Positions 1 to 64,000 of a DNA stretch of 64,000 bases are shown one piece after another. Where the stretch lies: contig AP017959.1 of the NCBI GenBank assembly GCA_002356215.1, forward strand, positions 1,364,001 through 1,428,000, in the 5' to 3' direction. Source of the DNA: [Synechococcus] sp. NIES-970. Lineage in GTDB: Bacteria; Cyanobacteriota; Cyanobacteriia; Cyanobacteriales; MRBY01. Position numbers and translations under genes: made by a program. Numbering within the stretch: position 1 is the stretch's first letter; every line of letters begins with the position of its first letter. The notes beneath the pieces are model-generated. The model saw only the letters and a program-made list of their open reading frames with translations, did no database searches and was not told the DNA's origin.

Positions 1-1428
1 ATTTAGATCATTCAGGCCGCGGTCCGTAAAAGTTTCCCCCACATCGTATTGGCCATTATTGTTGTTGTCATCTAAATCAACCCAACGATCCCAAGTGAGG
101 GTCAGGGAGACGAAGGAATCCTGCTGGAGAGGGGTTGCAAGGCGATAGTCCTGAAAGCTACGGACGCTGACTTTGCCATAGTCCCAGCCCAGATTTGGCA
201 CTGGGGCCGCCGTTGACCATTGTCCGGCAGCAAACTGAGTATAGGCGCGGTAAGCGTTGAGTTGTCCTGTGCCCATTTCGATATCGAGGGGAATATCCGG
301 ATTGCTGTAGGCATCGCCTTCTAACCAAGTCTTATTACTTTTACTGAGGATAGTGCGGCTCATTTCCAGGTGTTTTCCGTCCCCTGTATCGGCAATTTTC
401 TCGGCGCTATTGAGCAATATAGCTTTCATCACCTCATGGCGACGGGCATCAAGACTCCATTGATCGGCTTGGGCTTTCAGTTGGCGATCGCCAAATTCCT
501 GCAATAGAGCGACAGTGCCGACAATATGGGGGGCAGCAAAACTAGTGCCGCTCACTTGATCCATCGTGTTAAAGGATGTGAGTAAATTTAGGCGGCTACC
601 GGGGGCACTGAGGCTAATCGCACGGCGATCGCCCGCATTAATCTCATTGCGAATCAGGCGGCTACCACTGCCCACAGGTAAAGCACTGAGGTTCGCAAAA
701 TCAATTTTATTAAAGACATCCCCCTGCAATCGGGTAGTGTAGGCCGTCGTAATACCGTTGTAATGATCCGTGGGAATAGGAATGCCACCACTGCCTTGGT
801 TTCCGGCCACGACATGGAGCACATCATGAACCCGTGCGGTCCAATCCAAGCACTGGGTTAAGAGGGCATTGCCATCTAAGGTTGGGTTCGGACGGGGATC
901 ACGACTGAGGGATTCCCCAAAGCTAAAGTTGATCGCCCGCACGTCTCCGCCATTTTGTTGGGTAATGTGCTGGGTTGCTAAGCATTCTTCTGGCTGAGCC
1001 GAATTCATAGTTGAACCGATCGCCGTCGAAAAAAGTCTTGCTTCTGGAGCGACGCCCAAATGGCGCTTATCGCGGCCCACCATCACCCCAGCGACCATGG
1101 CGGCATGGTCATCGACATAATCATCGGAGGTTGCCTGGGTATCGAGGACGAATACCTGGGACAGGTTCAAGTTAGGCCGCCAAGTGGCGCGTTTATCGAG
1201 GCCAAATTGTCCAGGACGGCCGATTTCTACTTGGCCGATCGCAATTTTGCGCCCCAAAAGGTCATAGGGTTCGCTGTGGAGGGTGGTAGCTTGGATGCCA
1301 TTGTCACCGATAGAGGCATTAAAATCTTGGGCGATCGCCCGTTGCATTGGAGGGGCAAATCCTCCAAAAATCGTTAAACTGAGGGTAAATATGCCAAAAA
1401 GCGACTGTTTCTGCCTAAATCTCCCCAT
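1..1428 (-). CDS. S8 (subtilisin-like) serine peptidase, secreted, 3' end outside the window
   Basis: An uninterrupted minus-strand frame starts at the ATG at 1428 and runs off the window edge after 476 codons, so the C-terminus is missing. The N-terminus is a typical signal peptide (basic start, hydrophobic stretch to about residue 25, AIA-Q cleavage site near residue 33), so the protein should be exported. His108 sits in DDHAAMVAG, Asn210 in AGNQG fits the oxyanion hole, and Ser296 lies in SGTSFAAPH, the standard S8 nucleophile motif. The position expected for the catalytic Asp reads IGQVEIG, with Glu68 the only acidic residue there. A DxDxNxxG-like acidic segment near residue 455 may bind calcium. 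It is divergent from pgi across about 120 bases. The family is clear; substrate unknown. Confidence 0.85.
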   Translation of the reverse strand, partial: MGRFRQKQSLFGIFTLSLTIFGGFAPPMQRAIAQDFNASIGDNGIQATTLHSEPYDLLGRKIAIGQVEIGRPGQFGLDKRATWRPNLNLSQVFVLDTQATSDDYVDDHAAMVAGVMVGRDKRHLGVAPEARLFSTAIGSTMNSAQPEECLATQHITQQNGGDVRAINFSFGESLSRDPRPNPTLDGNALLTQCLDWTARVHDVLHVVAGNQGSGGIPIPTDHYNGITTAYTTRLQGDVFNKIDFANLSALPVGSGSRLIRNEINAGDRRAISLSAPGSRLNLLTSFNTMDQVSGTSFAAPHIVGTVALLQEFGDRQLKAQADQWSLDARRHEVMKAILLNSAEKIADTGDGKHLEMSRTILSKSNKTWLEGDAYSNPDIPLDIEMGTGQLNAYRAYTQFAAGQWSTAAPVPNLGWDYGKVSVRSFQDYRLATPLQQDSFVSLTLTWDRWVDLDDNNNNGQYDVGETFTDRGLNDLN

Positions 1429-1547
1429 GATCTCCCGCTCTTAACCCAAAACTGAATACTAAACAATGTGAATTGCTACATAAATCGGCGCCAGCCTCTA
1501 GTTAAACTTAACGTAAATCATCCAAAAACAGTTTGAGAAGTTTAGAT

Positions 1548-3134
1548 ATGGATACCGCCGCACTCTGGCAACGTTACCAAGATTGGCTCTACTACCATCC
1601 GGAACTGGAGTTTTACGTCGATGTCAGTCGGATGGGCTTTGATGGAACGTTTGTCGATGGTTTAAAACCCAAATTTGAGAAAGCATTTCAAGATTTAAAG
1701 GCGATCGAAGCCGGGGCGATCGCCAACCCCGACGAAGGGCGGATGGTAGGTCATTACTGGCTGCGCAACCCAGATCTCGCTCCCAATGCCGAACTGAAAG
1801 CGGATATTGTTGACACCCTCGAAAAAATCGAAAAATTTGCCAAGGCGGTTCATGCTGGAGAAATGACCGCTCCCGGCGGCGCGAAATTCACAGACATTCT
1901 CTCCATTGGCATTGGCGGCTCGGCCCTCGGCCCCCAGTTCGTCGCCGAAGCTCTCGCCGCTGTTGATGCCCCCCTCAAGATTCACTTCATCGATAACACC
2001 GACCCCGACGGCATTGACCGCACCCTCGCCCAGGTGAAAGACCGGCTAAATACCACCTTGGCGATCGTCATTTCTAAATCAGGTGGCACCCCCGAAACCC
2101 GCAACGGCATGGTCGAGGTCCAGAATTTCTATAAAACCCACAAAATTGATTTTTCCTCCCATGCGGTGGCGATCACCGGACTCGGTTCCAAATTAGAAAA
2201 TGTGGCGAAATCTGAGCATTGGCTCACCACCTTCCCGATGCATGACTGGGTGGGCGGCAGAACCTCTGAGTTATCAGCCGTCGGTCTAGTGGCCGCCGCG
2301 TTACAGGGCATTGACATTCGAGCGATGCTCGACGGTGCAAAAATCATGGACGATGCCACCCGCATTCCTGAACTGAGACAAAACCCAGCGGCATTACTCG
2401 CCTTATCTTGGTACTACGCGGGCAACGGCAAAGGCGAGAAGGATATGGTGATTTTGCCCTACAAAGACCGCCTATTGCTCTTTAGCCGCTATTTACAGCA
2501 GCTGATTATGGAATCTCTCGGTAAAGAGGAAGATCTCGACGGCAATAAGGTCTATCAAGGGATCGCCGTCTATGGCAACAAAGGCTCCACTGACCAGCAT
2601 GCCTATGTGCAACAACTCCGGGAAGGGGTGCCCAATTTCTTTGCGACATTTATCGAAGTGTTAGGCGATCGCCAAGGGAATTCTATCGATATCGAAAATG
2701 GCGCAACTAGTGGTGATTTCCTTAGTGGTTTTCTCTTGGGAACCCGAGAAGCCCTCTATGACAATGGCCGCGATTCGATCACCATTACCGTTCCCGATGT
2801 CGATGCCCGCACCGTCGGTGCCCTGATTGCCCTCTATGAACGGGCCGTCACCATCTATGCGTCTTTGGTCAATATCAACGCTTACCACCAACCTGGCGTC
2901 GAAGCTGGGAAAAAAGCAGCGGCATCGGTCCTTGATCTCCAGAAAAAAGTGGTGAATGCGGTAACAACGAGTGAGTCTCCCCTGACCCTCGATAGCCTAG
3001 CGATTAAAGTCGGGGCAGTGGAGCAAATTGAGGTTATCTACAAAATTGTTCGTCATCTGTCTGCCAACGGTCGCGCGTTGAAATTAGAGGGCAATCCGGC
3101 TCAACCTAGTGCGCTAAAAATTAGTCGTCTCTAG
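1548..3134 (+). CDS. pgi: Glucose-6-phosphate isomerase
   Basis: A 528-residue phosphoglucose isomerase interconverting glucose 6-phosphate and fructose 6-phosphate in the cytoplasm, serving glycolysis, glycogen turnover and the oxidative pentose phosphate pathway. Family signatures are visible: [12 protein letters not shown] near residue 125, the phosphate-binding [33 protein letters not shown] and [15 protein letters not shown]. This is the shorter cyanobacterial/Gram-positive type, not the 550-residue enterobacterial one. The frame opens at a TTG at 1533, but the ATG at 1548 gives the usual MDTAALW-type N-terminus and I prefer it. It stands alone, divergent from the S8 peptidase and convergent with the DUF4334 gene. 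Confidence 0.95.
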
Positions 3135-3157
3135 GTTTAGAACGCCTCAAACCCAAT

Positions 3158-3709
3158 CTATGGCTGACCTGCCACGCGCTCAAGGATAAAGAAAAATGGC
3201 TGGGTGGATTGCTTGAAATCCATCACGCCGAATACCTGACTTTCGTTGATTTTCCTGAAGGAATCATTAATGGGCAGGCAGTCATAGATCATGGTGGCGC
3301 TGACCTTGCCGCGATATTCCATCATTCGGAGTCTGGCTTGGCTTTTTTCGGTTTTAAATAGGCCATTGAGCAACCCCAGAAGCGGCTTAAAGGCAGGGTT
3401 TTTTGGCATGGGCAATTTCAAAACTATCTCCATGGTTTTTAGGTTGGGAGCTACTTTGAAAATTTCTCCCTGACGACCAGAAAAAAGCAGTGGATGTACG
3501 GTTTCCGGATCAATGAATTCTTTGCCATACCAGTTACTGAGTTCCAGGAGGCCATCCATCGGATGCCCTGTATAGATACCCCGTCCTCGCCAACGTCCCC
3601 ACATAAAATCAAGAGCAACGGTTTCGAGGCTGTCAAAGAGTTCAAGGGCTTGGTGGGTCGTGCCTTGACCTGCTTGTAAAATGCTTGATAACTCAGCTGC
3701 GGTCGTCAT
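3158..3709 (-). CDS. GXWXG / DUF4334 domain protein
   Basis: A 183-residue soluble protein with no signal peptide or membrane segment. The first third carries the GXWXG motif as WGRWRGRG (about residues 37-44) followed by a conserved GHPMDGLL stretch. The second half matches the DUF4334 pattern (MEYRGKVSATMIYDCLPINDSF, shown here only in part as MEYRGKVSATMIYD). The family is widespread in bacteria and has no firm biochemical role. The stop lies only 23 bases beyond the convergent pgi stop. Upstream is the 250-base gap holding the orphan repeat copy described at 3858-3918. Confidence 0.75.
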   Translation of the reverse strand: MTTAAELSSILQAGQGTTHQALELFDSLETVALDFMWGRWRGRGIYTGHPMDGLLELSNWYGKEFIDPETVHPLLFSGRQGEIFKVAPNLKTMEIVLKLPMPKNPAFKPLLGLLNGLFKTEKSQARLRMMEYRGKVSATMIYDCLPINDSFRKINESQVFGVMDFKQSTQPFFFILERVAGQP

Positions 3710-3857
3710 CGGATATCGCTCTCAATCGATTTTTGGAAGCCTTTCCATAGGCTAGCAAGAAATCAGGGTGCTGGCGGATCTTGAAACAAGCTGCCTTTCT
3801 AGGTGGGATGCTGGCGACATAGCAAGTCTTAATTTAGATTATTGGCCTTAATTTTTT

Positions 3858-3918
3858 ATCGCGTTTTGAGGAGCTGGCAATAGGCGAACAAAACATCAAT
3901 GCAGTGGGCGATCGCCCC
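3858..3918. repeat. Truncated copy of the 3' end of the M42 peptidase gene (copy A)
   Basis: This segment matches 4557-4617 at 55 of 61 positions, and at 45 of 46 over 3873-3918. Read on the minus strand in the peptidase frame it still encodes GAIAHCIDVLFAYCQ, then LLKTR and an in-frame TAA. So it looks like the remnant of an older, functional C-terminus. The identity stops abruptly just after a HIP1 palindrome at 3908-3916. The Uma2 gene lies between the two copies. Confidence 0.85.
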
Positions 3919-3964
3919 AGAAGACATCGACTAAACTGAGGATATCAACACTCCCAGAAAAACC

Positions 3965-4528
3965 ATGGTTGCCAATGCAGTTCGCTGGACAGTACAGGAT
4001 CTCGAAGCCATGCCCGACGATGGCGGCTGGAAACGCTATGAAGTGATTGATGGAGAATTAATTGTGACCCGCGCGCCCCATATTTTTCATCAAAGTGCTG
4101 CCAGTCGGCTCCATGTTGCCTTAGGTAATTGGTCAGACCAATCAGGTCTTGGTCGTGTTTTTGAGGCTCCAGGGGTGGTGTTCTCTCCGAATGATGGCGT
4201 GATTCCAGATGTGGTGTGGGTGAGCAATGCGCGTCTCGAAACGGGTGTGGATGAGTCAGGGCATTTTACCGTTGCGCCGGAACTGATGATCGAAATTCTT
4301 TCGGCGGGCAAACTGAACGAGCAGCGGGATAAAGAGGCAAAGCGTAAATTGTATTCGCTCTATGGGGTGCAGGAATATTGGGTGGTGGATTGGCGACTGA
4401 AAACGATTGAAGTTTATCGACGCAATCAGGCGCAGTTACAGTTGGTCTGCACGCTACTGGGAGATGATTTTCTCACTTCACCTTTATTGCCCGATTTTGC
4501 GATCGCCATTGATCAAGTCTTTCGCTAA
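3965..4528 (+). CDS. Uma2 family (DUF820) endonuclease-like protein
   Basis: A 187-residue Uma2 protein, a PD-(D/E)XK nuclease fold very common in cyanobacteria. Visible family features are YEVIDGELIV near residue 25, IPDVVWVSN (the acidic residue of the PD motif, about residue 80), the ELMIEILSAG strand with its glutamate, the DKEAKRKLYSLYGV helix and EYWVVDW near the end. Function is not established; members occur as single genes or in large paralog sets and look horizontally mobile. It is flanked by two direct copies of the 3' end of the adjacent peptidase gene, so the 699-base unit 3919-4617 looks like an insertion that replaced the peptidase C-terminus. The ATG at 3965 gives the normal N-terminus. 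Confidence 0.85.
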   Translation: MVANAVRWTVQDLEAMPDDGGWKRYEVIDGELIVTRAPHIFHQSAASRLHVALGNWSDQSGLGRVFEAPGVVFSPNDGVIPDVVWVSNARLETGVDESGHFTVAPELMIEILSAGKLNEQRDKEAKRKLYSLYGVQEYWVVDWRLKTIEVYRRNQAQLQLVCTLLGDDFLTSPLLPDFAIAIDQVFR

Positions 4529-4556
4529 GTTTGACTTTATCCATACCGATTAAGCC

Positions 4557-4617
4557 ATCACATTTTGGGATGCTGGCAATAGGCGAACAAAATATCAATG
4601 CAGTGGGCGATCGCCCC
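4557..4617. repeat. Direct repeat copy B: current 3' end of the M42 peptidase gene
   Basis: This is the partner of 3858-3918. It holds the last 19 codons and the TGA stop (4558-4560) of the peptidase gene. The single difference within the 46-base core changes one Ile codon to Val in copy A. The copies are in the same orientation, 699 bases apart. Confidence 0.85.
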
Positions 4618-5610
4618 GAGGTGAGCAATCTCGTAACCGTGGGTATTTTCGGTGGGGAAACTGAGACAAGCACCCCGGCATACATGGCCAAATTTCATCG
4701 CGATCGAGGCATCACTACCAAACCCCTGGATAATCGCCTGTTGGAGGGGACGGTTAATTTCGGCAGCAGCGGTGAGAATTTCTTGATTTAAGCCTTCGTC
4801 ATAGATGCCATAACCGTCTTGGGAGAGTAATACGGGTCGATCGCCCCAGGCGATCGCATACTCCCGCGCCAGAGGACAAATTTCCAAGGCGACCAAAGCA
4901 TCCAATTGGGTGTTTTGACTGAAATAAAGGGCTCCCAATGCCCCCATTTCTTCCTTGGCAGAGGCCACTAGATAAACATCTTGGGGCGGATTTTTGAGCC
5001 GTTGGGCCAGTTCAATCAGAATTACGAGAGAAGCTTTATTGTCCAGGGTATAGCTGGCGATGTAATTTTTCAGGCGGAACGGTTTTTTGCGATGTTTGCC
5101 GACCACCACCCGGCTGCCAGGACGCACCCCAGCGGCAAGTAATTCGGTGCTATGGCATTTTGTTTCCAGCCAGGCCTGATGCCATTGGACCGGTTTTTCG
5201 GTTTGCAAGAGCTTCTGGGGCGATTCGTGGGACACATGGCGCGAACCGAAGCTGAGAATCCCGGAAATCGTTGCCTTATCGCCGAGGATATCCATTACCC
5301 CTTCGCCGTAGATCCAGGGGTAAGCGCCGCCCAGAGCCCGAATTTCGACCCGGCCCGTGCGTTCATCGATTTGTTTGACGATCGCCCCAATTTCATCTTT
5401 GTGGGCGGTGATGGCGATCGCCCCGGCATCCGGGTTTTGACCCGAAATTTTCACGATGATGTTACCGGCCCGGTCTTGCCAATGATGAACCCCAAGTTTG
5501 GCAAAAAGACCGAGGAGATAGTGATCAATTTCCATTTCCTGGCCACTGGGGGAATGGTGCATCACTAAGGTCGAAATTTGCTCAAACAGGCGATCAAAAT
5601 CGTGACTCAT
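4558..5610 (-). CDS. M42 family metallo-aminopeptidase
   Basis: A 350-residue cytoplasmic peptidase of the FrvX/glutamyl-aminopeptidase/TET family, which removes N-terminal residues from peptides with a dinuclear metal site. The ligand set is visible in order: AITAHKDEIGA (His and first Asp), YTLDNKASLV (bridging Asp), SAKEEMGALG (catalytic and metal Glu), ALEICPLA and, near the C-terminus, PTENTHGYEIAH. The frame opens at a TTG at 5616; the ATG at 5610 (MSHDFDRL) is the more likely start. The last about 20 codons are duplicated beyond the Uma2 gene, so the C-terminal residues QHPKM seem to have arrived with that insertion. Upstream, in the same orientation, is the glutathione peroxidase gene. 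Confidence 0.88.
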   Translation of the reverse strand: MSHDFDRLFEQISTLVMHHSPSGQEMEIDHYLLGLFAKLGVHHWQDRAGNIIVKISGQNPDAGAIAITAHKDEIGAIVKQIDERTGRVEIRALGGAYPWIYGEGVMDILGDKATISGILSFGSRHVSHESPQKLLQTEKPVQWHQAWLETKCHSTELLAAGVRPGSRVVVGKHRKKPFRLKNYIASYTLDNKASLVILIELAQRLKNPPQDVYLVASAKEEMGALGALYFSQNTQLDALVALEICPLAREYAIAWGDRPVLLSQDGYGIYDEGLNQEILTAAAEINRPLQQAIIQGFGSDASIAMKFGHVCRGACLSFPTENTHGYEIAHLGAIAHCIDILFAYCQHPKM

Positions 5611-5756
5611 GGTCAAAAAATATAGTTAATGTGAGGAGATAAGCAGGAAAAATCGCCCCCATATTGTCGCAACTCAGTCTGAAGAAAAACGGAAGTTTCG
5701 AGGAGGGCGATCGCCAAATTAAAATCCCATTCCGAAGAGGGACATCGGGGGATGTT

Positions 5757-6221
5757 TTAACCTAACGCCTTTTCAATGGCAGCTTTCAGAGCAGAATCGT
5801 TCGGTGCAGTTTGGGGCTCGAAGCGTTCGACAACATTGCCATCACGACCAACGAGGAATTTACCAAAGTTCCAAGCAATATCCGGGCCTTCCCCCACGAG
5901 GAACTGATACAGAGGGCTGCGGTTTGCGCCGTTTACATCCTGCTTTTCGAGGAGCGTAAACTCTACGTCGTACTTGGTTTTGGTGAAATCTTTAATTTCT
6001 TCGGGGCTGCCGGGTTCCTGGGCACCAAACTGATTACAGGGCACACCGACAATCACTAGACCGCGATCGCCATATTCTTGATCGAGGGCCACCAGACCAC
6101 TGTACTGGGGCGTGAGGCCACATTTACTGGCTACGTTAACGAATAAAACAACTTTATTTTCAAGGGCTTCAGGGCTGAGGGTCTCACCGTCTAAGGTTTT
6201 TAACGCTGTGGGTAGAGCCAT
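5757..6221 (-). CDS. Glutathione peroxidase-like thiol peroxidase
   Basis: A 154-residue GPx-family protein that reduces hydroperoxides, especially lipid hydroperoxides. The peroxidatic residue is Cys34 in VASKCGLTPQY, so this is the non-selenium form. Further signatures are GVPCNQFGAQEPGS, which supplies the conserved Gln and a second Cys able to resolve the first, and the AWNFGKFLV tryptophan motif. Cyanobacterial members are known to use NADPH or thioredoxin rather than glutathione; which applies here cannot be read from sequence. Start ATG at 6221, no signal peptide. It is divergent from the reductase gene at 6368, leaving about 145 bases for both promoters. Confidence 0.92.
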   Translation of the reverse strand: MALPTALKTLDGETLSPEALENKVVLFVNVASKCGLTPQYSGLVALDQEYGDRGLVIVGVPCNQFGAQEPGSPEEIKDFTKTKYDVEFTLLEKQDVNGANRSPLYQFLVGEGPDIAWNFGKFLVGRDGNVVERFEPQTAPNDSALKAAIEKALG

Positions 6222-6367
6222 GGTAATGATTTACAGATTATGACAACGGTTTCTATTATCGGTGATCCGCTTGGAGAGGGGATCCCCCAAGGGGAAATTT
6301 TCCGGCCGATGCCCCGCCGTACTAAACTAGGGGGCAACTTTCTTTCCATTGCAAATCCCGCCCACCC

Positions 6368-7357
6368 ATGACAAAAAAGGTTTTTATTACCGGCGCCAGT
6401 GGCTGCATTGGCCATTATTTGGCCGAAACATTCATCTACCACACCGATTACGAACTCTATTTGCTGGTGCGATCGCCGGAAAAATTACAATTCAACACCG
6501 AAGCTCGGGGCGGCATTCACATTATCCAAGGGGATTTGCTCGATATCGAACAGCAGGCCGAGATTCTCAAAACGATCAATGTGGCGATCTTGGCGGCGAC
6601 GGCCTGGGGGGGCGCCCAAGAATCCTTTGAAACCAATGTGGTAAAAACAGCCCAGCTCATTGATCTACTCGATCCAGAAATCTGTGAGCAGGTGATTTAT
6701 TTCTCCACCGCCAGCATCCTCGGGCGAAATAACGAAGTTTTAACAGAAGCCCGGGACTTTGGCACCGACTACATCCGTACAAAATATGAGTGCTACCAGA
6801 AGCTGGGCACCCTAAAATTAGCGCCAAAAATTTCTGTGATTTTCCCTACTCTGGTGGCCGGCGGCGGCGAGAATAAACCTTTTTCCCATCTATCCGGCGG
6901 TCTACGGGATCACATTAAATGGATCTCCATCGCCAAGTTTCTCAGGGCCGATGGGAGTTTTCACTTTATCCATGGCGAAGACATCGCCCGGGTGGTGCGT
7001 TACCTGGCCGAAAACCCGCCGACGATTCGCTTTGATCTGCCCCCAGGGGAGCTTGATCCAGAGCGCCTCTTTGTATTGGGCAATGAGCCGGTCAGTGCCA
7101 ACGAGGCGATCGCCCAACTCTGTGCACACATGGGCCACAAAATTTATTTTCAGATCCCCCTATCCCTCTGGCTGGCGAATGTCATTATCAAAGTTTTCCG
7201 GATCCAGCTGGCCGCCTGGGACCGCTTTTGTATCGACTATCGCCACTTCACCTATGGCAAAACCTACAATCCCCGTAGCTTTGGCCTAGAGTCTGCCTGC
7301 CCGAGATTAACCGATGTGCTGACCAGTGCGGGCATTCCCCCGCGACAGCGCCCCTAA
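6368..7357 (+). CDS. NAD(P)-dependent epimerase/dehydratase-type reductase
   Basis: A 329-residue extended short-chain dehydrogenase. The Rossmann dinucleotide motif is TGASGCIG at residues 8-15, and the catalytic YxxxK pair is Tyr135/Lys139 (YIRTK), preceded by a Ser/Thr-rich FSTAS strand. The C-terminal part has a hydrophobic IPLSLWLANVIIKVF segment that may contact lipid. The substrate (sugar nucleotide, sterol-like or other) cannot be named. The stop codon overlaps the convergent SGNH gene by four bases. Confidence 0.8.
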   Translation: MTKKVFITGASGCIGHYLAETFIYHTDYELYLLVRSPEKLQFNTEARGGIHIIQGDLLDIEQQAEILKTINVAILAATAWGGAQESFETNVVKTAQLIDLLDPEICEQVIYFSTASILGRNNEVLTEARDFGTDYIRTKYECYQKLGTLKLAPKISVIFPTLVAGGGENKPFSHLSGGLRDHIKWISIAKFLRADGSFHFIHGEDIARVVRYLAENPPTIRFDLPPGELDPERLFVLGNEPVSANEAIAQLCAHMGHKIYFQIPLSLWLANVIIKVFRIQLAAWDRFCIDYRHFTYGKTYNPRSFGLESACPRLTDVLTSAGIPPRQRP

Positions 7358-8727
7358 TCGAGGAAGAAGTTCTCAGGGATAATCTGCATCCCCGGTAAGT
7401 TGGCGATCGCCCCATAGAGTTGATTCGCCATCACATCATTGGCGGCCCCATTGAGGTGAATCGGATCCGTAAAAGTCGGGGTCGGGAACTGCTCATTTAA
7501 GCGATAAAAATCAATAAACGTCACATTATTCGGAAAACTTTGGGCCAACTGCTGCACTGTGGTCGCAAATTGCGGATAGTAAGTGGTCATTTTTTCTGCA
7601 TAACTTTCTCCCAACTGTTGTCGAATCGCTATTTCAGTTGGATCTAGCTGCGCCTCGGGGCGTCCGGTGATTTCTGGTTGGAGCGCCACAACCACCGGGA
7701 TCTGGGCGGCACTAGATAGACGAATCATCTGGGCAAGGTTGGCTTGGTAGCGGTCCAGACGGGCCTGCAATTCCGCGTCAGAATCAGGGAGCTGCTGGCT
7801 CAAACTAGCCGTATTGCGTTCTCGGATACTGAGGGTTGCCCCTATTTGATTTGTGTTCTGGGGCGAAGTAAAAGACAACACCGTGCGAATTAGGGCACTT
7901 TTTTCAGCTTTGTTGCGGAGAGATTGTCTGAGGTACTGATGGAAATAGGCGTCAGGATTTTTTGCAAATTCGGCCAATTGGGGAATTTCAGCGGCATCTT
8001 GGTTACTGGGTAACAGCAGATCTTCATAGCCATTCAGGACAACAACGAGATCCGGCTGGTAGGGCAAGATTCTCAGGGCAAGTTGGGCTAGTTCGTTGCC
8101 GGAGCTATAGCCGGGGACGGCCACATTCACGACACGATAATTGCCCTCACGGATTTTGGCGGGTAGTTGGGCGAGGCGGTTACGGGTGGGCGGAAAGAAA
8201 GGGAAAACGTCTGGGCGGTAAGTACCAGGGGATTGGCGCTGATCTTGGACACGGTTTTGGAGCCGCTGTTCGAGGAAGGTGGCGATGGTTTCTTGGTTGC
8301 CCTGGGCGCCGCGACCAAAGGCGGTGGAGTTGCCGAGGATAAAGATCCGGATTTCATCTTGGGGTTTGGCGACGGGGAGTGATTCTTCGTCCCGAAAGCC
8401 TTGCTCATTGAGGGTGAAAAATTCGCTCTCTTGGTCGCCCAGTAATTCGTAGCCAGTGGCGATGGATTTTTGGGCCAGGAGTTCACCCCGGTTGTCTAAT
8501 CCTTGGTAAATGTTTTGGTCGCTATCGACAAATTTGAGACTGTAGGCGATCGCCTCTTGGGAGAGTTGATCTTCTGGCTTTTCGAGGTAACCAGAACCCA
8601 GGCGGGCAATCACCTCTAGGCTCAGTAGAACGACAGGCACAGCCACGGCGACCGTCCAGGGCGAAATGGATTTTTTCTTTTTTTTGCGACCAAGGGACGA
8701 AGAACGACGGCGACCGCGACTAAACAT
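7354..8727 (-). CDS. SGNH/GDSL-type hydrolase with an N-terminal membrane anchor
   Basis: A 457-residue protein. Residues 1-22 are strongly basic (RGRRRSSSLGRKKKKK) and are followed by one hydrophobic segment (WTVAVAVPVVLLSLEVI), so the domain is likely anchored outside the cytoplasm. Hydrolase blocks are visible: IFILGNSTAFGRG (block I nucleophile Ser, GNS instead of GDS), VVVLNGYEDLL (block III region) and DPIHLNGAAND (block V Asp-x-x-His). The mid-region is Gln-rich. Relatives remove acyl or acetyl groups from lipids or polysaccharides; the substrate here is unknown. ATG at 8727. Convergent with the reductase gene, overlapping by 4 bases. Confidence 0.75.
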   Translation of the reverse strand: MFSRGRRRSSSLGRKKKKKSISPWTVAVAVPVVLLSLEVIARLGSGYLEKPEDQLSQEAIAYSLKFVDSDQNIYQGLDNRGELLAQKSIATGYELLGDQESEFFTLNEQGFRDEESLPVAKPQDEIRIFILGNSTAFGRGAQGNQETIATFLEQRLQNRVQDQRQSPGTYRPDVFPFFPPTRNRLAQLPAKIREGNYRVVNVAVPGYSSGNELAQLALRILPYQPDLVVVLNGYEDLLLPSNQDAAEIPQLAEFAKNPDAYFHQYLRQSLRNKAEKSALIRTVLSFTSPQNTNQIGATLSIRERNTASLSQQLPDSDAELQARLDRYQANLAQMIRLSSAAQIPVVVALQPEITGRPEAQLDPTEIAIRQQLGESYAEKMTTYYPQFATTVQQLAQSFPNNVTFIDFYRLNEQFPTPTFTDPIHLNGAANDVMANQLYGAIANLPGMQIIPENFFLD

Positions 8728-8867
8728 GTAGACTTTCCTTTACAAAAGAATTTTCACTTATTTTCAAGGGAGATGGCCGATTTGTCATGGGGGATCTAGG
8801 CTTTCTCCGGGGAAATTTGGGGTAAACTGCAAATTTGCGATCGCCCCTTAGCTCAAAAAAACTGACG

Positions 8868-9341
8868 ATGGCTTATAAATTATTGTTCGTTTGTCTAGGC
8901 AATATTTGCCGTTCCCCCTCAGCCGAAAACATCATGCGCCACCTCATAGAACAGGCAGGCTTGGCTGACAAAATCAGTTGTGATTCGGCAGGCACTTCTA
9001 GCTATCACATCGGTGCGGCCCCAGACCGCCGGATGCAGGCGGCGGCCCAAAAGCGAAATATTCGCCTCGTGGGTAGTGCACGCCAGTTTTCTGCCGCTGA
9101 CTTTGAAACTTTTGATCTCATTTTGGCGATGGACCGGGCCAATTACCGCGATATTTTGTCCCTCGACCGCGCGGGAATCTACCAGGACAAGGTGAAAATG
9201 ATGTGTGACTACGCCGCCAATTTCACCGATAGTGAAGTGCCAGACCCTTACTATGGTGGTCAATCGGGGTTTGACTATGTGATTGATTTGTTGCTCGATG
9301 CCTGTCAGGGGCTGCTAGCTGAGATCAAGCAAGATCTGTAA
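8868..9341 (+). CDS. Low-molecular-weight protein tyrosine phosphatase
   Basis: A 157-residue LMW-PTP that removes phosphate from tyrosine residues. The P-loop CLGNICRS (Cys9 to Arg15) follows the first strand immediately, as in the family, and the general acid Asp lies in VPDPYYGG near residue 125. The frame opens at a TTG at 8835; the ATG at 8868 places the P-loop at its standard position and is preferred. No cognate tyrosine kinase is nearby. The gene is divergent from the SGNH hydrolase and convergent with the Mog/MoaB gene. Confidence 0.92.
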   Translation: MAYKLLFVCLGNICRSPSAENIMRHLIEQAGLADKISCDSAGTSSYHIGAAPDRRMQAAAQKRNIRLVGSARQFSAADFETFDLILAMDRANYRDILSLDRAGIYQDKVKMMCDYAANFTDSEVPDPYYGGQSGFDYVIDLLLDACQGLLAEIKQDL

Positions 9342-9357
9342 CCGCTGGAAACTTAGC

Positions 9358-9855
9358 TTAGGGTCGCAATTGGGTGACGAGATGGCGCAGTTCCGGCAAA
9401 ATTAGTTTTTCCATCGCTAACTGCACTGCCCCCGTTGAGCCTGGCAGAGAAAATAAAATCATCCCCCGATAGGTGCCGGCCACAGCTCGGGAGGCGATCG
9501 CCCGGGAACCAATTTCCTGATAACTGAGGCTGCGAAAAATTTCCCCAAACCCCGGCAAGGTTTTTTCTAAATGTTTTTCGAGCATGTCATAGGTGTTGTC
9601 CCGGTGGGCGATGCCCGTGCCACCACTGAAGATCAATGCCTCTAAATCAGTATGGGCAAGGATTTCTAAACGCTTGGCGATCGCCTCTGGATTATCTTTA
9701 ATCACTTCATAATCACCGATTTCATGGCCTGCCGCTGTGAGCAGATCTTGGATGCATTGACCACTTTTATCCGTTTCAGGCGATCGCGTATCACTGACGG
9801 TGACCACCCCACAACGAACGACACGGGCAGAAGAATCAGAATGAGGTTGCAGCAT
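9358..9855 (-). CDS. MogA/MoaB family molybdenum cofactor biosynthesis protein
   Basis: A 165-residue protein that in this family adenylylates molybdopterin before molybdate insertion. Visible signatures are RCGVVTVSDTR at the N-terminus, FSGGTGIAHRDNTYDML with the GGTG substrate loop near residue 80, and MILFSLPGSTGAVQLAMEKL near the C-terminus. A TTG lies at 9864; the ATG at 9855 is preferred. The gene is divergent from the flavin reductase, whose likely start at 9915 is about 60 bases away. Sequence alone does not separate MoaB from MogA, so I give no symbol. Confidence 0.88.
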   Translation of the reverse strand: MLQPHSDSSARVVRCGVVTVSDTRSPETDKSGQCIQDLLTAAGHEIGDYEVIKDNPEAIAKRLEILAHTDLEALIFSGGTGIAHRDNTYDMLEKHLEKTLPGFGEIFRSLSYQEIGSRAIASRAVAGTYRGMILFSLPGSTGAVQLAMEKLILPELRHLVTQLRP

Positions 9856-9914
9856 GATCAGCAAAGATGATTAACAATGGGGGAGAATATCAATCCCTAC
9901 AGGAGAAGTCTGCA

Positions 9915-10397
9915 ATGTTAGATGAACAAGCAAAAAAAGCCATGCTCCTCCATATCCCTCACGCATTATATATTTGCGGTGTGCGCGATGGTGACGAAAT
10001 GAACGGCTTTACGGCCAGTTGGGTGATGCAAGGCTCCTTTAAGCCGCCCCTGGTCGTCAACTGTGTCCGGTCAGATTCCGGTTCCCATGCCATGCTCCAG
10101 AAAACCGGCGTCTTTTCCCTCAGCTTCCTGGACGAAACTCAAAAAGACATGGCCGCCAATTTCTTTAAGCCCAAACGCCGCGTCGGAGATAAATTTGAAG
10201 ATGTGGAATTTTACGAAGGGACAGAAACGGGTTGCCCAATTATTAAAGACTCCCTTGGTTATGTCGAATGTAAAGTGGTCGGTGCTGTGGCACAGGGTGA
10301 TCACACTGTTTTTGTCGGTGAAGTGATTGGTGCGGGTGTGCACCGGGAAGGCAAAATCCTTAACCTCGAGAGTACCGGTTGGAGTTATGGCGGCTAA
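9915..10397 (+). CDS. Flavin reductase-like FMN-binding protein
   Basis: A 160-residue protein of the flavin reductase / FMN-binding split-barrel family. Typical elements are MNGFTASWVMQGSFKPPLVVN (the flavin-contact strand and loop, residues about 28-47, given here as GFTASWVMQGSF), FSLSFLDETQ, and a C-terminal HTVFVGEVIGAGV strand. It probably reduces or carries FMN/FAD; the electron partner is unknown. The frame is open from an ATG at 9867, but the ATG at 9915 has AGGAGAAG eight bases upstream, which decides the start. The tautomerase gene follows after 53 bases in the same direction. Confidence 0.85.
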   Translation: MLDEQAKKAMLLHIPHALYICGVRDGDEMNGFTASWVMQGSFKPPLVVNCVRSDSGSHAMLQKTGVFSLSFLDETQKDMAANFFKPKRRVGDKFEDVEFYEGTETGCPIIKDSLGYVECKVVGAVAQGDHTVFVGEVIGAGVHREGKILNLESTGWSYGG

Positions 10398-10450
10398 TTG
10401 AGCCCCTGTTTCTTCTCGACTTTTTGTTCAACAACCTCTGTGAATTTTTT

Positions 10451-10801
10451 ATGCCTCTGATTAAAGTACAAACCTCTCTCCACCCCCAAACCCAAGGGGA
10501 TGTGGAAACCCTCTTACTCACGCTTTCCCGGCAATTGGCGGCGCACCTAGGCAAGCCGGAATCCTATGTGATGACCGCCTTTGAAGCAGGGATTCCCATG
10601 ACCTTTGGAGGCACCATTGATCCAGCCTGCTATGTAGAAATTAAAAGTGTTGGCACCATGGGCGATCGCACCCGCGTGATGAGTGAAGCGTTTTGCAATG
10701 AAATTCACCAGAGCCTTGGGGTCGCAAAAAACCGTATCTACATTGAATTTAACGATGCTCAAGGCCATATGTGGGGCTGGAACGGCTCTACCTTTGGTTA
10801 A
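10451..10801 (+). CDS. MIF-like phenylpyruvate tautomerase family protein
   Basis: A 116-residue member of the macrophage-migration-inhibitory-factor branch of the tautomerase superfamily. After removal of Met, Pro2 (MPLIKVQTS) would be the N-terminal catalytic base. The conserved FGGTIDPACYVEIKSVG and IYIEFNDAQGHMWGWNGSTF segments match MIF, the latter containing the usual NxSTF ending. Family members tautomerise phenylpyruvate-type enols; the physiological role in cyanobacteria is not known. The ATG at 10451 is required to expose Pro. Probably co-transcribed with the flavin reductase gene. Confidence 0.88.
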   Translation: MPLIKVQTSLHPQTQGDVETLLLTLSRQLAAHLGKPESYVMTAFEAGIPMTFGGTIDPACYVEIKSVGTMGDRTRVMSEAFCNEIHQSLGVAKNRIYIEFNDAQGHMWGWNGSTFG

Positions 10802-10982
10802 TCTCAAGCCAATTCATTGCCAAACTGAATCTTACGATCTCCCGCAGCAATGGGCGACAGAGTAGCTCAGACCCTGTGGCACTGAATCGGGGCGATGACC
10901 ACAAAAGTCTAGGTTGAGCAACAGCGAAAAACCCTGACCATACTGTTGCTGGGGAGGGCATCTGCTTGCAGTGGGGCCAAAA

Positions 10983-11020
10983 ATCCCTGTAATAACCCCA
11001 ATTTGGGCCGTTTCAGGGAT
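10983..11020. terminator. Nested hairpin downstream of the tautomerase gene
   Basis: ATCCCTG (10983-10989) pairs with CAGGGAT (11014-11020), and inside it CCCAA (10997-11001) pairs with TTGGG (11003-11007). There is no long T-run, so it may be a weak terminator or a structured element ahead of minC. The rest of the 313-base gap 10802-11114 holds the promoter candidate at 11059 and nothing else I recognise. Confidence 0.4.
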
Positions 11021-11058
11021 GTTAAATACAGCTCAGATCAGCCCTAAAAACAAAAATT

Positions 11059-11088
11059 TTGCCGAAGTCCAGCCCTTACTGTTATAAA
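11059..11088 (+). promoter_or_regulatory. Candidate sigma70-type promoter for minCDE
   Basis: TTGCCG at 11059-11064 and TATAAA at 11083-11088 are separated by 18 bases. A start site would fall near 11095, about 20 bases before the minC ATG at 11115. This is pattern matching only. Confidence 0.4.
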
Positions 11089-11114
11089 TCAGGGGTAAAT
11101 TTTTGAGGGATCCC

Positions 11115-11969
11115 ATGGCTGAGCTCGATGATCATTCTGTGCCAAATCTTGATCCGGCAACGCCAGAAACAGTGGCGCTGAGCGAGAAGCCAAGCATTGA
11201 GCTTCAATTTGGCCTAGAAGATGACCACCTCACCCTGGCGCTACCCACCGTCGAAACCCACGAAATTGATGATTGGGAAGCAGTTTGGGAAGCCCTCCGG
11301 GAACAATTAAGCGCTGCGCAGGGCTTCCCTGTCGTCCAGGTACATTTGTTGGCCCAAGATCAACTGGTGGGAGGGCGGCAACTCCAGGCGCTCGCGGCCT
11401 TGCTAAAGCCCTATGAACTCAAGCTCAAGCGCGTTTATACGAAGCGACGTCAGACGGCGATCGCCGCCGCGACAGCAGGCTATAGCGTTGACCAAGACCC
11501 ACCCAATCAACTGCTGGCAGATGTGCCCCTCAAGCTCAAACCTCTCCAAGTGATCGCCCAGGAGCCGGAGGTTTTATATATTGACCAAACCGTTCGTTCC
11601 GGGGTGGAGATTATTCACCCTGGCTCTGTAATCGTCACAGGGGATGTCAACCCGGGAGGCAGCATTGTTGCCGAGAAAGATATTGTGGTGTGGGGCTGCC
11701 TGCGGGGGACAGCCCACGCGGGGTCGAAGGGCGATCGCACCGGGCGAATTATGGCGCTCCAGATGAATCCAACCCAGTTACGCATTGCCGATGTTGTGGC
11801 CCGGTCTACACCCCAGGCGATCGAACAGCTCAAACCAGAGGTGGCCTATCTTACCGCTGAGGGGATTCGCTTGGCCCCAGCCCTCAAATTTTCAAAAAAT
11901 TACAGCTACCAAGCCGAGCAACAGCACTGGCAGGAGGCCGCAGATCCACTCTTGCCTGTAATATCGTAG
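11115..11969 (+). CDS. minC: Septum site-determining protein MinC
   Basis: A 284-residue inhibitor of FtsZ ring assembly. The N-terminal domain (about residues 15-115) is the FtsZ-interacting part. The C-terminal beta-helix domain shows the typical QTVRSGVEIIHPGSVIVTGD (about 155-175), VNPGGSIVAEKDIVVWGCLRGTAHAG in pieces such as AEKDIVVWG, and GRIMALQMNPTQLRIAD. Cyanobacterial MinC has an extra acidic N-terminus, seen here. The frame opens at 11103, but the ATG at 11115 is the natural start. First gene of minCDE, all on the plus strand with spacers under 80 bases. Confidence 0.93.
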   Translation: MAELDDHSVPNLDPATPETVALSEKPSIELQFGLEDDHLTLALPTVETHEIDDWEAVWEALREQLSAAQGFPVVQVHLLAQDQLVGGRQLQALAALLKPYELKLKRVYTKRRQTAIAAATAGYSVDQDPPNQLLADVPLKLKPLQVIAQEPEVLYIDQTVRSGVEIIHPGSVIVTGDVNPGGSIVAEKDIVVWGCLRGTAHAGSKGDRTGRIMALQMNPTQLRIADVVARSTPQAIEQLKPEVAYLTAEGIRLAPALKFSKNYSYQAEQQHWQEAADPLLPVIS

Positions 11970-12046
11970 CTAGCGGGCTGCCACGACCGTTGGCTATATC
12001 GTAAGCTTATTGAGTTGTTTACCTACTACTACCCACCCAGAAGTCT

Positions 12047-12847
12047 ATGAGTCGCGTTATCGTTATGACCTCCGGAAAAGGAGGCGTCGGCAAAAGCACC
12101 TGTACCGCTAATCTTGGCTCGGCCCTAGTCAAGCTCGGCAAAAAGGTCGCCTTGGTCGATGCGGATTTTGGTCTACGAAACCTGGATTTGCTTTTGGGTT
12201 TAGAGAATCGGGTGGTCTACACTGCTGTGGAAGCGATCGCCGGTGAATGTCGCCTAGAACAGGCCCTGGTGAAAGACAAACGCCAAAACGGCTTAGTGCT
12301 GCTGCCAGCGGCCCAAAACCGCAACAAAGAGGCCGTCACCCCCACCCAGATGAAGCAGCTGATTATGCGTCTGGACAAAGCATTTGACTATATTTTGGTG
12401 GATAGCCCTGCTGGAATTGAGATGGGTTTTCGCAACGCGATCGCCGCCGCCCGGGAAGCACTCATTGTCACCACCCCAGAAGTGGCCGCCGTGCGCGATG
12501 CCGACCGGGTCATCGGTTTACTCGAAGCCTATGGCATTAAGCGCACCCGTTTGATTCTCAACCGTCTCAAACCCGAGATGGTGAAACAAAACGAAATGAT
12601 GAGCGTCGAGGATGTCCTGGAAATTTTGGCAATTCCCCTCATTGGTATTGTGCCTGATGATAAACAGGTGATTATTTCTAGTAACCGGGGGGAACCCTTA
12701 GTGCTGGGAGACAAAGCGAATGATGTCCCTGCTACGGCCTTTATGAACATTGCCCGGCGCCTAGAAGGAGAAAAAGTCCCCCTGTTAGATCTGATGACCA
12801 ATCAGGAAGGTTTTTTGGCGAAGATCCGACGCATTTTTGCGAATTAA
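12047..12847 (+). CDS. minD: Septum site-determining protein MinD
   Basis: A 266-residue ParA/MinD ATPase that recruits MinC to the membrane and is released by MinE. The deviant Walker A motif KGGVGKST is at residues 10-17, followed by LVDADFGLRNLDLLLG, and the Walker B region reads YILVDSPAGIE. The last residues, FLAKIRRIF, form the amphipathic membrane-targeting helix typical of MinD. Start ATG at 12047, stop 78 bases before minE. Confidence 0.96.
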   Translation: MSRVIVMTSGKGGVGKSTCTANLGSALVKLGKKVALVDADFGLRNLDLLLGLENRVVYTAVEAIAGECRLEQALVKDKRQNGLVLLPAAQNRNKEAVTPTQMKQLIMRLDKAFDYILVDSPAGIEMGFRNAIAAAREALIVTTPEVAAVRDADRVIGLLEAYGIKRTRLILNRLKPEMVKQNEMMSVEDVLEILAIPLIGIVPDDKQVIISSNRGEPLVLGDKANDVPATAFMNIARRLEGEKVPLLDLMTNQEGFLAKIRRIFAN

Positions 12848-12925
12848 CGGTTGACTCCAAGGCGATCGCCCCTGGCATCCCCGTCTAAGCTGAAGTTTAT
12901 CCATCCATAATTTTTGTAATGAGCC

Positions 12926-13204
12926 ATGATCCAGGAATTACTTGAAAAGCTGCTCAACTGGCAGACCCCCAAAAGTGGCGACGAAGCCAAAAGACGCCTC
13001 AAGCTGGTGATCGCCCATGACCGGGTGGGCCTCAGTCCCGAAAAGATCGAAGAAATGCGCCAGGAAATCCTCGCTGTTGTGGCGAAATATGTGGAAGTAG
13101 ACCCAGAAGAAATGGAATTCGACCTATCGAGCAATGACCGAATGACGGCACTGGTGGCCAATTTACCCATCCGCCGGGTCCGGGATATCCGTTCCCTAGA
13201 ATAG
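12926..13204 (+). CDS. minE: Cell division topological specificity factor MinE
   Basis: A 92-residue MinE. The amphipathic N-terminal membrane-binding region (IQELLEKLLNW) is followed by AKRRLKLVIAHDRVGLSP, the anti-MinC/MinD helix and strand that stimulates MinD ATPase, and then the topological specificity domain with EILAVVAKYVEVDPEEMEF. Third and last gene of the min operon; length is normal. Confidence 0.95.
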   Translation: MIQELLEKLLNWQTPKSGDEAKRRLKLVIAHDRVGLSPEKIEEMRQEILAVVAKYVEVDPEEMEFDLSSNDRMTALVANLPIRRVRDIRSLE

Positions 13205-13276
13205 TTTTTTGCTCGAAGATCCAGCGATTCTGGCACAATAGGGCAAGCAGTTAGCATCACTTAGGAGTTGTTGGTC

Positions 13277-14281
13277 ATGTTGGCACAAATTTTGGCGATC
13301 GCCGTTGCCCTCGGGAGCGGATTGCTATTTCTGACTGCCTTTATTTTTCCAAAACTCCACCGTCAAGATGATTTCTTCTGGAGTGCTGTCGGTCTTTTTT
13401 ATGCCCTAATCCTTTGGGTTTGTGCAGGGCAGATGGCTGGGGCGATCCTCCTGGGTCAATTAGCCAGTGTGATTCTCCTCGGTTGGTTTGCCTGGGAAAC
13501 CCTACGCTTAAGACAGGCGATCGCCGACCCGACTAAAATTCCAGATCTCGACAAGGTTTCCCTGGTGGCCTACATCAAAGACCGTTTCAAAAAAGCCCCT
13601 GTGGTCTCTACTAAAACAAAAGCGGCCAAAACGGAAACTGCTGCAGAAACTGAGAAACCAGATGATTCTGCTACTGCAACTCCCGAAACTGAGACTCCTA
13701 CAGAAACTGAACCTTCTGTCACCATCACCGAGACGCAAGCAGATCAACCGCCCAGCCCTGTAGCAAGCGATGAGATGCCTGAAGCTAACGCCTCTACTGA
13801 AGTCACTCCCGATGAAGTGGCGATCGTCACCGAAGACGAAGTAACAGCCTCAGCAACCCCAGAGGCAGAAGTTTCCCCAGAACCCCAAACCCCTGACGAT
13901 AAAACTGCTCCTGATAAAACGGACAGCGAAAATATTTCTTCCCCCCCAATCACAGCCCAACCGTCCAAAAAAGGATTCGGCTTCGGTCGCCTGTTTGGCA
14001 AAAAAGCAGCATCACCAAAAACGCCTCAACCAGCTCCCGCCACACCAGAGCCAACAACAGCTGGTGGCGATGCGGATATTGACGCCATTTTTGGGGACGA
14101 AGAAGTATCAGAAACCGCACCCACCTCTGAAGTTAGTGATCCCGCAGAAGTCGTTACAGAGTCATCTGAAACAACGTCCTCTCAAGATTTGGTAGACCCT
14201 GAAACTTCTACTGAAACCTCTTTAGAGTCTGACCCAGAAGCGACCCCTGAGCCAGAGGATTCTCCGAAGGAGACTCCCTAG
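13277..14281 (+). CDS. ycf66: Ycf66 family membrane protein with a long acidic tail
   Basis: A 334-residue protein. Residues 1 to about 85 form the Ycf66 domain with two or three hydrophobic segments (LAQILAIAVALGSGLLFLTA, then the stretch around ALILWVCAGQMAGAILL), a family found in cyanobacteria and some plastids with no known function. From about residue 110 the sequence is Thr/Glu/Pro-rich and of low complexity. It is interrupted by a basic KKGFGFGRLFGKKA patch and probably disordered. AGGAG at 13263-13267 sits nine bases before the ATG at 13277 and decides the start over the in-frame TTG codons at 13268 and 13271. It stands between minE and ispH with the same orientation. Confidence 0.85.
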   Translation: MLAQILAIAVALGSGLLFLTAFIFPKLHRQDDFFWSAVGLFYALILWVCAGQMAGAILLGQLASVILLGWFAWETLRLRQAIADPTKIPDLDKVSLVAYIKDRFKKAPVVSTKTKAAKTETAAETEKPDDSATATPETETPTETEPSVTITETQADQPPSPVASDEMPEANASTEVTPDEVAIVTEDEVTASATPEAEVSPEPQTPDDKTAPDKTDSENISSPPITAQPSKKGFGFGRLFGKKAASPKTPQPAPATPEPTTAGGDADIDAIFGDEEVSETAPTSEVSDPAEVVTESSETTSSQDLVDPETSTETSLESDPEATPEPEDSPKETP

Positions 14282-14351
14282 AGATGCGGGATCACCCCAA
14301 GAATTCGCTATGATCTTTCACTAAAGCTGTACCCTTGATCACCCCCACCCT

Positions 14352-15563
14352 ATGGATACCAAAGCCTTTAAACGTTCCCTGAACCACTCCGAGAATTATC
14401 ATCGCCAAGGATTCGGCCACAAAGAAGAAGTGGCTGGGATGCTCACCACCGAGTACCAGAGCAATCTGATCCAAGAAATTCGTGAAAATAACTACGAATT
14501 GACCAGGGGCGATGTGACCATCTATCTTGCGGAGGCGTTTGGCTTTTGTTGGGGCGTCGAACGGGCAGTGGCGATGGCCTACGAAACTCGGAAGCATTTT
14601 CCGACAGAAAAAATCTGGGTAACCAATGAAATTATCCATAATCCTTCGGTAAATAATCGCCTCAAGGAAATGAATATCCATTTCATCGAACTGGTCAACG
14701 GCGAAAAAGATTTTAGTGATGTGGCTAACGGTGATGTGGTGATTTTGCCGGCCTTTGGGGCAACGGTGCAGGAAATGCAGCTGTTAAGCGATCGCGGCTG
14801 CAAGATTGTGGATACAACTTGCCCTTGGGTGTCGAAGGTGTGGAATTCCGTCGAGAAGCATAAGAAAAAAGATTACACCTCAATTATCCACGGCAAATAT
14901 AAGCACGAAGAAACCGTCGCCACTAGCTCTTTTGCGGGAACTTACCTGATTCTGCTCAACCTCACCGAAGCGGAATATGTGCGGAACTATATTTTGCACG
15001 GGGGCGATCGCCAAGCATTTCTCGACAAATTCAAAAATGCCTATTCCGAGGGGTTTGATCCCGACAAAGACTTAGACCGGGTGGGCGTGGCAAACCAAAC
15101 GACCATGCTCAAGAGCGAGACGGAACAGATGGGCAAGCTCTTTGAACAGACGATGCTCGAAAAATTTGGTCCCACGGAAATCAATGATCACTTTATGAGC
15201 TTCAATACGATCTGCGATGCCACCCAAGAGCGTCAGGATGCGATGTTTGATCTGGTGGAAAAAGATTTGGATCTGATGATCGTCATCGGCGGGTTCAACT
15301 CCTCCAACACCACCCACCTCCAGGAAATTGCGGTCGAACGAAATATTCCTTCTTACCACATCGATTGTGGCGATCGCCTGTTGGCAGGCAATGTTATCGA
15401 ACATAAGCCCCTTGATGGTGAAATCACGACCCAGGCCGCTTGGCTCCCTAAGGGCAAGCTAAAAATCGGTGTTACCTCCGGCGCTTCTACCCCCGATAAA
15501 GTCGTAGAAGAAGTCATTGCAAAAATCTTTGCGGAGAAAGCCCAACCCGTCGCCCTCGTCTAG
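14352..15563 (+). CDS. ispH: 4-hydroxy-3-methylbut-2-enyl diphosphate reductase
   Basis: A 403-residue IspH (LytB), the last enzyme of the MEP isoprenoid pathway, making IPP and DMAPP with a 4Fe-4S cluster. The three cluster cysteines are visible in [20 protein letters not shown] and [11 protein letters not shown]. The proton-relay EEVIAKIF end and the [10 protein letters not shown] substrate segment are also present. The length, with an N-terminal extension and an internal insertion, is that of the cyanobacterial/plant class, not the 310-residue E. coli form. A strong bidirectional terminator follows at 15580. Confidence 0.95.
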
Positions 15564-15579
15564 TTCAGGCCAGGCTCCC

Positions 15580-15614
15580 AAAACCCCCGATTTCTCCAAG
15601 AAGTCGGGGGTTTT
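15580..15614. terminator. Bidirectional terminator between ispH and the chorismate lyase gene
   Basis: AAAACCCCCGA (15580-15590) pairs perfectly with TCGGGGGTTTT (15604-15614), followed by ATTTTA. The A-rich left flank gives a T-run on the other strand, so it can stop both convergent genes. Confidence 0.85.
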
Positions 15615-15637
15615 ATTTTAAAGCGGAAGCTTTTTTA

Positions 15638-16258
15638 TTAATCGGCAGTACGTTGGGTCTCCCCCAAATATTTCCGCAAATAGGGCGAAAAAACCTCATA
15701 AATCAGCGTTAATGGCTTGCCATCATGCCAAAACAAATAATGTCTACCCCAGAAAGGCCCGTCCTCCTGAAATGCCTGATCTAAAATAGGCGATCGCCCG
15801 TAATAAATCCCCTGAATATCCCGATAAAGCTCCGTATGTAGCCGTGATAAACTCTCCCAAATTGGTAAACTGCGATTTTGTAGATACTCATCTACATGGT
15901 TCGCATCCCACCAAGAAGTCGCATAGGCTAACCGTTGCCCAGAAGCCGTTCTCAGCCAAACCTGCCGCCGTAAATGGGGCGTAGGAATCGCAGAAATCAG
16001 GCTCGGTGCCCCGTCATTACCACTGCCAATGGGAGACATATCAATCACATCGACTTCAATCTTTTCTCGCGTCAACAAACCCAGGTGCCGCGTTGGTGAC
16101 CCATCCCCCAAAAGCAAAATTTGCCAGGCCGGAGCCAACTGTCCATGGGGTAAGCCGGCCTGTACCTCAGCCGCTCCCCCCTGCCAAATCGGTTCAAGAC
16201 AGTGCCATTGGCGTTCCTTAGAGGTTGCGAGAAACGGAGAATTCAGTGCTAGAGTCAA
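15638..16258 (-). CDS. Chorismate lyase family protein (4-hydroxybenzoate synthesis)
   Basis: A 206-residue protein of the cyanobacterial chorismate lyase / DUF98 (Ycf21-like) family, which splits chorismate into pyruvate and 4-hydroxybenzoate, the head-group precursor of plastoquinone in cyanobacteria. Matching segments are WQILLLGDGSPTRHLGLLT, RQVWLRTASGQRLAYATSWW, and the C-terminal ILDQAFQEDGPFWGRHYLFW, ending in YEVFSPYLRKYLG. The only possible start is the TTG at 16258, because an in-frame stop lies three codons upstream (16265-16267) and the next Met is at residue 74. It is the convergent partner of ispH, so two quinone/isoprenoid genes face each other. Confidence 0.8.
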   Translation of the reverse strand: MTLALNSPFLATSKERQWHCLEPIWQGGAAEVQAGLPHGQLAPAWQILLLGDGSPTRHLGLLTREKIEVDVIDMSPIGSGNDGAPSLISAIPTPHLRRQVWLRTASGQRLAYATSWWDANHVDEYLQNRSLPIWESLSRLHTELYRDIQGIYYGRSPILDQAFQEDGPFWGRHYLFWHDGKPLTLIYEVFSPYLRKYLGETQRTAD

Positions 16259-16437
16259 GATTCTTCACAAAACTTCAACTCAATTGATCATAAACAATTC
16301 TTGGCAACCCTGCCTGAAATTCATTGATCGCTCAACCTGAGCGTTGACCCGAAAATTGACATCCCCTGAGGCTTATGTTTTGATTGTATATTGGCTCTGT
16401 TATTTTTATTTCTATAGAAGTTTTTCAACTAAAACAA

Positions 16438-16686
16438 ATGGTAAAGCTCCGTCTAAAGCGTTTCGGTAAAAAAAGAGAAGTAAGCTACCGTCTTGTTGCG
16501 GCCCAAAGCACTAGCCGCCGCGATGGTCGTCCCTTAGAAGAACTCGGTTTTTACAACCCCCGTACCGATGAAACCCGCCTCAATGTTCCTGCCATTGTGA
16601 AGCGCCTCAAGGAAGGGGCTCAACCGACGGAAACCGTCCGTAACCTTTTGGAAAAAGCAAAAGTATTCGACCAAGTTAATGCCTAA
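16438..16686 (+). CDS. rpsP: 30S ribosomal protein S16
   Basis: An 82-residue S16, starting [20 protein letters not shown] and containing [15 protein letters not shown], both diagnostic. A longer open frame begins at 16384, but the ATG at 16438 gives the universal N-terminus. The stop overlaps the KH-protein start by eight bases, so the two are translationally coupled, the classic rpsP-khpA arrangement. Confidence 0.97.
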
Positions 16687-17110
16687 TTTAGACAATCTGT
16701 CTAGCGCGCCTCATTCAGGGAGCACAAGCTACGTTCAGTTAATCAAGTTTCTTTTGGAGCCGCTCCTCGATCAACCGGAGTCCCTTTCGGTCGACTGTGA
16801 GCAGCTCCCCAACAGCAATCGAGTTTGGCTGCGAGTTGCTTTTGACCAGGAAGATAAAGGCAAAGTTTTTGGTCGGGGTGGCCGCAATTTACGGGCCATC
16901 GAGACGATCCTAAGGGGATCTACTCCTAGCACTGACCAAAAGATCTACTTGGATGTTTATGGTAGCCATGACCACAGTGCCGGTGTAGGTGACCGTCCTG
17001 GGGGATCTGCCAACCAGCGTCGGGGAGATAGTCGCCGCAGTCAGCCGCCCCGCCGTTCTCGCACCCCAAAGCCGAGTCCTCAGCTCCGGGGGCCTAACGG
17101 CAACCCATAG
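16679..17110 (+). CDS. KH domain RNA-binding protein (KhpA type)
   Basis: A 143-residue protein with a type II KH domain in residues about 18-100; the GxxG loop is GRGGRN in [18 protein letters not shown]. The C-terminal 45 residues are Arg/Pro/Gly-rich ([17 protein letters not shown]), likely disordered and RNA-contacting, and longer than in KhpA of Gram-positive bacteria. In those bacteria KhpA pairs with KhpB/Jag. It overlaps rpsP and ends before a hairpin terminator at 17155. Confidence 0.85.
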
Positions 17111-17154
17111 ACTTAGGTAGTTCGTAGTACGTCATCGACAAAAATATTCGGAAC

Positions 17155-17189
17155 GACCCCTGGCGATCGCCTGATGTGGGGTCTTTTTT
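17155..17189 (+). terminator. Terminator of rpsP-KH operon
   Basis: GACCCC (17155-17160) pairs with GGGGTC (17178-17183), and a HIP1 palindrome GGCGATCGCC lies inside the loop and can form a second stem. A T6 run follows at 17184-17189. Confidence 0.75.
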
Positions 17190-17216
17190 ATGGGATTATT
17201 GTTGCTCTTTCGATGT

Positions 17217-18158
17217 CTAGCCTTCTTCGACGCGGTAGCCCAACTCAGCGAGGTGACTGCGAGATTGACGCCATTTGGGTTGAACTTTGACAAACAACTC
17301 CAGATAAACTTTACCTGCAATTAGTTTTTGGATTTGCTGACGGGCGGCGGTGCCAACGGTTTTGAGCATGGCCCCTTTTTTCCCAATGATGATTCCTTTT
17401 TGGGAGCTGCGTTCGACATTGATCGCGGCTTTGACTTCAGTGATTTCTTCCCCTTCGTTGACTTGTTCGATGGCGATCGCCACGGAATGGGGAATCTCTT
17501 GGCGAGTATGAATCAAGATCTGTTCACGAATGAGTTCCGCCATGATGAAGCGTTCTGGCTGATCGGTGACCAGATCAGGAGGGTAATAGTAAGGGCCAGG
17601 GTCTAAGGCATTGATGAGCTTAGTCTGGAGATCCCCGAGGTGATCGCCTGCGAGGGCTGAAAATTCCTGGAGCTGCCAGTGGTTTTGTTGGGCCAGCTCC
17701 TGATAAGAGGCTAAAATCTCTGGCTTGTGTTCAGGGCGTTGGTCGATTTTATTGACCCCAAGGATCACCTTTGCTTCGGTTTTTACCAAAAAATCGGCAA
17801 TGAATTGATCGCCTCTCCCCAAAGGAACAGACCCATCCACAATAAAAACCACAAGATCAACGGCTGCCACTGCACTACGGGCGTTTTTGACTAAAATTTT
17901 GCCCAGTTCATGGTGAGGCTTATGGATACCGGGGGTATCTACAAAAATAATTTGTGCAGCTTCTGTGGTGAAGATTCCCCGCAATCGATTGCGGGTTGTT
18001 TGGGCCACAGGGGAAGTGATCGCAATTTTTTGACCGATCAATTGATTCATCAGCGTAGATTTACCGACATTCGGGCGACCAATCAGGGCAACAAAGCCAG
18101 ATTTAAAGTCAGCTGGCGCAATGGGAATCGTCGGTTGGAGATCAAATTCTAAGGTCAT
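17217..18158 (-). CDS. era: GTPase Era
   Basis: A 313-residue Era, which binds the 3' end of 16S rRNA and helps 30S maturation. G1 is GRPNVGKST (about residue 27), G3 is DTPGIH, G4 is NKID, and the C-terminal KH domain contains GIIIGKKGAMLKTVG with the GxxG loop. Length is normal. Convergent with the rpsP-KH operon, a ribosome-related neighbourhood. Start ATG at 18158. The 285-base gap to the M16 protease holds no recognisable gene. Confidence 0.95.
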   Translation of the reverse strand: MTLEFDLQPTIPIAPADFKSGFVALIGRPNVGKSTLMNQLIGQKIAITSPVAQTTRNRLRGIFTTEAAQIIFVDTPGIHKPHHELGKILVKNARSAVAAVDLVVFIVDGSVPLGRGDQFIADFLVKTEAKVILGVNKIDQRPEHKPEILASYQELAQQNHWQLQEFSALAGDHLGDLQTKLINALDPGPYYYPPDLVTDQPERFIMAELIREQILIHTRQEIPHSVAIAIEQVNEGEEITEVKAAINVERSSQKGIIIGKKGAMLKTVGTAARQQIQKLIAGKVYLELFVKVQPKWRQSRSHLAELGYRVEEG

Positions 18159-18443
18159 GGAACTGCGAAAAGGGGCTTATGTTTATCTTACTGGCTGCAG
18201 GCCTTGCCAGAAACGTCGCCAGTATATCTTCATGTCTTCAATCAAAATCAGCTCCGCCCATGAACGAGGGCACAAATTCGGCGGAGTAATCTGCAGTGCG
18301 CTCAGGATCTAAAACCGCACCTTTTGACAGCTGATACAAAGCAAAAGTCCACCAACTTCCTCCCCTTAGCCTATTACCAAGACCTGGGGGTCAACATTGC
18401 GTTAAAGTAAAAGCACAAAATTGAACTTGTCACGATTCGCTAC

Positions 18444-19730
18444 ATGACCTCCATTCTGGTATCTGCACCACGCCTTAACCAACCGACGATCAAAACTCTC
18501 CCAAATGGGCTGACGATTATTGCCGAACAGGTACCGGTGGATGCCGTAAGCCTGAATGTGTGGCTAAGTGTTGGCTCCGCAATCGAAGCAGATAGCATCA
18601 ATGGCATGGCTCACTTTTTAGAGCACATGATTTTTAAAGGCACACCGCGCATTGGTAATGGGGAATTTGAACAGCGCATTGAAGCGAAAGGGGCAGTGAC
18701 GAATGCTGCCACGAGTCAGGAATACACCCACTATTACATCACCTGTGCCCCCCAAGATTTCGCGGAGCTGGCGCCCCTACAGTTGGACGTGATGCTCAAC
18801 CCCAGTATTCCTGATGGGGCCTTTGAGCGGGAACGCCATGTGGTCTTAGAGGAAATTCGTCGTTCGGAGGATAATCCCCGTCGCCGCACCTATTTTCGTG
18901 CGATTGAGACGGGCTTTGAGCGACTACCTTACCGTCGTCCGGTGTTGGGGCCCAGTGGGGTTATCGAAAATCTCCAGGCCCAACAGATGCGAGATTTCCA
19001 TGGTTTCTGGTACCAACCGGAGCGGATGACAGCGGCAGTGGCGGGCAATCTGCCTGGCGATCGCCTGATTGAGCTCGTAGCCGAGGCCTTTGAACAGCTA
19101 TACCAACCAAAAAATATTTCATCTGTTCCTACCTTTATGGACCACAGTCCCGAGGCACCTTTCCAAAATATTGTACGCCGTCATTACGAAGATGAAGGGT
19201 TGCAGCAGGCCCGCCTGGTAATGATGTGGCGTGTGCCGGGGTTGGGGGATCTTGAAGAAACCTATGCCCTCGATATTCTCGCGACGGTCCTCGGCCAGGG
19301 GAAAGTCTCTCGCCTGGTGCAAGATCTGCGAGAAACCAGAGGCTTGGTCACCCAAATCAGCGTCAGTAATTTCACCCAAAAGCACCAAGGCATCTTTTAC
19401 ATTTCAGCTCAGTTACCTGTAGAAAATATCCCGGCGGTGGAAGCAGCTATTACTGAGCATCTCCGGGCCATCCATAGTGCGTCTGTTTTGCCTACGGAAC
19501 TAGAGCGTGTTAAAACCCAAGTGGCTAATCGTTTTATTTTTGGCAATGAACGACCCAGCGATCGCACCAACCTGTATGGCTACTATTACTCGTTGTTGCA
19601 GGATCTCGAGCCAGCTCTCCGCTATCCTGAACTGCTCCAAGGGATCACCCTCGACACCATCCAGCGTTCTGCGTGGCAATATTTAAATCCAGAAGCCTAC
19701 GGCATTGTGACCCTGACTCCGGCTGCATAG
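18444..19730 (+). CDS. M16 family zinc peptidase (mitochondrial-processing-peptidase type)
   Basis: A 428-residue pitrilysin-family protease. The inverted zinc motif HxxEH is in AHFLEHMIFKG near residue 56, with the downstream Glu ligand expected near VVLEEIRRSEDN about residue 135. The C-terminal half has the second M16 fold (from about residue 225) lacking the zinc site, as usual for the family. Cyanobacterial M16 proteins often occur as pairs of active and inactive subunits; no partner is next to it here. Start ATG at 18444. No signal peptide, so the location is uncertain. Confidence 0.9.
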   Translation: MTSILVSAPRLNQPTIKTLPNGLTIIAEQVPVDAVSLNVWLSVGSAIEADSINGMAHFLEHMIFKGTPRIGNGEFEQRIEAKGAVTNAATSQEYTHYYITCAPQDFAELAPLQLDVMLNPSIPDGAFERERHVVLEEIRRSEDNPRRRTYFRAIETGFERLPYRRPVLGPSGVIENLQAQQMRDFHGFWYQPERMTAAVAGNLPGDRLIELVAEAFEQLYQPKNISSVPTFMDHSPEAPFQNIVRRHYEDEGLQQARLVMMWRVPGLGDLEETYALDILATVLGQGKVSRLVQDLRETRGLVTQISVSNFTQKHQGIFYISAQLPVENIPAVEAAITEHLRAIHSASVLPTELERVKTQVANRFIFGNERPSDRTNLYGYYYSLLQDLEPALRYPELLQGITLDTIQRSAWQYLNPEAYGIVTLTPAA

Positions 19731-19811
19731 CCCCGCTATCATTGCGAGAATAAAGTGAATTTAGCCAGATTTTAGACCGTCAGGACAGCAGCAATCGGTT
19801 TGGTGAAAATG

Positions 19812-19922
19812 TTACTGTTTGTCGTTCATGGCGCTTGTGCCTTTGATCAGCATAAATAAGCCACTCGCCACAATGAAGAAGGCTAAGATGCCCATGGCAA
19901 TATCTAAAGTTTGGGTTTCCAT
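19812..19922 (-). CDS. Candidate 36-residue single-span membrane peptide
   Basis: An ATG at 19922 opens a 36-codon frame ending in TAA at 19812-19814, too short for usual gene calling. The product has an acidic/polar N-terminus (METQTLD), one 18-residue hydrophobic segment containing GILAFFIVASGLFMLI, and a charged KGTSAMNDKQ tail. This architecture is typical of the tiny subunits of cyanobacterial photosystem, cytochrome b6f or NDH-1 complexes, but I do not recognise it as any named one. It lies 46 bases downstream of the cysteine synthase stop on the same strand and could be read through from it. No clear Shine-Dalgarno sequence. Confidence 0.5.
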   Translation of the reverse strand: METQTLDIAMGILAFFIVASGLFMLIKGTSAMNDKQ

Positions 19923-19968
19923 CTGCAAAATGGGCGATGTTGGCGATCGCCCCCTCTATATTTTTGTA

Positions 19969-20946
19969 TTAAACATCAACCACGAGACCCTTGCTGGCGA
20001 GCCATTCAGGATTAAATAGACGCGACTGATAGCGGGCGCCACCATCACATAGCACCGTCACAATGGTATGGCCAGGTCCCATTTTCTTCGCAAGGGCGTA
20101 GGCAGCTCCCACATTAATGCCCACGGACCCTCCCATAAATAATCCATCTTTTTTCAAAAGCTGATACACCACCCGTACCGCTTCCTGGTCATCGATGCGG
20201 ATCGCATCATCCATCGGCACTCCTTCCATGTTGGCAGTAATCCGCCCTTGGCCAATGCCCTCTGTAATGGAACTGCCTTCCCGGTCGAGTTGGCCCATTT
20301 TCACATAGCTATACAGGACACTGCCCATGGGGTCGGCCACAACACATTTGAGGTCAGGATTTTTTTCCTTGAGGTACATCGCTGTGCCCGCGTAGGTTCC
20401 TCCCGTACCCGTGGCGGCTGTCCAAGCGTCAACTTTGCCGTCGGTTTGGGCCCAAATTTCGGGGCCAGTGGTTTCGTAGTGGGCACGGCGGTTAGCGAGG
20501 TTATCAAATTGGTTGGCCCAGATCGCATTTTCAGTTTCTGCTGCCAGTCGCTGGGAATATTTCACATAATTATTTGGGTCAGCATAGGGCACAGCAGGGA
20601 CGGTGATTACTTCAGCACCAAGGGTGCGGAGGAGGTCAATTTTTTCCTGGGATTGGGTTTCGGGGATCACAATCAAACATTTATAGCCCTTAGCATTGCA
20701 AATATGCACCAGGCCAATGCCTGTATTGCCCGCAGTACCTTCCACAACGGTACCACCAGGCTTGAGGAGGCCTCGTTCTTCGGCGTCTTTAATGATGTAG
20801 AGGGCAGCCCGGTCTTTGACGGAGCCACCGGGGTTGAGAAATTCTGCTTTCCCTAAAATTTCACAGCCCGTTGCGTCACTAAAGCTATTGAGGCGAATGA
20901 GGGGGGTGTTGCCGACTGCTCCAACAAAACCGTCTTTGATATCCAT
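19969..20946 (-). CDS. Cysteine synthase family PLP enzyme (O-acetylserine sulfhydrylase)
   Basis: A 325-residue fold-type II PLP enzyme making cysteine from O-acetylserine and sulfide. The Schiff-base lysine is in GGSVKDRAA (about residue 44), the substrate loop in EGTAGNTGIGL, the PLP phosphate loop in GTGGTYAG and the C-terminal pyridine-nitrogen Ser in MGGSVGINVG. The order and sequence fit the CysK/CysM superfamily; the AGNTGIG loop instead of TSGNTGI is the form seen in one cyanobacterial paralog and in CBS-like enzymes. I therefore do not choose a symbol. Start ATG at 20946. Confidence 0.88.
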   Translation of the reverse strand: MDIKDGFVGAVGNTPLIRLNSFSDATGCEILGKAEFLNPGGSVKDRAALYIIKDAEERGLLKPGGTVVEGTAGNTGIGLVHICNAKGYKCLIVIPETQSQEKIDLLRTLGAEVITVPAVPYADPNNYVKYSQRLAAETENAIWANQFDNLANRRAHYETTGPEIWAQTDGKVDAWTAATGTGGTYAGTAMYLKEKNPDLKCVVADPMGSVLYSYVKMGQLDREGSSITEGIGQGRITANMEGVPMDDAIRIDDQEAVRVVYQLLKKDGLFMGGSVGINVGAAYALAKKMGPGHTIVTVLCDGGARYQSRLFNPEWLASKGLVVDV

Positions 20947-21208
20947 AGGGTTGAGTCTGTTTGTTCTTTCGTTTACGCTGTGGATTGCAATTTTTCTATT
21001 GTGACATGGGCGGGTTCGATTCCCATGGGGGATTCGGCTAGGTGGGAGGCGATCGCCCCTGGTTGATGACCCTTTCTGGGGAGAAACAAAAACCTGGGGA
21101 GGCCTGCCCCTGATATACTAATTTACGCCCTATCCCAAGCCTGCAAAGGTGACGAGGCATCACTCTCTGTCGGAGTGACCCTAGTACAAACAGACGTAAA
21201 GCAAATCA

Positions 21209-22042
21209 GTGGATCTTAAAACTATTTTCCAGACCGAAAATCCCATCCTTGGCGTTGTTCACCTGTTGCCTTTGCCTACTTCTGCCCGTTGGGGGGGGGA
21301 TCTCCGTCAGGTGATGGACCGGGCCGAACAGGAAGCAACGGCCTTGGCTGCTGGGGGGATTGACGGGATTATTGTTGAGAATTTTTTTGATGCGCCCTTC
21401 ACAAAAGACCGGGTTGATCCTGCCACCATCAGTGCGATGACCTTGATTATGGATCGTCTAGCAGGGTTGGTGACAGTACCCCTGGGGATTAATGTATTGC
21501 GCAATGATGCGAAAAGTGCCATGGCGATCGCCGCCTGTACGGGGGCCCAATTTATTCGCGTCAATGTGCTCACTGGGGTCATGGCCACCGACCAGGGTTT
21601 GATTGAAGGCAATGCCTACGAACTGCTGAAATATCGCCGGGAACTGGATGCAGATATCGCAATCCTCGCCGACGTTTTGGTGAAACATGCCCATCCTCTC
21701 AGTACCCCCGATTTAACCGCGGCAATCCATGACACCGTAGAGCGGGGTTTAGCTGATGCGGTGATTCTTTCTGGGTGGGCCACAGGTCACCCACCGAAAA
21801 TGGACGATATTAAAGATGCCCGGGAAAATGCCGGCGATACCCCGATTTTAATTGGCAGTGGAGCTACCTGGGAAAATATTGGTAATCTGTTGCAGGTGGC
21901 AGATGGGGCGATTGTTGCCAGTTCTCTCAAGCGCCATGGCAAACTCAGTGAGCCAATCGATCCCCTGCGAGTTTCTCAGTTTATGGAGTCGGCCCACCAG
22001 GGCATCAAAATTCGCCAGATGCGCCAGAAACAATTTGCTTAA
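21209..22042 (+). CDS. btpA: BtpA family photosystem I biogenesis protein
   Basis: A 277-residue TIM-barrel-like BtpA protein. In Synechocystis BtpA is a thylakoid-associated protein needed to stabilise the photosystem I reaction-centre proteins. Hallmarks are ILGVVHLLPLP at the N-terminus, GGIDGIIVENFFDAPF, FIRVNVLTGVMATDQGLIEG (shown in part as FIRVNVLTGVMATDQG) and the glycine-rich ILIGSGATWENIG. The start is a GTG at 21209, the first usable codon giving the MDLKTIF N-terminus. A short hairpin (TCACTC 21160-21165 with GAGTGA 21173-21178) lies 30 bases upstream. Confidence 0.92.
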   Translation: MDLKTIFQTENPILGVVHLLPLPTSARWGGDLRQVMDRAEQEATALAAGGIDGIIVENFFDAPFTKDRVDPATISAMTLIMDRLAGLVTVPLGINVLRNDAKSAMAIAACTGAQFIRVNVLTGVMATDQGLIEGNAYELLKYRRELDADIAILADVLVKHAHPLSTPDLTAAIHDTVERGLADAVILSGWATGHPPKMDDIKDARENAGDTPILIGSGATWENIGNLLQVADGAIVASSLKRHGKLSEPIDPLRVSQFMESAHQGIKIRQMRQKQFA

Positions 22043-22128
22043 CGGCGACTTCGTAGAAAGAAGCTGCCCAATGCTTGGGTTCCCCCTTTAAGATGTAAAC
22101 AATTTCCCTTAGATTTTTTTGACGCGCT

Positions 22129-23124
22129 ATGGTACGCCGACGTTCTCAACCTTGGATTCATCAATGGTCTCGCCCAATTATCGGGGCGATCGCCACCATT
22201 GGTTTTCTGCTCACCAGCTATTTGACCATCTCTAAATTGCTGGGCTCAGAGGTGGCCTGTGGCGTTGAAACAGCGGCCACCACCGGCTGTAGTGATGTGC
22301 TCTCCAGCCCCTATGCCTTTGTTTTTGGCCTCCCCTTGTCTCTCTTTGGGGCGATCGCCTATCTGGCCATGGCCGGATTTGCCCTTGCCCCCCTGGCGAT
22401 CGACCCAGAAGAAAACAAAAAACTCCGCAATAAATACGAAGATTGGACTTGGCTCTTTTTATTGATTGGCGCCACGGCCATGAGCCTCTTTAGTGGCTAT
22501 CTGATGTATATCCTGTTTGCCAAAATTGGTGGGGTCTGTCTCTATTGCATCACTTCAGCGACTTTTTCTGTCGCATTTCTCATCCTCACCCTCCTGGGCC
22601 GCTTTTGGGATGATTGGGGCGAAGTGCTCCTGACTGTCTTTGTGGTCGGTATTATCACTGCCCTCGGCACCTTGGGACTCTACAACAGCATTGAACGCAA
22701 CATCCAAAGCAATATTCCGGTATTCAATGACCAGGGCCAAGAGCTCATTACTCCGGCACCAAACCGCGCCCCCCAGCCCCCCACTGGTTGGGAAATAACC
22801 ACCACTTCCGGCCCCGCTGAAATCGCGCTTGCTGAACACCTTACGGCCATCGGCGCCAAAGAATACGGCGCTTACTGGTGTCCCCACTGCTATGACCAAA
22901 AGCAACTGTTTGGGAAAGAAGCCTTTGCCGCGGTGAACTACATCGAATGTGCCCCCGATGGGGCCAACGCCCAGCCAGAAGTTTGTTCGGCAGCTGGATT
23001 AGAAGGATTTCCTACCTGGGAGATCAATGGCGAACGTTATTCTGGAACTCAATCTCTCTCCCGCTTAGCGGAGCTTTCCGGTTATGAGGGGCCCACTGAG
23101 TTTAAATATGCCCTACCCCGCTAA
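22129..23124 (+). CDS. Vitamin K epoxide reductase (VKOR)-thioredoxin fusion
   Basis: A 331-residue membrane enzyme that forms disulfide bonds in exported proteins. Residues about 15-195 are the VKOR four/five-helix bundle with the loop cysteines in ACGVETAATTGCSD, a conserved Ser in the following SSPYAFVFGLPLS and the quinone-proximal CLYC active pair near residue 138. Residues about 230-331 form a thioredoxin-like domain with WCPHC, which passes oxidising equivalents to substrates. This fusion is the typical cyanobacterial DsbA/DsbB replacement, reoxidised by quinone. It starts 86 bases after btpA in the same direction and is followed by a good terminator. Confidence 0.93.
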   Translation: MVRRRSQPWIHQWSRPIIGAIATIGFLLTSYLTISKLLGSEVACGVETAATTGCSDVLSSPYAFVFGLPLSLFGAIAYLAMAGFALAPLAIDPEENKKLRNKYEDWTWLFLLIGATAMSLFSGYLMYILFAKIGGVCLYCITSATFSVAFLILTLLGRFWDDWGEVLLTVFVVGIITALGTLGLYNSIERNIQSNIPVFNDQGQELITPAPNRAPQPPTGWEITTTSGPAEIALAEHLTAIGAKEYGAYWCPHCYDQKQLFGKEAFAAVNYIECAPDGANAQPEVCSAAGLEGFPTWEINGERYSGTQSLSRLAELSGYEGPTEFKYALPR

Positions 23125-23172
23125 AGATACCCAAAGGTCGTCGCTGCAATAAATCAAAAAATAGCATCGATC

Positions 23173-23210
23173 GCCTGGTTTTCTGACGATTAGTAAACCA
23201 GGCTTTTTTT
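23173..23210 (+). terminator. Terminator after the VKOR gene
   Basis: GCCTGGTTT (23173-23181) pairs with AAACCAGGC (23195-23203), followed directly by T7. A canonical intrinsic terminator. Confidence 0.9.
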
Positions 23211-23340
23211 ATGGGTCAAGGGAGCTGTTAATGGGCCAGAAAATTACCTGTTAAGGGGAGGGGAAGTTCATGCTACCCTGCTACAAGAGAGCTGACTTCA
23301 AGATTTTTCGACATTGCGGAGGGTCTCACGGGCGATCGCC

Positions 23341-25986
23341 ATGGCATCTGTGCGAAATTGGTGGATTTTTCGGTCCTTAGGGCAATATAGCCTCAACAAT
23401 AATTATTTATTAATTGAAGCTTGTCTCATCGGTGTCATCTCTGGGGTATCGGCCCTAGTGCTCAAAGGCGGCATCGGCTTTTTGGGAAGTTATCGGGTCG
23501 CCTTAAGTAATCAGTATGGGGCCTGGTTGATTCTGCCCCTATTTGGGGTGGTCTGTGGTGGACTGGCCGGGTATCTGTTAGACAAATTTTCTCCAGAAGC
23601 TCAGGGGGGCGGGGTTCCCCAGGTAAAGGTTGCCCTGGCCCAGTTCCCGATCGCCATGGACTGGAAGGTGGCGCTCACCAAATCGATCGGTACGATTTTG
23701 GTGTTGGGGGGTGGCCTGACCCTCGGTCGCCGTGGTCCTAGCGTCCACATCGGCGCGGCCCTGGCAGGGCAATTGAGTCGGTGGCTCCCCACCACCCCCA
23801 ACCACCGGCGGCAAATGATTGCGGCGGGGGCAGCGGCGGGTCTGGCGGCAGGTTTTAATACTCCTATTGCCGGGGTACTGTTCGTCGTCGAAGAACTGAT
23901 GCGAGATATGTCTGGCCTGACCCTCGAAACGGCAATTGTCGCCTCCTTTACGGGGGCGGTCGTATCTCGTTGGTTTGGCACGTCTGACTTGAATTTACCC
24001 AAGGAACTGCTGACAGCCGCCTACCAGAGTAATTTTTACCTGGTCGAAATTCCTTGGTATTTGCTCTTGGGGGCACTGGCCGGGGGCTTAGGCGCTCTGT
24101 TTAACCGGGGTGTTTTGATGGTGTTGGCCTTTAACCGTCGACTCCATTGGGGTCTAGGGGGGCAGATGGCGATCGCTGGTGGTCTTTCGGGCATGGTGAT
24201 TTCCTGCTTACCCACCTTTTTTCGAGACAATGCCGGCTTGCGAGACTTTCTCCTCACGGCGGACATGGGCTGGCAGATGATGGCGATCGCCTTTATCGCG
24301 CATTTTTTCTTGAGCCTAATTGCCTATGGATCTGGAGCACCGGGGGGACTTTTTGCACCGACATTAGTGTTGGGTACAGCCCTTGGCTATTTAGTGGGCA
24401 GCGGGGCAGAAGCATTGATCCCAGAGGCGACCCAATATACCTATGCCCTAGCGGGTATGGGGGCTTTTTTTACGGGAGTGGCCCGGGTTCCCGTGACGGC
24501 GATCGTGATTGTTTTTGAACTCACGACAGACTTTAACTTAGTTTTGCCCCTGATGCTTGCTTCGGTGACAGCCTTTATTGTGGCAGAAAGCATTTTTAAA
24601 GGATCTATCTATGAATATCTCCTTGAGGCGAGCGGTATCCATTTAGAAGAGCAAAAAAACCCCCGGGTTTTGACAAATTTAACGGCGGCTCAGGTCATGC
24701 AACCGGAGGTGGAAACCCTTGAAAGCCATTTGTATTTGACGGATCTGATTCCTATTCTGTCCGCTTCACCCCACCGGGGATTTCCGGTTTTGGATCGAGG
24801 GAAACTTGTCGGGGTTGTTACCCAGGGAGATTTAGCGCAAATGGCCCCCCAGGGGAACAAGCTCACAGTGGCCCAAGTGATGCAGCGGCGGGTGATTACT
24901 GTTTCCCCAACTGCATCCCTCGGTGATGTGCTGTACCTGCTCAATCGCTACCAAATCTCTCGTTTACCCGTGGTTGACAATGGCGAATTGCGGGGGATTA
25001 TCACGCGGTCAGATATTATCCGTGCCGAGGCCCAGGAGCTCCTAGGGAGAAATTATCGTGGGGGTCAGCGGACGCCTTCTTACTGCGTGTATCAAACCCA
25101 CACCACCGATAATCATCAACGAAAGCTCTGGGTGGCGATCGCCAATCCGACGACAGCAGAAGCACTGATTACCTTTGCAGCAGCCATTGCCCAGGAAAAA
25201 AATGCCATGGTGTATTGCCTCAATGTTGTCCAGGTTTCCAGCGCTTATCCCCTAACTGATGCCCATGTGAATACTTACCCAGAACGGCATTTGATGGAAA
25301 AACTAGAGCGGCTGGGGGAAACCCTCGGAATTTCGATCCATACCCAGGTGATCTTGGCCTATGATGTGGCCGGCGCCATTCTCCAGGAAATTTCCAGTAA
25401 AGATGAAGGTTTAATTCTCGGTTGGCAAGGCGATCGCCTCCAAGGGGGGCAACTATTTGGCAGTGTGATGGAATATCTCGTTAAGAAAGTCCCCTGTGAT
25501 GTGATTTTGGTTAAAACCAGCCATGCCCACCCCCTCAAGCTCCAGGACTCTCCGGCGAAAATTCGCGCTCTTTTTCCCATTGGTGGCGGCCCCAATGTGG
25601 CCCGGGCCCAAGAGTTTGTCCCCGCCCTATTGCGTCTTTCTCCAGAGGTAAACCGTTATGCTCTACCTTCTCAAATTTGCCTTTGTCAGGTATATCAGCC
25701 CCAACAGTGCCCCCAGCAGTTTCCTTTGATCTTAAAAATGAAACAATCCCTACGCACCCGGGTAGGGATGCCAATTATCCCTCTGCCAATCCGCTCCCAA
25801 AACGTCGCTGATAGCTTAATTCGTCTAATTAAAGAAGAAACTTATGATCTGATCATTTTAGGCGCTAGTCGGGAAAGCCTGCTACAACAAGCACTCCATG
25901 GCAACATTCCTGAGGCGATCGCCAAAGGGACGAATCGCACGGTGGTGATCATCCGGGGTGCCCTAGAGGTGACGGATCCAGCGTGA
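23341..25986 (+). CDS. ClC-type chloride channel/transporter with CBS pair and two USP domains
   Basis: An 881-residue membrane protein. Residues 1 to about 430 are the ClC core: GGGVPQVKVAL (the selectivity-loop counterpart of GSGIP), GRRGPSVHIG at residues 129-138, VVEELMRDMSG with the two inner glutamates, and GSGAPGGLFAPTLVLG. Two CBS domains follow (about 455-575), then two universal-stress-protein-like domains (about 600-735 and 740-880). These probably sense nucleotides. The external gating glutamate of GREGP is Arg131 here. The frame starts at a TTG at 23314; the ATG at 23341 is preferred, though the GGAGGG at 23317 is rather far from it. Transported ion and coupling are not established. 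Confidence 0.88.
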   Translation: MASVRNWWIFRSLGQYSLNNNYLLIEACLIGVISGVSALVLKGGIGFLGSYRVALSNQYGAWLILPLFGVVCGGLAGYLLDKFSPEAQGGGVPQVKVALAQFPIAMDWKVALTKSIGTILVLGGGLTLGRRGPSVHIGAALAGQLSRWLPTTPNHRRQMIAAGAAAGLAAGFNTPIAGVLFVVEELMRDMSGLTLETAIVASFTGAVVSRWFGTSDLNLPKELLTAAYQSNFYLVEIPWYLLLGALAGGLGALFNRGVLMVLAFNRRLHWGLGGQMAIAGGLSGMVISCLPTFFRDNAGLRDFLLTADMGWQMMAIAFIAHFFLSLIAYGSGAPGGLFAPTLVLGTALGYLVGSGAEALIPEATQYTYALAGMGAFFTGVARVPVTAIVIVFELTTDFNLVLPLMLASVTAFIVAESIFKGSIYEYLLEASGIHLEEQKNPRVLTNLTAAQVMQPEVETLESHLYLTDLIPILSASPHRGFPVLDRGKLVGVVTQGDLAQMAPQGNKLTVAQVMQRRVITVSPTASLGDVLYLLNRYQISRLPVVDNGELRGIITRSDIIRAEAQELLGRNYRGGQRTPSYCVYQTHTTDNHQRKLWVAIANPTTAEALITFAAAIAQEKNAMVYCLNVVQVSSAYPLTDAHVNTYPERHLMEKLERLGETLGISIHTQVILAYDVAGAILQEISSKDEGLILGWQGDRLQGGQLFGSVMEYLVKKVPCDVILVKTSHAHPLKLQDSPAKIRALFPIGGGPNVARAQEFVPALLRLSPEVNRYALPSQICLCQVYQPQQCPQQFPLILKMKQSLRTRVGMPIIPLPIRSQNVADSLIRLIKEETYDLIILGASRESLLQQALHGNIPEAIAKGTNRTVVIIRGALEVTDPA

Positions 25987-26012
25987 CATTATTCCGGTGC
26001 GTGGGATATCAA

Positions 26013-27437
26013 CTAAGACTGGGATACCAGATTTTCTTCTTCCCCTTGGTGCGTTGTTTTAACCCATTTGAGCTGTTTGGGGCGCACTGACATCCGTGCT
26101 GTGGTAATCGGCATTACAACCATCCAATGGAGCATATAAACCGTGGTGATACCGCAGGCAGAAACAATCTTGAAGACTTTTTGCCAACTCCAGGGTTGGT
26201 TTTTGTAGACACGTAAATTCCCCTGTAACATCGCCCAAAAAGATAGGGAGAGGGCTAAACCTGTTAGGGGCGCGAGGATCGGGAAGTGGCCCCGGAGGAT
26301 TGCAAACACAAAATCAGGAATGGCAGCGGTGGGAAGCAAATATTGCATCAAGATAAAAGAAAATAAATCGACTTTTTTGCCAAACCCTAAACGTTGGTTC
26401 GAGAAATAGCGCCAGTAGTCGAGGTAGCGCTGATAGCCCCCTTCGGCCCAACGGCTGCGCTGGTGCCAGAGGGCGATCGCCCCGGTTACCCCTTCTTCAT
26501 TGACGGCGGGGTTAAGTAAAAAGCCAATTTTCCAATGATCCAGGTGGAGCCGGATGGTTAAATCGAGATCATCGGTAATGGTTTCTTCATTCCAGCCACC
26601 ACATTGATCGAGGGCGGCCCGGCGGACAAACTGGCCATTGCCCCGCAGTTCACCGATACCGCCCAGGGCAATTCGCTGCTGCTGAAAGTAGCTATCGAGG
26701 ATCATTTCGGTCGCTTGGCCTTTTGTCCAGAAATTTAATGCTTCATTGGCGATCGCCTTGCGCACCTGAATGGCACCCACCGTTTCATCAGCAAACATTG
26801 GTACTACATGATGTAAAAAGTCCGGCGGCACTGTGGCATCAGCATCAAAAACGGCAATGATTTCTCCCTGGGTTTGAGACAAGACTTCGTTGAGGGCTCC
26901 AGATTTACCACCACCGGCATTGGGTAGCCGATGGATGACCTTGAGTTGGGGATATTCCATCGCTAACTGGTCAAGAATTTGGGCCGTTCTATCGGTGCTG
27001 GCATCATCGATTAACCAGACTTCACATTTCTCAGTCGGGTAATCTAATTGGCAGAGATTATGTACTAGACGGGCGATCACTGCCTCTTCATTCTTCGCCG
27101 AGGCAATCAGCGAAACAATCGGTGCCGTTGCCAATTGTGCTTCTGATAGGGGCATGGGCTCTAGATCAGGCTTTGCACTGATAAGGCGGATCGCTTGGAT
27201 AAACAGTAGTCCCGTCGCTCCGAACACGGCGGTAGCCCCCCAACTAACGCTGTGGAGTAAGAAGGCGATCGCCCAAACAAGGCTCAACATAAATGCCGAC
27301 TTTTTCCGACGTCCCCCTAAACCCTGGAAGAAATCACTCCGAAATTCCGCTTCGGCTACCTCTGGATCGGTCAGTTCATCCCAGAGAGCCCCAAGGGGAT
27401 CATGGTTTTCATCGGTCTGCCAAGGTTGCTTTGCCAT
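26013..27437 (-). CDS. mgdA: Family 2 glucosyltransferase, probable monoglucosyldiacylglycerol synthase
   Basis: A 474-residue membrane glycosyltransferase. Two N-terminal hydrophobic segments (about 45-85) precede a GT2 domain with VWLIDDAST, VFDADATVPPDF (DxD), ITDDLDLTIRLH and the HQRSRWAEGG QxxRW-like motif; three or four membrane segments follow. Length and N-terminal pattern (GGRRKKSAFMLSLVWAIAFL then LHSVSWG) resemble cyanobacterial MgdA (Synechocystis Sll1377 type), which makes glucosyldiacylglycerol, the precursor of thylakoid galactolipids. That identification is from memory of the family, not a search. AGGAG about ten bases upstream fixes the ATG at 27437 rather than 27497. Confidence 0.7.
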   Translation of the reverse strand: MAKQPWQTDENHDPLGALWDELTDPEVAEAEFRSDFFQGLGGRRKKSAFMLSLVWAIAFLLHSVSWGATAVFGATGLLFIQAIRLISAKPDLEPMPLSEAQLATAPIVSLIASAKNEEAVIARLVHNLCQLDYPTEKCEVWLIDDASTDRTAQILDQLAMEYPQLKVIHRLPNAGGGKSGALNEVLSQTQGEIIAVFDADATVPPDFLHHVVPMFADETVGAIQVRKAIANEALNFWTKGQATEMILDSYFQQQRIALGGIGELRGNGQFVRRAALDQCGGWNEETITDDLDLTIRLHLDHWKIGFLLNPAVNEEGVTGAIALWHQRSRWAEGGYQRYLDYWRYFSNQRLGFGKKVDLFSFILMQYLLPTAAIPDFVFAILRGHFPILAPLTGLALSLSFWAMLQGNLRVYKNQPWSWQKVFKIVSACGITTVYMLHWMVVMPITTARMSVRPKQLKWVKTTHQGEEENLVSQS

Positions 27438-27954
27438 GGGGGGTGTTCTCCTCTTCCAAAAAAAATTTGTGCTGGGGATGGGTCGAGCATAATGCACTGA
27501 TCATGCCGCAGTTCCCGGGTTAAAAATAGAGCATTTATGGGAACTAATGGCCTAAGACTCCCCTCCGGATGGCGACTGCATAGGCAATGTCCCTGATGCT
27601 TTGGGCGATGGCAACAGGTAGAGCCCCGAGATCCCTCAATAACTCCATCCTAAAAGACTATACTGGATTGCTTGGGGTTTGTACTCCATTAAGGGCCATT
27701 GCCTAACGCCTAAAAGGGAACCACATCTCCATTTTCATGTCCTTGATGCTGGCTATGCTTTGAAACGATTGTACTTGTCAGTTTTTCCGGCGTCGACCCT
27801 ACCCACCATGCTCTGTTTTCGCTTAGAACAGACTTTTAGCAAATATATTAGGTGAAGACTTTGTGGTTAGGTTGTATCCTGAAAATCGCTCATGCCATAG
27901 CCGGGTCTTTAAACTCCCCATTTCTGGTAATCTCCGCTGCGGGTGAATTTTTTT
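27438..27954. other. 517-base gap upstream of mgdA-like and DUF3769 genes
   Basis: The gap lies between two divergent genes and must hold both promoters. I see no tRNA, terminator or convincing gene. A GTG at 27852 opens a frame (KTLWLGCILKIAHAIAG...) that would join the downstream gene if the T7 run at 27948-27954 had six Ts; see the findings. Confidence 0.4.
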
Positions 27955-30177
27955 ATGTCTGCGATCGCCGTTCTTTGTACCTTGAATTGTGCCATGACCC
28001 CTGTGGTAGCGGAGGCATCAATCGCTCAGACCCAAGATGCGGCGATCGCCCAATTGCCTGGTGGAGTCGCTGCCCAAGAAATTGAATTAACAGAAGAAAC
28101 CGAGTATGACGCGATCCAAATCCAAGATCGCAGTGGTGAGCAACAGCAGTTCTCCCTCGACTCCGCCCCCCTGCCGGAAGAAGCGTCTGACAACCCTGCA
28201 TCGGTGATGACAGAAGCATCCGAGGAGCCTGAATCAGCGACCATAGCTGCTGATCTTGAAAATGTGGCGCCAGAAGCAGCACCGCCATCTATATCTATCC
28301 TTGAAGTGTTGAGCGATCGCCAGGAATATAACGAGCAAACCCAGGTGGTGACAGCGACCGGCAATGTCATTGTGCGATTTCGAGAAGCGGTACTCAGCGC
28401 CGATCAACTGCGGGTAAACCTCGATAGTAAATTGGCGATCGCCACGGGGAATGTATCTCTCCGACGTGGTCAACAGTTGCTGCGCGGCGAGCAGTTTACT
28501 TATTTCTTCGTGCAAAATCGAGGCACCATTCAACAGGCAGAGGGAGAAGTGTCTCGGGCTACCCTAGACCAAGATCTCAGCCCCCAACCTACAAATTTTG
28601 GTGTGACTCGTAACCCGGCAGTACTCCTGAACGAACGCCTCCTCCTCAGTCAACCAGCGACAGATATTGTGGGGGAAGAAATTCTACGGGTCACCCTGGG
28701 CAGAAACCAGGACATTGATCGGCTTATCTTTGGCAATAGCGAAATCTCAAACAACCGCAGTGAGCTTGAGCAACTCCGTTTTCGGGCCGATGAACTGGAA
28801 TTTTTTGATGATCGCTGGGAAGCCAAGAATGTCCGGATTACCAATGATCCTTTTTCGCCGCCAGAATTACAGTTGGTGGCGGAAACCGCTTCTTATCAGA
28901 TGGATGAACTGGTCACCACCCAAACGAGGCTCGTCATTGACGAGACAATTTCGCTCCCAGTATTCCCACGCACTGTCCAGTTTGGTGAAGCATCAACGGG
29001 GGCATTTGGGTTTCTCCCCCTTGGGTATGATGACGAAAATCGAGGCGGTTTATTTTTGCAACGACCTTTTACGCCATATCGCAGCGCCCAGGGCCGCTGG
29101 AGAGTGACCCCCCAATATCTCCTGCAAAAAGCCCTTTTCCCTGACATGATTGAGTCCAACCGTGACGACGAAGATGCCGGAAAACCCTTGTCACCGGGAG
29201 TCTTTGCCCTTTCTAGTGATTTTAGATACCGGTTCAACCCCCGACTGGCTTTCACAGCACGGGGTTTTCTCGATAGTTTGAGGCTGAGTGATTTAGAAAA
29301 TAACCTCAGAATGAATCTGCGCCTTGAACAAAAACTAGGTGATCTCGACAATCCTTTTCGTCTGAGTCAGGAATTTAACTACCGGAATCGCCTCTTTAAT
29401 GGCTCCCTAGGTTTTCAGCGAGTCCAGCGAAGTCTGGGGATTGTCTTGCGATCGCCCCGTTACCGCCTAGGAGATTCCGGCTTTGGGTTAGATTTCCAAG
29501 CCAGTATCCAAAACATTGAAGCGGATACCGACCGACCAGAACTTCTCGAACCAGGAGTGAGCCAAGACGAGATTAGTCTCACTCGCTACCAAGGTGCCCT
29601 AAACCTTGACCACCGTTTACCGCTTTGGCGTGGCGAGCCATTGCCATCAACGCGCCTAGAAGGGCTACGCTACAGTCCGCGTCCAGTGGTGCCCTATATT
29701 TCCCTAGTGACCGGTTTCCAAGGGGTTGGCACGAGTTACAGTAGTGGCGATCGCCAAAATGTGCTCCGGGGCAGAATTGGCCTGGAGGGTCAATTTGGTC
29801 ACTTTGCAGACAATAGCCTAGATTACACGGGCTTTAATATCAGCTACAGCAACAGTTTTCTCAGTGACGAACTATCACCTTTTTTGTTTGACCGGGCCGT
29901 TGACCAACGCACCCTCGAATTTGGCCTCACGCAACAAATCTATGGGCCTCTCCGGGCCGGGTTTCAGACAGCGATTAACCTCGACAGCAAAGAAGCGATT
30001 AGTACTGACTATTTTCTGGAATATAGCCGCCGCACCCATAGTGTTTCATTACGTTATAACCCAGTACTAGAGATCGGCTCAATCAATTTCACGATTAACG
30101 GCTTTAACTGGAGCGGTTCTACAGATCCATTTGTCAATCAAGAAGTCCGCTCCGTTAATGATGGCGTCATTCCCTAG
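27955..30177 (+). CDS. DUF3769 / LptD-like outer-membrane protein
   Basis: About 740 residues. After a short hydrophobic N-terminus ([20 protein letters not shown]) and an acidic linker come an OstA/LptA-like beta-jellyroll repeat (about 120-215: [40 protein letters not shown]) and then a long region of alternating polar/aromatic strands that should form a beta barrel, as in LptD. This is the cyanobacterial DUF3769 protein, thought to insert lipopolysaccharide or related lipids into the outer membrane. The start is uncertain: ATG 27955, GTG 27943 (which leaves a weak signal peptide) or, with a one-base shift, GTG 27852. The stop overlaps the convergent surE by four bases. Confidence 0.75.
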
Positions 30178-31013
30178 ACTTGCCAATCTTCCTGGGATAG
30201 GCTCTGGATACGGTAGAGGTCATTCATTACATATTGCAGGGGCGTAACGGTGATATAGCCAGCGGCGATCGCCTCCACATCTGTCGGAAAATCGAGGGGA
30301 ATATTTGGCTCATCTGGTTGGGGGAGTTCCTCGACCACTTCCCCTGCGAGCCAGTAGTAGGTTTTGCCGCGCGGATCTTGGCGCTTTTGAAATTGCTCCG
30401 TGTAACGACGCAGACCTTGACGTGTGATTTTTACGCCAGCAATATCTTCCTGGGATAAATTTGGCACATTGACGTTCAGAAACACGGGGGCCCCTTTGCC
30501 AACGCCAGCGATCGCCAATTGGTGCTGTTTCGCCAGGAGTTGCTGGAGAAACTTCACAGCAAAATTAGCAGCGGGCTGAAAATTGTGGCTGGTATAGTCT
30601 GCCAGGCTAAAGGCAAGACTAGGGATGCCCTCTAACAAACCTTCCATGGCCGCAGAAACAGTCCCCGAATAGAGCACATCAGTTCCCAGGTTAGCCCCAT
30701 GGTTGATGCCAGAGAGGACGAAGTCTGGACGGTTTTTTAAGACGGCACTGAGAGCGAACTTGACGCAGTCAGAAGGCGTACCAGAACAAGCCCAGGCTGT
30801 GACCTTGGGGTCAAAGATACCTTCGACGATTTCGCTGCGGATTGGTCGGTGGAGGGTCAGTCCATGACCTGTGGCAGAGCGCTCCCGGTCAGGACAAACA
30901 ACGGTCACTTGATGGCCGGCGGCGGCAAGGGTATTGGCGAGGGTACGAATCCCTAGGGCAGAGATGCCATCGTCATTACTGACTAATAAATTCAGGGGAG
31001 CAGCAGGTGTCAT
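30174..31013 (-). CDS. surE: 5'/3'-nucleotidase SurE
   Basis: A 279-residue metal-dependent phosphatase acting on nucleoside monophosphates and other phosphoesters. The N-terminal metal site is [13 protein letters not shown], followed by [20 protein letters not shown] and the conserved [12 protein letters not shown] and [20 protein letters not shown] segments. All canonical residues are present. Start ATG at 31013; divergent from pheS across about 100 bases, convergent with the DUF3769 gene. Confidence 0.95.
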
Positions 31014-31112
31014 GGGTTCCTGGTAAAAATTGACGTTCTTTTATCATCAAGGAGGGTTTAAACTGTTAGGGTCGTTAACCATCGCAACAAGTTTAGTCGC
31101 ACTCTTTCTGGC

Positions 31113-32120
31113 ATGACCACTTCTACTTTGACCCAAATCGAATCTGATTTGCAAACCCTCCAACAGGAAGCGACTGACGCGATCGCCTCCGTGGCAGATC
31201 TTGAGAGTCTGGAGAAACTGCGGGTCAACTACCTCGGCAAAAAGGGCCAATTGTCGCAGATTTTGCGGGGTATGGGGAAGCTTTCGGCAGAGGAGCGGCC
31301 AAAAATTGGGGCGATCGCCAACCAAGTCAAAGAAGTCCTCCAGGGAGACCTCGATGGTAAGCTTGACGCGTTGCAAAGGGCAAAAATCAAAGCGCAACTA
31401 AAGGCAGAAACCCTCGATGTCACAATGCCTGGCGTTGGTCGGCCCCTCGGCAAAATACACCCGCTCCAGAGCACCGTTGACCGGGTGTTAGATATTTTTG
31501 TGGGCATGGGCTACACCGTCGCCGAAGGGCCGCAGATTGAGACGGATTATTACAATTTTGAAGCGCTCAATACTCCCGCTGATCACCCCGCCCGGGATAT
31601 GCAAGACACCTTTTATCTACCGGGCGATCGCCTCCTGCGTACCCATACATCTTCGGTACAAATTCGCCACATGGAGCAAAATGAGCCACCCCTGAGAATT
31701 GTTGCCCCTGGCCGGGTGTACCGCCGTGATACCGTAGATGCCACCCACTCCGCCGTTTTTCACCAGATCGAACTCTTGGCGATCGATAAAAATCTCAAAT
31801 TCACTGATCTCAAAGGCACCCTCAAGGAATTTTTGCGGCAGATGTTTGGCGAAGACCTAGAGATTACTTTCCGCGCTAGCTACTTCCCCTTTACTGAACC
31901 CTCGGCAGAAGTAGACGTGAAATGGCAAGGCAAATGGCTTGAGGTAATGGGCTGCGGCATGGTAGATCCCAATGTCCTCAGGGCAGTGGGCTACGATCCT
32001 GAGGTGTATACCGGGTTTGCAGCCGGTCTTGGGGTAGAGCGCTTCGCGATGGTGCTGCACAAATTAGATGATATCCGTCGCCTATACAACAGCGACCTGC
32101 GCTTTTTGCAGCAGTTTTAA
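31113..32120 (+). CDS. pheS: Phenylalanine-tRNA ligase alpha subunit
   Basis: A 335-residue class II synthetase subunit charging tRNA-Phe as an alpha2-beta2 enzyme. The N-terminal coiled coil (residues 1-85) is followed by motif 1 ([19 protein letters not shown]), motif 2 ([24 protein letters not shown]) seen as [14 protein letters not shown], and motif 3 ([16 protein letters not shown]). pheT is not adjacent, which is normal in cyanobacteria. Its cognate tRNA-Phe is in this window at 57555. Confidence 0.96.
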
Positions 32121-32211
32121 GGCCATTTTGAGTTTGGGTTTTTACAATAGGGGAAATGGCGATCGCCCGTAGGAGCGCCAGAGTTCTGCCTAATCTAACC
32201 AAGCATCCCGC

Positions 32212-32751
32212 ATGAGACAAAAAACTTCAGCCGCAGTGTTGGCCTTTTTCCTTGGGGGCGTTGGTGTCCATAAATTTTACCTAGGAGAGATCGGCTGGGG
32301 CATTGTCTATGCCATCTTTTTCTGGACATATATTCCCACTATCGCGGGTTTTGTGGAGGCTATTTTCCTAGTCGGTATGTCCCAGGAGCATTTTGACCAA
32401 AAATACAACAGCAAAACTTTAATGGGTTACGAATCACGGCAACTCACCAACCGCCCAGGGACACCTCAGGTGATCGTTAACATTGGGGACCAGGCGATCG
32501 CCGCTAACCTTTCCCAAGACCTGGCCATGTCCCCAGGAAACCAAAACATTGCCAAAGAAGCCCTAGAACGACGCATCCTCAAACTTTGCCAAGCCAAAGG
32601 AGAAGTTACTCTCCTCGATTGCTTCCTCGAAATTGAAGATGTACCGAGAAGCATCTTAGAATCTCACCTAGAAAACCTGGTGCGAGCAGAATTCCTCCAG
32701 CTTACAAACCGAGCCAGTGATGGCAAAATTGTGTATCGTTTAGATAACTAA
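32212..32751 (+). CDS. TM2 domain protein
   Basis: A 179-residue protein. Residues 5-65 are a TM2 domain: AVLAFFLGGVGVHKFYLGE is the signature first helix and turn, followed by GWGIVYAIFFWTYIPTIAGF as the second helix. The cytoplasmic C-terminus (about 100-175) looks like a winged-helix-type fold (ALERRILKLCQAKGEVTLLD, then ILESHLENLVRAEFLQL). TM2 proteins have no agreed function. A DUF4870 membrane protein follows after 95 bases, so the two may be co-expressed. Confidence 0.75.
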   Translation: MRQKTSAAVLAFFLGGVGVHKFYLGEIGWGIVYAIFFWTYIPTIAGFVEAIFLVGMSQEHFDQKYNSKTLMGYESRQLTNRPGTPQVIVNIGDQAIAANLSQDLAMSPGNQNIAKEALERRILKLCQAKGEVTLLDCFLEIEDVPRSILESHLENLVRAEFLQLTNRASDGKIVYRLDN

Positions 32752-32845
32752 CCCTTGGCCCTCACCCATTAATCGAGGCCATCTTTAATTACTGATCCTT
32801 AACTTAGAAAATCTATTTTTCTTGATCCCCAAGAACTTTACGGCT

Positions 32846-33196
32846 ATGACTTTTGATCCTGACAAAAGAAAACTTCTTTCCGGTCTCTGCCATGGGGCAA
32901 TTTTCATTAACTATACCTTTGTCTCTATCGGAATTCCCATTGCATTATTGGTGATTAGCGAAGACCCTGTTGTCAAAGCTAACGCAAAAGAATCCCTCAA
33001 TCTACATCTCAATCTTTGGGTCGGCTGGGGCATTGTTGCGTTTCTATTCTCGATTGTTATTGGGATTCCTGTTGCAATTTTGCTAGCAATCCCTCTACTT
33101 TTACTAAGCTTTGTCCTCCCCATTCTGGCAATCTTAAAAATCCTCGGTAATCCCAGTACCGAGTATCGCTACCCCTTTATCTTCCATATTTTGTAA
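32846..33196 (+). CDS. DUF4870 domain membrane protein
   Basis: A 116-residue protein with three hydrophobic stretches (GAIFINYTFVSIGIPIALLV, LNLWVGWGIVAFLFSIVIG and a long C-terminal one) and the family marks NAKESLNLHLNL and KILGNPSTEYRYPFIFHIL (in part). A TTG lies at 32822 in frame; the ATG at 32846 is preferred. Function unknown. The local sequence is AT-richer than most of the window. Confidence 0.75.
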   Translation: MTFDPDKRKLLSGLCHGAIFINYTFVSIGIPIALLVISEDPVVKANAKESLNLHLNLWVGWGIVAFLFSIVIGIPVAILLAIPLLLLSFVLPILAILKILGNPSTEYRYPFIFHIL

Positions 33197-33340
33197 TTAA
33201 AATTACGTTTCTCTTAACTGATTCTTTTGCTTTTTTCTTCAAATTCAGTTTAAGCAATCATTAAAATCTAGCCGTTTTTTTGATAGATCTTAAAATAAAG
33301 ATTGACGACTATTAAGCGAGTCCAAAGAAACAGTTAAGAC

Positions 33341-33354
33341 GTAACCGTGGTTAC
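33341..33354. promoter_or_regulatory. Perfect GTAACC-GT-GGTTAC palindrome upstream of the response regulator
   Basis: Six-base arms with a two-base spacer, 60 bases before the preferred start. A symmetric site of this size suits a dimeric regulator, possibly the regulator itself; no binding evidence. Confidence 0.35.
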
Positions 33355-33414
33355 AATCTGTTGACATTATTTTTGTTAACGTGGGAAGAACCATCGCAAG
33401 GAAGTCAAATCATC

Positions 33415-34218
33415 GTGACTTTAATCTCTGTTGCCATCATCGAAGGAAACCCCCATCTCAGATCGCTGCTCGGGTGGCATCTACAGCAAGCTAACTATGC
33501 TATTTATCAAGCAGCCAACCTCAACCAATCACGGCGCATTTTTGAACAACATATGCCAGCTTTGGTGTTGTTAGATTCTGATTTGCCCGATGGTGATGGC
33601 CTTGAGCTTTGCCGTTGGTTACGCCAAAACACCCAAGCCATTGTGTTGATTCTTTCTGCAAAAAATACAGAAAAAGATATTGTCACAGGGCTTAAGGCAG
33701 GGGCAGATGACTACCTCACTAAGCCTTTTGGTATGCAGGAACTTTTGGCCCGGGTTGAAGCATTGACGAGACGTATCCGCACGACCACTGCTCCCCTCCA
33801 ACTTGACTATGGAGAACTGCGGATCGATTTGGTACAGCGGCGAGTTCAGTTCCGGGGAATGTACATTGATTTGACTCCCCAAGAGTTTAGTTTGCTCTAT
33901 GTGTTAGCCCAGGCCAATGGGGAACCCCTCAGCCGTTCGGAGCTGCTGCGACGTGCTTGGCCCGATGCGATCGATAACCCCCGCACCATTGATACCCATG
34001 TACTTTCTCTCCGGAAAAAAATTGAACAAGATCCCCGACAACCGAATCTAATTCAGACGGTGCGGAATGTGGGATATCGGTTTAATTTAGACGGCATTAG
34101 TGCAGGTTTGGGGAATGGCAGCAGCCTGATGGAAATTTCTCCTGCCCCTGGGCGACCGAGTCCGGCCAATAAGTTAAAGTCTCGGGTACCGATTCGAGAA
34201 CTGGTCAATCAAGGTTGA
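33415..34218 (+). CDS. OmpR-family response regulator
   Basis: About 267 residues: an N-terminal receiver (about 4-120) with phosphoacceptor Asp54 in LVLLDSDLPDGDG and the conserved Lys in TKPFG, then a winged-helix DNA-binding domain (about 130-230) with IDLTPQEFSLLYVLAQ, SRSELLRRAWPD and TIDTHVLSLRKKIE. The usual acidic pair at the end of strand 1 is only Glu10-Gly11 (IIEGNP), so the metal site is atypical. A 35-residue unstructured tail follows. The start is uncertain: GTG 33415 has AAGGAAG ten bases upstream; TTG 33361 would add 18 residues. No sensor kinase is adjacent, so its signal is unknown. Confidence 0.8.
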   Translation: MTLISVAIIEGNPHLRSLLGWHLQQANYAIYQAANLNQSRRIFEQHMPALVLLDSDLPDGDGLELCRWLRQNTQAIVLILSAKNTEKDIVTGLKAGADDYLTKPFGMQELLARVEALTRRIRTTTAPLQLDYGELRIDLVQRRVQFRGMYIDLTPQEFSLLYVLAQANGEPLSRSELLRRAWPDAIDNPRTIDTHVLSLRKKIEQDPRQPNLIQTVRNVGYRFNLDGISAGLGNGSSLMEISPAPGRPSPANKLKSRVPIRELVNQG

Positions 34219-34230
34219 TAGTGACTGAGG

Positions 34231-34962
34231 TCACCAAGCGTCACCGGTGGGAGAAGTGGCAGCTCGGAGGGTTTGTTGAACGTCAGCCCAGGCAATGGCG
34301 GGTTGATGGGCTTGGTAATGGATCTGGCCACGGTCGAGGTAAATGAGCTTTGTGGCAAGTTGTTGGGCAAAGTCAAAGTTATGGGTCACGATCGCCAAGG
34401 GGATTTGTCGTTGGGCTTGGTAGTTGACCAAGAGATGAAGCAGGTTTTGGCTACGACCCAAATCGAGGGCTGAGGTGGGTTCATCGAGTAATAAAATATC
34501 AGGCTCTGTGAGGAGGGCGCGGGCGATCGCCACCCATTGTTTTTGGCCCCCCGAAAGGAGCGCTTCGGTGCGATCGAGCCATTCTTGGGGAATCGCCAGG
34601 GCTTCCTGCCAATGATGCCAGCGTTTTTGGATGTCTTGGGCAGTCAGGTTCCGGAGCCGGAGGGGATAAAACAAGGTCTCTTGCACAGTCATCCCTAACA
34701 AACGTGCTTCCTGGGGAACAAGAGCAATCTGTTGGCGCAGTTGAACGGGATCATAGTGAAGATAAGGCTTTCCCTGAAAAAATAACTTGCCATGGCTCGG
34801 GTTTTGGAGGCGATTGAGGCAGTGGAGCAGGGTACTTTTGCCAGAGCCGGAGGGCCCGACGATAAGGAGGCGATCGCCTGGCTCCAGGGTTAAATTAATG
34901 TCCTGCAAAATGGTTTGTAACCCGTGCCGGAGAGTCAATTGTTCAACCGTTAAAATCGCCAT
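34231..34962 (-). CDS. ABC transporter ATP-binding protein, substrate unknown
   Basis: A 243-residue ATPase with Walker A GPSGSGKST, Q-loop VPQEARLL, signature LLSGGQKQWVAIARALL, Walker B ILLLDEPTSALD and the switch His in VTHNFD. The closest family type by look is the FetA/YbbL importer-like ATPase, but no permease is nearby, so the transported molecule is unknown. It begins five bases after the RibD-like stop, so the two are in one transcript. Confidence 0.88.
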   Translation of the reverse strand: MAILTVEQLTLRHGLQTILQDINLTLEPGDRLLIVGPSGSGKSTLLHCLNRLQNPSHGKLFFQGKPYLHYDPVQLRQQIALVPQEARLLGMTVQETLFYPLRLRNLTAQDIQKRWHHWQEALAIPQEWLDRTEALLSGGQKQWVAIARALLTEPDILLLDEPTSALDLGRSQNLLHLLVNYQAQRQIPLAIVTHNFDFAQQLATKLIYLDRGQIHYQAHQPAIAWADVQQTLRAATSPTGDAW

Positions 34963-34967
34963 GGCAG

Positions 34968-35636
34968 TTATCGTCTAACCCGGTAATGGAGAAATAGCTC
35001 TGAGGCGATCGCCTGGTGGTCGAGGAGCTCTAACTGGAGGCCCACCGTTTGCAACAATCCCTTCCCCCCCATGGGAGTTGGGGCCGCAGCCCCCCCCAAG
35101 AGGATTGGACAGATCGTCAAATACAACTCATCCAAAAAGCCCTGTTCCCCAAAGCTGGCGATCAATTCGCCGCCCCCTAGTAAACCCAGGGTTTTAAACC
35201 CCTGATGCCAAAGCCTTTCTAAGGGCGATCGCCAGCTCCCCATCGGATCGAGGGGTAACACTTGCCCGAAGCCGGCAAAGCCCTCCCACTGGAGTATGTT
35301 TTCCTGGGCCGTGACTAAGCCCCGGGGGATTGGCTGCTGGAAAAATGGCAAATCCCGGGGGATATTTCCTGATCGTGAGCAGACAAAATGGGTCGGCTGG
35401 GGCGGCCTTTGTTGGTCTTGACGTTGCTCGAGGAGGTGGCGATCGCGAATCGGTAAACTCGTTCCGTAGGCCCGGAGTGTATTCGCCCCCAAGAGCACCC
35501 CATCCATTTGAGCGATCAAGCGCTCCAGATGAGCCTTATCTTGGGCAGAGGGAAATCGAGCCGCAGACCCGGTATAGTCAGCAATTTTTCCATCGACCGT
35601 CATGGCGGCGATCGCCACAATCCATGGCCTACTCAT
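34968..35636 (-). CDS. RibD C-terminal (dihydrofolate-reductase fold) family reductase
   Basis: A 222-residue NADPH-dependent reductase-fold protein: IVAIAAMTVDGKIAD at the N-terminus, MDGVLLGANTLRAYG, a glycine-rich LGLLGGGELIASF cofactor loop and DELYLTICPILLGG near the C-terminus. It lacks the deaminase half of RibD, so it is either a stand-alone riboflavin reductase or a paralog of different use. It overlaps the DUF3531 gene by eight bases and precedes the ABC ATPase by five. Confidence 0.82.
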   Translation of the reverse strand: MSRPWIVAIAAMTVDGKIADYTGSAARFPSAQDKAHLERLIAQMDGVLLGANTLRAYGTSLPIRDRHLLEQRQDQQRPPQPTHFVCSRSGNIPRDLPFFQQPIPRGLVTAQENILQWEGFAGFGQVLPLDPMGSWRSPLERLWHQGFKTLGLLGGGELIASFGEQGFLDELYLTICPILLGGAAAPTPMGGKGLLQTVGLQLELLDHQAIASELFLHYRVRR

Positions 35637-36072
35637 ACCAACTATCGTTATCCTCCTGTTCTACAGGCCAGTCTTCATTTTCTCCACCCACAACAATGGA
35701 ACGCAGATCAATAAAATCCTTACTTAGCTGTTTAATCGCGTTAATTAGCACATCAAGCGCGATCAAATCACTAGTTCCGAGGTCAAACCAACAGCGGCCC
35801 CAAGTCCCTTCATATTCAAAATCTCCCTTATTGTGCATCAGTGCCATTAGAGCATTGTCTGCTTGGTCTTCGTCATAGGTGAGATAACTAACTTCGACCC
35901 CTGTTTCCTGGATCTGGAGATTTTCGGCATTAAAGCCCCCCAACTTACCGATATAAAACCAAGAATCAAATAATTCTTCTACATACTGCTTTTCCGTTGC
36001 TGAGGGCACATGGTCAAACTCTAACCATATCCAGAGGTCAAAGGGAGAAAATTCGCGAAAGTGTACTTCCAT
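35629..36072 (-). CDS. DUF3531 family protein
   Basis: A 147-residue acidic soluble protein (MEVHFREFSPFDLWIWLEF... ending EDNDSWYE). It matches the cyanobacterial/plastid DUF3531 family, for which I know no function. The in-frame TTG at 36087 is less likely than the ATG at 36072. First gene of a tightly packed set with the RibD-like reductase and ABC ATPase. That packing suggests co-regulation but does not reveal a shared pathway. Confidence 0.75.
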   Translation of the reverse strand: MEVHFREFSPFDLWIWLEFDHVPSATEKQYVEELFDSWFYIGKLGGFNAENLQIQETGVEVSYLTYDEDQADNALMALMHNKGDFEYEGTWGRCWFDLGTSDLIALDVLINAIKQLSKDFIDLRSIVVGGENEDWPVEQEDNDSWYE

Positions 36073-36166
36073 ATTTTTTGTCAGCAATAATGAGCATTAG
36101 CAGAAACGCAATTGTAATCGCTTTCGATGAAATCTAGGTTATTTCCGGCAAGGGATACCCCTCTAA

Positions 36167-36207
36167 CCCTCCCCTAGCTCCTCCACAGAAGGCACTAGGG
36201 GAGAGGG
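36167..36207. terminator. Inverted repeat between the sugar-binding lipoprotein and DUF3531 genes
   Basis: CTCCCCTAG (36169-36177) pairs with CTAGGGGAG (36195-36203), with further C/G pairs outside. It lies about 60 bases downstream of the lipoprotein stop on the minus strand and may end that transcript; there is no T-run, so it could also be a small repeat element. Confidence 0.4.
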
Positions 36208-36268
36208 CATTCTCCAATTACGGCGCTAACCCATCACCCCCATATCCCTCTCTTCTCAGGGAAAGTTG

Positions 36269-37549
36269 TTACAAGGCATTCCAGGCCGCTGCCGCATCAG
36301 TCACTGCTTGGGGGACAGTTTTTTGACCGAGCATGGCCGCCTGAAGGTTTTCGTAGATTAGCTTTTGTAGAGTGGTGAGATTTTCCTGGGCTGGGATCAA
36401 AATCTCTGCATCGGCCAGTTGTTCTGCACTAATTTTACGAGCCAAACTAAGACTATCGGTGGCAGCATTGGTGGCAAGCTTCGCAATGTACTGTTCTACA
36501 GCTTCTGCGGTGGAGGGCAGTACGTTCGCCGCTTCTGCAAAGGCCAATTGATTTTCAGTATTGGTAACGAATAGGGCGAAGTTAAAAGCCGCCTCGGGGT
36601 CATCACTGTCTTTAGGAATGACTAAGTTCATTACTGCCACGTTTTTCTTGCCGGTATCTCCAGTGATCTGGGAAGCCGGCACAGACACCTGGGCAATTTG
36701 AGGCGCATTCTGCTGAATGGTGTTAATAAACTCGGGCGAAGTATTGACGATCGCCGTTTCCCCGGCCTGATAGAGTTCAATGCCATGGCTATGACCCTGG
36801 GTGAGCACCTCTGGGGGCAACAGTTCAGCCTGGTAAAGGTCTACCCAATACTGAAAAGCCGCTAAGCCCTCGGGGGTATCAAAGCCCGCAGAACCGTCTT
36901 CATTGACGAGAGTCACCCCCATCTGCACCATCGATTCAAGTACTTCATTAGAATCTCCTGGCACAAAGGTCACAAAGAAAGCATATTTACCGGTGCGTTC
37001 CTTCACCTGTTGGGCAACTTGGGCCAATTCTGCATAGGTGCTGGGGGGATTGGTAATGCCCGCTTGGGTAAACAAATCTTGATTATAAAAACTGATGCGG
37101 GTGGTGAGATACCAGGGAATACCAAAAGTCTGGCCGCCTATCTGATTTGCTTGCCAAATTTTGGGGAGATAGCGATCGCGCAGCTCTGGGGTCAAGCGAT
37201 CGTCGAGGACGAGCCAAGCATTGCGGCTGGCTAACTGGGAGGCAAAATTTGGGTTGAGATTTACCACATCGGGGGCAGTCCGCGCTGAAACCGCCGTGAG
37301 GATCTTACTTTCCATGGCCGACCAGGGCACATCCACCCAGCGCACTGTTTCTTCGGCATTCTCTGCTTCAAAAGCTGTGATTAAGTCATTGAAATAATCT
37401 GTAAACTTTGGTTGCAATTGCATTGTCCAAAATTCAACTGATTCCCCAGTACCGCTGCGATTACCGCTGGAACTACTGCAGGCGGCGATCGCCATCAAGC
37501 TCACCCCCAAAAGTAGCCCACACCCCAAACGCCGAAAACCTTTGACCAT
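36269..37549 (-). CDS. Sugar ABC transporter substrate-binding lipoprotein
   Basis: A 426-residue family 1 extracellular solute-binding protein. The N-terminus is a lipoprotein signal (GLLLGVSLMAIAAC, lipobox Cys at about residue 24), then a Ser/Gly linker and the two-lobed fold, with the typical FGIPWYLTTRISFYNQDLF hinge and YQAGETAIVNTSPEFINTI. These match sugar-binding components of MalEFGK-type importers; the ligand is unknown. GGGAG upstream fits the ATG at 37549 instead of the TTG at 37567. No permease or ATPase is adjacent; a MalG-type permease lies 5.6 kb away beyond the pil operon. Confidence 0.88.
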   Translation of the reverse strand: MVKGFRRLGCGLLLGVSLMAIAACSSSSGNRSGTGESVEFWTMQLQPKFTDYFNDLITAFEAENAEETVRWVDVPWSAMESKILTAVSARTAPDVVNLNPNFASQLASRNAWLVLDDRLTPELRDRYLPKIWQANQIGGQTFGIPWYLTTRISFYNQDLFTQAGITNPPSTYAELAQVAQQVKERTGKYAFFVTFVPGDSNEVLESMVQMGVTLVNEDGSAGFDTPEGLAAFQYWVDLYQAELLPPEVLTQGHSHGIELYQAGETAIVNTSPEFINTIQQNAPQIAQVSVPASQITGDTGKKNVAVMNLVIPKDSDDPEAAFNFALFVTNTENQLAFAEAANVLPSTAEAVEQYIAKLATNAATDSLSLARKISAEQLADAEILIPAQENLTTLQKLIYENLQAAMLGQKTVPQAVTDAAAAWNAL

Positions 37550-37767
37550 TAGAAACTTATCTCCCAAAATTATTCATACATTGTGATCGCTCACATCGCA
37601 TCACCGTTCAGATCATGCCACCATCTTGACTACTTCTGGGCCAAAATTGCTCCCTTGGGCATCATTTCCTATTCACTTTTAGCAAACTGAGCTAGATTTA
37701 ATAGCAACCAGGGTAGCGGCGGTCAACACCGATGGCTCCGTAGGTCACCACTTCGGAACATTTTCCT

Positions 37768-38871
37768 ATGCTGAATTTCCTCCAAAATATTTTCAAACCC
37801 AAACAAAAAGGGATTGGCATCGAGATCTCCACGGAAAAATTGAACATTGTCCAGCTTAAAAAACAGGGGCAAATCTACAAACTTTCCACCTACATTAGCG
37901 AGCCCATCCCCGAGGGCGTTTTCGAGGAAGGCAAAATTGTTGATGTGCCAGCCCTGGCTGAATTGATCCAAAGCACCCTTGCCAGTAACAACATCAGTGC
38001 AAAACAGGTAACGGCGGCAGTACCCATGCGGGAAGCGATTATTCGTCTCATTCCGATCCCCGCAGAACTCGATGAAGCAGAACTGCGAGACATGGTGCTC
38101 AATCACGAAGCCAGTCTTTATCTCCCCTACCCCCGTGAAGAAGTAGATCTGGATTACCAAAAATTAGGCTTTTTTCAGGATGAGGATGGCATCGATAAGG
38201 TGCAAGTGCTCCTTGTGGCAACCCGACGAGAAGTGACAGATACCTATGTGGAAACCATTGTTCAGGCTGGCCTCGAAATCAACATTCTCGAAATAAATAG
38301 TTTTGCTCTCCTGCGGACAATCCGCGAGCAGCTCCGGCAATTCAGCTCCCAGGAAGCGGTGGTCTTGGTAGATATTGAATTCGACTGTACTGAAATTGCG
38401 ATCGTCGTTGACGGGGTGCCTCAGTTTTCTCGGACGGTGCAGATCGGTGCTTCCCAACTACAAAATGCCCTCTCTCGGGCGATGAATTTACCCGCTCCCC
38501 GCGATATCGAGTTGCTCCAGGGGATGACGATCCCGAATACCCCCATGGAAGGGGCGCGTACAGGGGCAACGGGAATTAATCCAGGCATGGCAGCGCTATT
38601 ACGGGTATTGGGGGAACTGGCCGATGAGTTACGCCGCTCCATTGATTTTTATCTCAACCAGAGTAATGAATTGGAGGTGGCCCAGTTAATGCTGGCGGGG
38701 CCTGGCGGTGGAATTAGTCAGTTAGATGAATTTTTCACCCAGCGCTTGAGTATTCCGACGATTCAGATTGATCCGTTTGAGGCGTTGTCAATCGAGGTGG
38801 ATCAAGAAATTTCTCAGGTGCAGCGTCCGGCCCTGGGTACGGTACTGGGTTTGGGATTACGGGAGGTATAG
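37768..38871 (+). CDS. pilM: Type IV pilus assembly protein PilM
   Basis: A 367-residue actin-like ATPase of the inner-membrane alignment complex, binding the PilN N-terminus in the cytoplasm. Matching features are GIGIEISTEKLNIVQLKK, VTAAVPMREAIIRLIPIP, the ATP-site segments VVLVDIEFDCTEIAIV and MLAGPGGGISQLDEF. First gene of pilMNOQ; PilN starts three bases after its stop. GGGAGG precedes PilN within the end of pilM, so translation is coupled. Confidence 0.93.
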   Translation: MLNFLQNIFKPKQKGIGIEISTEKLNIVQLKKQGQIYKLSTYISEPIPEGVFEEGKIVDVPALAELIQSTLASNNISAKQVTAAVPMREAIIRLIPIPAELDEAELRDMVLNHEASLYLPYPREEVDLDYQKLGFFQDEDGIDKVQVLLVATRREVTDTYVETIVQAGLEINILEINSFALLRTIREQLRQFSSQEAVVLVDIEFDCTEIAIVVDGVPQFSRTVQIGASQLQNALSRAMNLPAPRDIELLQGMTIPNTPMEGARTGATGINPGMAALLRVLGELADELRRSIDFYLNQSNELEVAQLMLAGPGGGISQLDEFFTQRLSIPTIQIDPFEALSIEVDQEISQVQRPALGTVLGLGLREV

Positions 38872-38874
38872 GCG

Positions 38875-39606
38875 ATGTACGGCTTAGATATTAATTTTCT
38901 AAAAGACCGGGGTTTAACAAAAGAAGCACCAGGGGCGATCGCCGGACGAATTAGCGGCAAACCAGGGACTGTTCCGGGGCAAGAACCAGGGCCTTTGATT
39001 ATCGGGGGTGCAGTTGCAGCCGTTGCCCTGGGAGTTGTGGGCTTTTTGTCTTTGTTAGGCAACCAAGATAAGGCCCGGGTACAAGAAGAAATTGCCGTCA
39101 TTGACCAACAGCTCCAGGGAGCCAATGCCCAGCAAGCACGGCTACAGCAAATCCAACAGGAAATTGACACATTTAGGGGCCAGAGCCAAGTTTTTGTTGA
39201 AGTTCTCCAGACACGCATTAAACCTTGGGCGGCAGTTTTACGGGAAATCGGCGATCTGACCCCTGCGGGTTTGCGCATTGCTTCCTTTGAGCAGACAGAA
39301 AATCAAGTTTTAGTGCGAGGCACGGCTCGGACCTTTACCGAGGTCAATGATTTCGTCCTCAATCTGCCGGAATCTCCCTTACTCCAGGGGGAAGAAATTT
39401 ATATCGTCAACGCCAACCTGGTGGACAATCCGGTCACCGCAGAACAGGTAGAATTTCCTCGGCCTGTGGCTTCCTTTAGTCTGCCCCAGGTGGTGGAATA
39501 TACCGTGTCTGTTTCCCTGCGTGATCTAACGGATGCAGAGGTAATCCAGACCCTAGAAGCCCAAGGAGCAAGGGGGATGGCCGAGCGATTACGGAGTAGT
39601 TTTTAG
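38875..39606 (+). CDS. pilN: Type IV pilus assembly protein PilN
   Basis: A 243-residue single-span inner-membrane protein. It starts YGLDINFLKDRG, the short PilM-binding motif; one membrane helix follows at about 42-64 (IGGAVAAVALGVVGFLSLLG, in part), then a periplasmic coiled coil and a ferredoxin-like fold (LTPAGLRIASFEQTENQVLV). Length is somewhat more than the 180-200 residues common in proteobacteria. Partner of PilO in the alignment complex. Confidence 0.9.
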   Translation: MYGLDINFLKDRGLTKEAPGAIAGRISGKPGTVPGQEPGPLIIGGAVAAVALGVVGFLSLLGNQDKARVQEEIAVIDQQLQGANAQQARLQQIQQEIDTFRGQSQVFVEVLQTRIKPWAAVLREIGDLTPAGLRIASFEQTENQVLVRGTARTFTEVNDFVLNLPESPLLQGEEIYIVNANLVDNPVTAEQVEFPRPVASFSLPQVVEYTVSVSLRDLTDAEVIQTLEAQGARGMAERLRSSF

Positions 39607-39667
39607 GGTTTTGTTGGGGTGAGATCTAAACAATGTACATACATACGGTGAGGAGGAGTAACAATCG

Positions 39668-40495
39668 ATGACATACGCAGAAGAGTTCCGGCAGACGATG
39701 ACGGAAATGACCATGGTTGGTCAAGAACAGGGCTTTTTTGAGGCTTTTGGTGTTCAGTTCACCTCAAAGATTGTGGGGGTGATGATTGCGATCGCCGGCA
39801 TTGGTCTTAGTGGCGGCCTTTGGTGGTTTCTCGTCAAACCCATCCAAGGAGAAGTAGACACGCTCACGGTAACGTTGCGGGAAAAAGAAGCAGAGCTCGC
39901 CCAAAAAGGCAGTGGCAATCTCGAATCACAAATCGCCCAATTAGAAGTGGAGCGACAAAATGAAGCACGAATTGCGTCGGACATTTTCAATGCCTACGGT
40001 CAGGATAAGCAAATGGAAACATTTTTGCTGGACTTTAACCGGGTGTTGACCGCAAGCAATGTGCAGCTTACTACCTACGAGCCGACGCCGCCCAAGCCAG
40101 AATTCATCACCGATGCCGCCGCCTATGGGGAAGCGGCGGTCAATAAGTTGAAATACCAGACGTTTAACGTCAGTTTTGCGAATATGACCTACCCAGAGGC
40201 GGAGTCGATGTTGAGTAACCTCGACCTGTTGCAGCCCCTGTTAGTGATGCGAAATTTTTCAACCACCACTTCAGAGCCAGCAAGATTTCGTTTTGAAAAT
40301 GGCCGTTTGGTAACATTAGCTCCCCCGCGCTTAAATGTTAGTTTTGTGGTTGATGCATTGATTGCCCCGACACCGGAGGAATTGGCCCAGCGCCAAGAAG
40401 AGTTGGCGGCAGAGGCGGCCGCAGCAAGCCAAGAAGGTCAACCAGCAGAGGGTGAAGCACCGCCAGCAGAAGAGGCTCCGGCTGAGGGGAATTAG
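39668..40495 (+). CDS. pilO: Type IV pilus assembly protein PilO
   Basis: A 275-residue PilO with a membrane helix at about 38-58 (IAIAGIGLSGGLWWFLV), a coiled coil (EAELAQKG... QIAQLEVERQ), a ferredoxin-like periplasmic domain (about 100-225) and an Ala/Glu/Pro-rich tail (EEAPAEGN). GAGGAGGAG upstream of the ATG is a strong ribosome binding site. No PilP lipoprotein gene follows, as usual in cyanobacteria; the tail may replace part of that link to PilQ, which is inference. Confidence 0.9.
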   Translation: MTYAEEFRQTMTEMTMVGQEQGFFEAFGVQFTSKIVGVMIAIAGIGLSGGLWWFLVKPIQGEVDTLTVTLREKEAELAQKGSGNLESQIAQLEVERQNEARIASDIFNAYGQDKQMETFLLDFNRVLTASNVQLTTYEPTPPKPEFITDAAAYGEAAVNKLKYQTFNVSFANMTYPEAESMLSNLDLLQPLLVMRNFSTTTSEPARFRFENGRLVTLAPPRLNVSFVVDALIAPTPEELAQRQEELAAEAAAASQEGQPAEGEAPPAEEAPAEGN

Positions 40496-40656
40496 ACATT
40501 TGAGCCAGTAAAATTTTGCTTTTTTTAAGTTAACAAAACTTAGTGGCTATCTTTTTAAGCTTTTAGGATCTATTTCTAAAATCATTGTTACTTATCATCG
40601 AGTCAGATCTTCGTTTTTCGATTACATTTAATTAGTGTGTGTGGAGATTTTTTGTC

Positions 40657-42966
40657 GTGAATATTAAGTCTTATTCTGGTGTCATCGCTAGTGTTGTTGC
40701 TTCTACGGTTTTAGCCGTTCCGGCCCAAGCAGCGAATGTTCAAGTGCAAGGCCTTGAGGTACGACCGGGAAATGGCGGCCTAGAGCTGGAGTTGAACTTT
40801 ACGGACAATGATGGTGACATTCTGAGCCCGCCCTCGGTTTCGACGACCCAGCGCGATCGCACACTGATCACGGAAATTGCCAATGCAAACCTAGATCTTG
40901 CAAATGGTCAAAAGATATTCACGCAGGATAATCCACTACCTGGGATTGAACGCCTAGAGGTCACGGAGCCGACCCCTGGTAATGTGCGGATTGTGGCCCT
41001 GGGCTCAGAGGGAGCACCGACAGGGGAACTACTCAGCCAGGATGGGGACAGTATTTTATTGAATGTTGCGGCGATCGCCCCCACCGAAACAGCCCAGACA
41101 TCTCAGCCCCAAGTCACAACAAGAATTATTGAGCCACCGATGTTGGCCCAGAATAATTCAAACAATCAAAATAATAATCTCTTGCAGCCCACATCCCCAG
41201 TGCCACCATTTTTGCCCAGGGCGAGTGCGCCGCCAGTGGGTGATATTTCAGTTTCGACCATTGACTCGACAGCGGGCAACTATGTCAATCTACAAACCAA
41301 TGCTGTAGTGCCTCGCTTGGTCTTGAAAGATGCGCCCATTGAAGATGTGATGTCTCTTTTGGCGCGTTCTTCTGGCCTAAATATTGTTGTAGGTGGTGAC
41401 GTTAGAACCGTTACAGAGGGAGAGCTACCACCAGTTGTTACCTTGGATATGGAAAATGCTCCAGTCCAGGATGTGTTTAATTATGTCTTGATGTTGGGGA
41501 ATCTGAATGCAGTCAGAAATGGCAACACGATTTTTGTAGGCAGACAATTACCCTATGCTGTTGCGCCGAGGATTACCCGTAGTTTCCGGTTAAATCAGGC
41601 TACTCCTGAAGAAGCGAGATGCTTCTTGCTGACTGGTGATTCTAGTGTTTCTGAAGTCATTAACGAATCACGCGAAACAGAAACATCCGAAGCAGCATTT
41701 TCTTTGGATGCAGAAGGCAGTAGTGTACCTACCTCTCGAACCCAAAGTACCGCTATTTCCCGAGAAGTAGAGAGAACTTGCGCAAGAACACCAACAGAGG
41801 CTGAAGTAGCGCGAGGTTTAATCTCTCGCTTTAGTACGCTAGATATTCTGACAGATGCTCGCTTGAATGCATTAACTCTTAGCGGCGATCCGAGAACGAT
41901 TGAAATGGCAAGTAACTTTTTACAGCAGCTAGACGCTCGTCGTCGTCAGGTTGCAGTAAACGTCAAAGTTATCGATGTGACTTTAGAAGGAAATCGTTCT
42001 ATTTCTTCTGACATCAAACTTTTGCTGGAAGATAGAATAGGGATCAGTGCTGGTGATGGAATTATTATTTCTCCTAATGATTTAAGTCGTACATCAAGCA
42101 TTTTTGGTGAATTTAATCCCGATTCGATTGTTGTGGAAAGAGGGAATGAAAATGTCAGTCTAGGCTCACAGCTTGATGTTTTTGATGCATTAGAAAGTGG
42201 AGCTGCTCGAGTTATTGAAGATGCAAGTGGTCAAATTATTGCTGAGTACATAAACGATGATGGCACAATCAGAAGACTGGGACTAGGAACAATTACAAAC
42301 CCTGTCGCCCGTGGGACTAACTTTGTTGGTAGTCTTGTTGCGGGTCTCTTACGCAATACAACATCAAAAATCATTGCTGATCCGACGTTGGTCATTCAAG
42401 AAAGTCAAACAGGAGAATTGCGAATTACAGAACAAATCATCAATAGTGTAAATGTGGAGGTTGTCAATAATAACAATCAAAATGGCAACCCAACCTTTTT
42501 AGCCACACCGGAACTTGCGGAAGTTGGTCTAATTGTCCCAGTTACTGTGGAAAACATTGATGATAACGGCTTCATTACTCTGAATATAACCTCTGAAGTT
42601 TCAACAGTTGGTGACGAGCAAGAATTTGAATCTGGTGTCGGCATCAACAACACATTAAGGCTCAAGCGACAAAGTGTTCTCAACTCTGGCTCTGTACGTC
42701 TGCGAGATGATCAGACGCTTATTTTAGCTGGAGCGATTGATGAACGAGATATTGTCACGACTAGCAAAGTGCCTATTCTTGGTGATATTCCTATTCTTGG
42801 CTCCTTGTTTAGAAGTACTTCTAGAGAAAATAGCCGTCGCGAACTTCTCTTTATCATTACGCCACAGATTATTGATGATTCTCAGGATGCGATGTGGGGT
42901 TATGGCTACCAACCCAGCGAGACCGCTCAACAGATGCTAGAAAACAATCGTTTCCCGACCCGTTAA
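40657..42966 (+). CDS. pilQ: Type IV pilus secretin PilQ
   Basis: A 769-residue outer-membrane secretin. The GTG at 40657 gives a normal signal peptide (NIKSYSGVIASVVASTVLAV, cleaved after PAQA) with TGGAG about a dozen bases upstream; the GTG at 40639 would spoil it. An AMIN domain (about 28-120) binds peptidoglycan, secretin N-domains follow (LVLKDAPIEDVMSLLARSSG; LDILTDARLNALTLSGDPRT), and the secretin channel is about 560-745 with VPILGDIPILGSLFRS. An inserted Ser/Glu/Thr-rich region with two cysteines lies near 325-385. From about 41,100 to the end the gene lacks HIP1 sites and is AT-richer than its 5' part. Confidence 0.9.
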   Translation: MNIKSYSGVIASVVASTVLAVPAQAANVQVQGLEVRPGNGGLELELNFTDNDGDILSPPSVSTTQRDRTLITEIANANLDLANGQKIFTQDNPLPGIERLEVTEPTPGNVRIVALGSEGAPTGELLSQDGDSILLNVAAIAPTETAQTSQPQVTTRIIEPPMLAQNNSNNQNNNLLQPTSPVPPFLPRASAPPVGDISVSTIDSTAGNYVNLQTNAVVPRLVLKDAPIEDVMSLLARSSGLNIVVGGDVRTVTEGELPPVVTLDMENAPVQDVFNYVLMLGNLNAVRNGNTIFVGRQLPYAVAPRITRSFRLNQATPEEARCFLLTGDSSVSEVINESRETETSEAAFSLDAEGSSVPTSRTQSTAISREVERTCARTPTEAEVARGLISRFSTLDILTDARLNALTLSGDPRTIEMASNFLQQLDARRRQVAVNVKVIDVTLEGNRSISSDIKLLLEDRIGISAGDGIIISPNDLSRTSSIFGEFNPDSIVVERGNENVSLGSQLDVFDALESGAARVIEDASGQIIAEYINDDGTIRRLGLGTITNPVARGTNFVGSLVAGLLRNTTSKIIADPTLVIQESQTGELRITEQIINSVNVEVVNNNNQNGNPTFLATPELAEVGLIVPVTVENIDDNGFITLNITSEVSTVGDEQEFESGVGINNTLRLKRQSVLNSGSVRLRDDQTLILAGAIDERDIVTTSKVPILGDIPILGSLFRSTSRENSRRELLFIITPQIIDDSQDAMWGYGYQPSETAQQMLENNRFPTR

Positions 42967-43000
42967 TTCTGTCTAAAAAATTATTTTTTCCCAGTCTTTT

Positions 43001-43037
43001 AAGAGATGCGAAGTTAATCCCTTCCATCTCTTTTTTT
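43001..43037 (+). terminator. Terminator of the pilMNOQ operon
   Basis: AAGAGATG (43001-43008) and GAAG (43010-43013) pair with CTTC (43021-43024) and CATCTCTT (43025-43032), ending in a T7 run. Strong intrinsic terminator 35 bases after pilQ. Confidence 0.9.
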
Positions 43038-43146
43038 ATGGGAGAGATTTAGAGACTAAATGCCTTTAGAGAACAAATCTCGACAGGCGATCGCCTTGAG
43101 CAGCAATATAATTCATGAAGAATATAAGCCGCCAGCACTGAACAAC

Positions 43147-43968
43147 ATGAAGCACCTCAAAATCACTGCCACATATCTCTTGTTGGGGGCGATCGCCCTA
43201 GCCATGCTTTTCCCATTACTGTGGCTCCTGAGCACCGCCCTCAAATCTCCCACCGAAAACGTCTTTAGTTTTCCGCCCCAACTCATCCCCCAAAGCCCAA
43301 CCCTCAATAACTTCATCACCATCTGGCGCGAACATCCCTTTGGTCGCTATCTCTTCAATAGCACCTTAATCGCTGTTCTCACAGTCGGCTTTAATCTTTT
43401 ATTCTGCGCTCTCGCCGCCTATCCTTTAGCTCGTCTAGACTTTCGGGGCCGTGACGTCATCTTTGCTACCATCGTCTCGACGATCATGATTCCCTTTCAG
43501 ATTGTGATGATCCCCCTGTATGTACTGACCGTACAACTGGGTTTACGCAATACCTACCTAGGCATTATTTTTCCGAGCCTGGCCTCTGCTTTTGGGATTT
43601 TTCTTTTGCGCCAAGCATTCCAGGGAGTCCCCAAAGAACTCGAAGAAGCGGGTCGCATCGATGGTTGTACTGAACTGGGGATTTGGTGGCATTTAATGAT
43701 CCCTGCGGTGCGTCCAGCCCTAATTACCTTGGCAATTTTTGTATTTATTGGCTCCTGGAGTGATTTTTTGTGGCCTCTGATTGTGGTCGATCGCCCCGAA
43801 TTTTATACACTGCCCTTGGGAGTAGCAACCTTAGCAGGTCAGTTTTCTCTCGATTGGCGTCTGATTGCAGCAGGTTCCATTATTTCAATCCTGCCCGTGA
43901 TGATTTTGTTTGTCTTTTTGCAGCGCTATATTATCCCCAGCGATACCAGCAGCGGTGTTAAGGGCTAA
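43147..43968 (+). CDS. Sugar ABC transporter permease (MalG type)
   Basis: A roughly 273-residue inner-membrane permease with six predicted helices and the EAA loop ELEEAGRIDGCTELGIWWHL that docks the ATPase. The N-terminal LLGAIALAMLFPLLWLLSTA and YPLARLDFRG are typical MalG/LacG features. An ATG at 43060 would add 29 hydrophilic residues; since the pilQ terminator ends at 43037, the ATG at 43147 leaves room for a promoter and gives the family length, so I prefer it. Its ATPase and partner permease are not in the window. The last 84 bases overlap holB antisense. Confidence 0.8.
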   Translation: MKHLKITATYLLLGAIALAMLFPLLWLLSTALKSPTENVFSFPPQLIPQSPTLNNFITIWREHPFGRYLFNSTLIAVLTVGFNLLFCALAAYPLARLDFRGRDVIFATIVSTIMIPFQIVMIPLYVLTVQLGLRNTYLGIIFPSLASAFGIFLLRQAFQGVPKELEEAGRIDGCTELGIWWHLMIPAVRPALITLAIFVFIGSWSDFLWPLIVVDRPEFYTLPLGVATLAGQFSLDWRLIAAGSIISILPVMILFVFLQRYIIPSDTSSGVKG

Positions 43969-44943
43969 CTCTCCCCTCTCTACAGGGGGGGCAATGCCCG
44001 AGGAGGCAACTTCCAGAAAAAATGTTTCCCACACAAGGCGCGGCTGTACGTAGCTCCGTAGATGTTTCCGGATCACTTCAAGGCGCTGTACTAGGCCCTC
44101 ATGCCGGAAGGTTTGCCAATATTGATATTGCAAATAGTCGATTAACTGTAATTGGATCTCCGGGTCGAGGGTATCGTGGAGGGTTTTAGCTAATTGCAAT
44201 GCGCCGACGGGTTCCTGGGGCAGCTGCTGCAAGCTGCGCAGTAAATCCTGGGGAACATTACTGAGCAGCTCATAAATTTGGATCGCGGCCCCTGGACTCC
44301 CCTGGGCGATCGCCAACACTGTCTCATCCGCCAAAATGTGCTGATATCCTTGATTCGTCAAAATTTGTGCCATCTCCGCCTCAGGTAACCGATAAAAAGG
44401 AATTTTCTGGCAGCGGGAAACCAGGGTCGGCAACAAACTATCTGCACTGGGGGCCAACAAAATCAAAGTCGCTCGGCCCGGTTCCTCTAGGGTCTTGAGC
44501 AGGGCATTAGCCGGAGATTCCCCCATGGTCTGGGCTGCCTCGATCACCACCACACAGCGGGGCGATTCTAGGGCTGGACGACTGAGAAACTCCCCCAATT
44601 GCCGGATCTGTTCAATGCGGATTTGGGGCGGTGCTTTGCGCTTGAGACCCGCTGCTTGGGCCTGGGCCGGGGTATAAAGTTTTCCCTGGTGCTGGTAGGT
44701 CGGCTCCACCCATAGCAGATCAGGGTGATTATTTTTTAGCAATTTGTAACGTACTAAGCGTTGTTCGCTTTCCGATCGCCCCTGGGTCATTAGCGCCGTG
44801 GTAAACCCTTGGGCCGTTAAGCGCCGCCCAATGCCCTCTGGCCCCGCAAATAGGTAGGCCGGAGCAATGCGTTCTTTGGCGATCGCCTGACGCAACAGAG
44901 AAACCGCTTGGGGCTGACCGATCACTTGGTCGAGGGAAATCAT
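43885..44943 (-). CDS. holB: DNA polymerase III delta-prime subunit
   Basis: A 352-residue clamp-loader subunit. The AAA+ core starts VIGQPQAVSLLRQAI, with a degenerate P-loop GPEGIGRRL; LLKTLEEPGRATLILLAPS and TLVSRCQKIPFYRL are the conserved delta-prime/gamma motifs including SRC. The zinc-finger cysteines of E. coli delta-prime are absent. The C-terminal tail (about the last 28 residues) is read from DNA that also encodes the end of the permease on the other strand. Start ATG at 44943, divergent from the small unknown gene at 45014. Confidence 0.88.
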   Translation of the reverse strand: MISLDQVIGQPQAVSLLRQAIAKERIAPAYLFAGPEGIGRRLTAQGFTTALMTQGRSESEQRLVRYKLLKNNHPDLLWVEPTYQHQGKLYTPAQAQAAGLKRKAPPQIRIEQIRQLGEFLSRPALESPRCVVVIEAAQTMGESPANALLKTLEEPGRATLILLAPSADSLLPTLVSRCQKIPFYRLPEAEMAQILTNQGYQHILADETVLAIAQGSPGAAIQIYELLSNVPQDLLRSLQQLPQEPVGALQLAKTLHDTLDPEIQLQLIDYLQYQYWQTFRHEGLVQRLEVIRKHLRSYVQPRLVWETFFLEVASSGIAPPVERGELALNTAAGIAGDNIALQKDKQNHHGQD

Positions 44944-45013
44944 AGGGTTAGGGTCCGTCTGTTCGGTAATATAGGGGGGGAATGCCTCAGCACGGTTAAA
45001 AGATAAAAGTTTT

Positions 45014-45361
45014 ATGGCGCGTTATACCTGCTCATACCTCGTTGGCCTCTCTGTAGCAGAGATGATTGCCTCCCTGAAAGATATCATTCAGGAATGTGAC
45101 CTCGACCTGACCTATGAAACGGGGGGTTACATTATGGCCAAAGAAAAACCCGGTAATATCACCTTTACCAAGCTTGTACAGCTTGAGGTGCTGTTTGATC
45201 GCAATAAACTCCTCGACGGTAGGCTGCAAGTTGACTTCGTCGCTAAAAACGAAGAGCTTCCCCTCCAGACAGATAATCACTGCCGCACCGTGTTTGAAGC
45301 CATCCAACGCACGGTAAGTGCCCAGCAGCCCTGGCAACTCGAAGCCGATAGTATCGATTAA
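45014..45361 (+). CDS. Conserved cyanobacterial-type hypothetical protein
   Basis: A 115-residue soluble protein, MARYTCSYLVGLSVAEMI at the start and an acidic end (LEADSID). It has an alternating strand pattern (GGYIMAKEKPGNITFTKLV, LQVDFVAKNEELPL) that could form a small alpha/beta domain; no signal peptide, no metal-binding motif. I do not recognise the family. Placed between holB (divergent, 70 bases) and psb28 (same direction, 117 bases). Confidence 0.7.
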   Translation: MARYTCSYLVGLSVAEMIASLKDIIQECDLDLTYETGGYIMAKEKPGNITFTKLVQLEVLFDRNKLLDGRLQVDFVAKNEELPLQTDNHCRTVFEAIQRTVSAQQPWQLEADSID

Positions 45362-45478
45362 TCTCAATCCTCCCAAGGGGCCAGGGAAATTTTGAAGCAA
45401 CCCCGAAGGAAGCATCAACAAACCGATGGGAGTATGAGAAGATAAGGGCACAAAGATATGAAGAAACATTAAATTACC

Positions 45479-45814
45479 ATGGCAGTTATTCAATTTTCCC
45501 AAGGTGTTGATGAACCCAAAGTGCCCGGTATTCGCTTGACCCGCTCCCCCGATGGCAGTACTGGCACTGCCATCTTCTCCTTCGAAGATCCGGCTGCCCT
45601 CGCCCAAGAAAGCACCGACGAAATCACCGGGATGTACCTTATTGATGAAGAAGGGGAAATTTCTACCCGGGAAGTCAAAGCCAAATTTTATGACGGCAAA
45701 GCCCGTGTGATTGAGGCCCGTTTGGTCATGCGCTCCATTGATGAATGGGACCGCTTTATGCGTTTCATGGAGCGCTACGCTGCTGAAAACGGCATGGAAT
45801 TTACCAAAGCCTAA
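45479..45814 (+). CDS. psb28: Photosystem II assembly factor Psb28
   Basis: A 111-residue Psb28 that binds transiently to the CP47 side of photosystem II assembly intermediates and protects them. Signatures: [39 protein letters not shown] and the C-terminal [19 protein letters not shown]. Length and all conserved blocks are normal. Start ATG at 45479. Confidence 0.95.
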
Positions 45815-46014
45815 TTTTTTAATTGGAAAGTCATTGGATTTTTACGGTGGCTTTCCCCGCCGCTTCCCTCCCCCCCGAAAATGGGAGTGATACCATAGTT
45901 AAAAAAAGTTATTGAAGTCGGCGATCGCCCTCAGCCTGGGGGAACGCTGCGCTAGTGGTCTTGCGATCGCCCCGCTATTTTTTGTCCTAACCTCCGTTTG
46001 TCGAACAAAATCCT

Positions 46015-48831
46015 ATGTTTAAGCAGTTATTTGGTGACCCCAACGCCCGTAAACTCAAGCGGTTCCAGCCCCTTGTAGCGGACATTAACCTTCTCGCAGA
46101 GGATTTTGAAAAACTCACCGACGACGAACTCGCCCAAAAAACGGTAGAATTTCGCGCCAAACTTGACAAAGCAAACAGCGACGAAGAAACCGAAGAAATT
46201 TTAGACGAAATTCTACCCGAAGCCTTTGCCGTTGTCCGAGAAGCTGCCAAACGCGTCTTGGGGATGCGGCACTACGATGTGCAGCTCCTTGGGGGCATCG
46301 TGCTCCACAAAGGGCAAATTGCAGAAATGCGTACCGGGGAAGGAAAAACCCTGGTGGCCACCCTCCCAGCCTATCTCAACGGCTTGACCGGAAAAGGCGT
46401 CCATGTGGTCACCGTCAACGACTACTTGGCGCGCCGGGACGCCGAATGGATGGGTCAGGTACACCGCTTTTTGGGGCTGACCGTAGGGCTGATCCAATCC
46501 ACCATGGGCCCCCAAGAAAAAATTGAGAACTATCGCTGCGACATCACCTACACTACCAACTCAGAATTGGGGTTTGACTACCTGCGGGACAACATGGCAA
46601 CCACCATCCAAGAGGTGGTACAGCGGCCCTTCAACTATTGCATCATTGACGAAGTAGACTCAATCCTCGTTGATGAAGCGAGAACTCCCTTGATTATTTC
46701 TGGCCAGATCGAGCGGCCCATGGAAAAGTATCTCCAGGCGGCTGCTATCGCCCAGCAGTTAGTGCCCCAGGTGGAAGAAGACGGCCCCGGAGATTATGAA
46801 GTAGACGAAAAAGCCCGTAACGTTTTGATGACGGACGAAGGGTTTGTAAAGGTAGAAAAATTGTTGGGGGTACAGGATCTCTACGATGAAGAAAACCCCT
46901 GGGCGCACTATATTTCCAATGCGATTAAGGCAAAAGAGTTGTTTAAAAAAGATGTGAACTACATTGTCCGGGGGGATGAAGTGGTGATCGTCGATGAGTT
47001 CACGGGGCGGATTATGCCAGGCCGTCGCTGGAGTGATGGTCTCCACCAGGCGATCGAGGCTCAAGAAGGGGTAACAATCCAGAAGGAAACCCAGACCTTA
47101 GCAAATATCACTTACCAGAATTTCTTCTTGCTCTATCCGAAGCTGTCGGGCATGACGGGGACAGCAAAAACCGAAGAAACAGAATTTGAGAAAGTCTATA
47201 ACCTCGAAGTGACGATTATCCCCACTAATCGCCCCCCCAAACGGCAGGATTTGCCCGATGTGGTCTACAAAAATGAAAAGGCAAAATGGCGGGCGATCGC
47301 CGAAGAATGTGCCCACATCCACCAGATAGGGCGCCCGGTGCTGGTTGGCACCACCAGTGTCGAAAAATCTGAGGTGATTTCAGCCTACCTCCACGAAATG
47401 GGCATTCCCCATAACCTCCTCAATGCCCGTCCTGAAAATGTCGAAAAGGAATCGGAAATCGTTGCCCAGGCTGGTCGAAAAGGGGCCGTAACCATTGCCA
47501 CCAACATGGCTGGTCGTGGTACAGACATCATCCTTGGCGGCAACTCAGAATATATGGCCCGTCTAAAAATGCGGGAATATTTTATGCCCCAGATCGTCAA
47601 ACCCGAAGATGAGGTTAATTTTGCGATCGCCGGCAGTGGCAAAAGTAGTGGCGGCCAGGGCTTTGGCCCCGGCGCCAAGCTCAAGAAGAAAACCTGGAAA
47701 ACCAGCCTCGATGTTTACCCCACAGAACTGCCCCCAGACATTGAGCAGGAATTAAAAGCGGCCGTAAAGTTTGCGGTAGATCAGTATGGTGCCCAGAGTT
47801 TGACAGAACTGGAAGCAGAGGACAAATTGGCGATCGCCTCGGAAAATGCCCCCACCGCCGACCCCGTGATCCAAAAGCTACGCAATGTGTACCATGCCAT
47901 CGAAAAGACCTATCACGCCCTCACCAGCGTTGAGCATGAAGAAGTCATCCAGAGTGGTGGCCTCCATGTCATCGGCACAGAGCGCCACGAATCTCGTCGG
48001 ATTGATAACCAGCTGCGGGGCCGGGCCGGCCGCCAGGGTGACCCCGGTTCGACGCGGTTTTTCCTCAGTCTCGAAGATAATTTACTCCGGATTTTCGGGG
48101 GCGATCGCGTCGCTGGCCTGATGAATGCCTTCCGGGTCGAAGAAGATATGCCCATCGAATCGGGGATGCTTACCAAGTCCCTCGAAGGCGCCCAGAAAAA
48201 AGTCGAAACCTTTTACTACGATGCCCGGAAACAGGTATTCGAGTATGACGAAGTGATGAATAACCAACGGCGCGCCATCTATGCCGAGCGGCGGCGGGTC
48301 CTGGAGGGTCAAGACCTCAAGGAGCAGGTGATCCAATATGCCGAAAAAACCATGAGTGAAATCGTCGACGCCTATATTAATCCGGAACTCCCCCCCGAAG
48401 AATGGAAACTCGACAAATTGCTCGATAAGGCAAAAGAATTTATCTACCTCCTTGAAGACCTCACCCCCAAAGACATCGGTGATATGACCGTGCCGGAAAT
48501 TAAAACATTCCTCCACGAAGAAGTGCGCAAAGCCTATGACCTCAAGGAAGCCCAGGTCGAAAAAAGCCAAGCCGGTCTCATGCGTCAGGCGGAGCGATTC
48601 TTTATCCTCCAACAAATTGATACCCTCTGGCGGGAACACCTCCAGGCGATCGACTCCCTGCGGGAATCCGTTGGGCTGCGGGGCTATGGCCAAAAGGATC
48701 CCCTGATTGAATATAAGCAAGAAGGTTATGAAATGTTCTTGGAAATGATGATCGACATTCGCCGGAATGTGGTTTATTCACTGTTCCAATTCCAACCCCA
48801 ACGGCAACCCCAGCAACCCCAAGCGGTATAG
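46015..48831 (+). CDS. secA: Preprotein translocase ATPase SecA
   Basis: A 938-residue motor for Sec export across plasma and thylakoid membranes. Visible: [19 protein letters not shown] (Walker A), [39 protein letters not shown] (Walker B), [14 protein letters not shown] and [20 protein letters not shown], the scaffold helix and C-terminal [15 protein letters not shown]-like [20 protein letters not shown]. The extreme C-terminus ends in a Gln/Pro-rich stretch with no zinc-binding Cys motif, as usual for cyanobacterial SecA. Strong terminator just downstream. Confidence 0.97.
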
Positions 48832-48846
48832 GTAGCTTCAATCGAG

Positions 48847-48870
48847 AATCCCCCCATCGTGGGGGATTTT
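48847..48870 (+). terminator. Terminator after secA
   Basis: AATCCCCC (from 48847) pairs with GGGGGATT (48861-48868), followed by TTGGGTTTT. Compact GC-rich hairpin 15 bases past the stop codon. Confidence 0.8.
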
Positions 48871-49021
48871 GGGTTTTAAATCTATGGTCAAAATTTGCAC
48901 AAGCTTGAGAACTTCTCCCCTTTGAATTTTCCTGGGTAAGGGGGGCTTAAACCTCGCCATTTTCCTTGAGGGTACGGGAGTAACTATCGAGCTAATCTGT
49001 ACTGAAGCAGTGCCCGAGACG

Positions 49022-49333
49022 ATGTTAGAATTTTCGCAATTTGAGGCAGGTTATATCCTTTCCCAAAAGGAATTAGAACAGGCTGTGGGCTATCGACAAC
49101 GGGATTATCCAGAAGCTTTTGAGCAATTTTTAGCGGATGTCTATGGCCTTGTTGTTGCAGCCCTAGAAGAAATTTTGCCCCATCTCAGGGTTTATCCGGC
49201 CCTAGATTTTTATGGATTAATTATTCTCGATCCCAGTCAGATGACCCCAGAAGAAATGAAACTGTATCACGATCGCCGTGATCGTCTTCTACGGGTACAG
49301 GTACGCCAAGAGATGCGCCGCTCAGAACTGTGA
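49022..49333 (+). CDS. Hypothetical protein
   Basis: A 103-residue acidic protein, helix-rich in appearance (QFEAGYILSQKELEQAVGYR, then EAFEQFLADVYGLVVAALEE). It ends with a charged RRDRLLRVQVRQEMRRSEL segment. An in-frame GTG lies 12 bases upstream at 49010. I do not recognise a family. Convergent with the hybrid kinase gene, only 12 bases between stops. Confidence 0.6.
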   Translation: MLEFSQFEAGYILSQKELEQAVGYRQRDYPEAFEQFLADVYGLVVAALEEILPHLRVYPALDFYGLIILDPSQMTPEEMKLYHDRRDRLLRVQVRQEMRRSEL

Positions 49334-49345
49334 GTCAATTTTGAT

Positions 49346-52300
49346 TTAGGATTCGAAGTAATGGTTGATAAACTGGGTGACTTCTTCAAAGTAGTCATGG
49401 ATGTTCCCCATGAGGCGTTCAAGGGTGACATAGTTTTGCTCGGGTATGGCTAATTCAATGGCGGTGCACCATTCCGGAATTTTGCGGATACTGACGCTAC
49501 TGGTAGCCCCCTTGAGGCGGTGGGCTTCGTAGGAAATTTGTTGGGGATCTTTGCCGGCGATCGCCCCCCGGAGGGCCTCAATATAGCCAGGGGCAAAGGT
49601 CATAAATTGCTTGAACATCTCCCGATAAAAACGGGGGTTATCCCCATATAGCTGGGTAAGTCGTGGCAAATTAATCGGGAGATCAGCCTCCCCTGGTGCT
49701 GGGACGATCGCCCCGGCCAAAACTTTAGGGGCCACTTGTTTGAGGGGAGAAATTGGGCGGCGGTGGGGTAATTTTTGGAGGCATTGGTCAATCACTTGGT
49801 GGAGGGTGTCAAGGCTAATCGGTTTTGCGATGTAACCATCCATCCCCGCAGCTAAACATTTCTCGCGATCGCCTTTCATGGCATTGGCAGTCATGGCAAT
49901 AATCAACTGATGTGCGTCCCCTTGCTCCTGGTCACGGATCACTTTCGTGGTGCTGTAGCCGTCTAGTTCTGGCATTAAGCAATCCATCAAAACCAAGTCA
50001 TAGGTCTTGTGTCGGAGTTGATCGAGGGCTTCGCGACCGTTGTTGACACAATCAACATCCCGGAAACCCATCAGATCGAGTTGATTGAGCACAACCGTTT
50101 GATTAATCGGTGTATCTTCTACCACCAAAATGCTGATTTCTGGCGATCGCTGAACCTCCGTATCCAAAATCTCAGTCAAGGTCAACTCAACCTCAGAGGT
50201 GGGATTGGTAGTGACCGGAGCTTGCAAGCAAGCCAACAACGCTTTCTGTTGAATCGGCTTCAGGAGATAGCGAATACCTTGGTTTTGAATCCAGTTTTTG
50301 AGCCGCGTATAGTCCACCGCCGATACCAGGAGAACGAGATTGTCCCGGGGTAACAAACCTTTTACTTTCTCTAAAACCGCTTCAATACCCGTCTGGTTCC
50401 CCAAAATTGGCAATGCCAGTAAAATTAAATCGATGCTGACCGCCTGTTCGAGGGCCAAAATCCCCCCCATAAAATCCCCATGGGCAATTACGCTAACACC
50501 ACAATGGCTGAGATACCCTTGGGTCGCCTGGAGTGATAGGGGGTGAGAATCGATGAGTAAAACGCGGTAGGGAGCTAATTGGGGCAGGGGTGGCGGTGCT
50601 TCTAGTCGGGAAAAACAGGCTGTAAACCAAAAGGTTGAGCCTTCGCCAGGGGCACTGTCTAGGCCGATTGATCCCCCCATGAGGCTGACTAGATGTTGGG
50701 CGATCGCCAACCCCAACCCCGTGCCACCATACTGCCGGGTGGTCGAAGGATCGACTTGGGAAAAGGAGCGAAATAATTTTTCTTGATCCGCCTGATCGAT
50801 GCCAATGCCCGTATCTTTAACTTCAAATCTCACCAAGACCGACGTTTCGTGGTCAACCACAGGGAAAACCCGAATCGTTACGGAGCCTTGGTGGGTGAAT
50901 TTGATTCCGTTACCGACTAAATTTGTCAAAATTTGTCGGAGCCGCACAGGATCCCCCTGGAGAGTCCCCCGGAGCCCTGGATCAATGTTGGTGATCACCT
51001 CGACTTGTTTGGTTTGGGCTTGGAACGCCAACAGCTCTGCCACCGATTCCACACAATCAACGACATCTAAGGCGATCGATTCGAGGCGCATTTCCCCCGC
51101 TTCTAGTTTCGAGAAATCCAAAATGTCGTTAATGAGATAAAGCAGATGATTGGCGCTCTGGGTCAGGGTTTTGATGAAGTCTTGCTGCTGGGAATTGAGG
51201 TGAGTTGTCTGTAACAACTCAGCGATGCCCAAGATGCCATTCATGGGGGTACGGATTTCATGGCTCATATTGGCCAAAAACCGTGATTTGAGGCGAGAAG
51301 CGGCAAGGGCAGCTTCGCGACCTTCTACCAAATCATTAATATTTTGGGTGACGATCACGACGCCCCCCACTTGATTCTCTTGGTAGTACCAGGGCTGGAT
51401 TGTCCATTTGAGATATTGCTTCGTTCCATCACCCTGGATATAAACGTCCTCGTCGCAGCTTATCACCTGACCCCCTAAGGCTTGCTGGAGATTGGCTTGG
51501 TGTTTTTGGGTGAACTGCGGAAAAACTTGTAGATGCGATCGCCCGAGTAGGGATTCTACCTGTAGGTGATAATCCACAAGCCATTGATGACTATGGGCGA
51601 CATAACACAAATGTTCATCCAGCATCGCCACCGCCACAGGCATATTACGAATGAGTTGTCGGAGTTGACGTCGCTCCTGCTCCAGAGCTTGGCTGGCAAG
51701 CTTTCGGTCTGTCACTTCGATCATTACCCCTTCGAGACGCACGAGGGTATCATCGTGATCAAAAATGCCCCGGCCCTGTTCAAAAACCCAACAAATACTT
51801 TGATCTCGGCGAATCAGGCGATATTCATCGGTGAAAGTGGGCTGTGCTGGGGTAATACTTTTGAGGCTAGCGAGGGTGCGATCATGGTCTTCTGGATGGA
51901 TAATCGCCCCAAAGGGACGGATCTGATTATTGAGGAAATCCGTCGCCAGGTAACCTGTAATCGCTTCAATGCCGTTGGAGAGAAATTCCATTGTCCATTG
52001 TTCGTCTGGCAAGCAACGGTACACTGCCCCAGGAATATTCAGTACCAAACTGCGGTAACGGGCTTCACTACTGCGGAGGGCATCTTCGGTGAGGCGGAGA
52101 CGCTCAATGCGAGTTTTGAGGGTCTGGTTGACGGTTTTGAGGGCAATGGTTCGTTCGGCAACCTTTTCTTCAAGCTGATTGTTAATTGCTTCGAGTTGAT
52201 TGTTAGCATGGGCCAATTCGTCTAAAGCGCGTTTGCGTTCGATTTCGGCGGCGGCCCGGGCGGCAAAAATCGTGATTAACTTAGTGGTTTGTTCCTGATT

Positions 52301-53062
52301 GATGGCAGCTTGGTCATAGTGGATCTGGAGGCAACCGATACTGCGGGCTTCACGGTCACGAATCGGGAATTTGAGGGCTTGGCTTGTGATCGCCTCCTGG
52401 GGAAGAGAACCTTGGGGGGCCGCAAACTGAGGATTTTCCCAGGTCGCTAAGATTTGCCGAGTATCGGGGGGAGAGCTCAGGATTTCACTAATCTCTACTT
52501 GGCGGACATTGAGGGCGATCGCCAAATTCTCCACAAAGGCTGCAAAAAAATCTCGTCCAGTGACGGCGGCCGTACCTTCGAGGATGCGACTGAGAATGCT
52601 TTCTGCCTTTTTGCGCTCTTGAATTTCCACCTGGAGCTGCTGGTTGATTAAGGCCAGCTCCTCCGGACTCTTGAGGGCCAAAAATTTTGGCAAGAGAGTG
52701 TAAAGTTCAACGGCGGTATAACAAGAAACAAGGGCGGTAAAACTACGTTCAAAACCATCGATCCAATAAATCGGAAACCAGAGGGTCACCATATCCAAGA
52801 GGTGACCGACGCCACAGGCGGTGATGAAAGCACTAAACAGCAAAAATACCCGGGAAAAAGGCATATTTTGCCGTTTTCTGACAAAATATACCAGCATAAT
52901 TGGAATCGAAAAATAGGCGATCGCCGTCAGAGCATTAGCCACCAGGTGGAGACCGACCAGGGGAGTTTGCCAAAGATAGCAGTTGCCATGGGGCATATAC
53001 ATGCGTCCGCTTAGAAACGCCTGTAGGCTATCCCAGGTTAAAGAAAAAGATGAATTCACCAT
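49346..53062 (-). CDS. Hybrid sensor histidine kinase with ethylene-receptor-like N-terminus
   Basis: A 1238-residue multidomain phosphorelay protein. Order: ETR1-type three-helix membrane domain (about 20-125; Asn43, Tyr50, Ile80, Cys83, His87), coiled coil, GAF (about 155-275, no bilin cysteine), coiled coil, two PAS domains (about 330-455 and 465-575), HisKA with ANMSHEIRTPMNG, HATPase with NGIKFTHQG, DTGIGI and GTGLGLAIAQHLV, a first receiver with Ala883 in place of Asp (LILLALPI), a second intact receiver (VLMDCLMPELDG) and an Hpt domain (EAHRLKGATSS). The N-terminus resembles the cyanobacterial ethylene-binding receptors; ligand and output are unknown here. Start ATG at 53062. Confidence 0.9.
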   Translation of the reverse strand: MVNSSFSLTWDSLQAFLSGRMYMPHGNCYLWQTPLVGLHLVANALTAIAYFSIPIMLVYFVRKRQNMPFSRVFLLFSAFITACGVGHLLDMVTLWFPIYWIDGFERSFTALVSCYTAVELYTLLPKFLALKSPEELALINQQLQVEIQERKKAESILSRILEGTAAVTGRDFFAAFVENLAIALNVRQVEISEILSSPPDTRQILATWENPQFAAPQGSLPQEAITSQALKFPIRDREARSIGCLQIHYDQAAINQEQTTKLITIFAARAAAEIERKRALDELAHANNQLEAINNQLEEKVAERTIALKTVNQTLKTRIERLRLTEDALRSSEARYRSLVLNIPGAVYRCLPDEQWTMEFLSNGIEAITGYLATDFLNNQIRPFGAIIHPEDHDRTLASLKSITPAQPTFTDEYRLIRRDQSICWVFEQGRGIFDHDDTLVRLEGVMIEVTDRKLASQALEQERRQLRQLIRNMPVAVAMLDEHLCYVAHSHQWLVDYHLQVESLLGRSHLQVFPQFTQKHQANLQQALGGQVISCDEDVYIQGDGTKQYLKWTIQPWYYQENQVGGVVIVTQNINDLVEGREAALAASRLKSRFLANMSHEIRTPMNGILGIAELLQTTHLNSQQQDFIKTLTQSANHLLYLINDILDFSKLEAGEMRLESIALDVVDCVESVAELLAFQAQTKQVEVITNIDPGLRGTLQGDPVRLRQILTNLVGNGIKFTHQGSVTIRVFPVVDHETSVLVRFEVKDTGIGIDQADQEKLFRSFSQVDPSTTRQYGGTGLGLAIAQHLVSLMGGSIGLDSAPGEGSTFWFTACFSRLEAPPPLPQLAPYRVLLIDSHPLSLQATQGYLSHCGVSVIAHGDFMGGILALEQAVSIDLILLALPILGNQTGIEAVLEKVKGLLPRDNLVLLVSAVDYTRLKNWIQNQGIRYLLKPIQQKALLACLQAPVTTNPTSEVELTLTEILDTEVQRSPEISILVVEDTPINQTVVLNQLDLMGFRDVDCVNNGREALDQLRHKTYDLVLMDCLMPELDGYSTTKVIRDQEQGDAHQLIIAMTANAMKGDREKCLAAGMDGYIAKPISLDTLHQVIDQCLQKLPHRRPISPLKQVAPKVLAGAIVPAPGEADLPINLPRLTQLYGDNPRFYREMFKQFMTFAPGYIEALRGAIAGKDPQQISYEAHRLKGATSSVSIRKIPEWCTAIELAIPEQNYVTLERLMGNIHDYFEEVTQFINHYFES

Positions 53063-53542
53063 ACATCGCCCTCTGTTTTTTTTCGGTCGAACTGCCCTGG
53101 AATTACACCCTAATAAAGAGGTGGAATTATTTTTTCAGCACTGATTTATCCGTAGCAAAAATTGTAGCAGCCTGCCCTAATTTTCACAGAAGCAATGCCT
53201 TAAAGAATAATTAAAAACCACCAATTAAAACTATTTTTAAGTGGTAAAGAAAAGGACAACTGGCTTTTAAAAAAGCGAGCCCTATCCCCCTCTAGTCTTG
53301 AAAAAAATACAACTTGAGACCTCTATGGCCCACAGTGGTAAGCCTGGAGCATTTCCCCTTAGGTACTAGATTAATTTTCTTCGTAAAAATTCAGCGATGA
53401 TCTCAATCACTATTAACTTCATTAATTTCTTTTTTAGGAGGGGAACTTTAGTTGACATTTGTCGTCAAATATACGGTTTTTTTTTGAAATCTCCAAATGC
53501 TTGGTAGCTTTCAATCTCCTTGAAACTAAAATCTCTAAAATT
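53063..53542. other. 480-base intergenic region upstream of the beta-lactamase-like gene
   Basis: AT-rich gap between divergent genes, holding both promoters. It includes AGGAGGGG at 53436-53443, TTG codons at 53452 and 53459, a T9 run at 53477-53485, and an 18-codon frame from 53452. None is convincing as a gene. No terminator or RNA gene seen. Confidence 0.4.
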
Positions 53543-54862
53543 ATGGCGCGATCGCCAAATACTTCAGGCATAATGGGGAAAATTCATTTTTCCAGATCGA
53601 AGCAGGAGTCATCCGTGGTTGGTAAGTCCCGTCGTCCCAAACGCAGAAAAACCCAAACCTCACCATCCCTGAGCGCTGCGACTCATCCTAAAGTGATCGC
53701 CCTAGACAGTCGCTATCGGCAAGGTGAACGCCCTGGTACCACTGCCACCCTCACCCCACCAGCCCCTCCCCGGCGGGCCACCACTGCAAAACGGCGTACC
53801 CCACGAACTGCGCGTCAATTTCGCCTCAAGCTTCCTCGACCAATTTTGTACCCCCTGCGGTTACTCATCGTTGGGGCAGGAATTAGTGTCTGCATTGGGA
53901 CAGTGTTGACAGCCGCAAATTTTCGCACAGCGCCCTTAGCAGATCTGCCTGAAGCAGCTTCGGGTACAGAGCAACGCCTCAATCCAGAGCTTCCCCCAGC
54001 TACACCTGAAGCGCTCCCCCTGGCTACCCCCTTGACCCAGTTAGCCGCAACTACCCAGGCGGCGATCGCCAGCGAACCAACCCTAGACGCTTCGCTGTTG
54101 TTTGTAGACCTCGACACGGGGGAATACCTCGATGTGGCTGGCGATCGCGCCCTGTCCGCTGCCAGCACAATCAAAATTCCGATCCTTGTGGCTTTCCTTG
54201 AAGCCGTAGACAAAGGGGAAGTTAACCTTGATGACACCCTCACCATGACCCAAGAAGTGATTGGCGGCGGATCCGGCGGCATGCAGTATAAAACCCCGGG
54301 CTCGACTTATTCAGCCCTATACACCGCGACGGAAATGAGTGTTAACAGTGATAACACCGCCACTAATATGATCATCGAGGTGCTGGGAGGCAATACGGCT
54401 CTCAATGCTAAATTTCAACAGTGGGGCATGGCCCAAACCCAGGTAAATAACCCTCTGCCAGACCTTGAGGGAACCAATCTCACCAGTGCCAAGGATTTAG
54501 CGCACCTCTTAGCCCGCATTAACCAAGGGGAAATCTTATCTATGCGATCGCGCGATCGCCTATTCCGCATCATGGGAGCCACGAGCAACGACCGACTCTT
54601 GCCCCAGAGCCTCGGTCAAGGGGCCGACATTGTCCACAAGACGGGCGATATCGGCACGATTATCGGCGACGCAGGCATTATTGACCTGCCCAACGGCAAA
54701 CGTTATGTAGCCGCTATTTTTGTTGAACGCCCCTACAATGACCCCAAAGGCCGGGAACTGCTCCACAAAATTAGCCGCCAGTTCTACGACCACATGGAAA
54801 AAGTCACACCTGAGCCGATCATTGCCGAGCCGCCCCCAGAAACAGAAGCCCCCACCCAGTAG
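53543..54862 (+). CDS. Beta-lactamase-fold serine hydrolase
   Basis: A 439-residue protein with a basic N-terminus (KSRRPKRRKT), a membrane segment (LRLLIVGAGISVCIGTVL) near residue 115, a proline-rich linker and a C-terminal hydrolase domain (about 180-420). The active-site set is SAASTIK (SxxK), NSDNTA (SDN) and HKTGDIG (KTG), so the fold is that of class A beta-lactamases and D,D-peptidases. The class A general-base ExxLN motif is not clearly present, so penicillin hydrolysis should not be assumed; a cell-wall role is equally possible. Open frame continues upstream to TTG 53459; ATG 53543 chosen. Confidence 0.82.
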   Translation: MARSPNTSGIMGKIHFSRSKQESSVVGKSRRPKRRKTQTSPSLSAATHPKVIALDSRYRQGERPGTTATLTPPAPPRRATTAKRRTPRTARQFRLKLPRPILYPLRLLIVGAGISVCIGTVLTAANFRTAPLADLPEAASGTEQRLNPELPPATPEALPLATPLTQLAATTQAAIASEPTLDASLLFVDLDTGEYLDVAGDRALSAASTIKIPILVAFLEAVDKGEVNLDDTLTMTQEVIGGGSGGMQYKTPGSTYSALYTATEMSVNSDNTATNMIIEVLGGNTALNAKFQQWGMAQTQVNNPLPDLEGTNLTSAKDLAHLLARINQGEILSMRSRDRLFRIMGATSNDRLLPQSLGQGADIVHKTGDIGTIIGDAGIIDLPNGKRYVAAIFVERPYNDPKGRELLHKISRQFYDHMEKVTPEPIIAEPPPETEAPTQ

Positions 54863-54888
54863 ATAGGGGTAGAGCTTGGCCCCTGGGC

Positions 54889-56076
54889 TTAGTTACGAAT
54901 TTGGACTGGCATAATTAAATAGGTCATCTGGATTGGGCCGAGGGGCGTAAAGATCACCGGTTGATTGTTCTCGTTCAACTGCATTTTAATTTCGTTACTG
55001 GGTAAGGCCTTAAGGCCATCAATCAGATAACGCACATTAAAGGCAATCTCAAGGTCAGCCCCTGAAATCTGTGCTGGAAGCGCCTCTTCACCACTTCCTA
55101 CATCCTGGGCTTCAACGGCGAGGTGGAGCTTTTGATCGGCGCTGTTGAGGCGGAATTTCACAATATTGTTTTTCTGATCGGCCAGCACCGCTACCCGCTC
55201 AATACTACTAATGAGCGATCGCCGCTCCAGGGTCACATCCCGGCTAAATTGTCGGGGGATGAGCTGATGGTAGGCCGGATAAGCCCCCTCTAATTTGCGA
55301 CTGGTCAAGCGCTGGTGATTTACCTCAAAGATCACTTGGCTGTCATCTAAGTGCAGGGCAATCAAATCACTTTCATTGGCGGTAGTCAACATCCGCTCCA
55401 GTTCCCGCAGCGCCCGAGCCGGGATTGTCAAAGCAAAATCTTCTAGGGTCGGCGCGGGCAACTTACTCGGTTCGGCCTCCGTATTCGTTTCTGGATTTGC
55501 CTGGTCACTGGTTTCCACAAGGGCTAAACGGTGACCATCAGTGGCGGCGAATTCGAGGCAATCTTGGCGATGGGTAACATGCACTCCGGTTAAGACCTGT
55601 TTTGTTTCATCGGGGCTGGCCGCAAAAAGCACTCCCCCAAGACCCTCGCTTAAGGCGATCGCCGGGAGCATCAGCTTTTTGCCATCCTGAATTGTTGGTA
55701 ATTCCGGAAATTCCTCTGCCCCCATACCTCGGATCTGAAAACGCCCCGTTGCCGCCGTGAGAGTTGCTTGGGCATCCCCCTGGGCGAGAGAGTCAAGCGG
55801 GCAGCTCAAGGTCACTTCCCCTTCCGGTAGGCGAGAAACAATATCATTGAGCAGTTTAGCTGGCAGGGTTAAAGTCCCCCCTTCAATGACCTGGGCCGGG
55901 AAACTGGTACGAATTCCGAGGCTGAGATCAAAGGCAGTCAGTTGAATTTGATGACGGCTTGCATCCGCAGTCAACAGCACATTTCCCAAAATGGGATGGG
56001 TGGGCCGCGAAGGAACCGCCCGACCCACGAGGGAGAGTTGGCTATTTAAATCACTTTGACTGCAAATAAACTTCAT
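54889..56076 (-). CDS. dnaN: DNA polymerase III beta subunit (sliding clamp)
   Basis: A 395-residue processivity clamp with three repeated domains. Marks include MKFICSQSDLNSQLSLVGRA at the start, GVLFAASPDETKQVLTGVHV and FAATDGHRLALVE in domain 2, and the C-terminal YLIDGLKAL and LGPIQMTYLIMPVQ. The long frame upstream to 56238 is not needed; the ATG at 56076 gives the standard N-terminus. dnaN is unlinked to dnaA and gyrB here, as in many cyanobacteria. Confidence 0.95.
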   Translation of the reverse strand: MKFICSQSDLNSQLSLVGRAVPSRPTHPILGNVLLTADASRHQIQLTAFDLSLGIRTSFPAQVIEGGTLTLPAKLLNDIVSRLPEGEVTLSCPLDSLAQGDAQATLTAATGRFQIRGMGAEEFPELPTIQDGKKLMLPAIALSEGLGGVLFAASPDETKQVLTGVHVTHRQDCLEFAATDGHRLALVETSDQANPETNTEAEPSKLPAPTLEDFALTIPARALRELERMLTTANESDLIALHLDDSQVIFEVNHQRLTSRKLEGAYPAYHQLIPRQFSRDVTLERRSLISSIERVAVLADQKNNIVKFRLNSADQKLHLAVEAQDVGSGEEALPAQISGADLEIAFNVRYLIDGLKALPSNEIKMQLNENNQPVIFTPLGPIQMTYLIMPVQIRN

Positions 56077-56434
56077 GGCTTTTTCTGGAGATCTCCAAGC
56101 AGAGCAGATAGATTCTACTACAACATTCCGAGCCCGATAGGATTTTTTTATGGCCTGGAAGGGAGTGATACCCGATCCAAGACAAACTGATTCGCCAGGT
56201 TTCCTACGGTACAATGGGCAATAGTAGGGAACCTCCATTCTTTAGACATAAGCCTACACTCATCTCCAGCGGTGAAAACCCATTCACTCCTAGGAAAAGT
56301 AAGGCCTTTTTTCCATCCCTGCACCAGTCATTGATGTTGTGTTTTTGTGTGCTAATCCCCAGGGCAAGCGCTGCAACATTCGTCACTGGTAATCTCCAAC
56401 TCAGTTCAAAGATAGCAAGATAAAACGAGGATTC
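56077..56434. other. 358-base gap between dnaN and CP12
   Basis: Divergent promoters for dnaN and CP12 must lie here. An open frame at 56214-56423 exists but has no family look and no ribosome binding site. I see nothing else definite. Confidence 0.4.
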
Positions 56435-56656
56435 ATGACCAATATTCATCAAAAAATTGAACAGGAACGGGAAGCTGCCCGGGAAGCTTGTAACACAAAT
56501 GCGACTTCCGCTGAATGTGCGGCAGCCTGGGATGCTGTTGAAGAACTGCAAGCCGAAGCATCTCACCAACGGGAACAAGAACCGGAAAAAAGCCCTCTCG
56601 AAAAGTTCTGTGACGATAACCCCGATGCGGATGAGTGCCGTCTTTACGAAGACTAA
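56435..56656 (+). CDS. CP12, Calvin-cycle regulatory protein
   Basis: A 73-residue intrinsically flexible protein that, when oxidised, ties glyceraldehyde-3-phosphate dehydrogenase and phosphoribulokinase into an inactive complex. Both cysteine pairs are present (Cys19/Cys28 and Cys59/Cys68), as are the AAWDAVEEL core motif and the GAPDH-binding C-terminus DECRLYED, so it should be fully redox-responsive. ATG at 56435 follows a run GAGGATTC that can act as a weak ribosome site. A 10-base inverted repeat lies about 110 bases downstream. Confidence 0.95.
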   Translation: MTNIHQKIEQEREAAREACNTNATSAECAAAWDAVEELQAEASHQREQEPEKSPLEKFCDDNPDADECRLYED

Positions 56657-56764
56657 AGCGCTTAAATGGTGGCGATCGCCCCAGGATTTAAAAAATACAT
56701 TAGCTGCCTTAGGTTATCTGTCCCTCTGCCACAATAGTGAGACAGAATAGCAAGAGTCGGCCCC

Positions 56765-56799
56765 AAAGCAGTGGTTCCCCTTCGTAGTGCCACTGCTTT
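56765..56799. terminator. Perfect 10-base inverted repeat after CP12
   Basis: AAAGCAGTGG (56765-56774) pairs with CCACTGCTTT (56790-56799). Likely the CP12 terminator; the T-run is short and the A-rich left side would also serve the opposite strand. Confidence 0.6.
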
Positions 56800-56872
56800 G
56801 ACTTGTGTATACTGTGAAAAATCAAAAATTCATCTTTTTTTACCCAAGTCAACTTTTCGTTAAATCAAAACA

Positions 56873-57466
56873 ATGGATGAAACCTTGCTGCAGCAACTAG
56901 CCTGGATGGATTATCGTCTGGCTGTTATCTTTACGGTGATTGCACCGATTTTACTCTTGATCTGGAGCTTTTTGGCCAAGGTAGAATCGATGCAGCGACT
57001 CCTCGGGATCTACTGGAAGGTGGCAAGTCTGTTGATGGTGACAGTCTATCTCTTGATTCCAAGCTGGTCAGTGGGTTATTTGACTGGGCTATTGTCGCGT
57101 ATTCTCATTCCCTTGGGACTATGGTTTTGGATCGACCTCAATGAAGAAATTCGAGATCAACCGACCAGTCGCCTAAAGTTGGCTTTTACAGCTTGGCGTT
57201 GGGCCGTCACAATCTATTGTGGTTTGGGGGCGATCGCCAACCTCCCCTTCATCGGCTGTGCTTTTTCTGGGGTGATGCGCCAAGGGGCCTATTGCCAAGT
57301 CTGGCTCGAAGCACCCAGTCGGTATCAACAAATCTTACATGCTAATTCTTCGCCAGGTTTCTTGGGTTTTCTGGGCATCGTTGGCTTGGTTGTCTATGTG
57401 GTTTATCTCTTCACTTTTCTAGTATTCCGCTTAGGGCGTCAGGGTCGGATTGCGATCGAAGAATAG
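56873..57466 (+). CDS. DUF3177 family membrane protein
   Basis: A 197-residue protein with four to five hydrophobic segments (LAVIFTVIAPILLLIWSFL; YWKVASLLMVTVYLLIPSW; RWAVTIYCGLGAIANLPF; LGFLGIVGLVVYVVYLFTFL). The pattern and the WIDLNEEIRDQP loop match the cyanobacterial DUF3177 family, whose function I do not know. A possible extended -10 (TATACT, 56808-56813) lies upstream. A CCCC/GGGG hairpin (57495-57507) follows. Confidence 0.8.
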   Translation: MDETLLQQLAWMDYRLAVIFTVIAPILLLIWSFLAKVESMQRLLGIYWKVASLLMVTVYLLIPSWSVGYLTGLLSRILIPLGLWFWIDLNEEIRDQPTSRLKLAFTAWRWAVTIYCGLGAIANLPFIGCAFSGVMRQGAYCQVWLEAPSRYQQILHANSSPGFLGFLGIVGLVVYVVYLFTFLVFRLGRQGRIAIEE

Positions 57467-57507
57467 AAGAAATTATCCATTTTCTAGAAAAAATCCCCGC
57501 AAAGGGG

Positions 57508-57536
57508 TTGCCAATTCAAAAATGCTTTGCTAAATT
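57508..57536 (+). promoter_or_regulatory. Candidate sigma70-type promoter of tRNA-Phe
   Basis: TTGCCA (57508-57513) and TAAATT (57531-57536) with a 17-base spacer, about 18 bases before the mature tRNA 5' end. Pattern match only. Confidence 0.45.
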
Positions 57537-57554
57537 AGAACTTGTGCGCAAAAC

Positions 57555-57627
<73 letters not shown>

Positions 57628-57640
57628 CTGCATACAGAGA

Positions 57641-57664
57641 AAGTTCGCTTCGGCGGACTTTTTT
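57641..57664 (+). terminator. Terminator of tRNA-Phe
   Basis: AAGTTCGC (57641-57648), TTCG tetraloop, GCGGACTT (57653-57660), then TTTT. One G-T pair. It lies 14 bases past the tRNA end. Confidence 0.85.
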
Positions 57665-57825
57665 GCGTTTGGGTTACTTTAAGGCCCGATGTCCCAAGAA
57701 GCCAGTGATTCCTGGTTGAGTCCTTGGGGCATTTTTGTTGCGAAAAAACACGGAAACTCGACACTGCCCGTGGGTGCATCACGGGACGTGCCAATATTTC
57801 CAGGACCAAGGGTGAGCTTGAGAGA

Positions 57826-57856
57826 CCTGAGGCTGTCCTTATGGGATAGCCTCAGG
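57826..57856 (-). terminator. Hairpin downstream of lysC
   Basis: CCTGAGGCT (57826-57834) pairs perfectly with AGCCTCAGG (57848-57856), directly beyond the lysC stop on the minus strand. Likely terminator, without a strict T-run. Confidence 0.6.
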
Positions 57857-57865
57857 AGAAGTTGT

Positions 57866-59680
57866 TTAGGCTGGAACTTCTACCTTCACAGCCCCACCGA
57901 GGCCAAAGGCTTCATGGACAAGCTTCAGAGCGGCTTGGCCTTGGTCTTCGGGCACAACGCAACTGATTTTAATTTCTGAGGTGGTGATCATCTGGATGTT
58001 AATCTGGGACTCAGCCAGAGCTTGAAAGAAACGAGCGGCCACCCCAGGTGCGCCAATCATCCCCGAACCGACGATACTGACCTTGGCGATCGCCGGATTC
58101 ACTTCGATTTCCCCAAACTGTAACTGTTCAGCAATTCCAGAAAGGGCAAGGCGGGCAGCCTCCGCATCCCCCTGGGCTACGGTGAAGGCGATATCACGGG
58201 TTTTAACGCCATTGAGTACCCGACAGCGCTGGGATTGGATAATCATGTCCACGCTGATATTTTGGTGGGCGAGCAGGGAAAAAATCTGGGCGGCCATGCC
58301 AGGACTGTCTGGCACATGGCGAATGGCAAGTTGGGCCTGTTTCAGGTCGAGGGCGACCCCCCGCACGGGAGGATAGCCTGCGGGATTGGGGGCTGGCAGG
58401 GGACTATTGACAGGGGAAGACGCAATTTCAAATACCTCGCAGAGGGTGGCGATCGCCCGGTCGCAGTCAGTTTGCTGGATCACACAACTGACTTTGACTT
58501 CGGAAGTAGAAATCATCTCGATATTAATGCCCGCATCTGCCAGGCTCTGGAACATGGTGGCAGCAATACCTGGGCGGCCAATCATCCCCGCCCCAGAGAT
58601 GGTGATTTTAGCGATGTCATTGGCAGTCATCACCGCAACATCGGCTAAGCTTTGATCGGTTCCTGCGCAGAGGGTAGGGGCAATGGCTTCGGCGATCGCC
58701 TGGGCCTGGGTAGCGGCATTTTCAGTGACAGTAAAGGCAATATCGTTGCTATTGCCGTCATGGATTGACTGAATGATTAGATCCACGTCCACATTGTGGG
58801 TGGCAATTTCCCCAAAGAGCTTTGCCGCGACCCCAGGGCGGTCGGGGATGTGGAGCATTGCAATGCGGGCCTGGTCCGTATCAAATTCCACCGCGTCGAC
58901 CGCCTTGGCAATTTCTAAATTCACCAAGGGGCGATCGCTGACGGGCGCAGAGGTGACCCAAGTCCCTGGATCTTCGGTCCAACTGGAGCGCACGACCAGG
59001 GGGACACCGTAATTTTTTGCAATTTCCACCGCCCGGGGATGGAGCACCTTTGCCCCCAGGCTCGCTAATTCGAGCATTTCATCAGAAGTGACCGTTGCCA
59101 TCAACTGCGCTTCTGGCACAATGCGAGGATCCGTCGTCAAAATACCCGGCACATCGGTATAAATCTCACAACAGGAGGCTTTGAGGGCGGCGGCGATCGC
59201 CACGGCGGAGGTATCCGAACCGCCCCGACCGAGGGTGGTGATTTCTAGATCTTCACTCTTAGAAATCCCCTGGAAACCGGCCACAACAATTACTTCCCCT
59301 TTTTGGAGGTGACGTTGGAGGCGGTCTGTTTTAATTTCGAGGATACGGGCACGACTATGTTCTGCTTCGGTAACAATGCCCACTTGGGCTCCCGTGAGAG
59401 AAACGGCTGGCTGTCCCAATTCCTGGAGAGCCATGCTGAGGAGCGAAATCGACACCTGCTCGCCTGTTGACAGGAGCATGTCCATTTCCCGGCGGTTGGG
59501 ATTAGTACTAATTTCATGGGCCAGTTTGACTAAGCCATCGGTGGTTTTTCCCATGGCAGACACCACCACAACGATTTGATTCCCTGCTTGGGCCCGCTGC
59601 TGAATCCGTTTTGCGACCGCTTGGATACGCTCCACCGAACCGACGGAAGTGCCGCCATATTTTTGTACGATCATCGCCAT
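57866..59680 (-). CDS. lysC: Aspartate kinase with four ACT domains
   Basis: A 604-residue aspartokinase, first step of Lys/Thr/Met/Ile synthesis. The catalytic domain (1 to about 250) has [38 protein letters not shown] and the [15 protein letters not shown] segment. After it come two duplicated ACT-pair units (about 265-410 and 440-600), each with the [14 protein letters not shown] or [14 protein letters not shown] repeat. This 600-residue, doubled-ACT form is the cyanobacterial type and is feedback-regulated by lysine and threonine. GAGGT about eight bases before the ATG at 59680 supports the start. Confidence 0.95.
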
Positions 59681-60262
59681 GGAACCTACCTCGTTCTCCC
59701 GAAATTAAAACATCATGCGTTTTCCATACCATGTTGGAAAATCGGTGATCCACTCTAGCAAATCCTACCGACTTTTCTGATCGATCTTTCACATTCCGTC
59801 GTGGACGACCGTAATCTTTGCTACCCCAAGGGAAGATTTTTTCGCTTAAATTCTGCTTGGGTCTGGTAAAAAAATTATTCTGAAATGTAAATAACGCCCA
59901 GGCGATCGCCCCCCTAGAAACCTTAAGGGCCAGCAAAAAACACAAAATCCCTTGTCTTTGTACACCATTTATCCCATAATGGGTCACTCGATGGTGCTAC
60001 ACATTTTGTAACGTCTGCGGTAAAGTAAAGGCGCAACGACAACCGCACCGTTGGAGGTGTAACATCACCTTCCCCGAACAAGCCGATCAGTTTCCACCAA
60101 AAGCCCCCGGGGGGCAATAACCCTGAATGATCAGTTTTTTTACAGCACAATCCCCACACCTGCGTCAAAGGCGATCGCCACATCATCCGCCTCTGACCAC
60201 CGGAGCGTTTGACCTCTCCCCTAAGTTTTCATTTTATACAACCAACACCTAGGAGGTTACCC
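59681..60262. other. 582-base intergenic region ahead of the RRM gene
   Basis: The gap carries the lysC promoter on one side and, on the other, a long probable leader of the RRM gene. It includes the small palindrome CCCATAATGGG (near 59972), the hairpin at 60053-60073, and a GC-rich self-complementary block around 60105. No gene recognised. Confidence 0.5.
60053..60073 (+). promoter_or_regulatory. Hairpin in the probable 5' leader of the RRM gene
   Basis: GGAGGTG (60053-60059) can pair with CACCTTCC (60066-60073), with one G-T pair and a six-base loop. Long structured leaders are known for cold-induced cyanobacterial rbp genes; whether this one acts so is inference. Confidence 0.35.
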
Positions 60263-60712
60263 ATGTCCGTACGTTTATATGTCGGCAATTTGCCCAAAGA
60301 CGTTGTTGAAAAACAAGCTCTCATTGATTTTTTTGCCGATGCTGGCGAAAACGCCACCACTAAGGTGATCAAAGACCGCAAAACTGGCAAATGCCGTGGC
60401 TTTGCCTTTGTCACCGTTCCCACCGATGAAGAAGCCGATGCTTTCATCGAAAAATACAACGGCCAGTCCTTCATGGACACCACCTTAAAGATCGAAAAGG
60501 CAATGCCCCGGGCCAAAGGTGAAGAAAAAGCAGCCGAAGCCCCTGTGAGCAAAGGTGCTGCCGGTAAGCGCAAGCGCACTGGTGGCGGTGCTACTGGAGC
60601 AAAGAAACAAACCAATTATGGTGATGCAGCTTCAGCGCAACCAGATCCTCGCTGGGCCAGCGAACTCGAAAAGCTTAAGGAAATGCTTCAACAGCAAACC
60701 GCTAACGTTTAA
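60263..60712 (+). CDS. RRM-type RNA-binding protein (Rbp family)
   Basis: A 149-residue protein. Residues 2-80 are one RNA recognition motif with RNP2 LYVGNLP and RNP1 KCRGFAFVTV. The tail is Lys/Gly/Ala-rich (GKRKRTGGGATGAKKQ) and ends in a helical ELEKLKEMLQQQ. The cyanobacterial Rbp group includes cold-responsive and mRNA-localising members; this longer, lysine-rich form is closer to the cold-independent type, but I cannot decide. AGGAGG six bases before ATG 60263 fixes the start. Confidence 0.9.
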   Translation: MSVRLYVGNLPKDVVEKQALIDFFADAGENATTKVIKDRKTGKCRGFAFVTVPTDEEADAFIEKYNGQSFMDTTLKIEKAMPRAKGEEKAAEAPVSKGAAGKRKRTGGGATGAKKQTNYGDAASAQPDPRWASELEKLKEMLQQQTANV

Positions 60713-60730
60713 ATCCTAAGCAACTGATTT

Positions 60731-60766
60731 TCCTGCTGCAGATCATGTGGCAGGATTTGTTTTGTT
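60731..60766 (+). terminator. Terminator after the RRM gene
   Basis: TCCTGC (60731-60736) pairs with GCAGGA (60750-60755), followed by the T-rich TTTGTTTTGTTT. Confidence 0.6.
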
Positions 60767-60939
60767 TATGTCTACATTTTGAAATTTAGTCGTCTATTTG
60801 ATCGCCAGTTCGAGATGACGCAAGACCCAGAATTCTTTTTCATAAGGGGAGCCTGGGGAAAGACAAGGGCTCAAGCAGTCTTGAAGTGACGATTAATTGA
60901 TTTTTTTAACCAACACCTTTTTCTTCGGAGGAATACAAC

Positions 60940-61641
60940 ATGGATGCAGTTACAGTGATGAAACAGGAAGTGGGGAAGGCCGCGGCTGCCCTCGTCCAAT
61001 CGAATTCTGTTGTCGGCTTGGGGACAGGTTCCACCACCGCCTACGCTATCCAATACATTGGGGAGCGTCTGGCAGCGGGAGAGCTCGAAAATATTGTCGG
61101 CATTCCCACCTCTTTTCAGGCAGAAGTTTTAGCAAAACAATACCAGATCCCCCTCACCAGTTTAGATGCGGTAGAGCGCATTGATATTGCCATTGATGGG
61201 GCCGATGAAGTGGACCCCCACAAGAATCTCATTAAAGGGGGGGGCGCTGCCCACACCCGGGAAAAAGTGGTAGATGCCCTCGCAGATCAGTTTGTGGTAG
61301 TGGTCGATAGTGGCAAATTGGTCGATCGCCTAGGTTCTACGTTTCTGTTACCGGTGGAAGTGATTCCGATGGCAATCACCCCGGTCATGCGCCAACTCGA
61401 ACAGTTGGGGGCCAAGGCAGAACTGCGCATGGGGATTAAAAAAGCGGGCCCGGTGGTTACCGATGAAGGTAATTTGGTCGTGGATCTTAAGTTTGAACAT
61501 ATAGACGATCCGGCAAGCCTCGAACAAAAGATCAACAATATCCCTGGGGTTCTAGAAAATGGCTTGTTTGTCGGGGTCGCCGATGTGATTTTAGTCGGAG
61601 AAATTATTGATGGCCAGCCCCGAGTCCGCGAAATTTCTTAA
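60940..61641 (+). CDS. rpiA: Ribose-5-phosphate isomerase A
   Basis: A 233-residue RpiA, interconverting ribose 5-phosphate and ribulose 5-phosphate, and needed to regenerate ribulose bisphosphate in carbon fixation. Visible: [27 protein letters not shown] with the catalytic Asp, [15 protein letters not shown], and the conserved [16 protein letters not shown]-like [24 protein letters not shown] precedes ATG 60940 at good spacing. Together with CP12 this puts two Calvin-cycle genes within 5 kb. Confidence 0.96.
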
Positions 61642-61669
61642 GATTTTCGGCGGTCAAAGCATGGTGATG

Positions 61670-61692
61670 CCTCCCCTAAGGGGAGGTTTTTT
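61670..61692 (+). terminator. Terminator after rpiA
   Basis: CCTCCCC (61670-61676) pairs with GGGGAGG (61680-61686), loop TAA, followed by T6. Confidence 0.9.
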
Positions 61693-61713
61693 CTTGGCTT
61701 AAATCGTCTCGCT

Positions 61714-62343
61714 TTAGGGCTGACTGAGGAGGGAAATCGCCTGGCGGATCCACTCATCGGCATTGGGATTTTGTACCAAGAGTCCATCTTGGCTCAGGGT
61801 GGCGATCGCCTGCAAAATCTCTGTTTCCTGGTAGCCGAGGGCTAAGAGGGTTAGCTCTAGATCTTCGCGCACTGCCCCGCTGGGCTGCGGAGCCCCATCA
61901 ACTGGGGTAAACTGACTACGCCACTGGCTAAGCTTATTGCGCAACTCCAAGGCTAGCCGTTCGGCGGTTTTCTTGCCAACCCCAGGCGCCTTCACGAGCT
62001 GCCGATGGTCTGCGGTGACAATCGCCTGCACCAATTCCGGGAGGGTTAAAGTATCAAGGAGGGCGATCGCCCCTTGGCTCCCAATACCACTGACACTGAT
62101 CAACTGACGAAATAAATCCCGTTCCGCCCCGCTCCTAAAGCCATAGAGAAATAAGCCATCCTCCCGCTGTTGGCCGTGGACAAAAATCTGTTGCACCGTG
62201 CCAATCGAGGGGGTTAATTCTTGGGCAAAACGGCCCGGAACTTGAATTTCATAGCCGAGATCTCGGACTTCTAAAATCAAAAAAGAACGCCCCTGAAGAT
62301 TTTGCTGGATGGCGATCGCCTCACCTTTCAAATAACTAAACAT
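61714..62343 (-). CDS. ruvA: Holliday junction DNA helicase subunit RuvA
   Basis: A 209-residue RuvA, which binds four-way junctions and loads RuvB. The N-terminal OB domain (1-65), the helix-hairpin-helix region with LISVSGIGSQGAIALLD and VKAPGVGKKTAERLALEL, and the C-terminal UBA-like RuvB-binding domain (about 155-209) are all visible. No ruvB or ruvC is adjacent. Convergent with rpiA across the terminator; divergent from dnaB. Confidence 0.95.
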   Translation of the reverse strand: MFSYLKGEAIAIQQNLQGRSFLILEVRDLGYEIQVPGRFAQELTPSIGTVQQIFVHGQQREDGLFLYGFRSGAERDLFRQLISVSGIGSQGAIALLDTLTLPELVQAIVTADHRQLVKAPGVGKKTAERLALELRNKLSQWRSQFTPVDGAPQPSGAVREDLELTLLALGYQETEILQAIATLSQDGLLVQNPNADEWIRQAISLLSQP

Positions 62344-62485
62344 TACCCTCCTCCCATTGCGGCCCTGACGATTTTCCCATTCCCCCCCAGCCCCAGCAAG
62401 CCCTAAGCATTTCCATTTTTAACCAGTACGTTTAGACTATTAAGCAAGGCTTGTGACCCCTTCTTTTCCCCACAACTCCCTAACC

Positions 62486-63865
62486 ATGGCAGATTCCCCT
62501 TCCCCGTTCCCCCAAAATACCCTCCCACCCCAAAACATTGAGGCGGAAGAACTTGTCCTCGGAGGAATTTTGATGGATCCAGAGGCGATCGGCCGGGTGG
62601 TGGATATCCTGATCATCAACGCCTTCTATGTCCAGGCTCACCGCGAGATCTATAAAGGACTACTGATCCTCCATAACCAAGGGAAGCCGACAGATCTGTT
62701 GAGTATCACCACTTGGCTCCAGGACAATGACCTCCTCGCCAAGATTGGCGGTACTCCTAAGTTATCCCAACTCGTTGACCGCACCGTTGCCGCCGTCAAT
62801 ATCGACCACTATGCCGAATTGATTATGGATAAATATTTTCGGCGACAGTTAATTGCAGGGGGTCACGAAATAGTTGATTTGGCCTATGACACGGTTAAAC
62901 CTTTGCCTGAAGTACTGGATGAATCGGAACAAAAAATTTTTCGTCTTACCCAAACTCGTACCCAAAGCGGCTTGACGGCGATCGCCGAAACCATCACCGA
63001 AGCTTTTAGTAACATCGAAGATCTCCAGGCAAAACATCAGCAGGACAAAAATCTCGTCTCAGGACTGGCTAGTGGTTTTTATGACCTCGATGCCATGACC
63101 AACGGTTTCCAGCGGTCTGATCTCGTGATTATCGCTGGCCGCCCAGCCATGGGTAAAACCAGCTTTTCGCTGAATGTGGCGATGAATATTGCCAAGCGCC
63201 ACCGCTTACCCGTCGCAATCTTCAGCCTAGAGATGTCTAAAGAACAATTGGTGCAACGTTTGCTGGCCGGAGAAGCCCAAATTGAAAGCAATCGTCTGCG
63301 CTCGGGTCGTTTAGAAGAAGTGGATATGCGCCCCCTACTCAAGGCGGTGGAATTTTTATCTGATCTGCCCCTGTTTATTGATGACACCGCCAATCTAACC
63401 GTCAGTCAAATGCGATCGCAGGCCCGCAAACTCCAGGCAGAACAAGGGGGAAAACTGGGCCTCATTTTGCTCGATTACCTGCAATTGATGGAAGGAGGAG
63501 GGGACAACCGGGTACAAGAACTGTCAAAAATGACGCGATCGCTAAAAGGTTTGGCCCGGGAACTAGACGTGCCAATCTTTGCTCTATCCCAACTTAGCCG
63601 GGGGGTAGAAGCTCGCAATAGTAAGCGGCCAATGATGTCTGACCTGCGTGAATCTGGTTCCATTGAACAGGACGCCGATTTGGTGCTGATGCTCTACCGC
63701 GACAGTTACTATAACCCCGATACCCCCGAACGAGACATTGCTGAAGTGATTATCGCCAAACACCGCAATGGCCCCACAGGGACAGTAAAACTGATTTTCC
63801 AACCAGAATTAACGAAGTTTTTGAATCTAGCAACTAGCCCCAGTCCTTATGTCGAAAGCTATTAG
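62486..63865 (+). CDS. dnaB: Replicative DNA helicase DnaB
   Basis: A 459-residue hexameric helicase. The N-terminal domain (PQNIEAEELVLGGILMDPEA) is followed by the RecA core with Walker A GRPAMGKTSFSLN, VAIFSLEMSKEQLVQRLL, Walker B GLILLDYLQLM and the DLRESGSIEQDADLVLMLYR loop. The core is uninterrupted, so the intein found at DnaB of some other cyanobacteria is absent here. The frame extends up to a GTG at 62453; the ATG at 62486 (MADSPSPF) is preferred. Confidence 0.96.
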   Translation: MADSPSPFPQNTLPPQNIEAEELVLGGILMDPEAIGRVVDILIINAFYVQAHREIYKGLLILHNQGKPTDLLSITTWLQDNDLLAKIGGTPKLSQLVDRTVAAVNIDHYAELIMDKYFRRQLIAGGHEIVDLAYDTVKPLPEVLDESEQKIFRLTQTRTQSGLTAIAETITEAFSNIEDLQAKHQQDKNLVSGLASGFYDLDAMTNGFQRSDLVIIAGRPAMGKTSFSLNVAMNIAKRHRLPVAIFSLEMSKEQLVQRLLAGEAQIESNRLRSGRLEEVDMRPLLKAVEFLSDLPLFIDDTANLTVSQMRSQARKLQAEQGGKLGLILLDYLQLMEGGGDNRVQELSKMTRSLKGLARELDVPIFALSQLSRGVEARNSKRPMMSDLRESGSIEQDADLVLMLYRDSYYNPDTPERDIAEVIIAKHRNGPTGTVKLIFQPELTKFLNLATSPSPYVESY

Positions 63866-63944
63866 GACAGCATGCCAAGAAATGAGAATTTCTGATAGAT
63901 ATAATCCAAACATCCCAGAGTCTTAATCAATGATGTGATAAAAC

Positions 63945-63965
63945 TACCCTAAGTTTTCTAGGGTA
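63945..63965. repeat. Inverted repeat downstream of dnaB
   Basis: TACCCTA (63945-63951) pairs with TAGGGTA (63959-63965). It could be a weak terminator for dnaB or a site for the next, unseen gene. Confidence 0.35.
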
Positions 63966-64000
63966 AGTGCTAAGATGCTGCTACCATCAGTGTTAACAGC

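Follow-up and report, generated by a model that had tools for sequence, protein, structure and literature searches.

Duplication of a peptidase gene end around a Uma2 gene in a cyanobacterium suggests a HIP1-linked insertion that spares the host gene

Recombination linked to the HIP1 palindrome was reportedly noticed in Synechococcus by Gupta in 1993. Such recombination is also documented for plasmids of PCC 7002 (Akiyama 1998) and by Robinson 1997, both as cited in PMC4390886, and for Synechococcus in PMC9239245, as far as the excerpts of these papers go. The accessible part of PMC4390886 adds that the HIP1-rich groups of cyanobacteria carry several chromosome copies per cell. A different line of work concerns insertion with long target duplication, described by Nobusato et al. 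(2000, as summarized in the citing passages of PMC3031569 and PMC1643837). By comparison of related genomes, these authors found restriction-modification genes of Helicobacter pylori lying between direct copies of the target (same citing passages). Finally, one-sided recombination in Escherichia coli can give duplications, and the available text of PMC3240628 reports a duplication-diagnostic PCR product in 56 of 60 clones as well as duplications of 109-950 bp in 14 sequenced clones.

The Uma2 family (DUF820, PF05685) is presented in the available sections of PMC2701414 as a likely solo toxin and a predicted nuclease, abundant in cyanobacteria and found mostly in cassettes of paralogues; an expansion of the family in Thermosynechococcus is mentioned in the accessible part of PMC9403480. 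In the open-access literature, as represented by the extracts available to us, we found no mobility route for Uma2 genes, and no paper in that literature was found to link gene-end duplication, HIP1 and Uma2.

We analyzed a stretch of 64,000 nucleotides of contig AP017959.1 from [Synechococcus] sp. NIES-970, hereafter called the window. A repeat search of the window retrieved a direct repeat of 61 bp, whose copies A (3858-3918) and B (4557-4617) are spaced by 699 bp and are the same at 55/61 positions (90%). In the core of the repeat (3873-3918 and 4572-4617), 45/46 bases match, and the match between the copies stops 2 bp past the HIP1 palindrome GGCGATCGCC, located at 3907-3916 in copy A and at 4606-4615 in copy B. 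Copy B is the in-frame 3' end (...GAIAHCIDILFAYCQHPKM*) of a gene encoding an M42-family peptidase on the minus strand (4558-5616; PF05343, E 2e-57), in which HIP1 occupies codons of GAIA and, read along the gene, is where the duplicated stretch begins. Copy A, whose minus-strand translation reads GAIAHCIDVLFAYCQLLKTR* and possesses its own stop codon, is an orphan duplicate of this gene end on the far side of Uma2 from the peptidase. The Uma2 gene itself lies between the two copies on the plus strand (3965-4528, 187 aa; PF05685, E 3e-37, 128.3 bits for a cut-off of 27), tail-to-tail with the peptidase gene. It belongs to a predicted nuclease family and has relatives in the PDB (9y1l, 6okh, 1wdj and 3ot2). 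Its leader (3907-3964, plus strand) consists of HIP1, 8 bp and a promoter-like stretch, the HIP1 of copy A being the junction between copy and leader. The duplicated peptidase end pointed out by an earlier, sequence-only reading of this DNA is thus confirmed.

Uma2 is the only ORF of more than 80 aa in the window insert, in which we found neither an integrase gene nor a methyltransferase: the cargo is Uma2 alone and no restriction-modification system. Twelve repeat pairs passed the threshold in 464 kb of DNA, made up of the window and 20 arbitrarily placed 20-kb stretches from four genomes, and the M42 pair was the sole one within the window. HIP1 occurs 114 times in the window for about 1 expected, so that its presence alone is unsurprising.

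The same locus was sought in five other genomes of the genus (G001 to G005), which makes six genomes in total with that of the window (G000). In the closest ones, G002 and G003, the same Uma2 gene occupies the same position next to this peptidase gene, and the gene of a GXWXG/DUF4334 protein, left neighbor of the locus in the window (3158-3709, minus strand), is kept. Both genomes also display a DUF29 gene to the left of Uma2. This gene is intact in both of them (in the G003 locus L018 at 2178-2633; DUF29 profile, E 4e-52), and the window keeps of it only the apparent last codons (about 3825-3851, plus strand, boundaries set by eye). Copy A has decayed in G002 and in G003. At its position, G003 retains GCAGTG ahead of HIP1, and G002 contains a shortened sequence whose match to copy B of the window extends about 8 bases beyond the stop codon. 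The score of the G002 sequence was reached by 0/5000 shuffles against copy B of the window, 24/5000 against copy A of the window and 64/5000 against its own copy B; the match of the G003 sequence is weak, with 306, 110 and 1179 of 5000 shuffles, respectively. Judging from this comparison, and mainly from G002, the duplication is probably older than the divergence of the window species, G002 and G003.

An old duplication has a consequence for the likeness of the copies. The third codon positions of the peptidase gene differ at 38% between the window and G003. At half of this divergence, the chance of so small a difference between copies A and B, one base in 46, is 0.0007. An old copy under no constraint should have accumulated more changes, and a later gene conversion is a likely reason. 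Copies A and B have therefore probably been homogenized afterwards, by gene conversion, in the window lineage.

The peptidase gene is also present in G001 and G004, without Uma2 behind it, and G005 gave just a match of 23 bases to the peptidase region. Relatives devoid of Uma2 had been expected to possess one peptidase end resembling copy A. The single end does exist in G001 and G004, and it resembles both copies alike: 33-35 of 42 bases match each of them, copy B being closer by one base, and these ends are too distant to polarize the copies. In G001, this M42 peptidase gene is immediately followed by ORFs that look by eye like a broken transposase (L020 2003-2886), so that this gene end may have been hit repeatedly.

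Flanking duplications are not confined to the window. We found 105 Uma2 genes, 2 of which lacked enough flank. Counting orthologues of related genomes separately, 10/103 Uma2 genes displayed a direct repeat between their 500-bp flanks at a score of at least 25, against 4/421 control ORFs taken from arbitrarily placed stretches and the window (Fisher p 3e-5; 1e-4 with the window excluded). A second control, composed of ORFs beside Uma2 genes, gave 2/165 at the same score. At a score of 30, the figures were 7/103 for Uma2, 4/421 for the controls and 1/165 for the Uma2-neighbor ORFs. A first small comparison, using another score and 800-bp flanks, had given 4/49 Uma2 loci versus 2/75 ORFs at a score of at least 25 (3/75 when the limit was set at 20). 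Six of the ten Uma2 positives correspond to ends of host genes, namely those of the M42 peptidase, RNase Z (L099), a Gfo/Idh protein (L023/L030), RecQ (L204), an MFS transporter (L203) and a methyltransferase (L212). The remaining four (L184, L024, L139 and a second row of L204) are not clean host-gene ends, 93/103 Uma2 genes have no flanking repeat, and two of the four control matches are paralogous neighbors (L222). Because the sample is enriched in Uma2 loci and most of the controls are ordinary genes, the excess observed for Uma2 may reflect only its being an accessory gene. Other accessory families yielded no flanking repeat (DUF29 0/5, MNT 0/2, HEPN 0/3) in samples too few to be informative. 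As for plasmids, weak Uma2 matches were obtained in 2 of 72,556 records. A 50-bp direct repeat with 98% identity was also seen in G001 around an ORF of 183 aa (L226, 7811-7860 and 8433-8482); it was not recognized as a gene end.

Comparing gene ends with the 5 kb downstream of them gave 38 matches from 1483 ORFs. The same scan of an 864-kb sample gave 7 matches from 750 ORFs, at loci that overlap with the 1483-ORF set. Seventeen rows were dropped (paralogues, inserts of less than 200 bp and one doubled locus), and 25 rows were kept, representing 19 loci. The latter include a leucine-rich array that is not a real case (L067) and three loci where the host gene is itself Uma2 (L200, L182 and L043). 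Across six genomes, the gene ends repeated past an inserted gene, often Uma2, are those of RNase Z, RecQ, purL, clpB, an oxidoreductase, transporters and a helicase. The pattern is not specific to Uma2, because the insert behind clpB encodes an aromatic amino acid lyase and that behind a DSHCT helicase gene a protein of 128 aa with no Pfam match; Uma2 is thus a frequent cargo and not the sole one. The mirror scan, for gene starts copied upstream, returned 5 matches from 750 ORFs, 3 of them in arrays (L163 and L222) that were excluded as paralogues from the gene-end scan. The two non-array cases, L175 and L228, contain no HIP1 in the visible start of the copy. With 3 ends kept versus 2 starts in the 864-kb sample, ends are not clearly commoner than starts. 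At L175, in the window genome, the start of what we take to be a dephospho-CoA kinase gene exists twice, 2.6 kb apart (2376-2493 and 4988-5105; 118 bp, 84%), with no HIP1 in the part seen.

Two further arrangements deserve mention. Behind purL, G002 displays copies of the gene end both around a DUF6883/DUF4926 pair and around Uma2 (L107, 2616-3877). The window genome possesses the pair and no Uma2 (L146, G000:C1:1669391-1671353), and G003 possesses Uma2 and no pair (L125), as if small units accrete behind this gene. On another note, the DNA downstream of an ABC-2 permease gene (L105 1800-5248, in G002) and that downstream of the DSHCT helicase gene (L231 2223-4500, in G003) appear swapped between these two genomes, as by an inversion or an exchange between two gene ends containing HIP1. 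Both of the swapped loci carry a gene-end duplication.

The proposal that HIP1 can bound these duplications is supported by the edges of the copies. We scored a copy as HIP1-edged when, within an edge of 14 nt, it opens with HIP1 or with at least 7 of its bases. In gene sense, the 5' edge of the copy satisfied this definition at 8 of the 19 loci, for 1.2-1.4% under the null (p ~1e-10), and at 5/13 loci (p 5e-7) of a stricter set without Uma2 hosts, the leucine-rich array and copies needing HIP1 to pass; these p values are guides only, since loci were fetched through Uma2, some of them are related and the window itself prompted the test. Both of the loci kept from arbitrary stretches outside the window, those of clpB and the DSHCT helicase, are HIP1-edged. 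RNase Z and Gfo/Idh, both among the cleanest cases, belong to the 11 loci that have no HIP1 at the edge by this definition. Among the loci scored as misses, two do contain HIP1, just beyond the 14-nt edge at the purL locus L107 and at the opposite edge at L203.

HIP1 is also encountered on the Uma2 side of the joint. It is present within 120 bp upstream of 44/104 Uma2 ORFs versus 211/1095 other ORFs, starts being those of the longest ORF. The Uma2 gene of the window can be aligned with two Uma2 genes from other loci of Limnothrix RL_2_0 from HIP1, via the leader, to the stop codon. At HIP1 the match with these two loci is 10/10, and it falls to 0-3/10 for each 10-base step to the left, where the two Limnothrix loci match each other at 1-6/10. 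Because the similarity begins at HIP1, the Uma2 unit seems to bring its own HIP1; with the HIP1 of the peptidase end, the joint is then HIP1 to HIP1. The RecQ locus gives the same picture, since the HIP1 at which the duplicated RecQ end arrives is also found at the front of the leader of the neighboring Uma2 paralogue. A HIP1 at the leader edge was observed at L028-L030 and, similarly placed, at L074 from Spirulinaceae, and is absent from most of the 57 loci whose leaders were compared. Its restriction to Picosynechococcus and Limnothrix, which we had considered, is ruled out by L074. In many of these 57 leaders, across cyanobacteria, a TACACT-like word is seen about 35 bases ahead of the ATG.

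Where did the second gene end come from? At RNase Z, G002 and G003 show an empty site, that is a single gene end running directly into the downstream sequence, and the entire Uma2 unit is missing from both together with the duplication. A gain of Uma2 with no transposase in the insert, as had been put forward, is supported by these empty sites. In the window genome, the distal copy of the RNase Z end joins the downstream sequence and the gene itself terminates with a different tail of a few codons. At RecQ, by comparison with G001, which has its own Uma2 nearby, the distal copy likewise runs into native-looking downstream DNA. By analogy, it is plausible that copy A is the original peptidase end, as the sequence-only reading held. 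These junctions would also suit the origin which that reading had favored, in which a cassette, made of Uma2 and a peptidase end of foreign origin, entered the gene by homologous recombination, copy A being the native end that stayed in place. A second point in its favor comes from the ABC-2 permease locus L105, where the copies are unequal with respect to G003: the proximal copy matches G003 at 39/40 positions and the distal one at 37/40, for 38/40 between the copies. However, the deviating copy at L105 is the distal one and not the proximal one. At this locus, the two copies do not resemble each other more than they resemble the relative. The match between copies clearly exceeds that to any compared relative at RNase Z (47/48), RecQ (99/106) and clpB (80/88), the two copies being about equally far from each relative. 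For the M42 copies, the margin over the relatives is just one base, and those of the DSHCT helicase (L231) tie with G002. On balance, the self-like copies found at several loci favor a duplication of the host's own end over the import of a foreign one, and we consider the foreign-end cassette unlikely.

One could also imagine that the gene end plus Uma2 was duplicated in tandem, by unequal crossing-over between HIP1 sites or by one crossover with a circle, and that one of the Uma2 copies was lost where needed. Uma2 would then have stood beside the gene beforehand, and its arrival could be separate from the duplication. The presence of HIP1 at both ends of the unit here, in the leader and in the peptidase end, is in keeping with such a scenario, as are neighboring Uma2 genes with repeated leaders or tails (L204, L200) and the E. 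coli duplications, which the available part of PMC3240628 explains by circular molecules joined through single crossovers. Nevertheless, two steps are required at most loci, and at RNase Z the Uma2 unit and the duplication are both absent from the two close relatives; we therefore regard this origin as rather unlikely. The rebuilding of gene 3' ends around an insert is typical of the att sites of integrases. The repeats could accordingly be att sites, or else long target-site duplications of a non-autonomous element, inserted by an integrase or a transposase. Against this, the duplicated stretches stem from distinct genes and, HIP1 aside, show no apparent relationship, their lengths vary from 25 to 106 bp across the loci discussed, and at loci with Uma2 only, the Pfam-recognized gene of the insert is Uma2. 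By inspection, no att core is shared across loci, HIP1 alone being common to some of them. Such an insertion appears very improbable to us. A last alternative is a weaker form of the reading that we prefer and overlaps with it: HIP1 would be a bystander, simply the commonest of the 10-bp words that two sequences may share, any of which would do. Its frequency of 1.65 per kb of sampled DNA, its occurrence in the last 150 nt of 188/750 genes and the loci without HIP1 at the edge are all compatible with this idea, to which the HIP1-linked recombination reported in Synechococcus in the parts seen of PMC4390886 and PMC9239245 is opposed. We see the bystander role as a serious possibility and lean against it.

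We propose, with moderate confidence, that the M42 locus results from a HIP1-anchored, one-sided illegitimate insertion that would have duplicated the end of the host gene while sparing the gene. That a Uma2 unit was inserted next to the 3' end of a gene and that this end was duplicated, as the sequence-only reading had it, is supported. The order of events at the M42 locus might be the following. In an ancestor that the window genome shares with G002 and G003, a piece composed of HIP1, the promoter-like leader and Uma2 would have entered beside the peptidase gene. The HIP1 of the leader would have paired with the HIP1 present in the last peptidase codons on an intact copy of the chromosome, and the end of the gene, starting at this HIP1 and reaching slightly beyond the stop codon, would have been copied or crossed over. 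The other end of the piece would have been joined illegitimately right behind the stop codon. The product would read gene, HIP1, end, Uma2, leader, HIP1, second end and old downstream DNA. Later, the window lineage would have lost most of the DUF29 gene and probably homogenized copies A and B, and copy A would have decayed in G002 and G003. The presence of multiple chromosome copies per cell would help a HIP1-anchored join. As the gene keeps its full end, the host gene survives, and such products can persist.

A more daring hypothesis is that Uma2 behaves as a homing-like selfish nuclease gene. The predicted enzyme, or the HIP1-linked recombination of the cell, would open HIP1 in a host gene end, and the unit starting at its own HIP1 would be copied in with duplication of this end, so that the host survives. 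We judge this hypothesis distinctly unlikely. If it were true, HIP1, which exists in thousands of sites per genome, would be a portable landing site and would explain how Uma2 genes spread in cyanobacteria without a transposase. The loci described here illustrate how a foreign gene can enter the last codons of another gene without harm to the latter. The recurring footprint, a host end copied from HIP1 toward the stop codon, links the function of HIP1 with the abundance of Uma2 in cyanobacteria, and HIP1 may let accessory genes slip in while leaving their neighbors intact.

How does the proposed insertion compare with known systems? The homologous anchor of homology-facilitated illegitimate recombination is long, whereas the anchor here would be of about 10 bp. 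At the joint on the leader side, HIP1 is the sequence in common with other Uma2 loci. The resemblance to that system, as far as the available text of PMC3240628 describes it, would lie in the combination of one homologous and one illegitimate joint; according to the same text, the usual product there is a deletion of host DNA, whereas host DNA is duplicated here. With HIP1-linked recombination, our loci have in common that HIP1 marks the joints, and one of the organisms in which this was reported is closely related to that of the window. The events described elsewhere are plasmid recombination, excision and inversion, and those reported here are chromosomal insertions that duplicate gene ends, known from sequence. 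Lastly, like insertion with long target duplication, the M42 locus and the other loci display a direct duplication of the target around the insert. An empty allele is present at RNase Z, and the insert of the window locus is common to G002 and G003. Unlike in that system, the host is a cyanobacterium, the insert is mostly a solo Uma2 gene, the target is the 3' end of a gene and the edge of the duplication is often HIP1. What we observe is thus best read as insertion with long target duplication in a variant form that is linked to HIP1.
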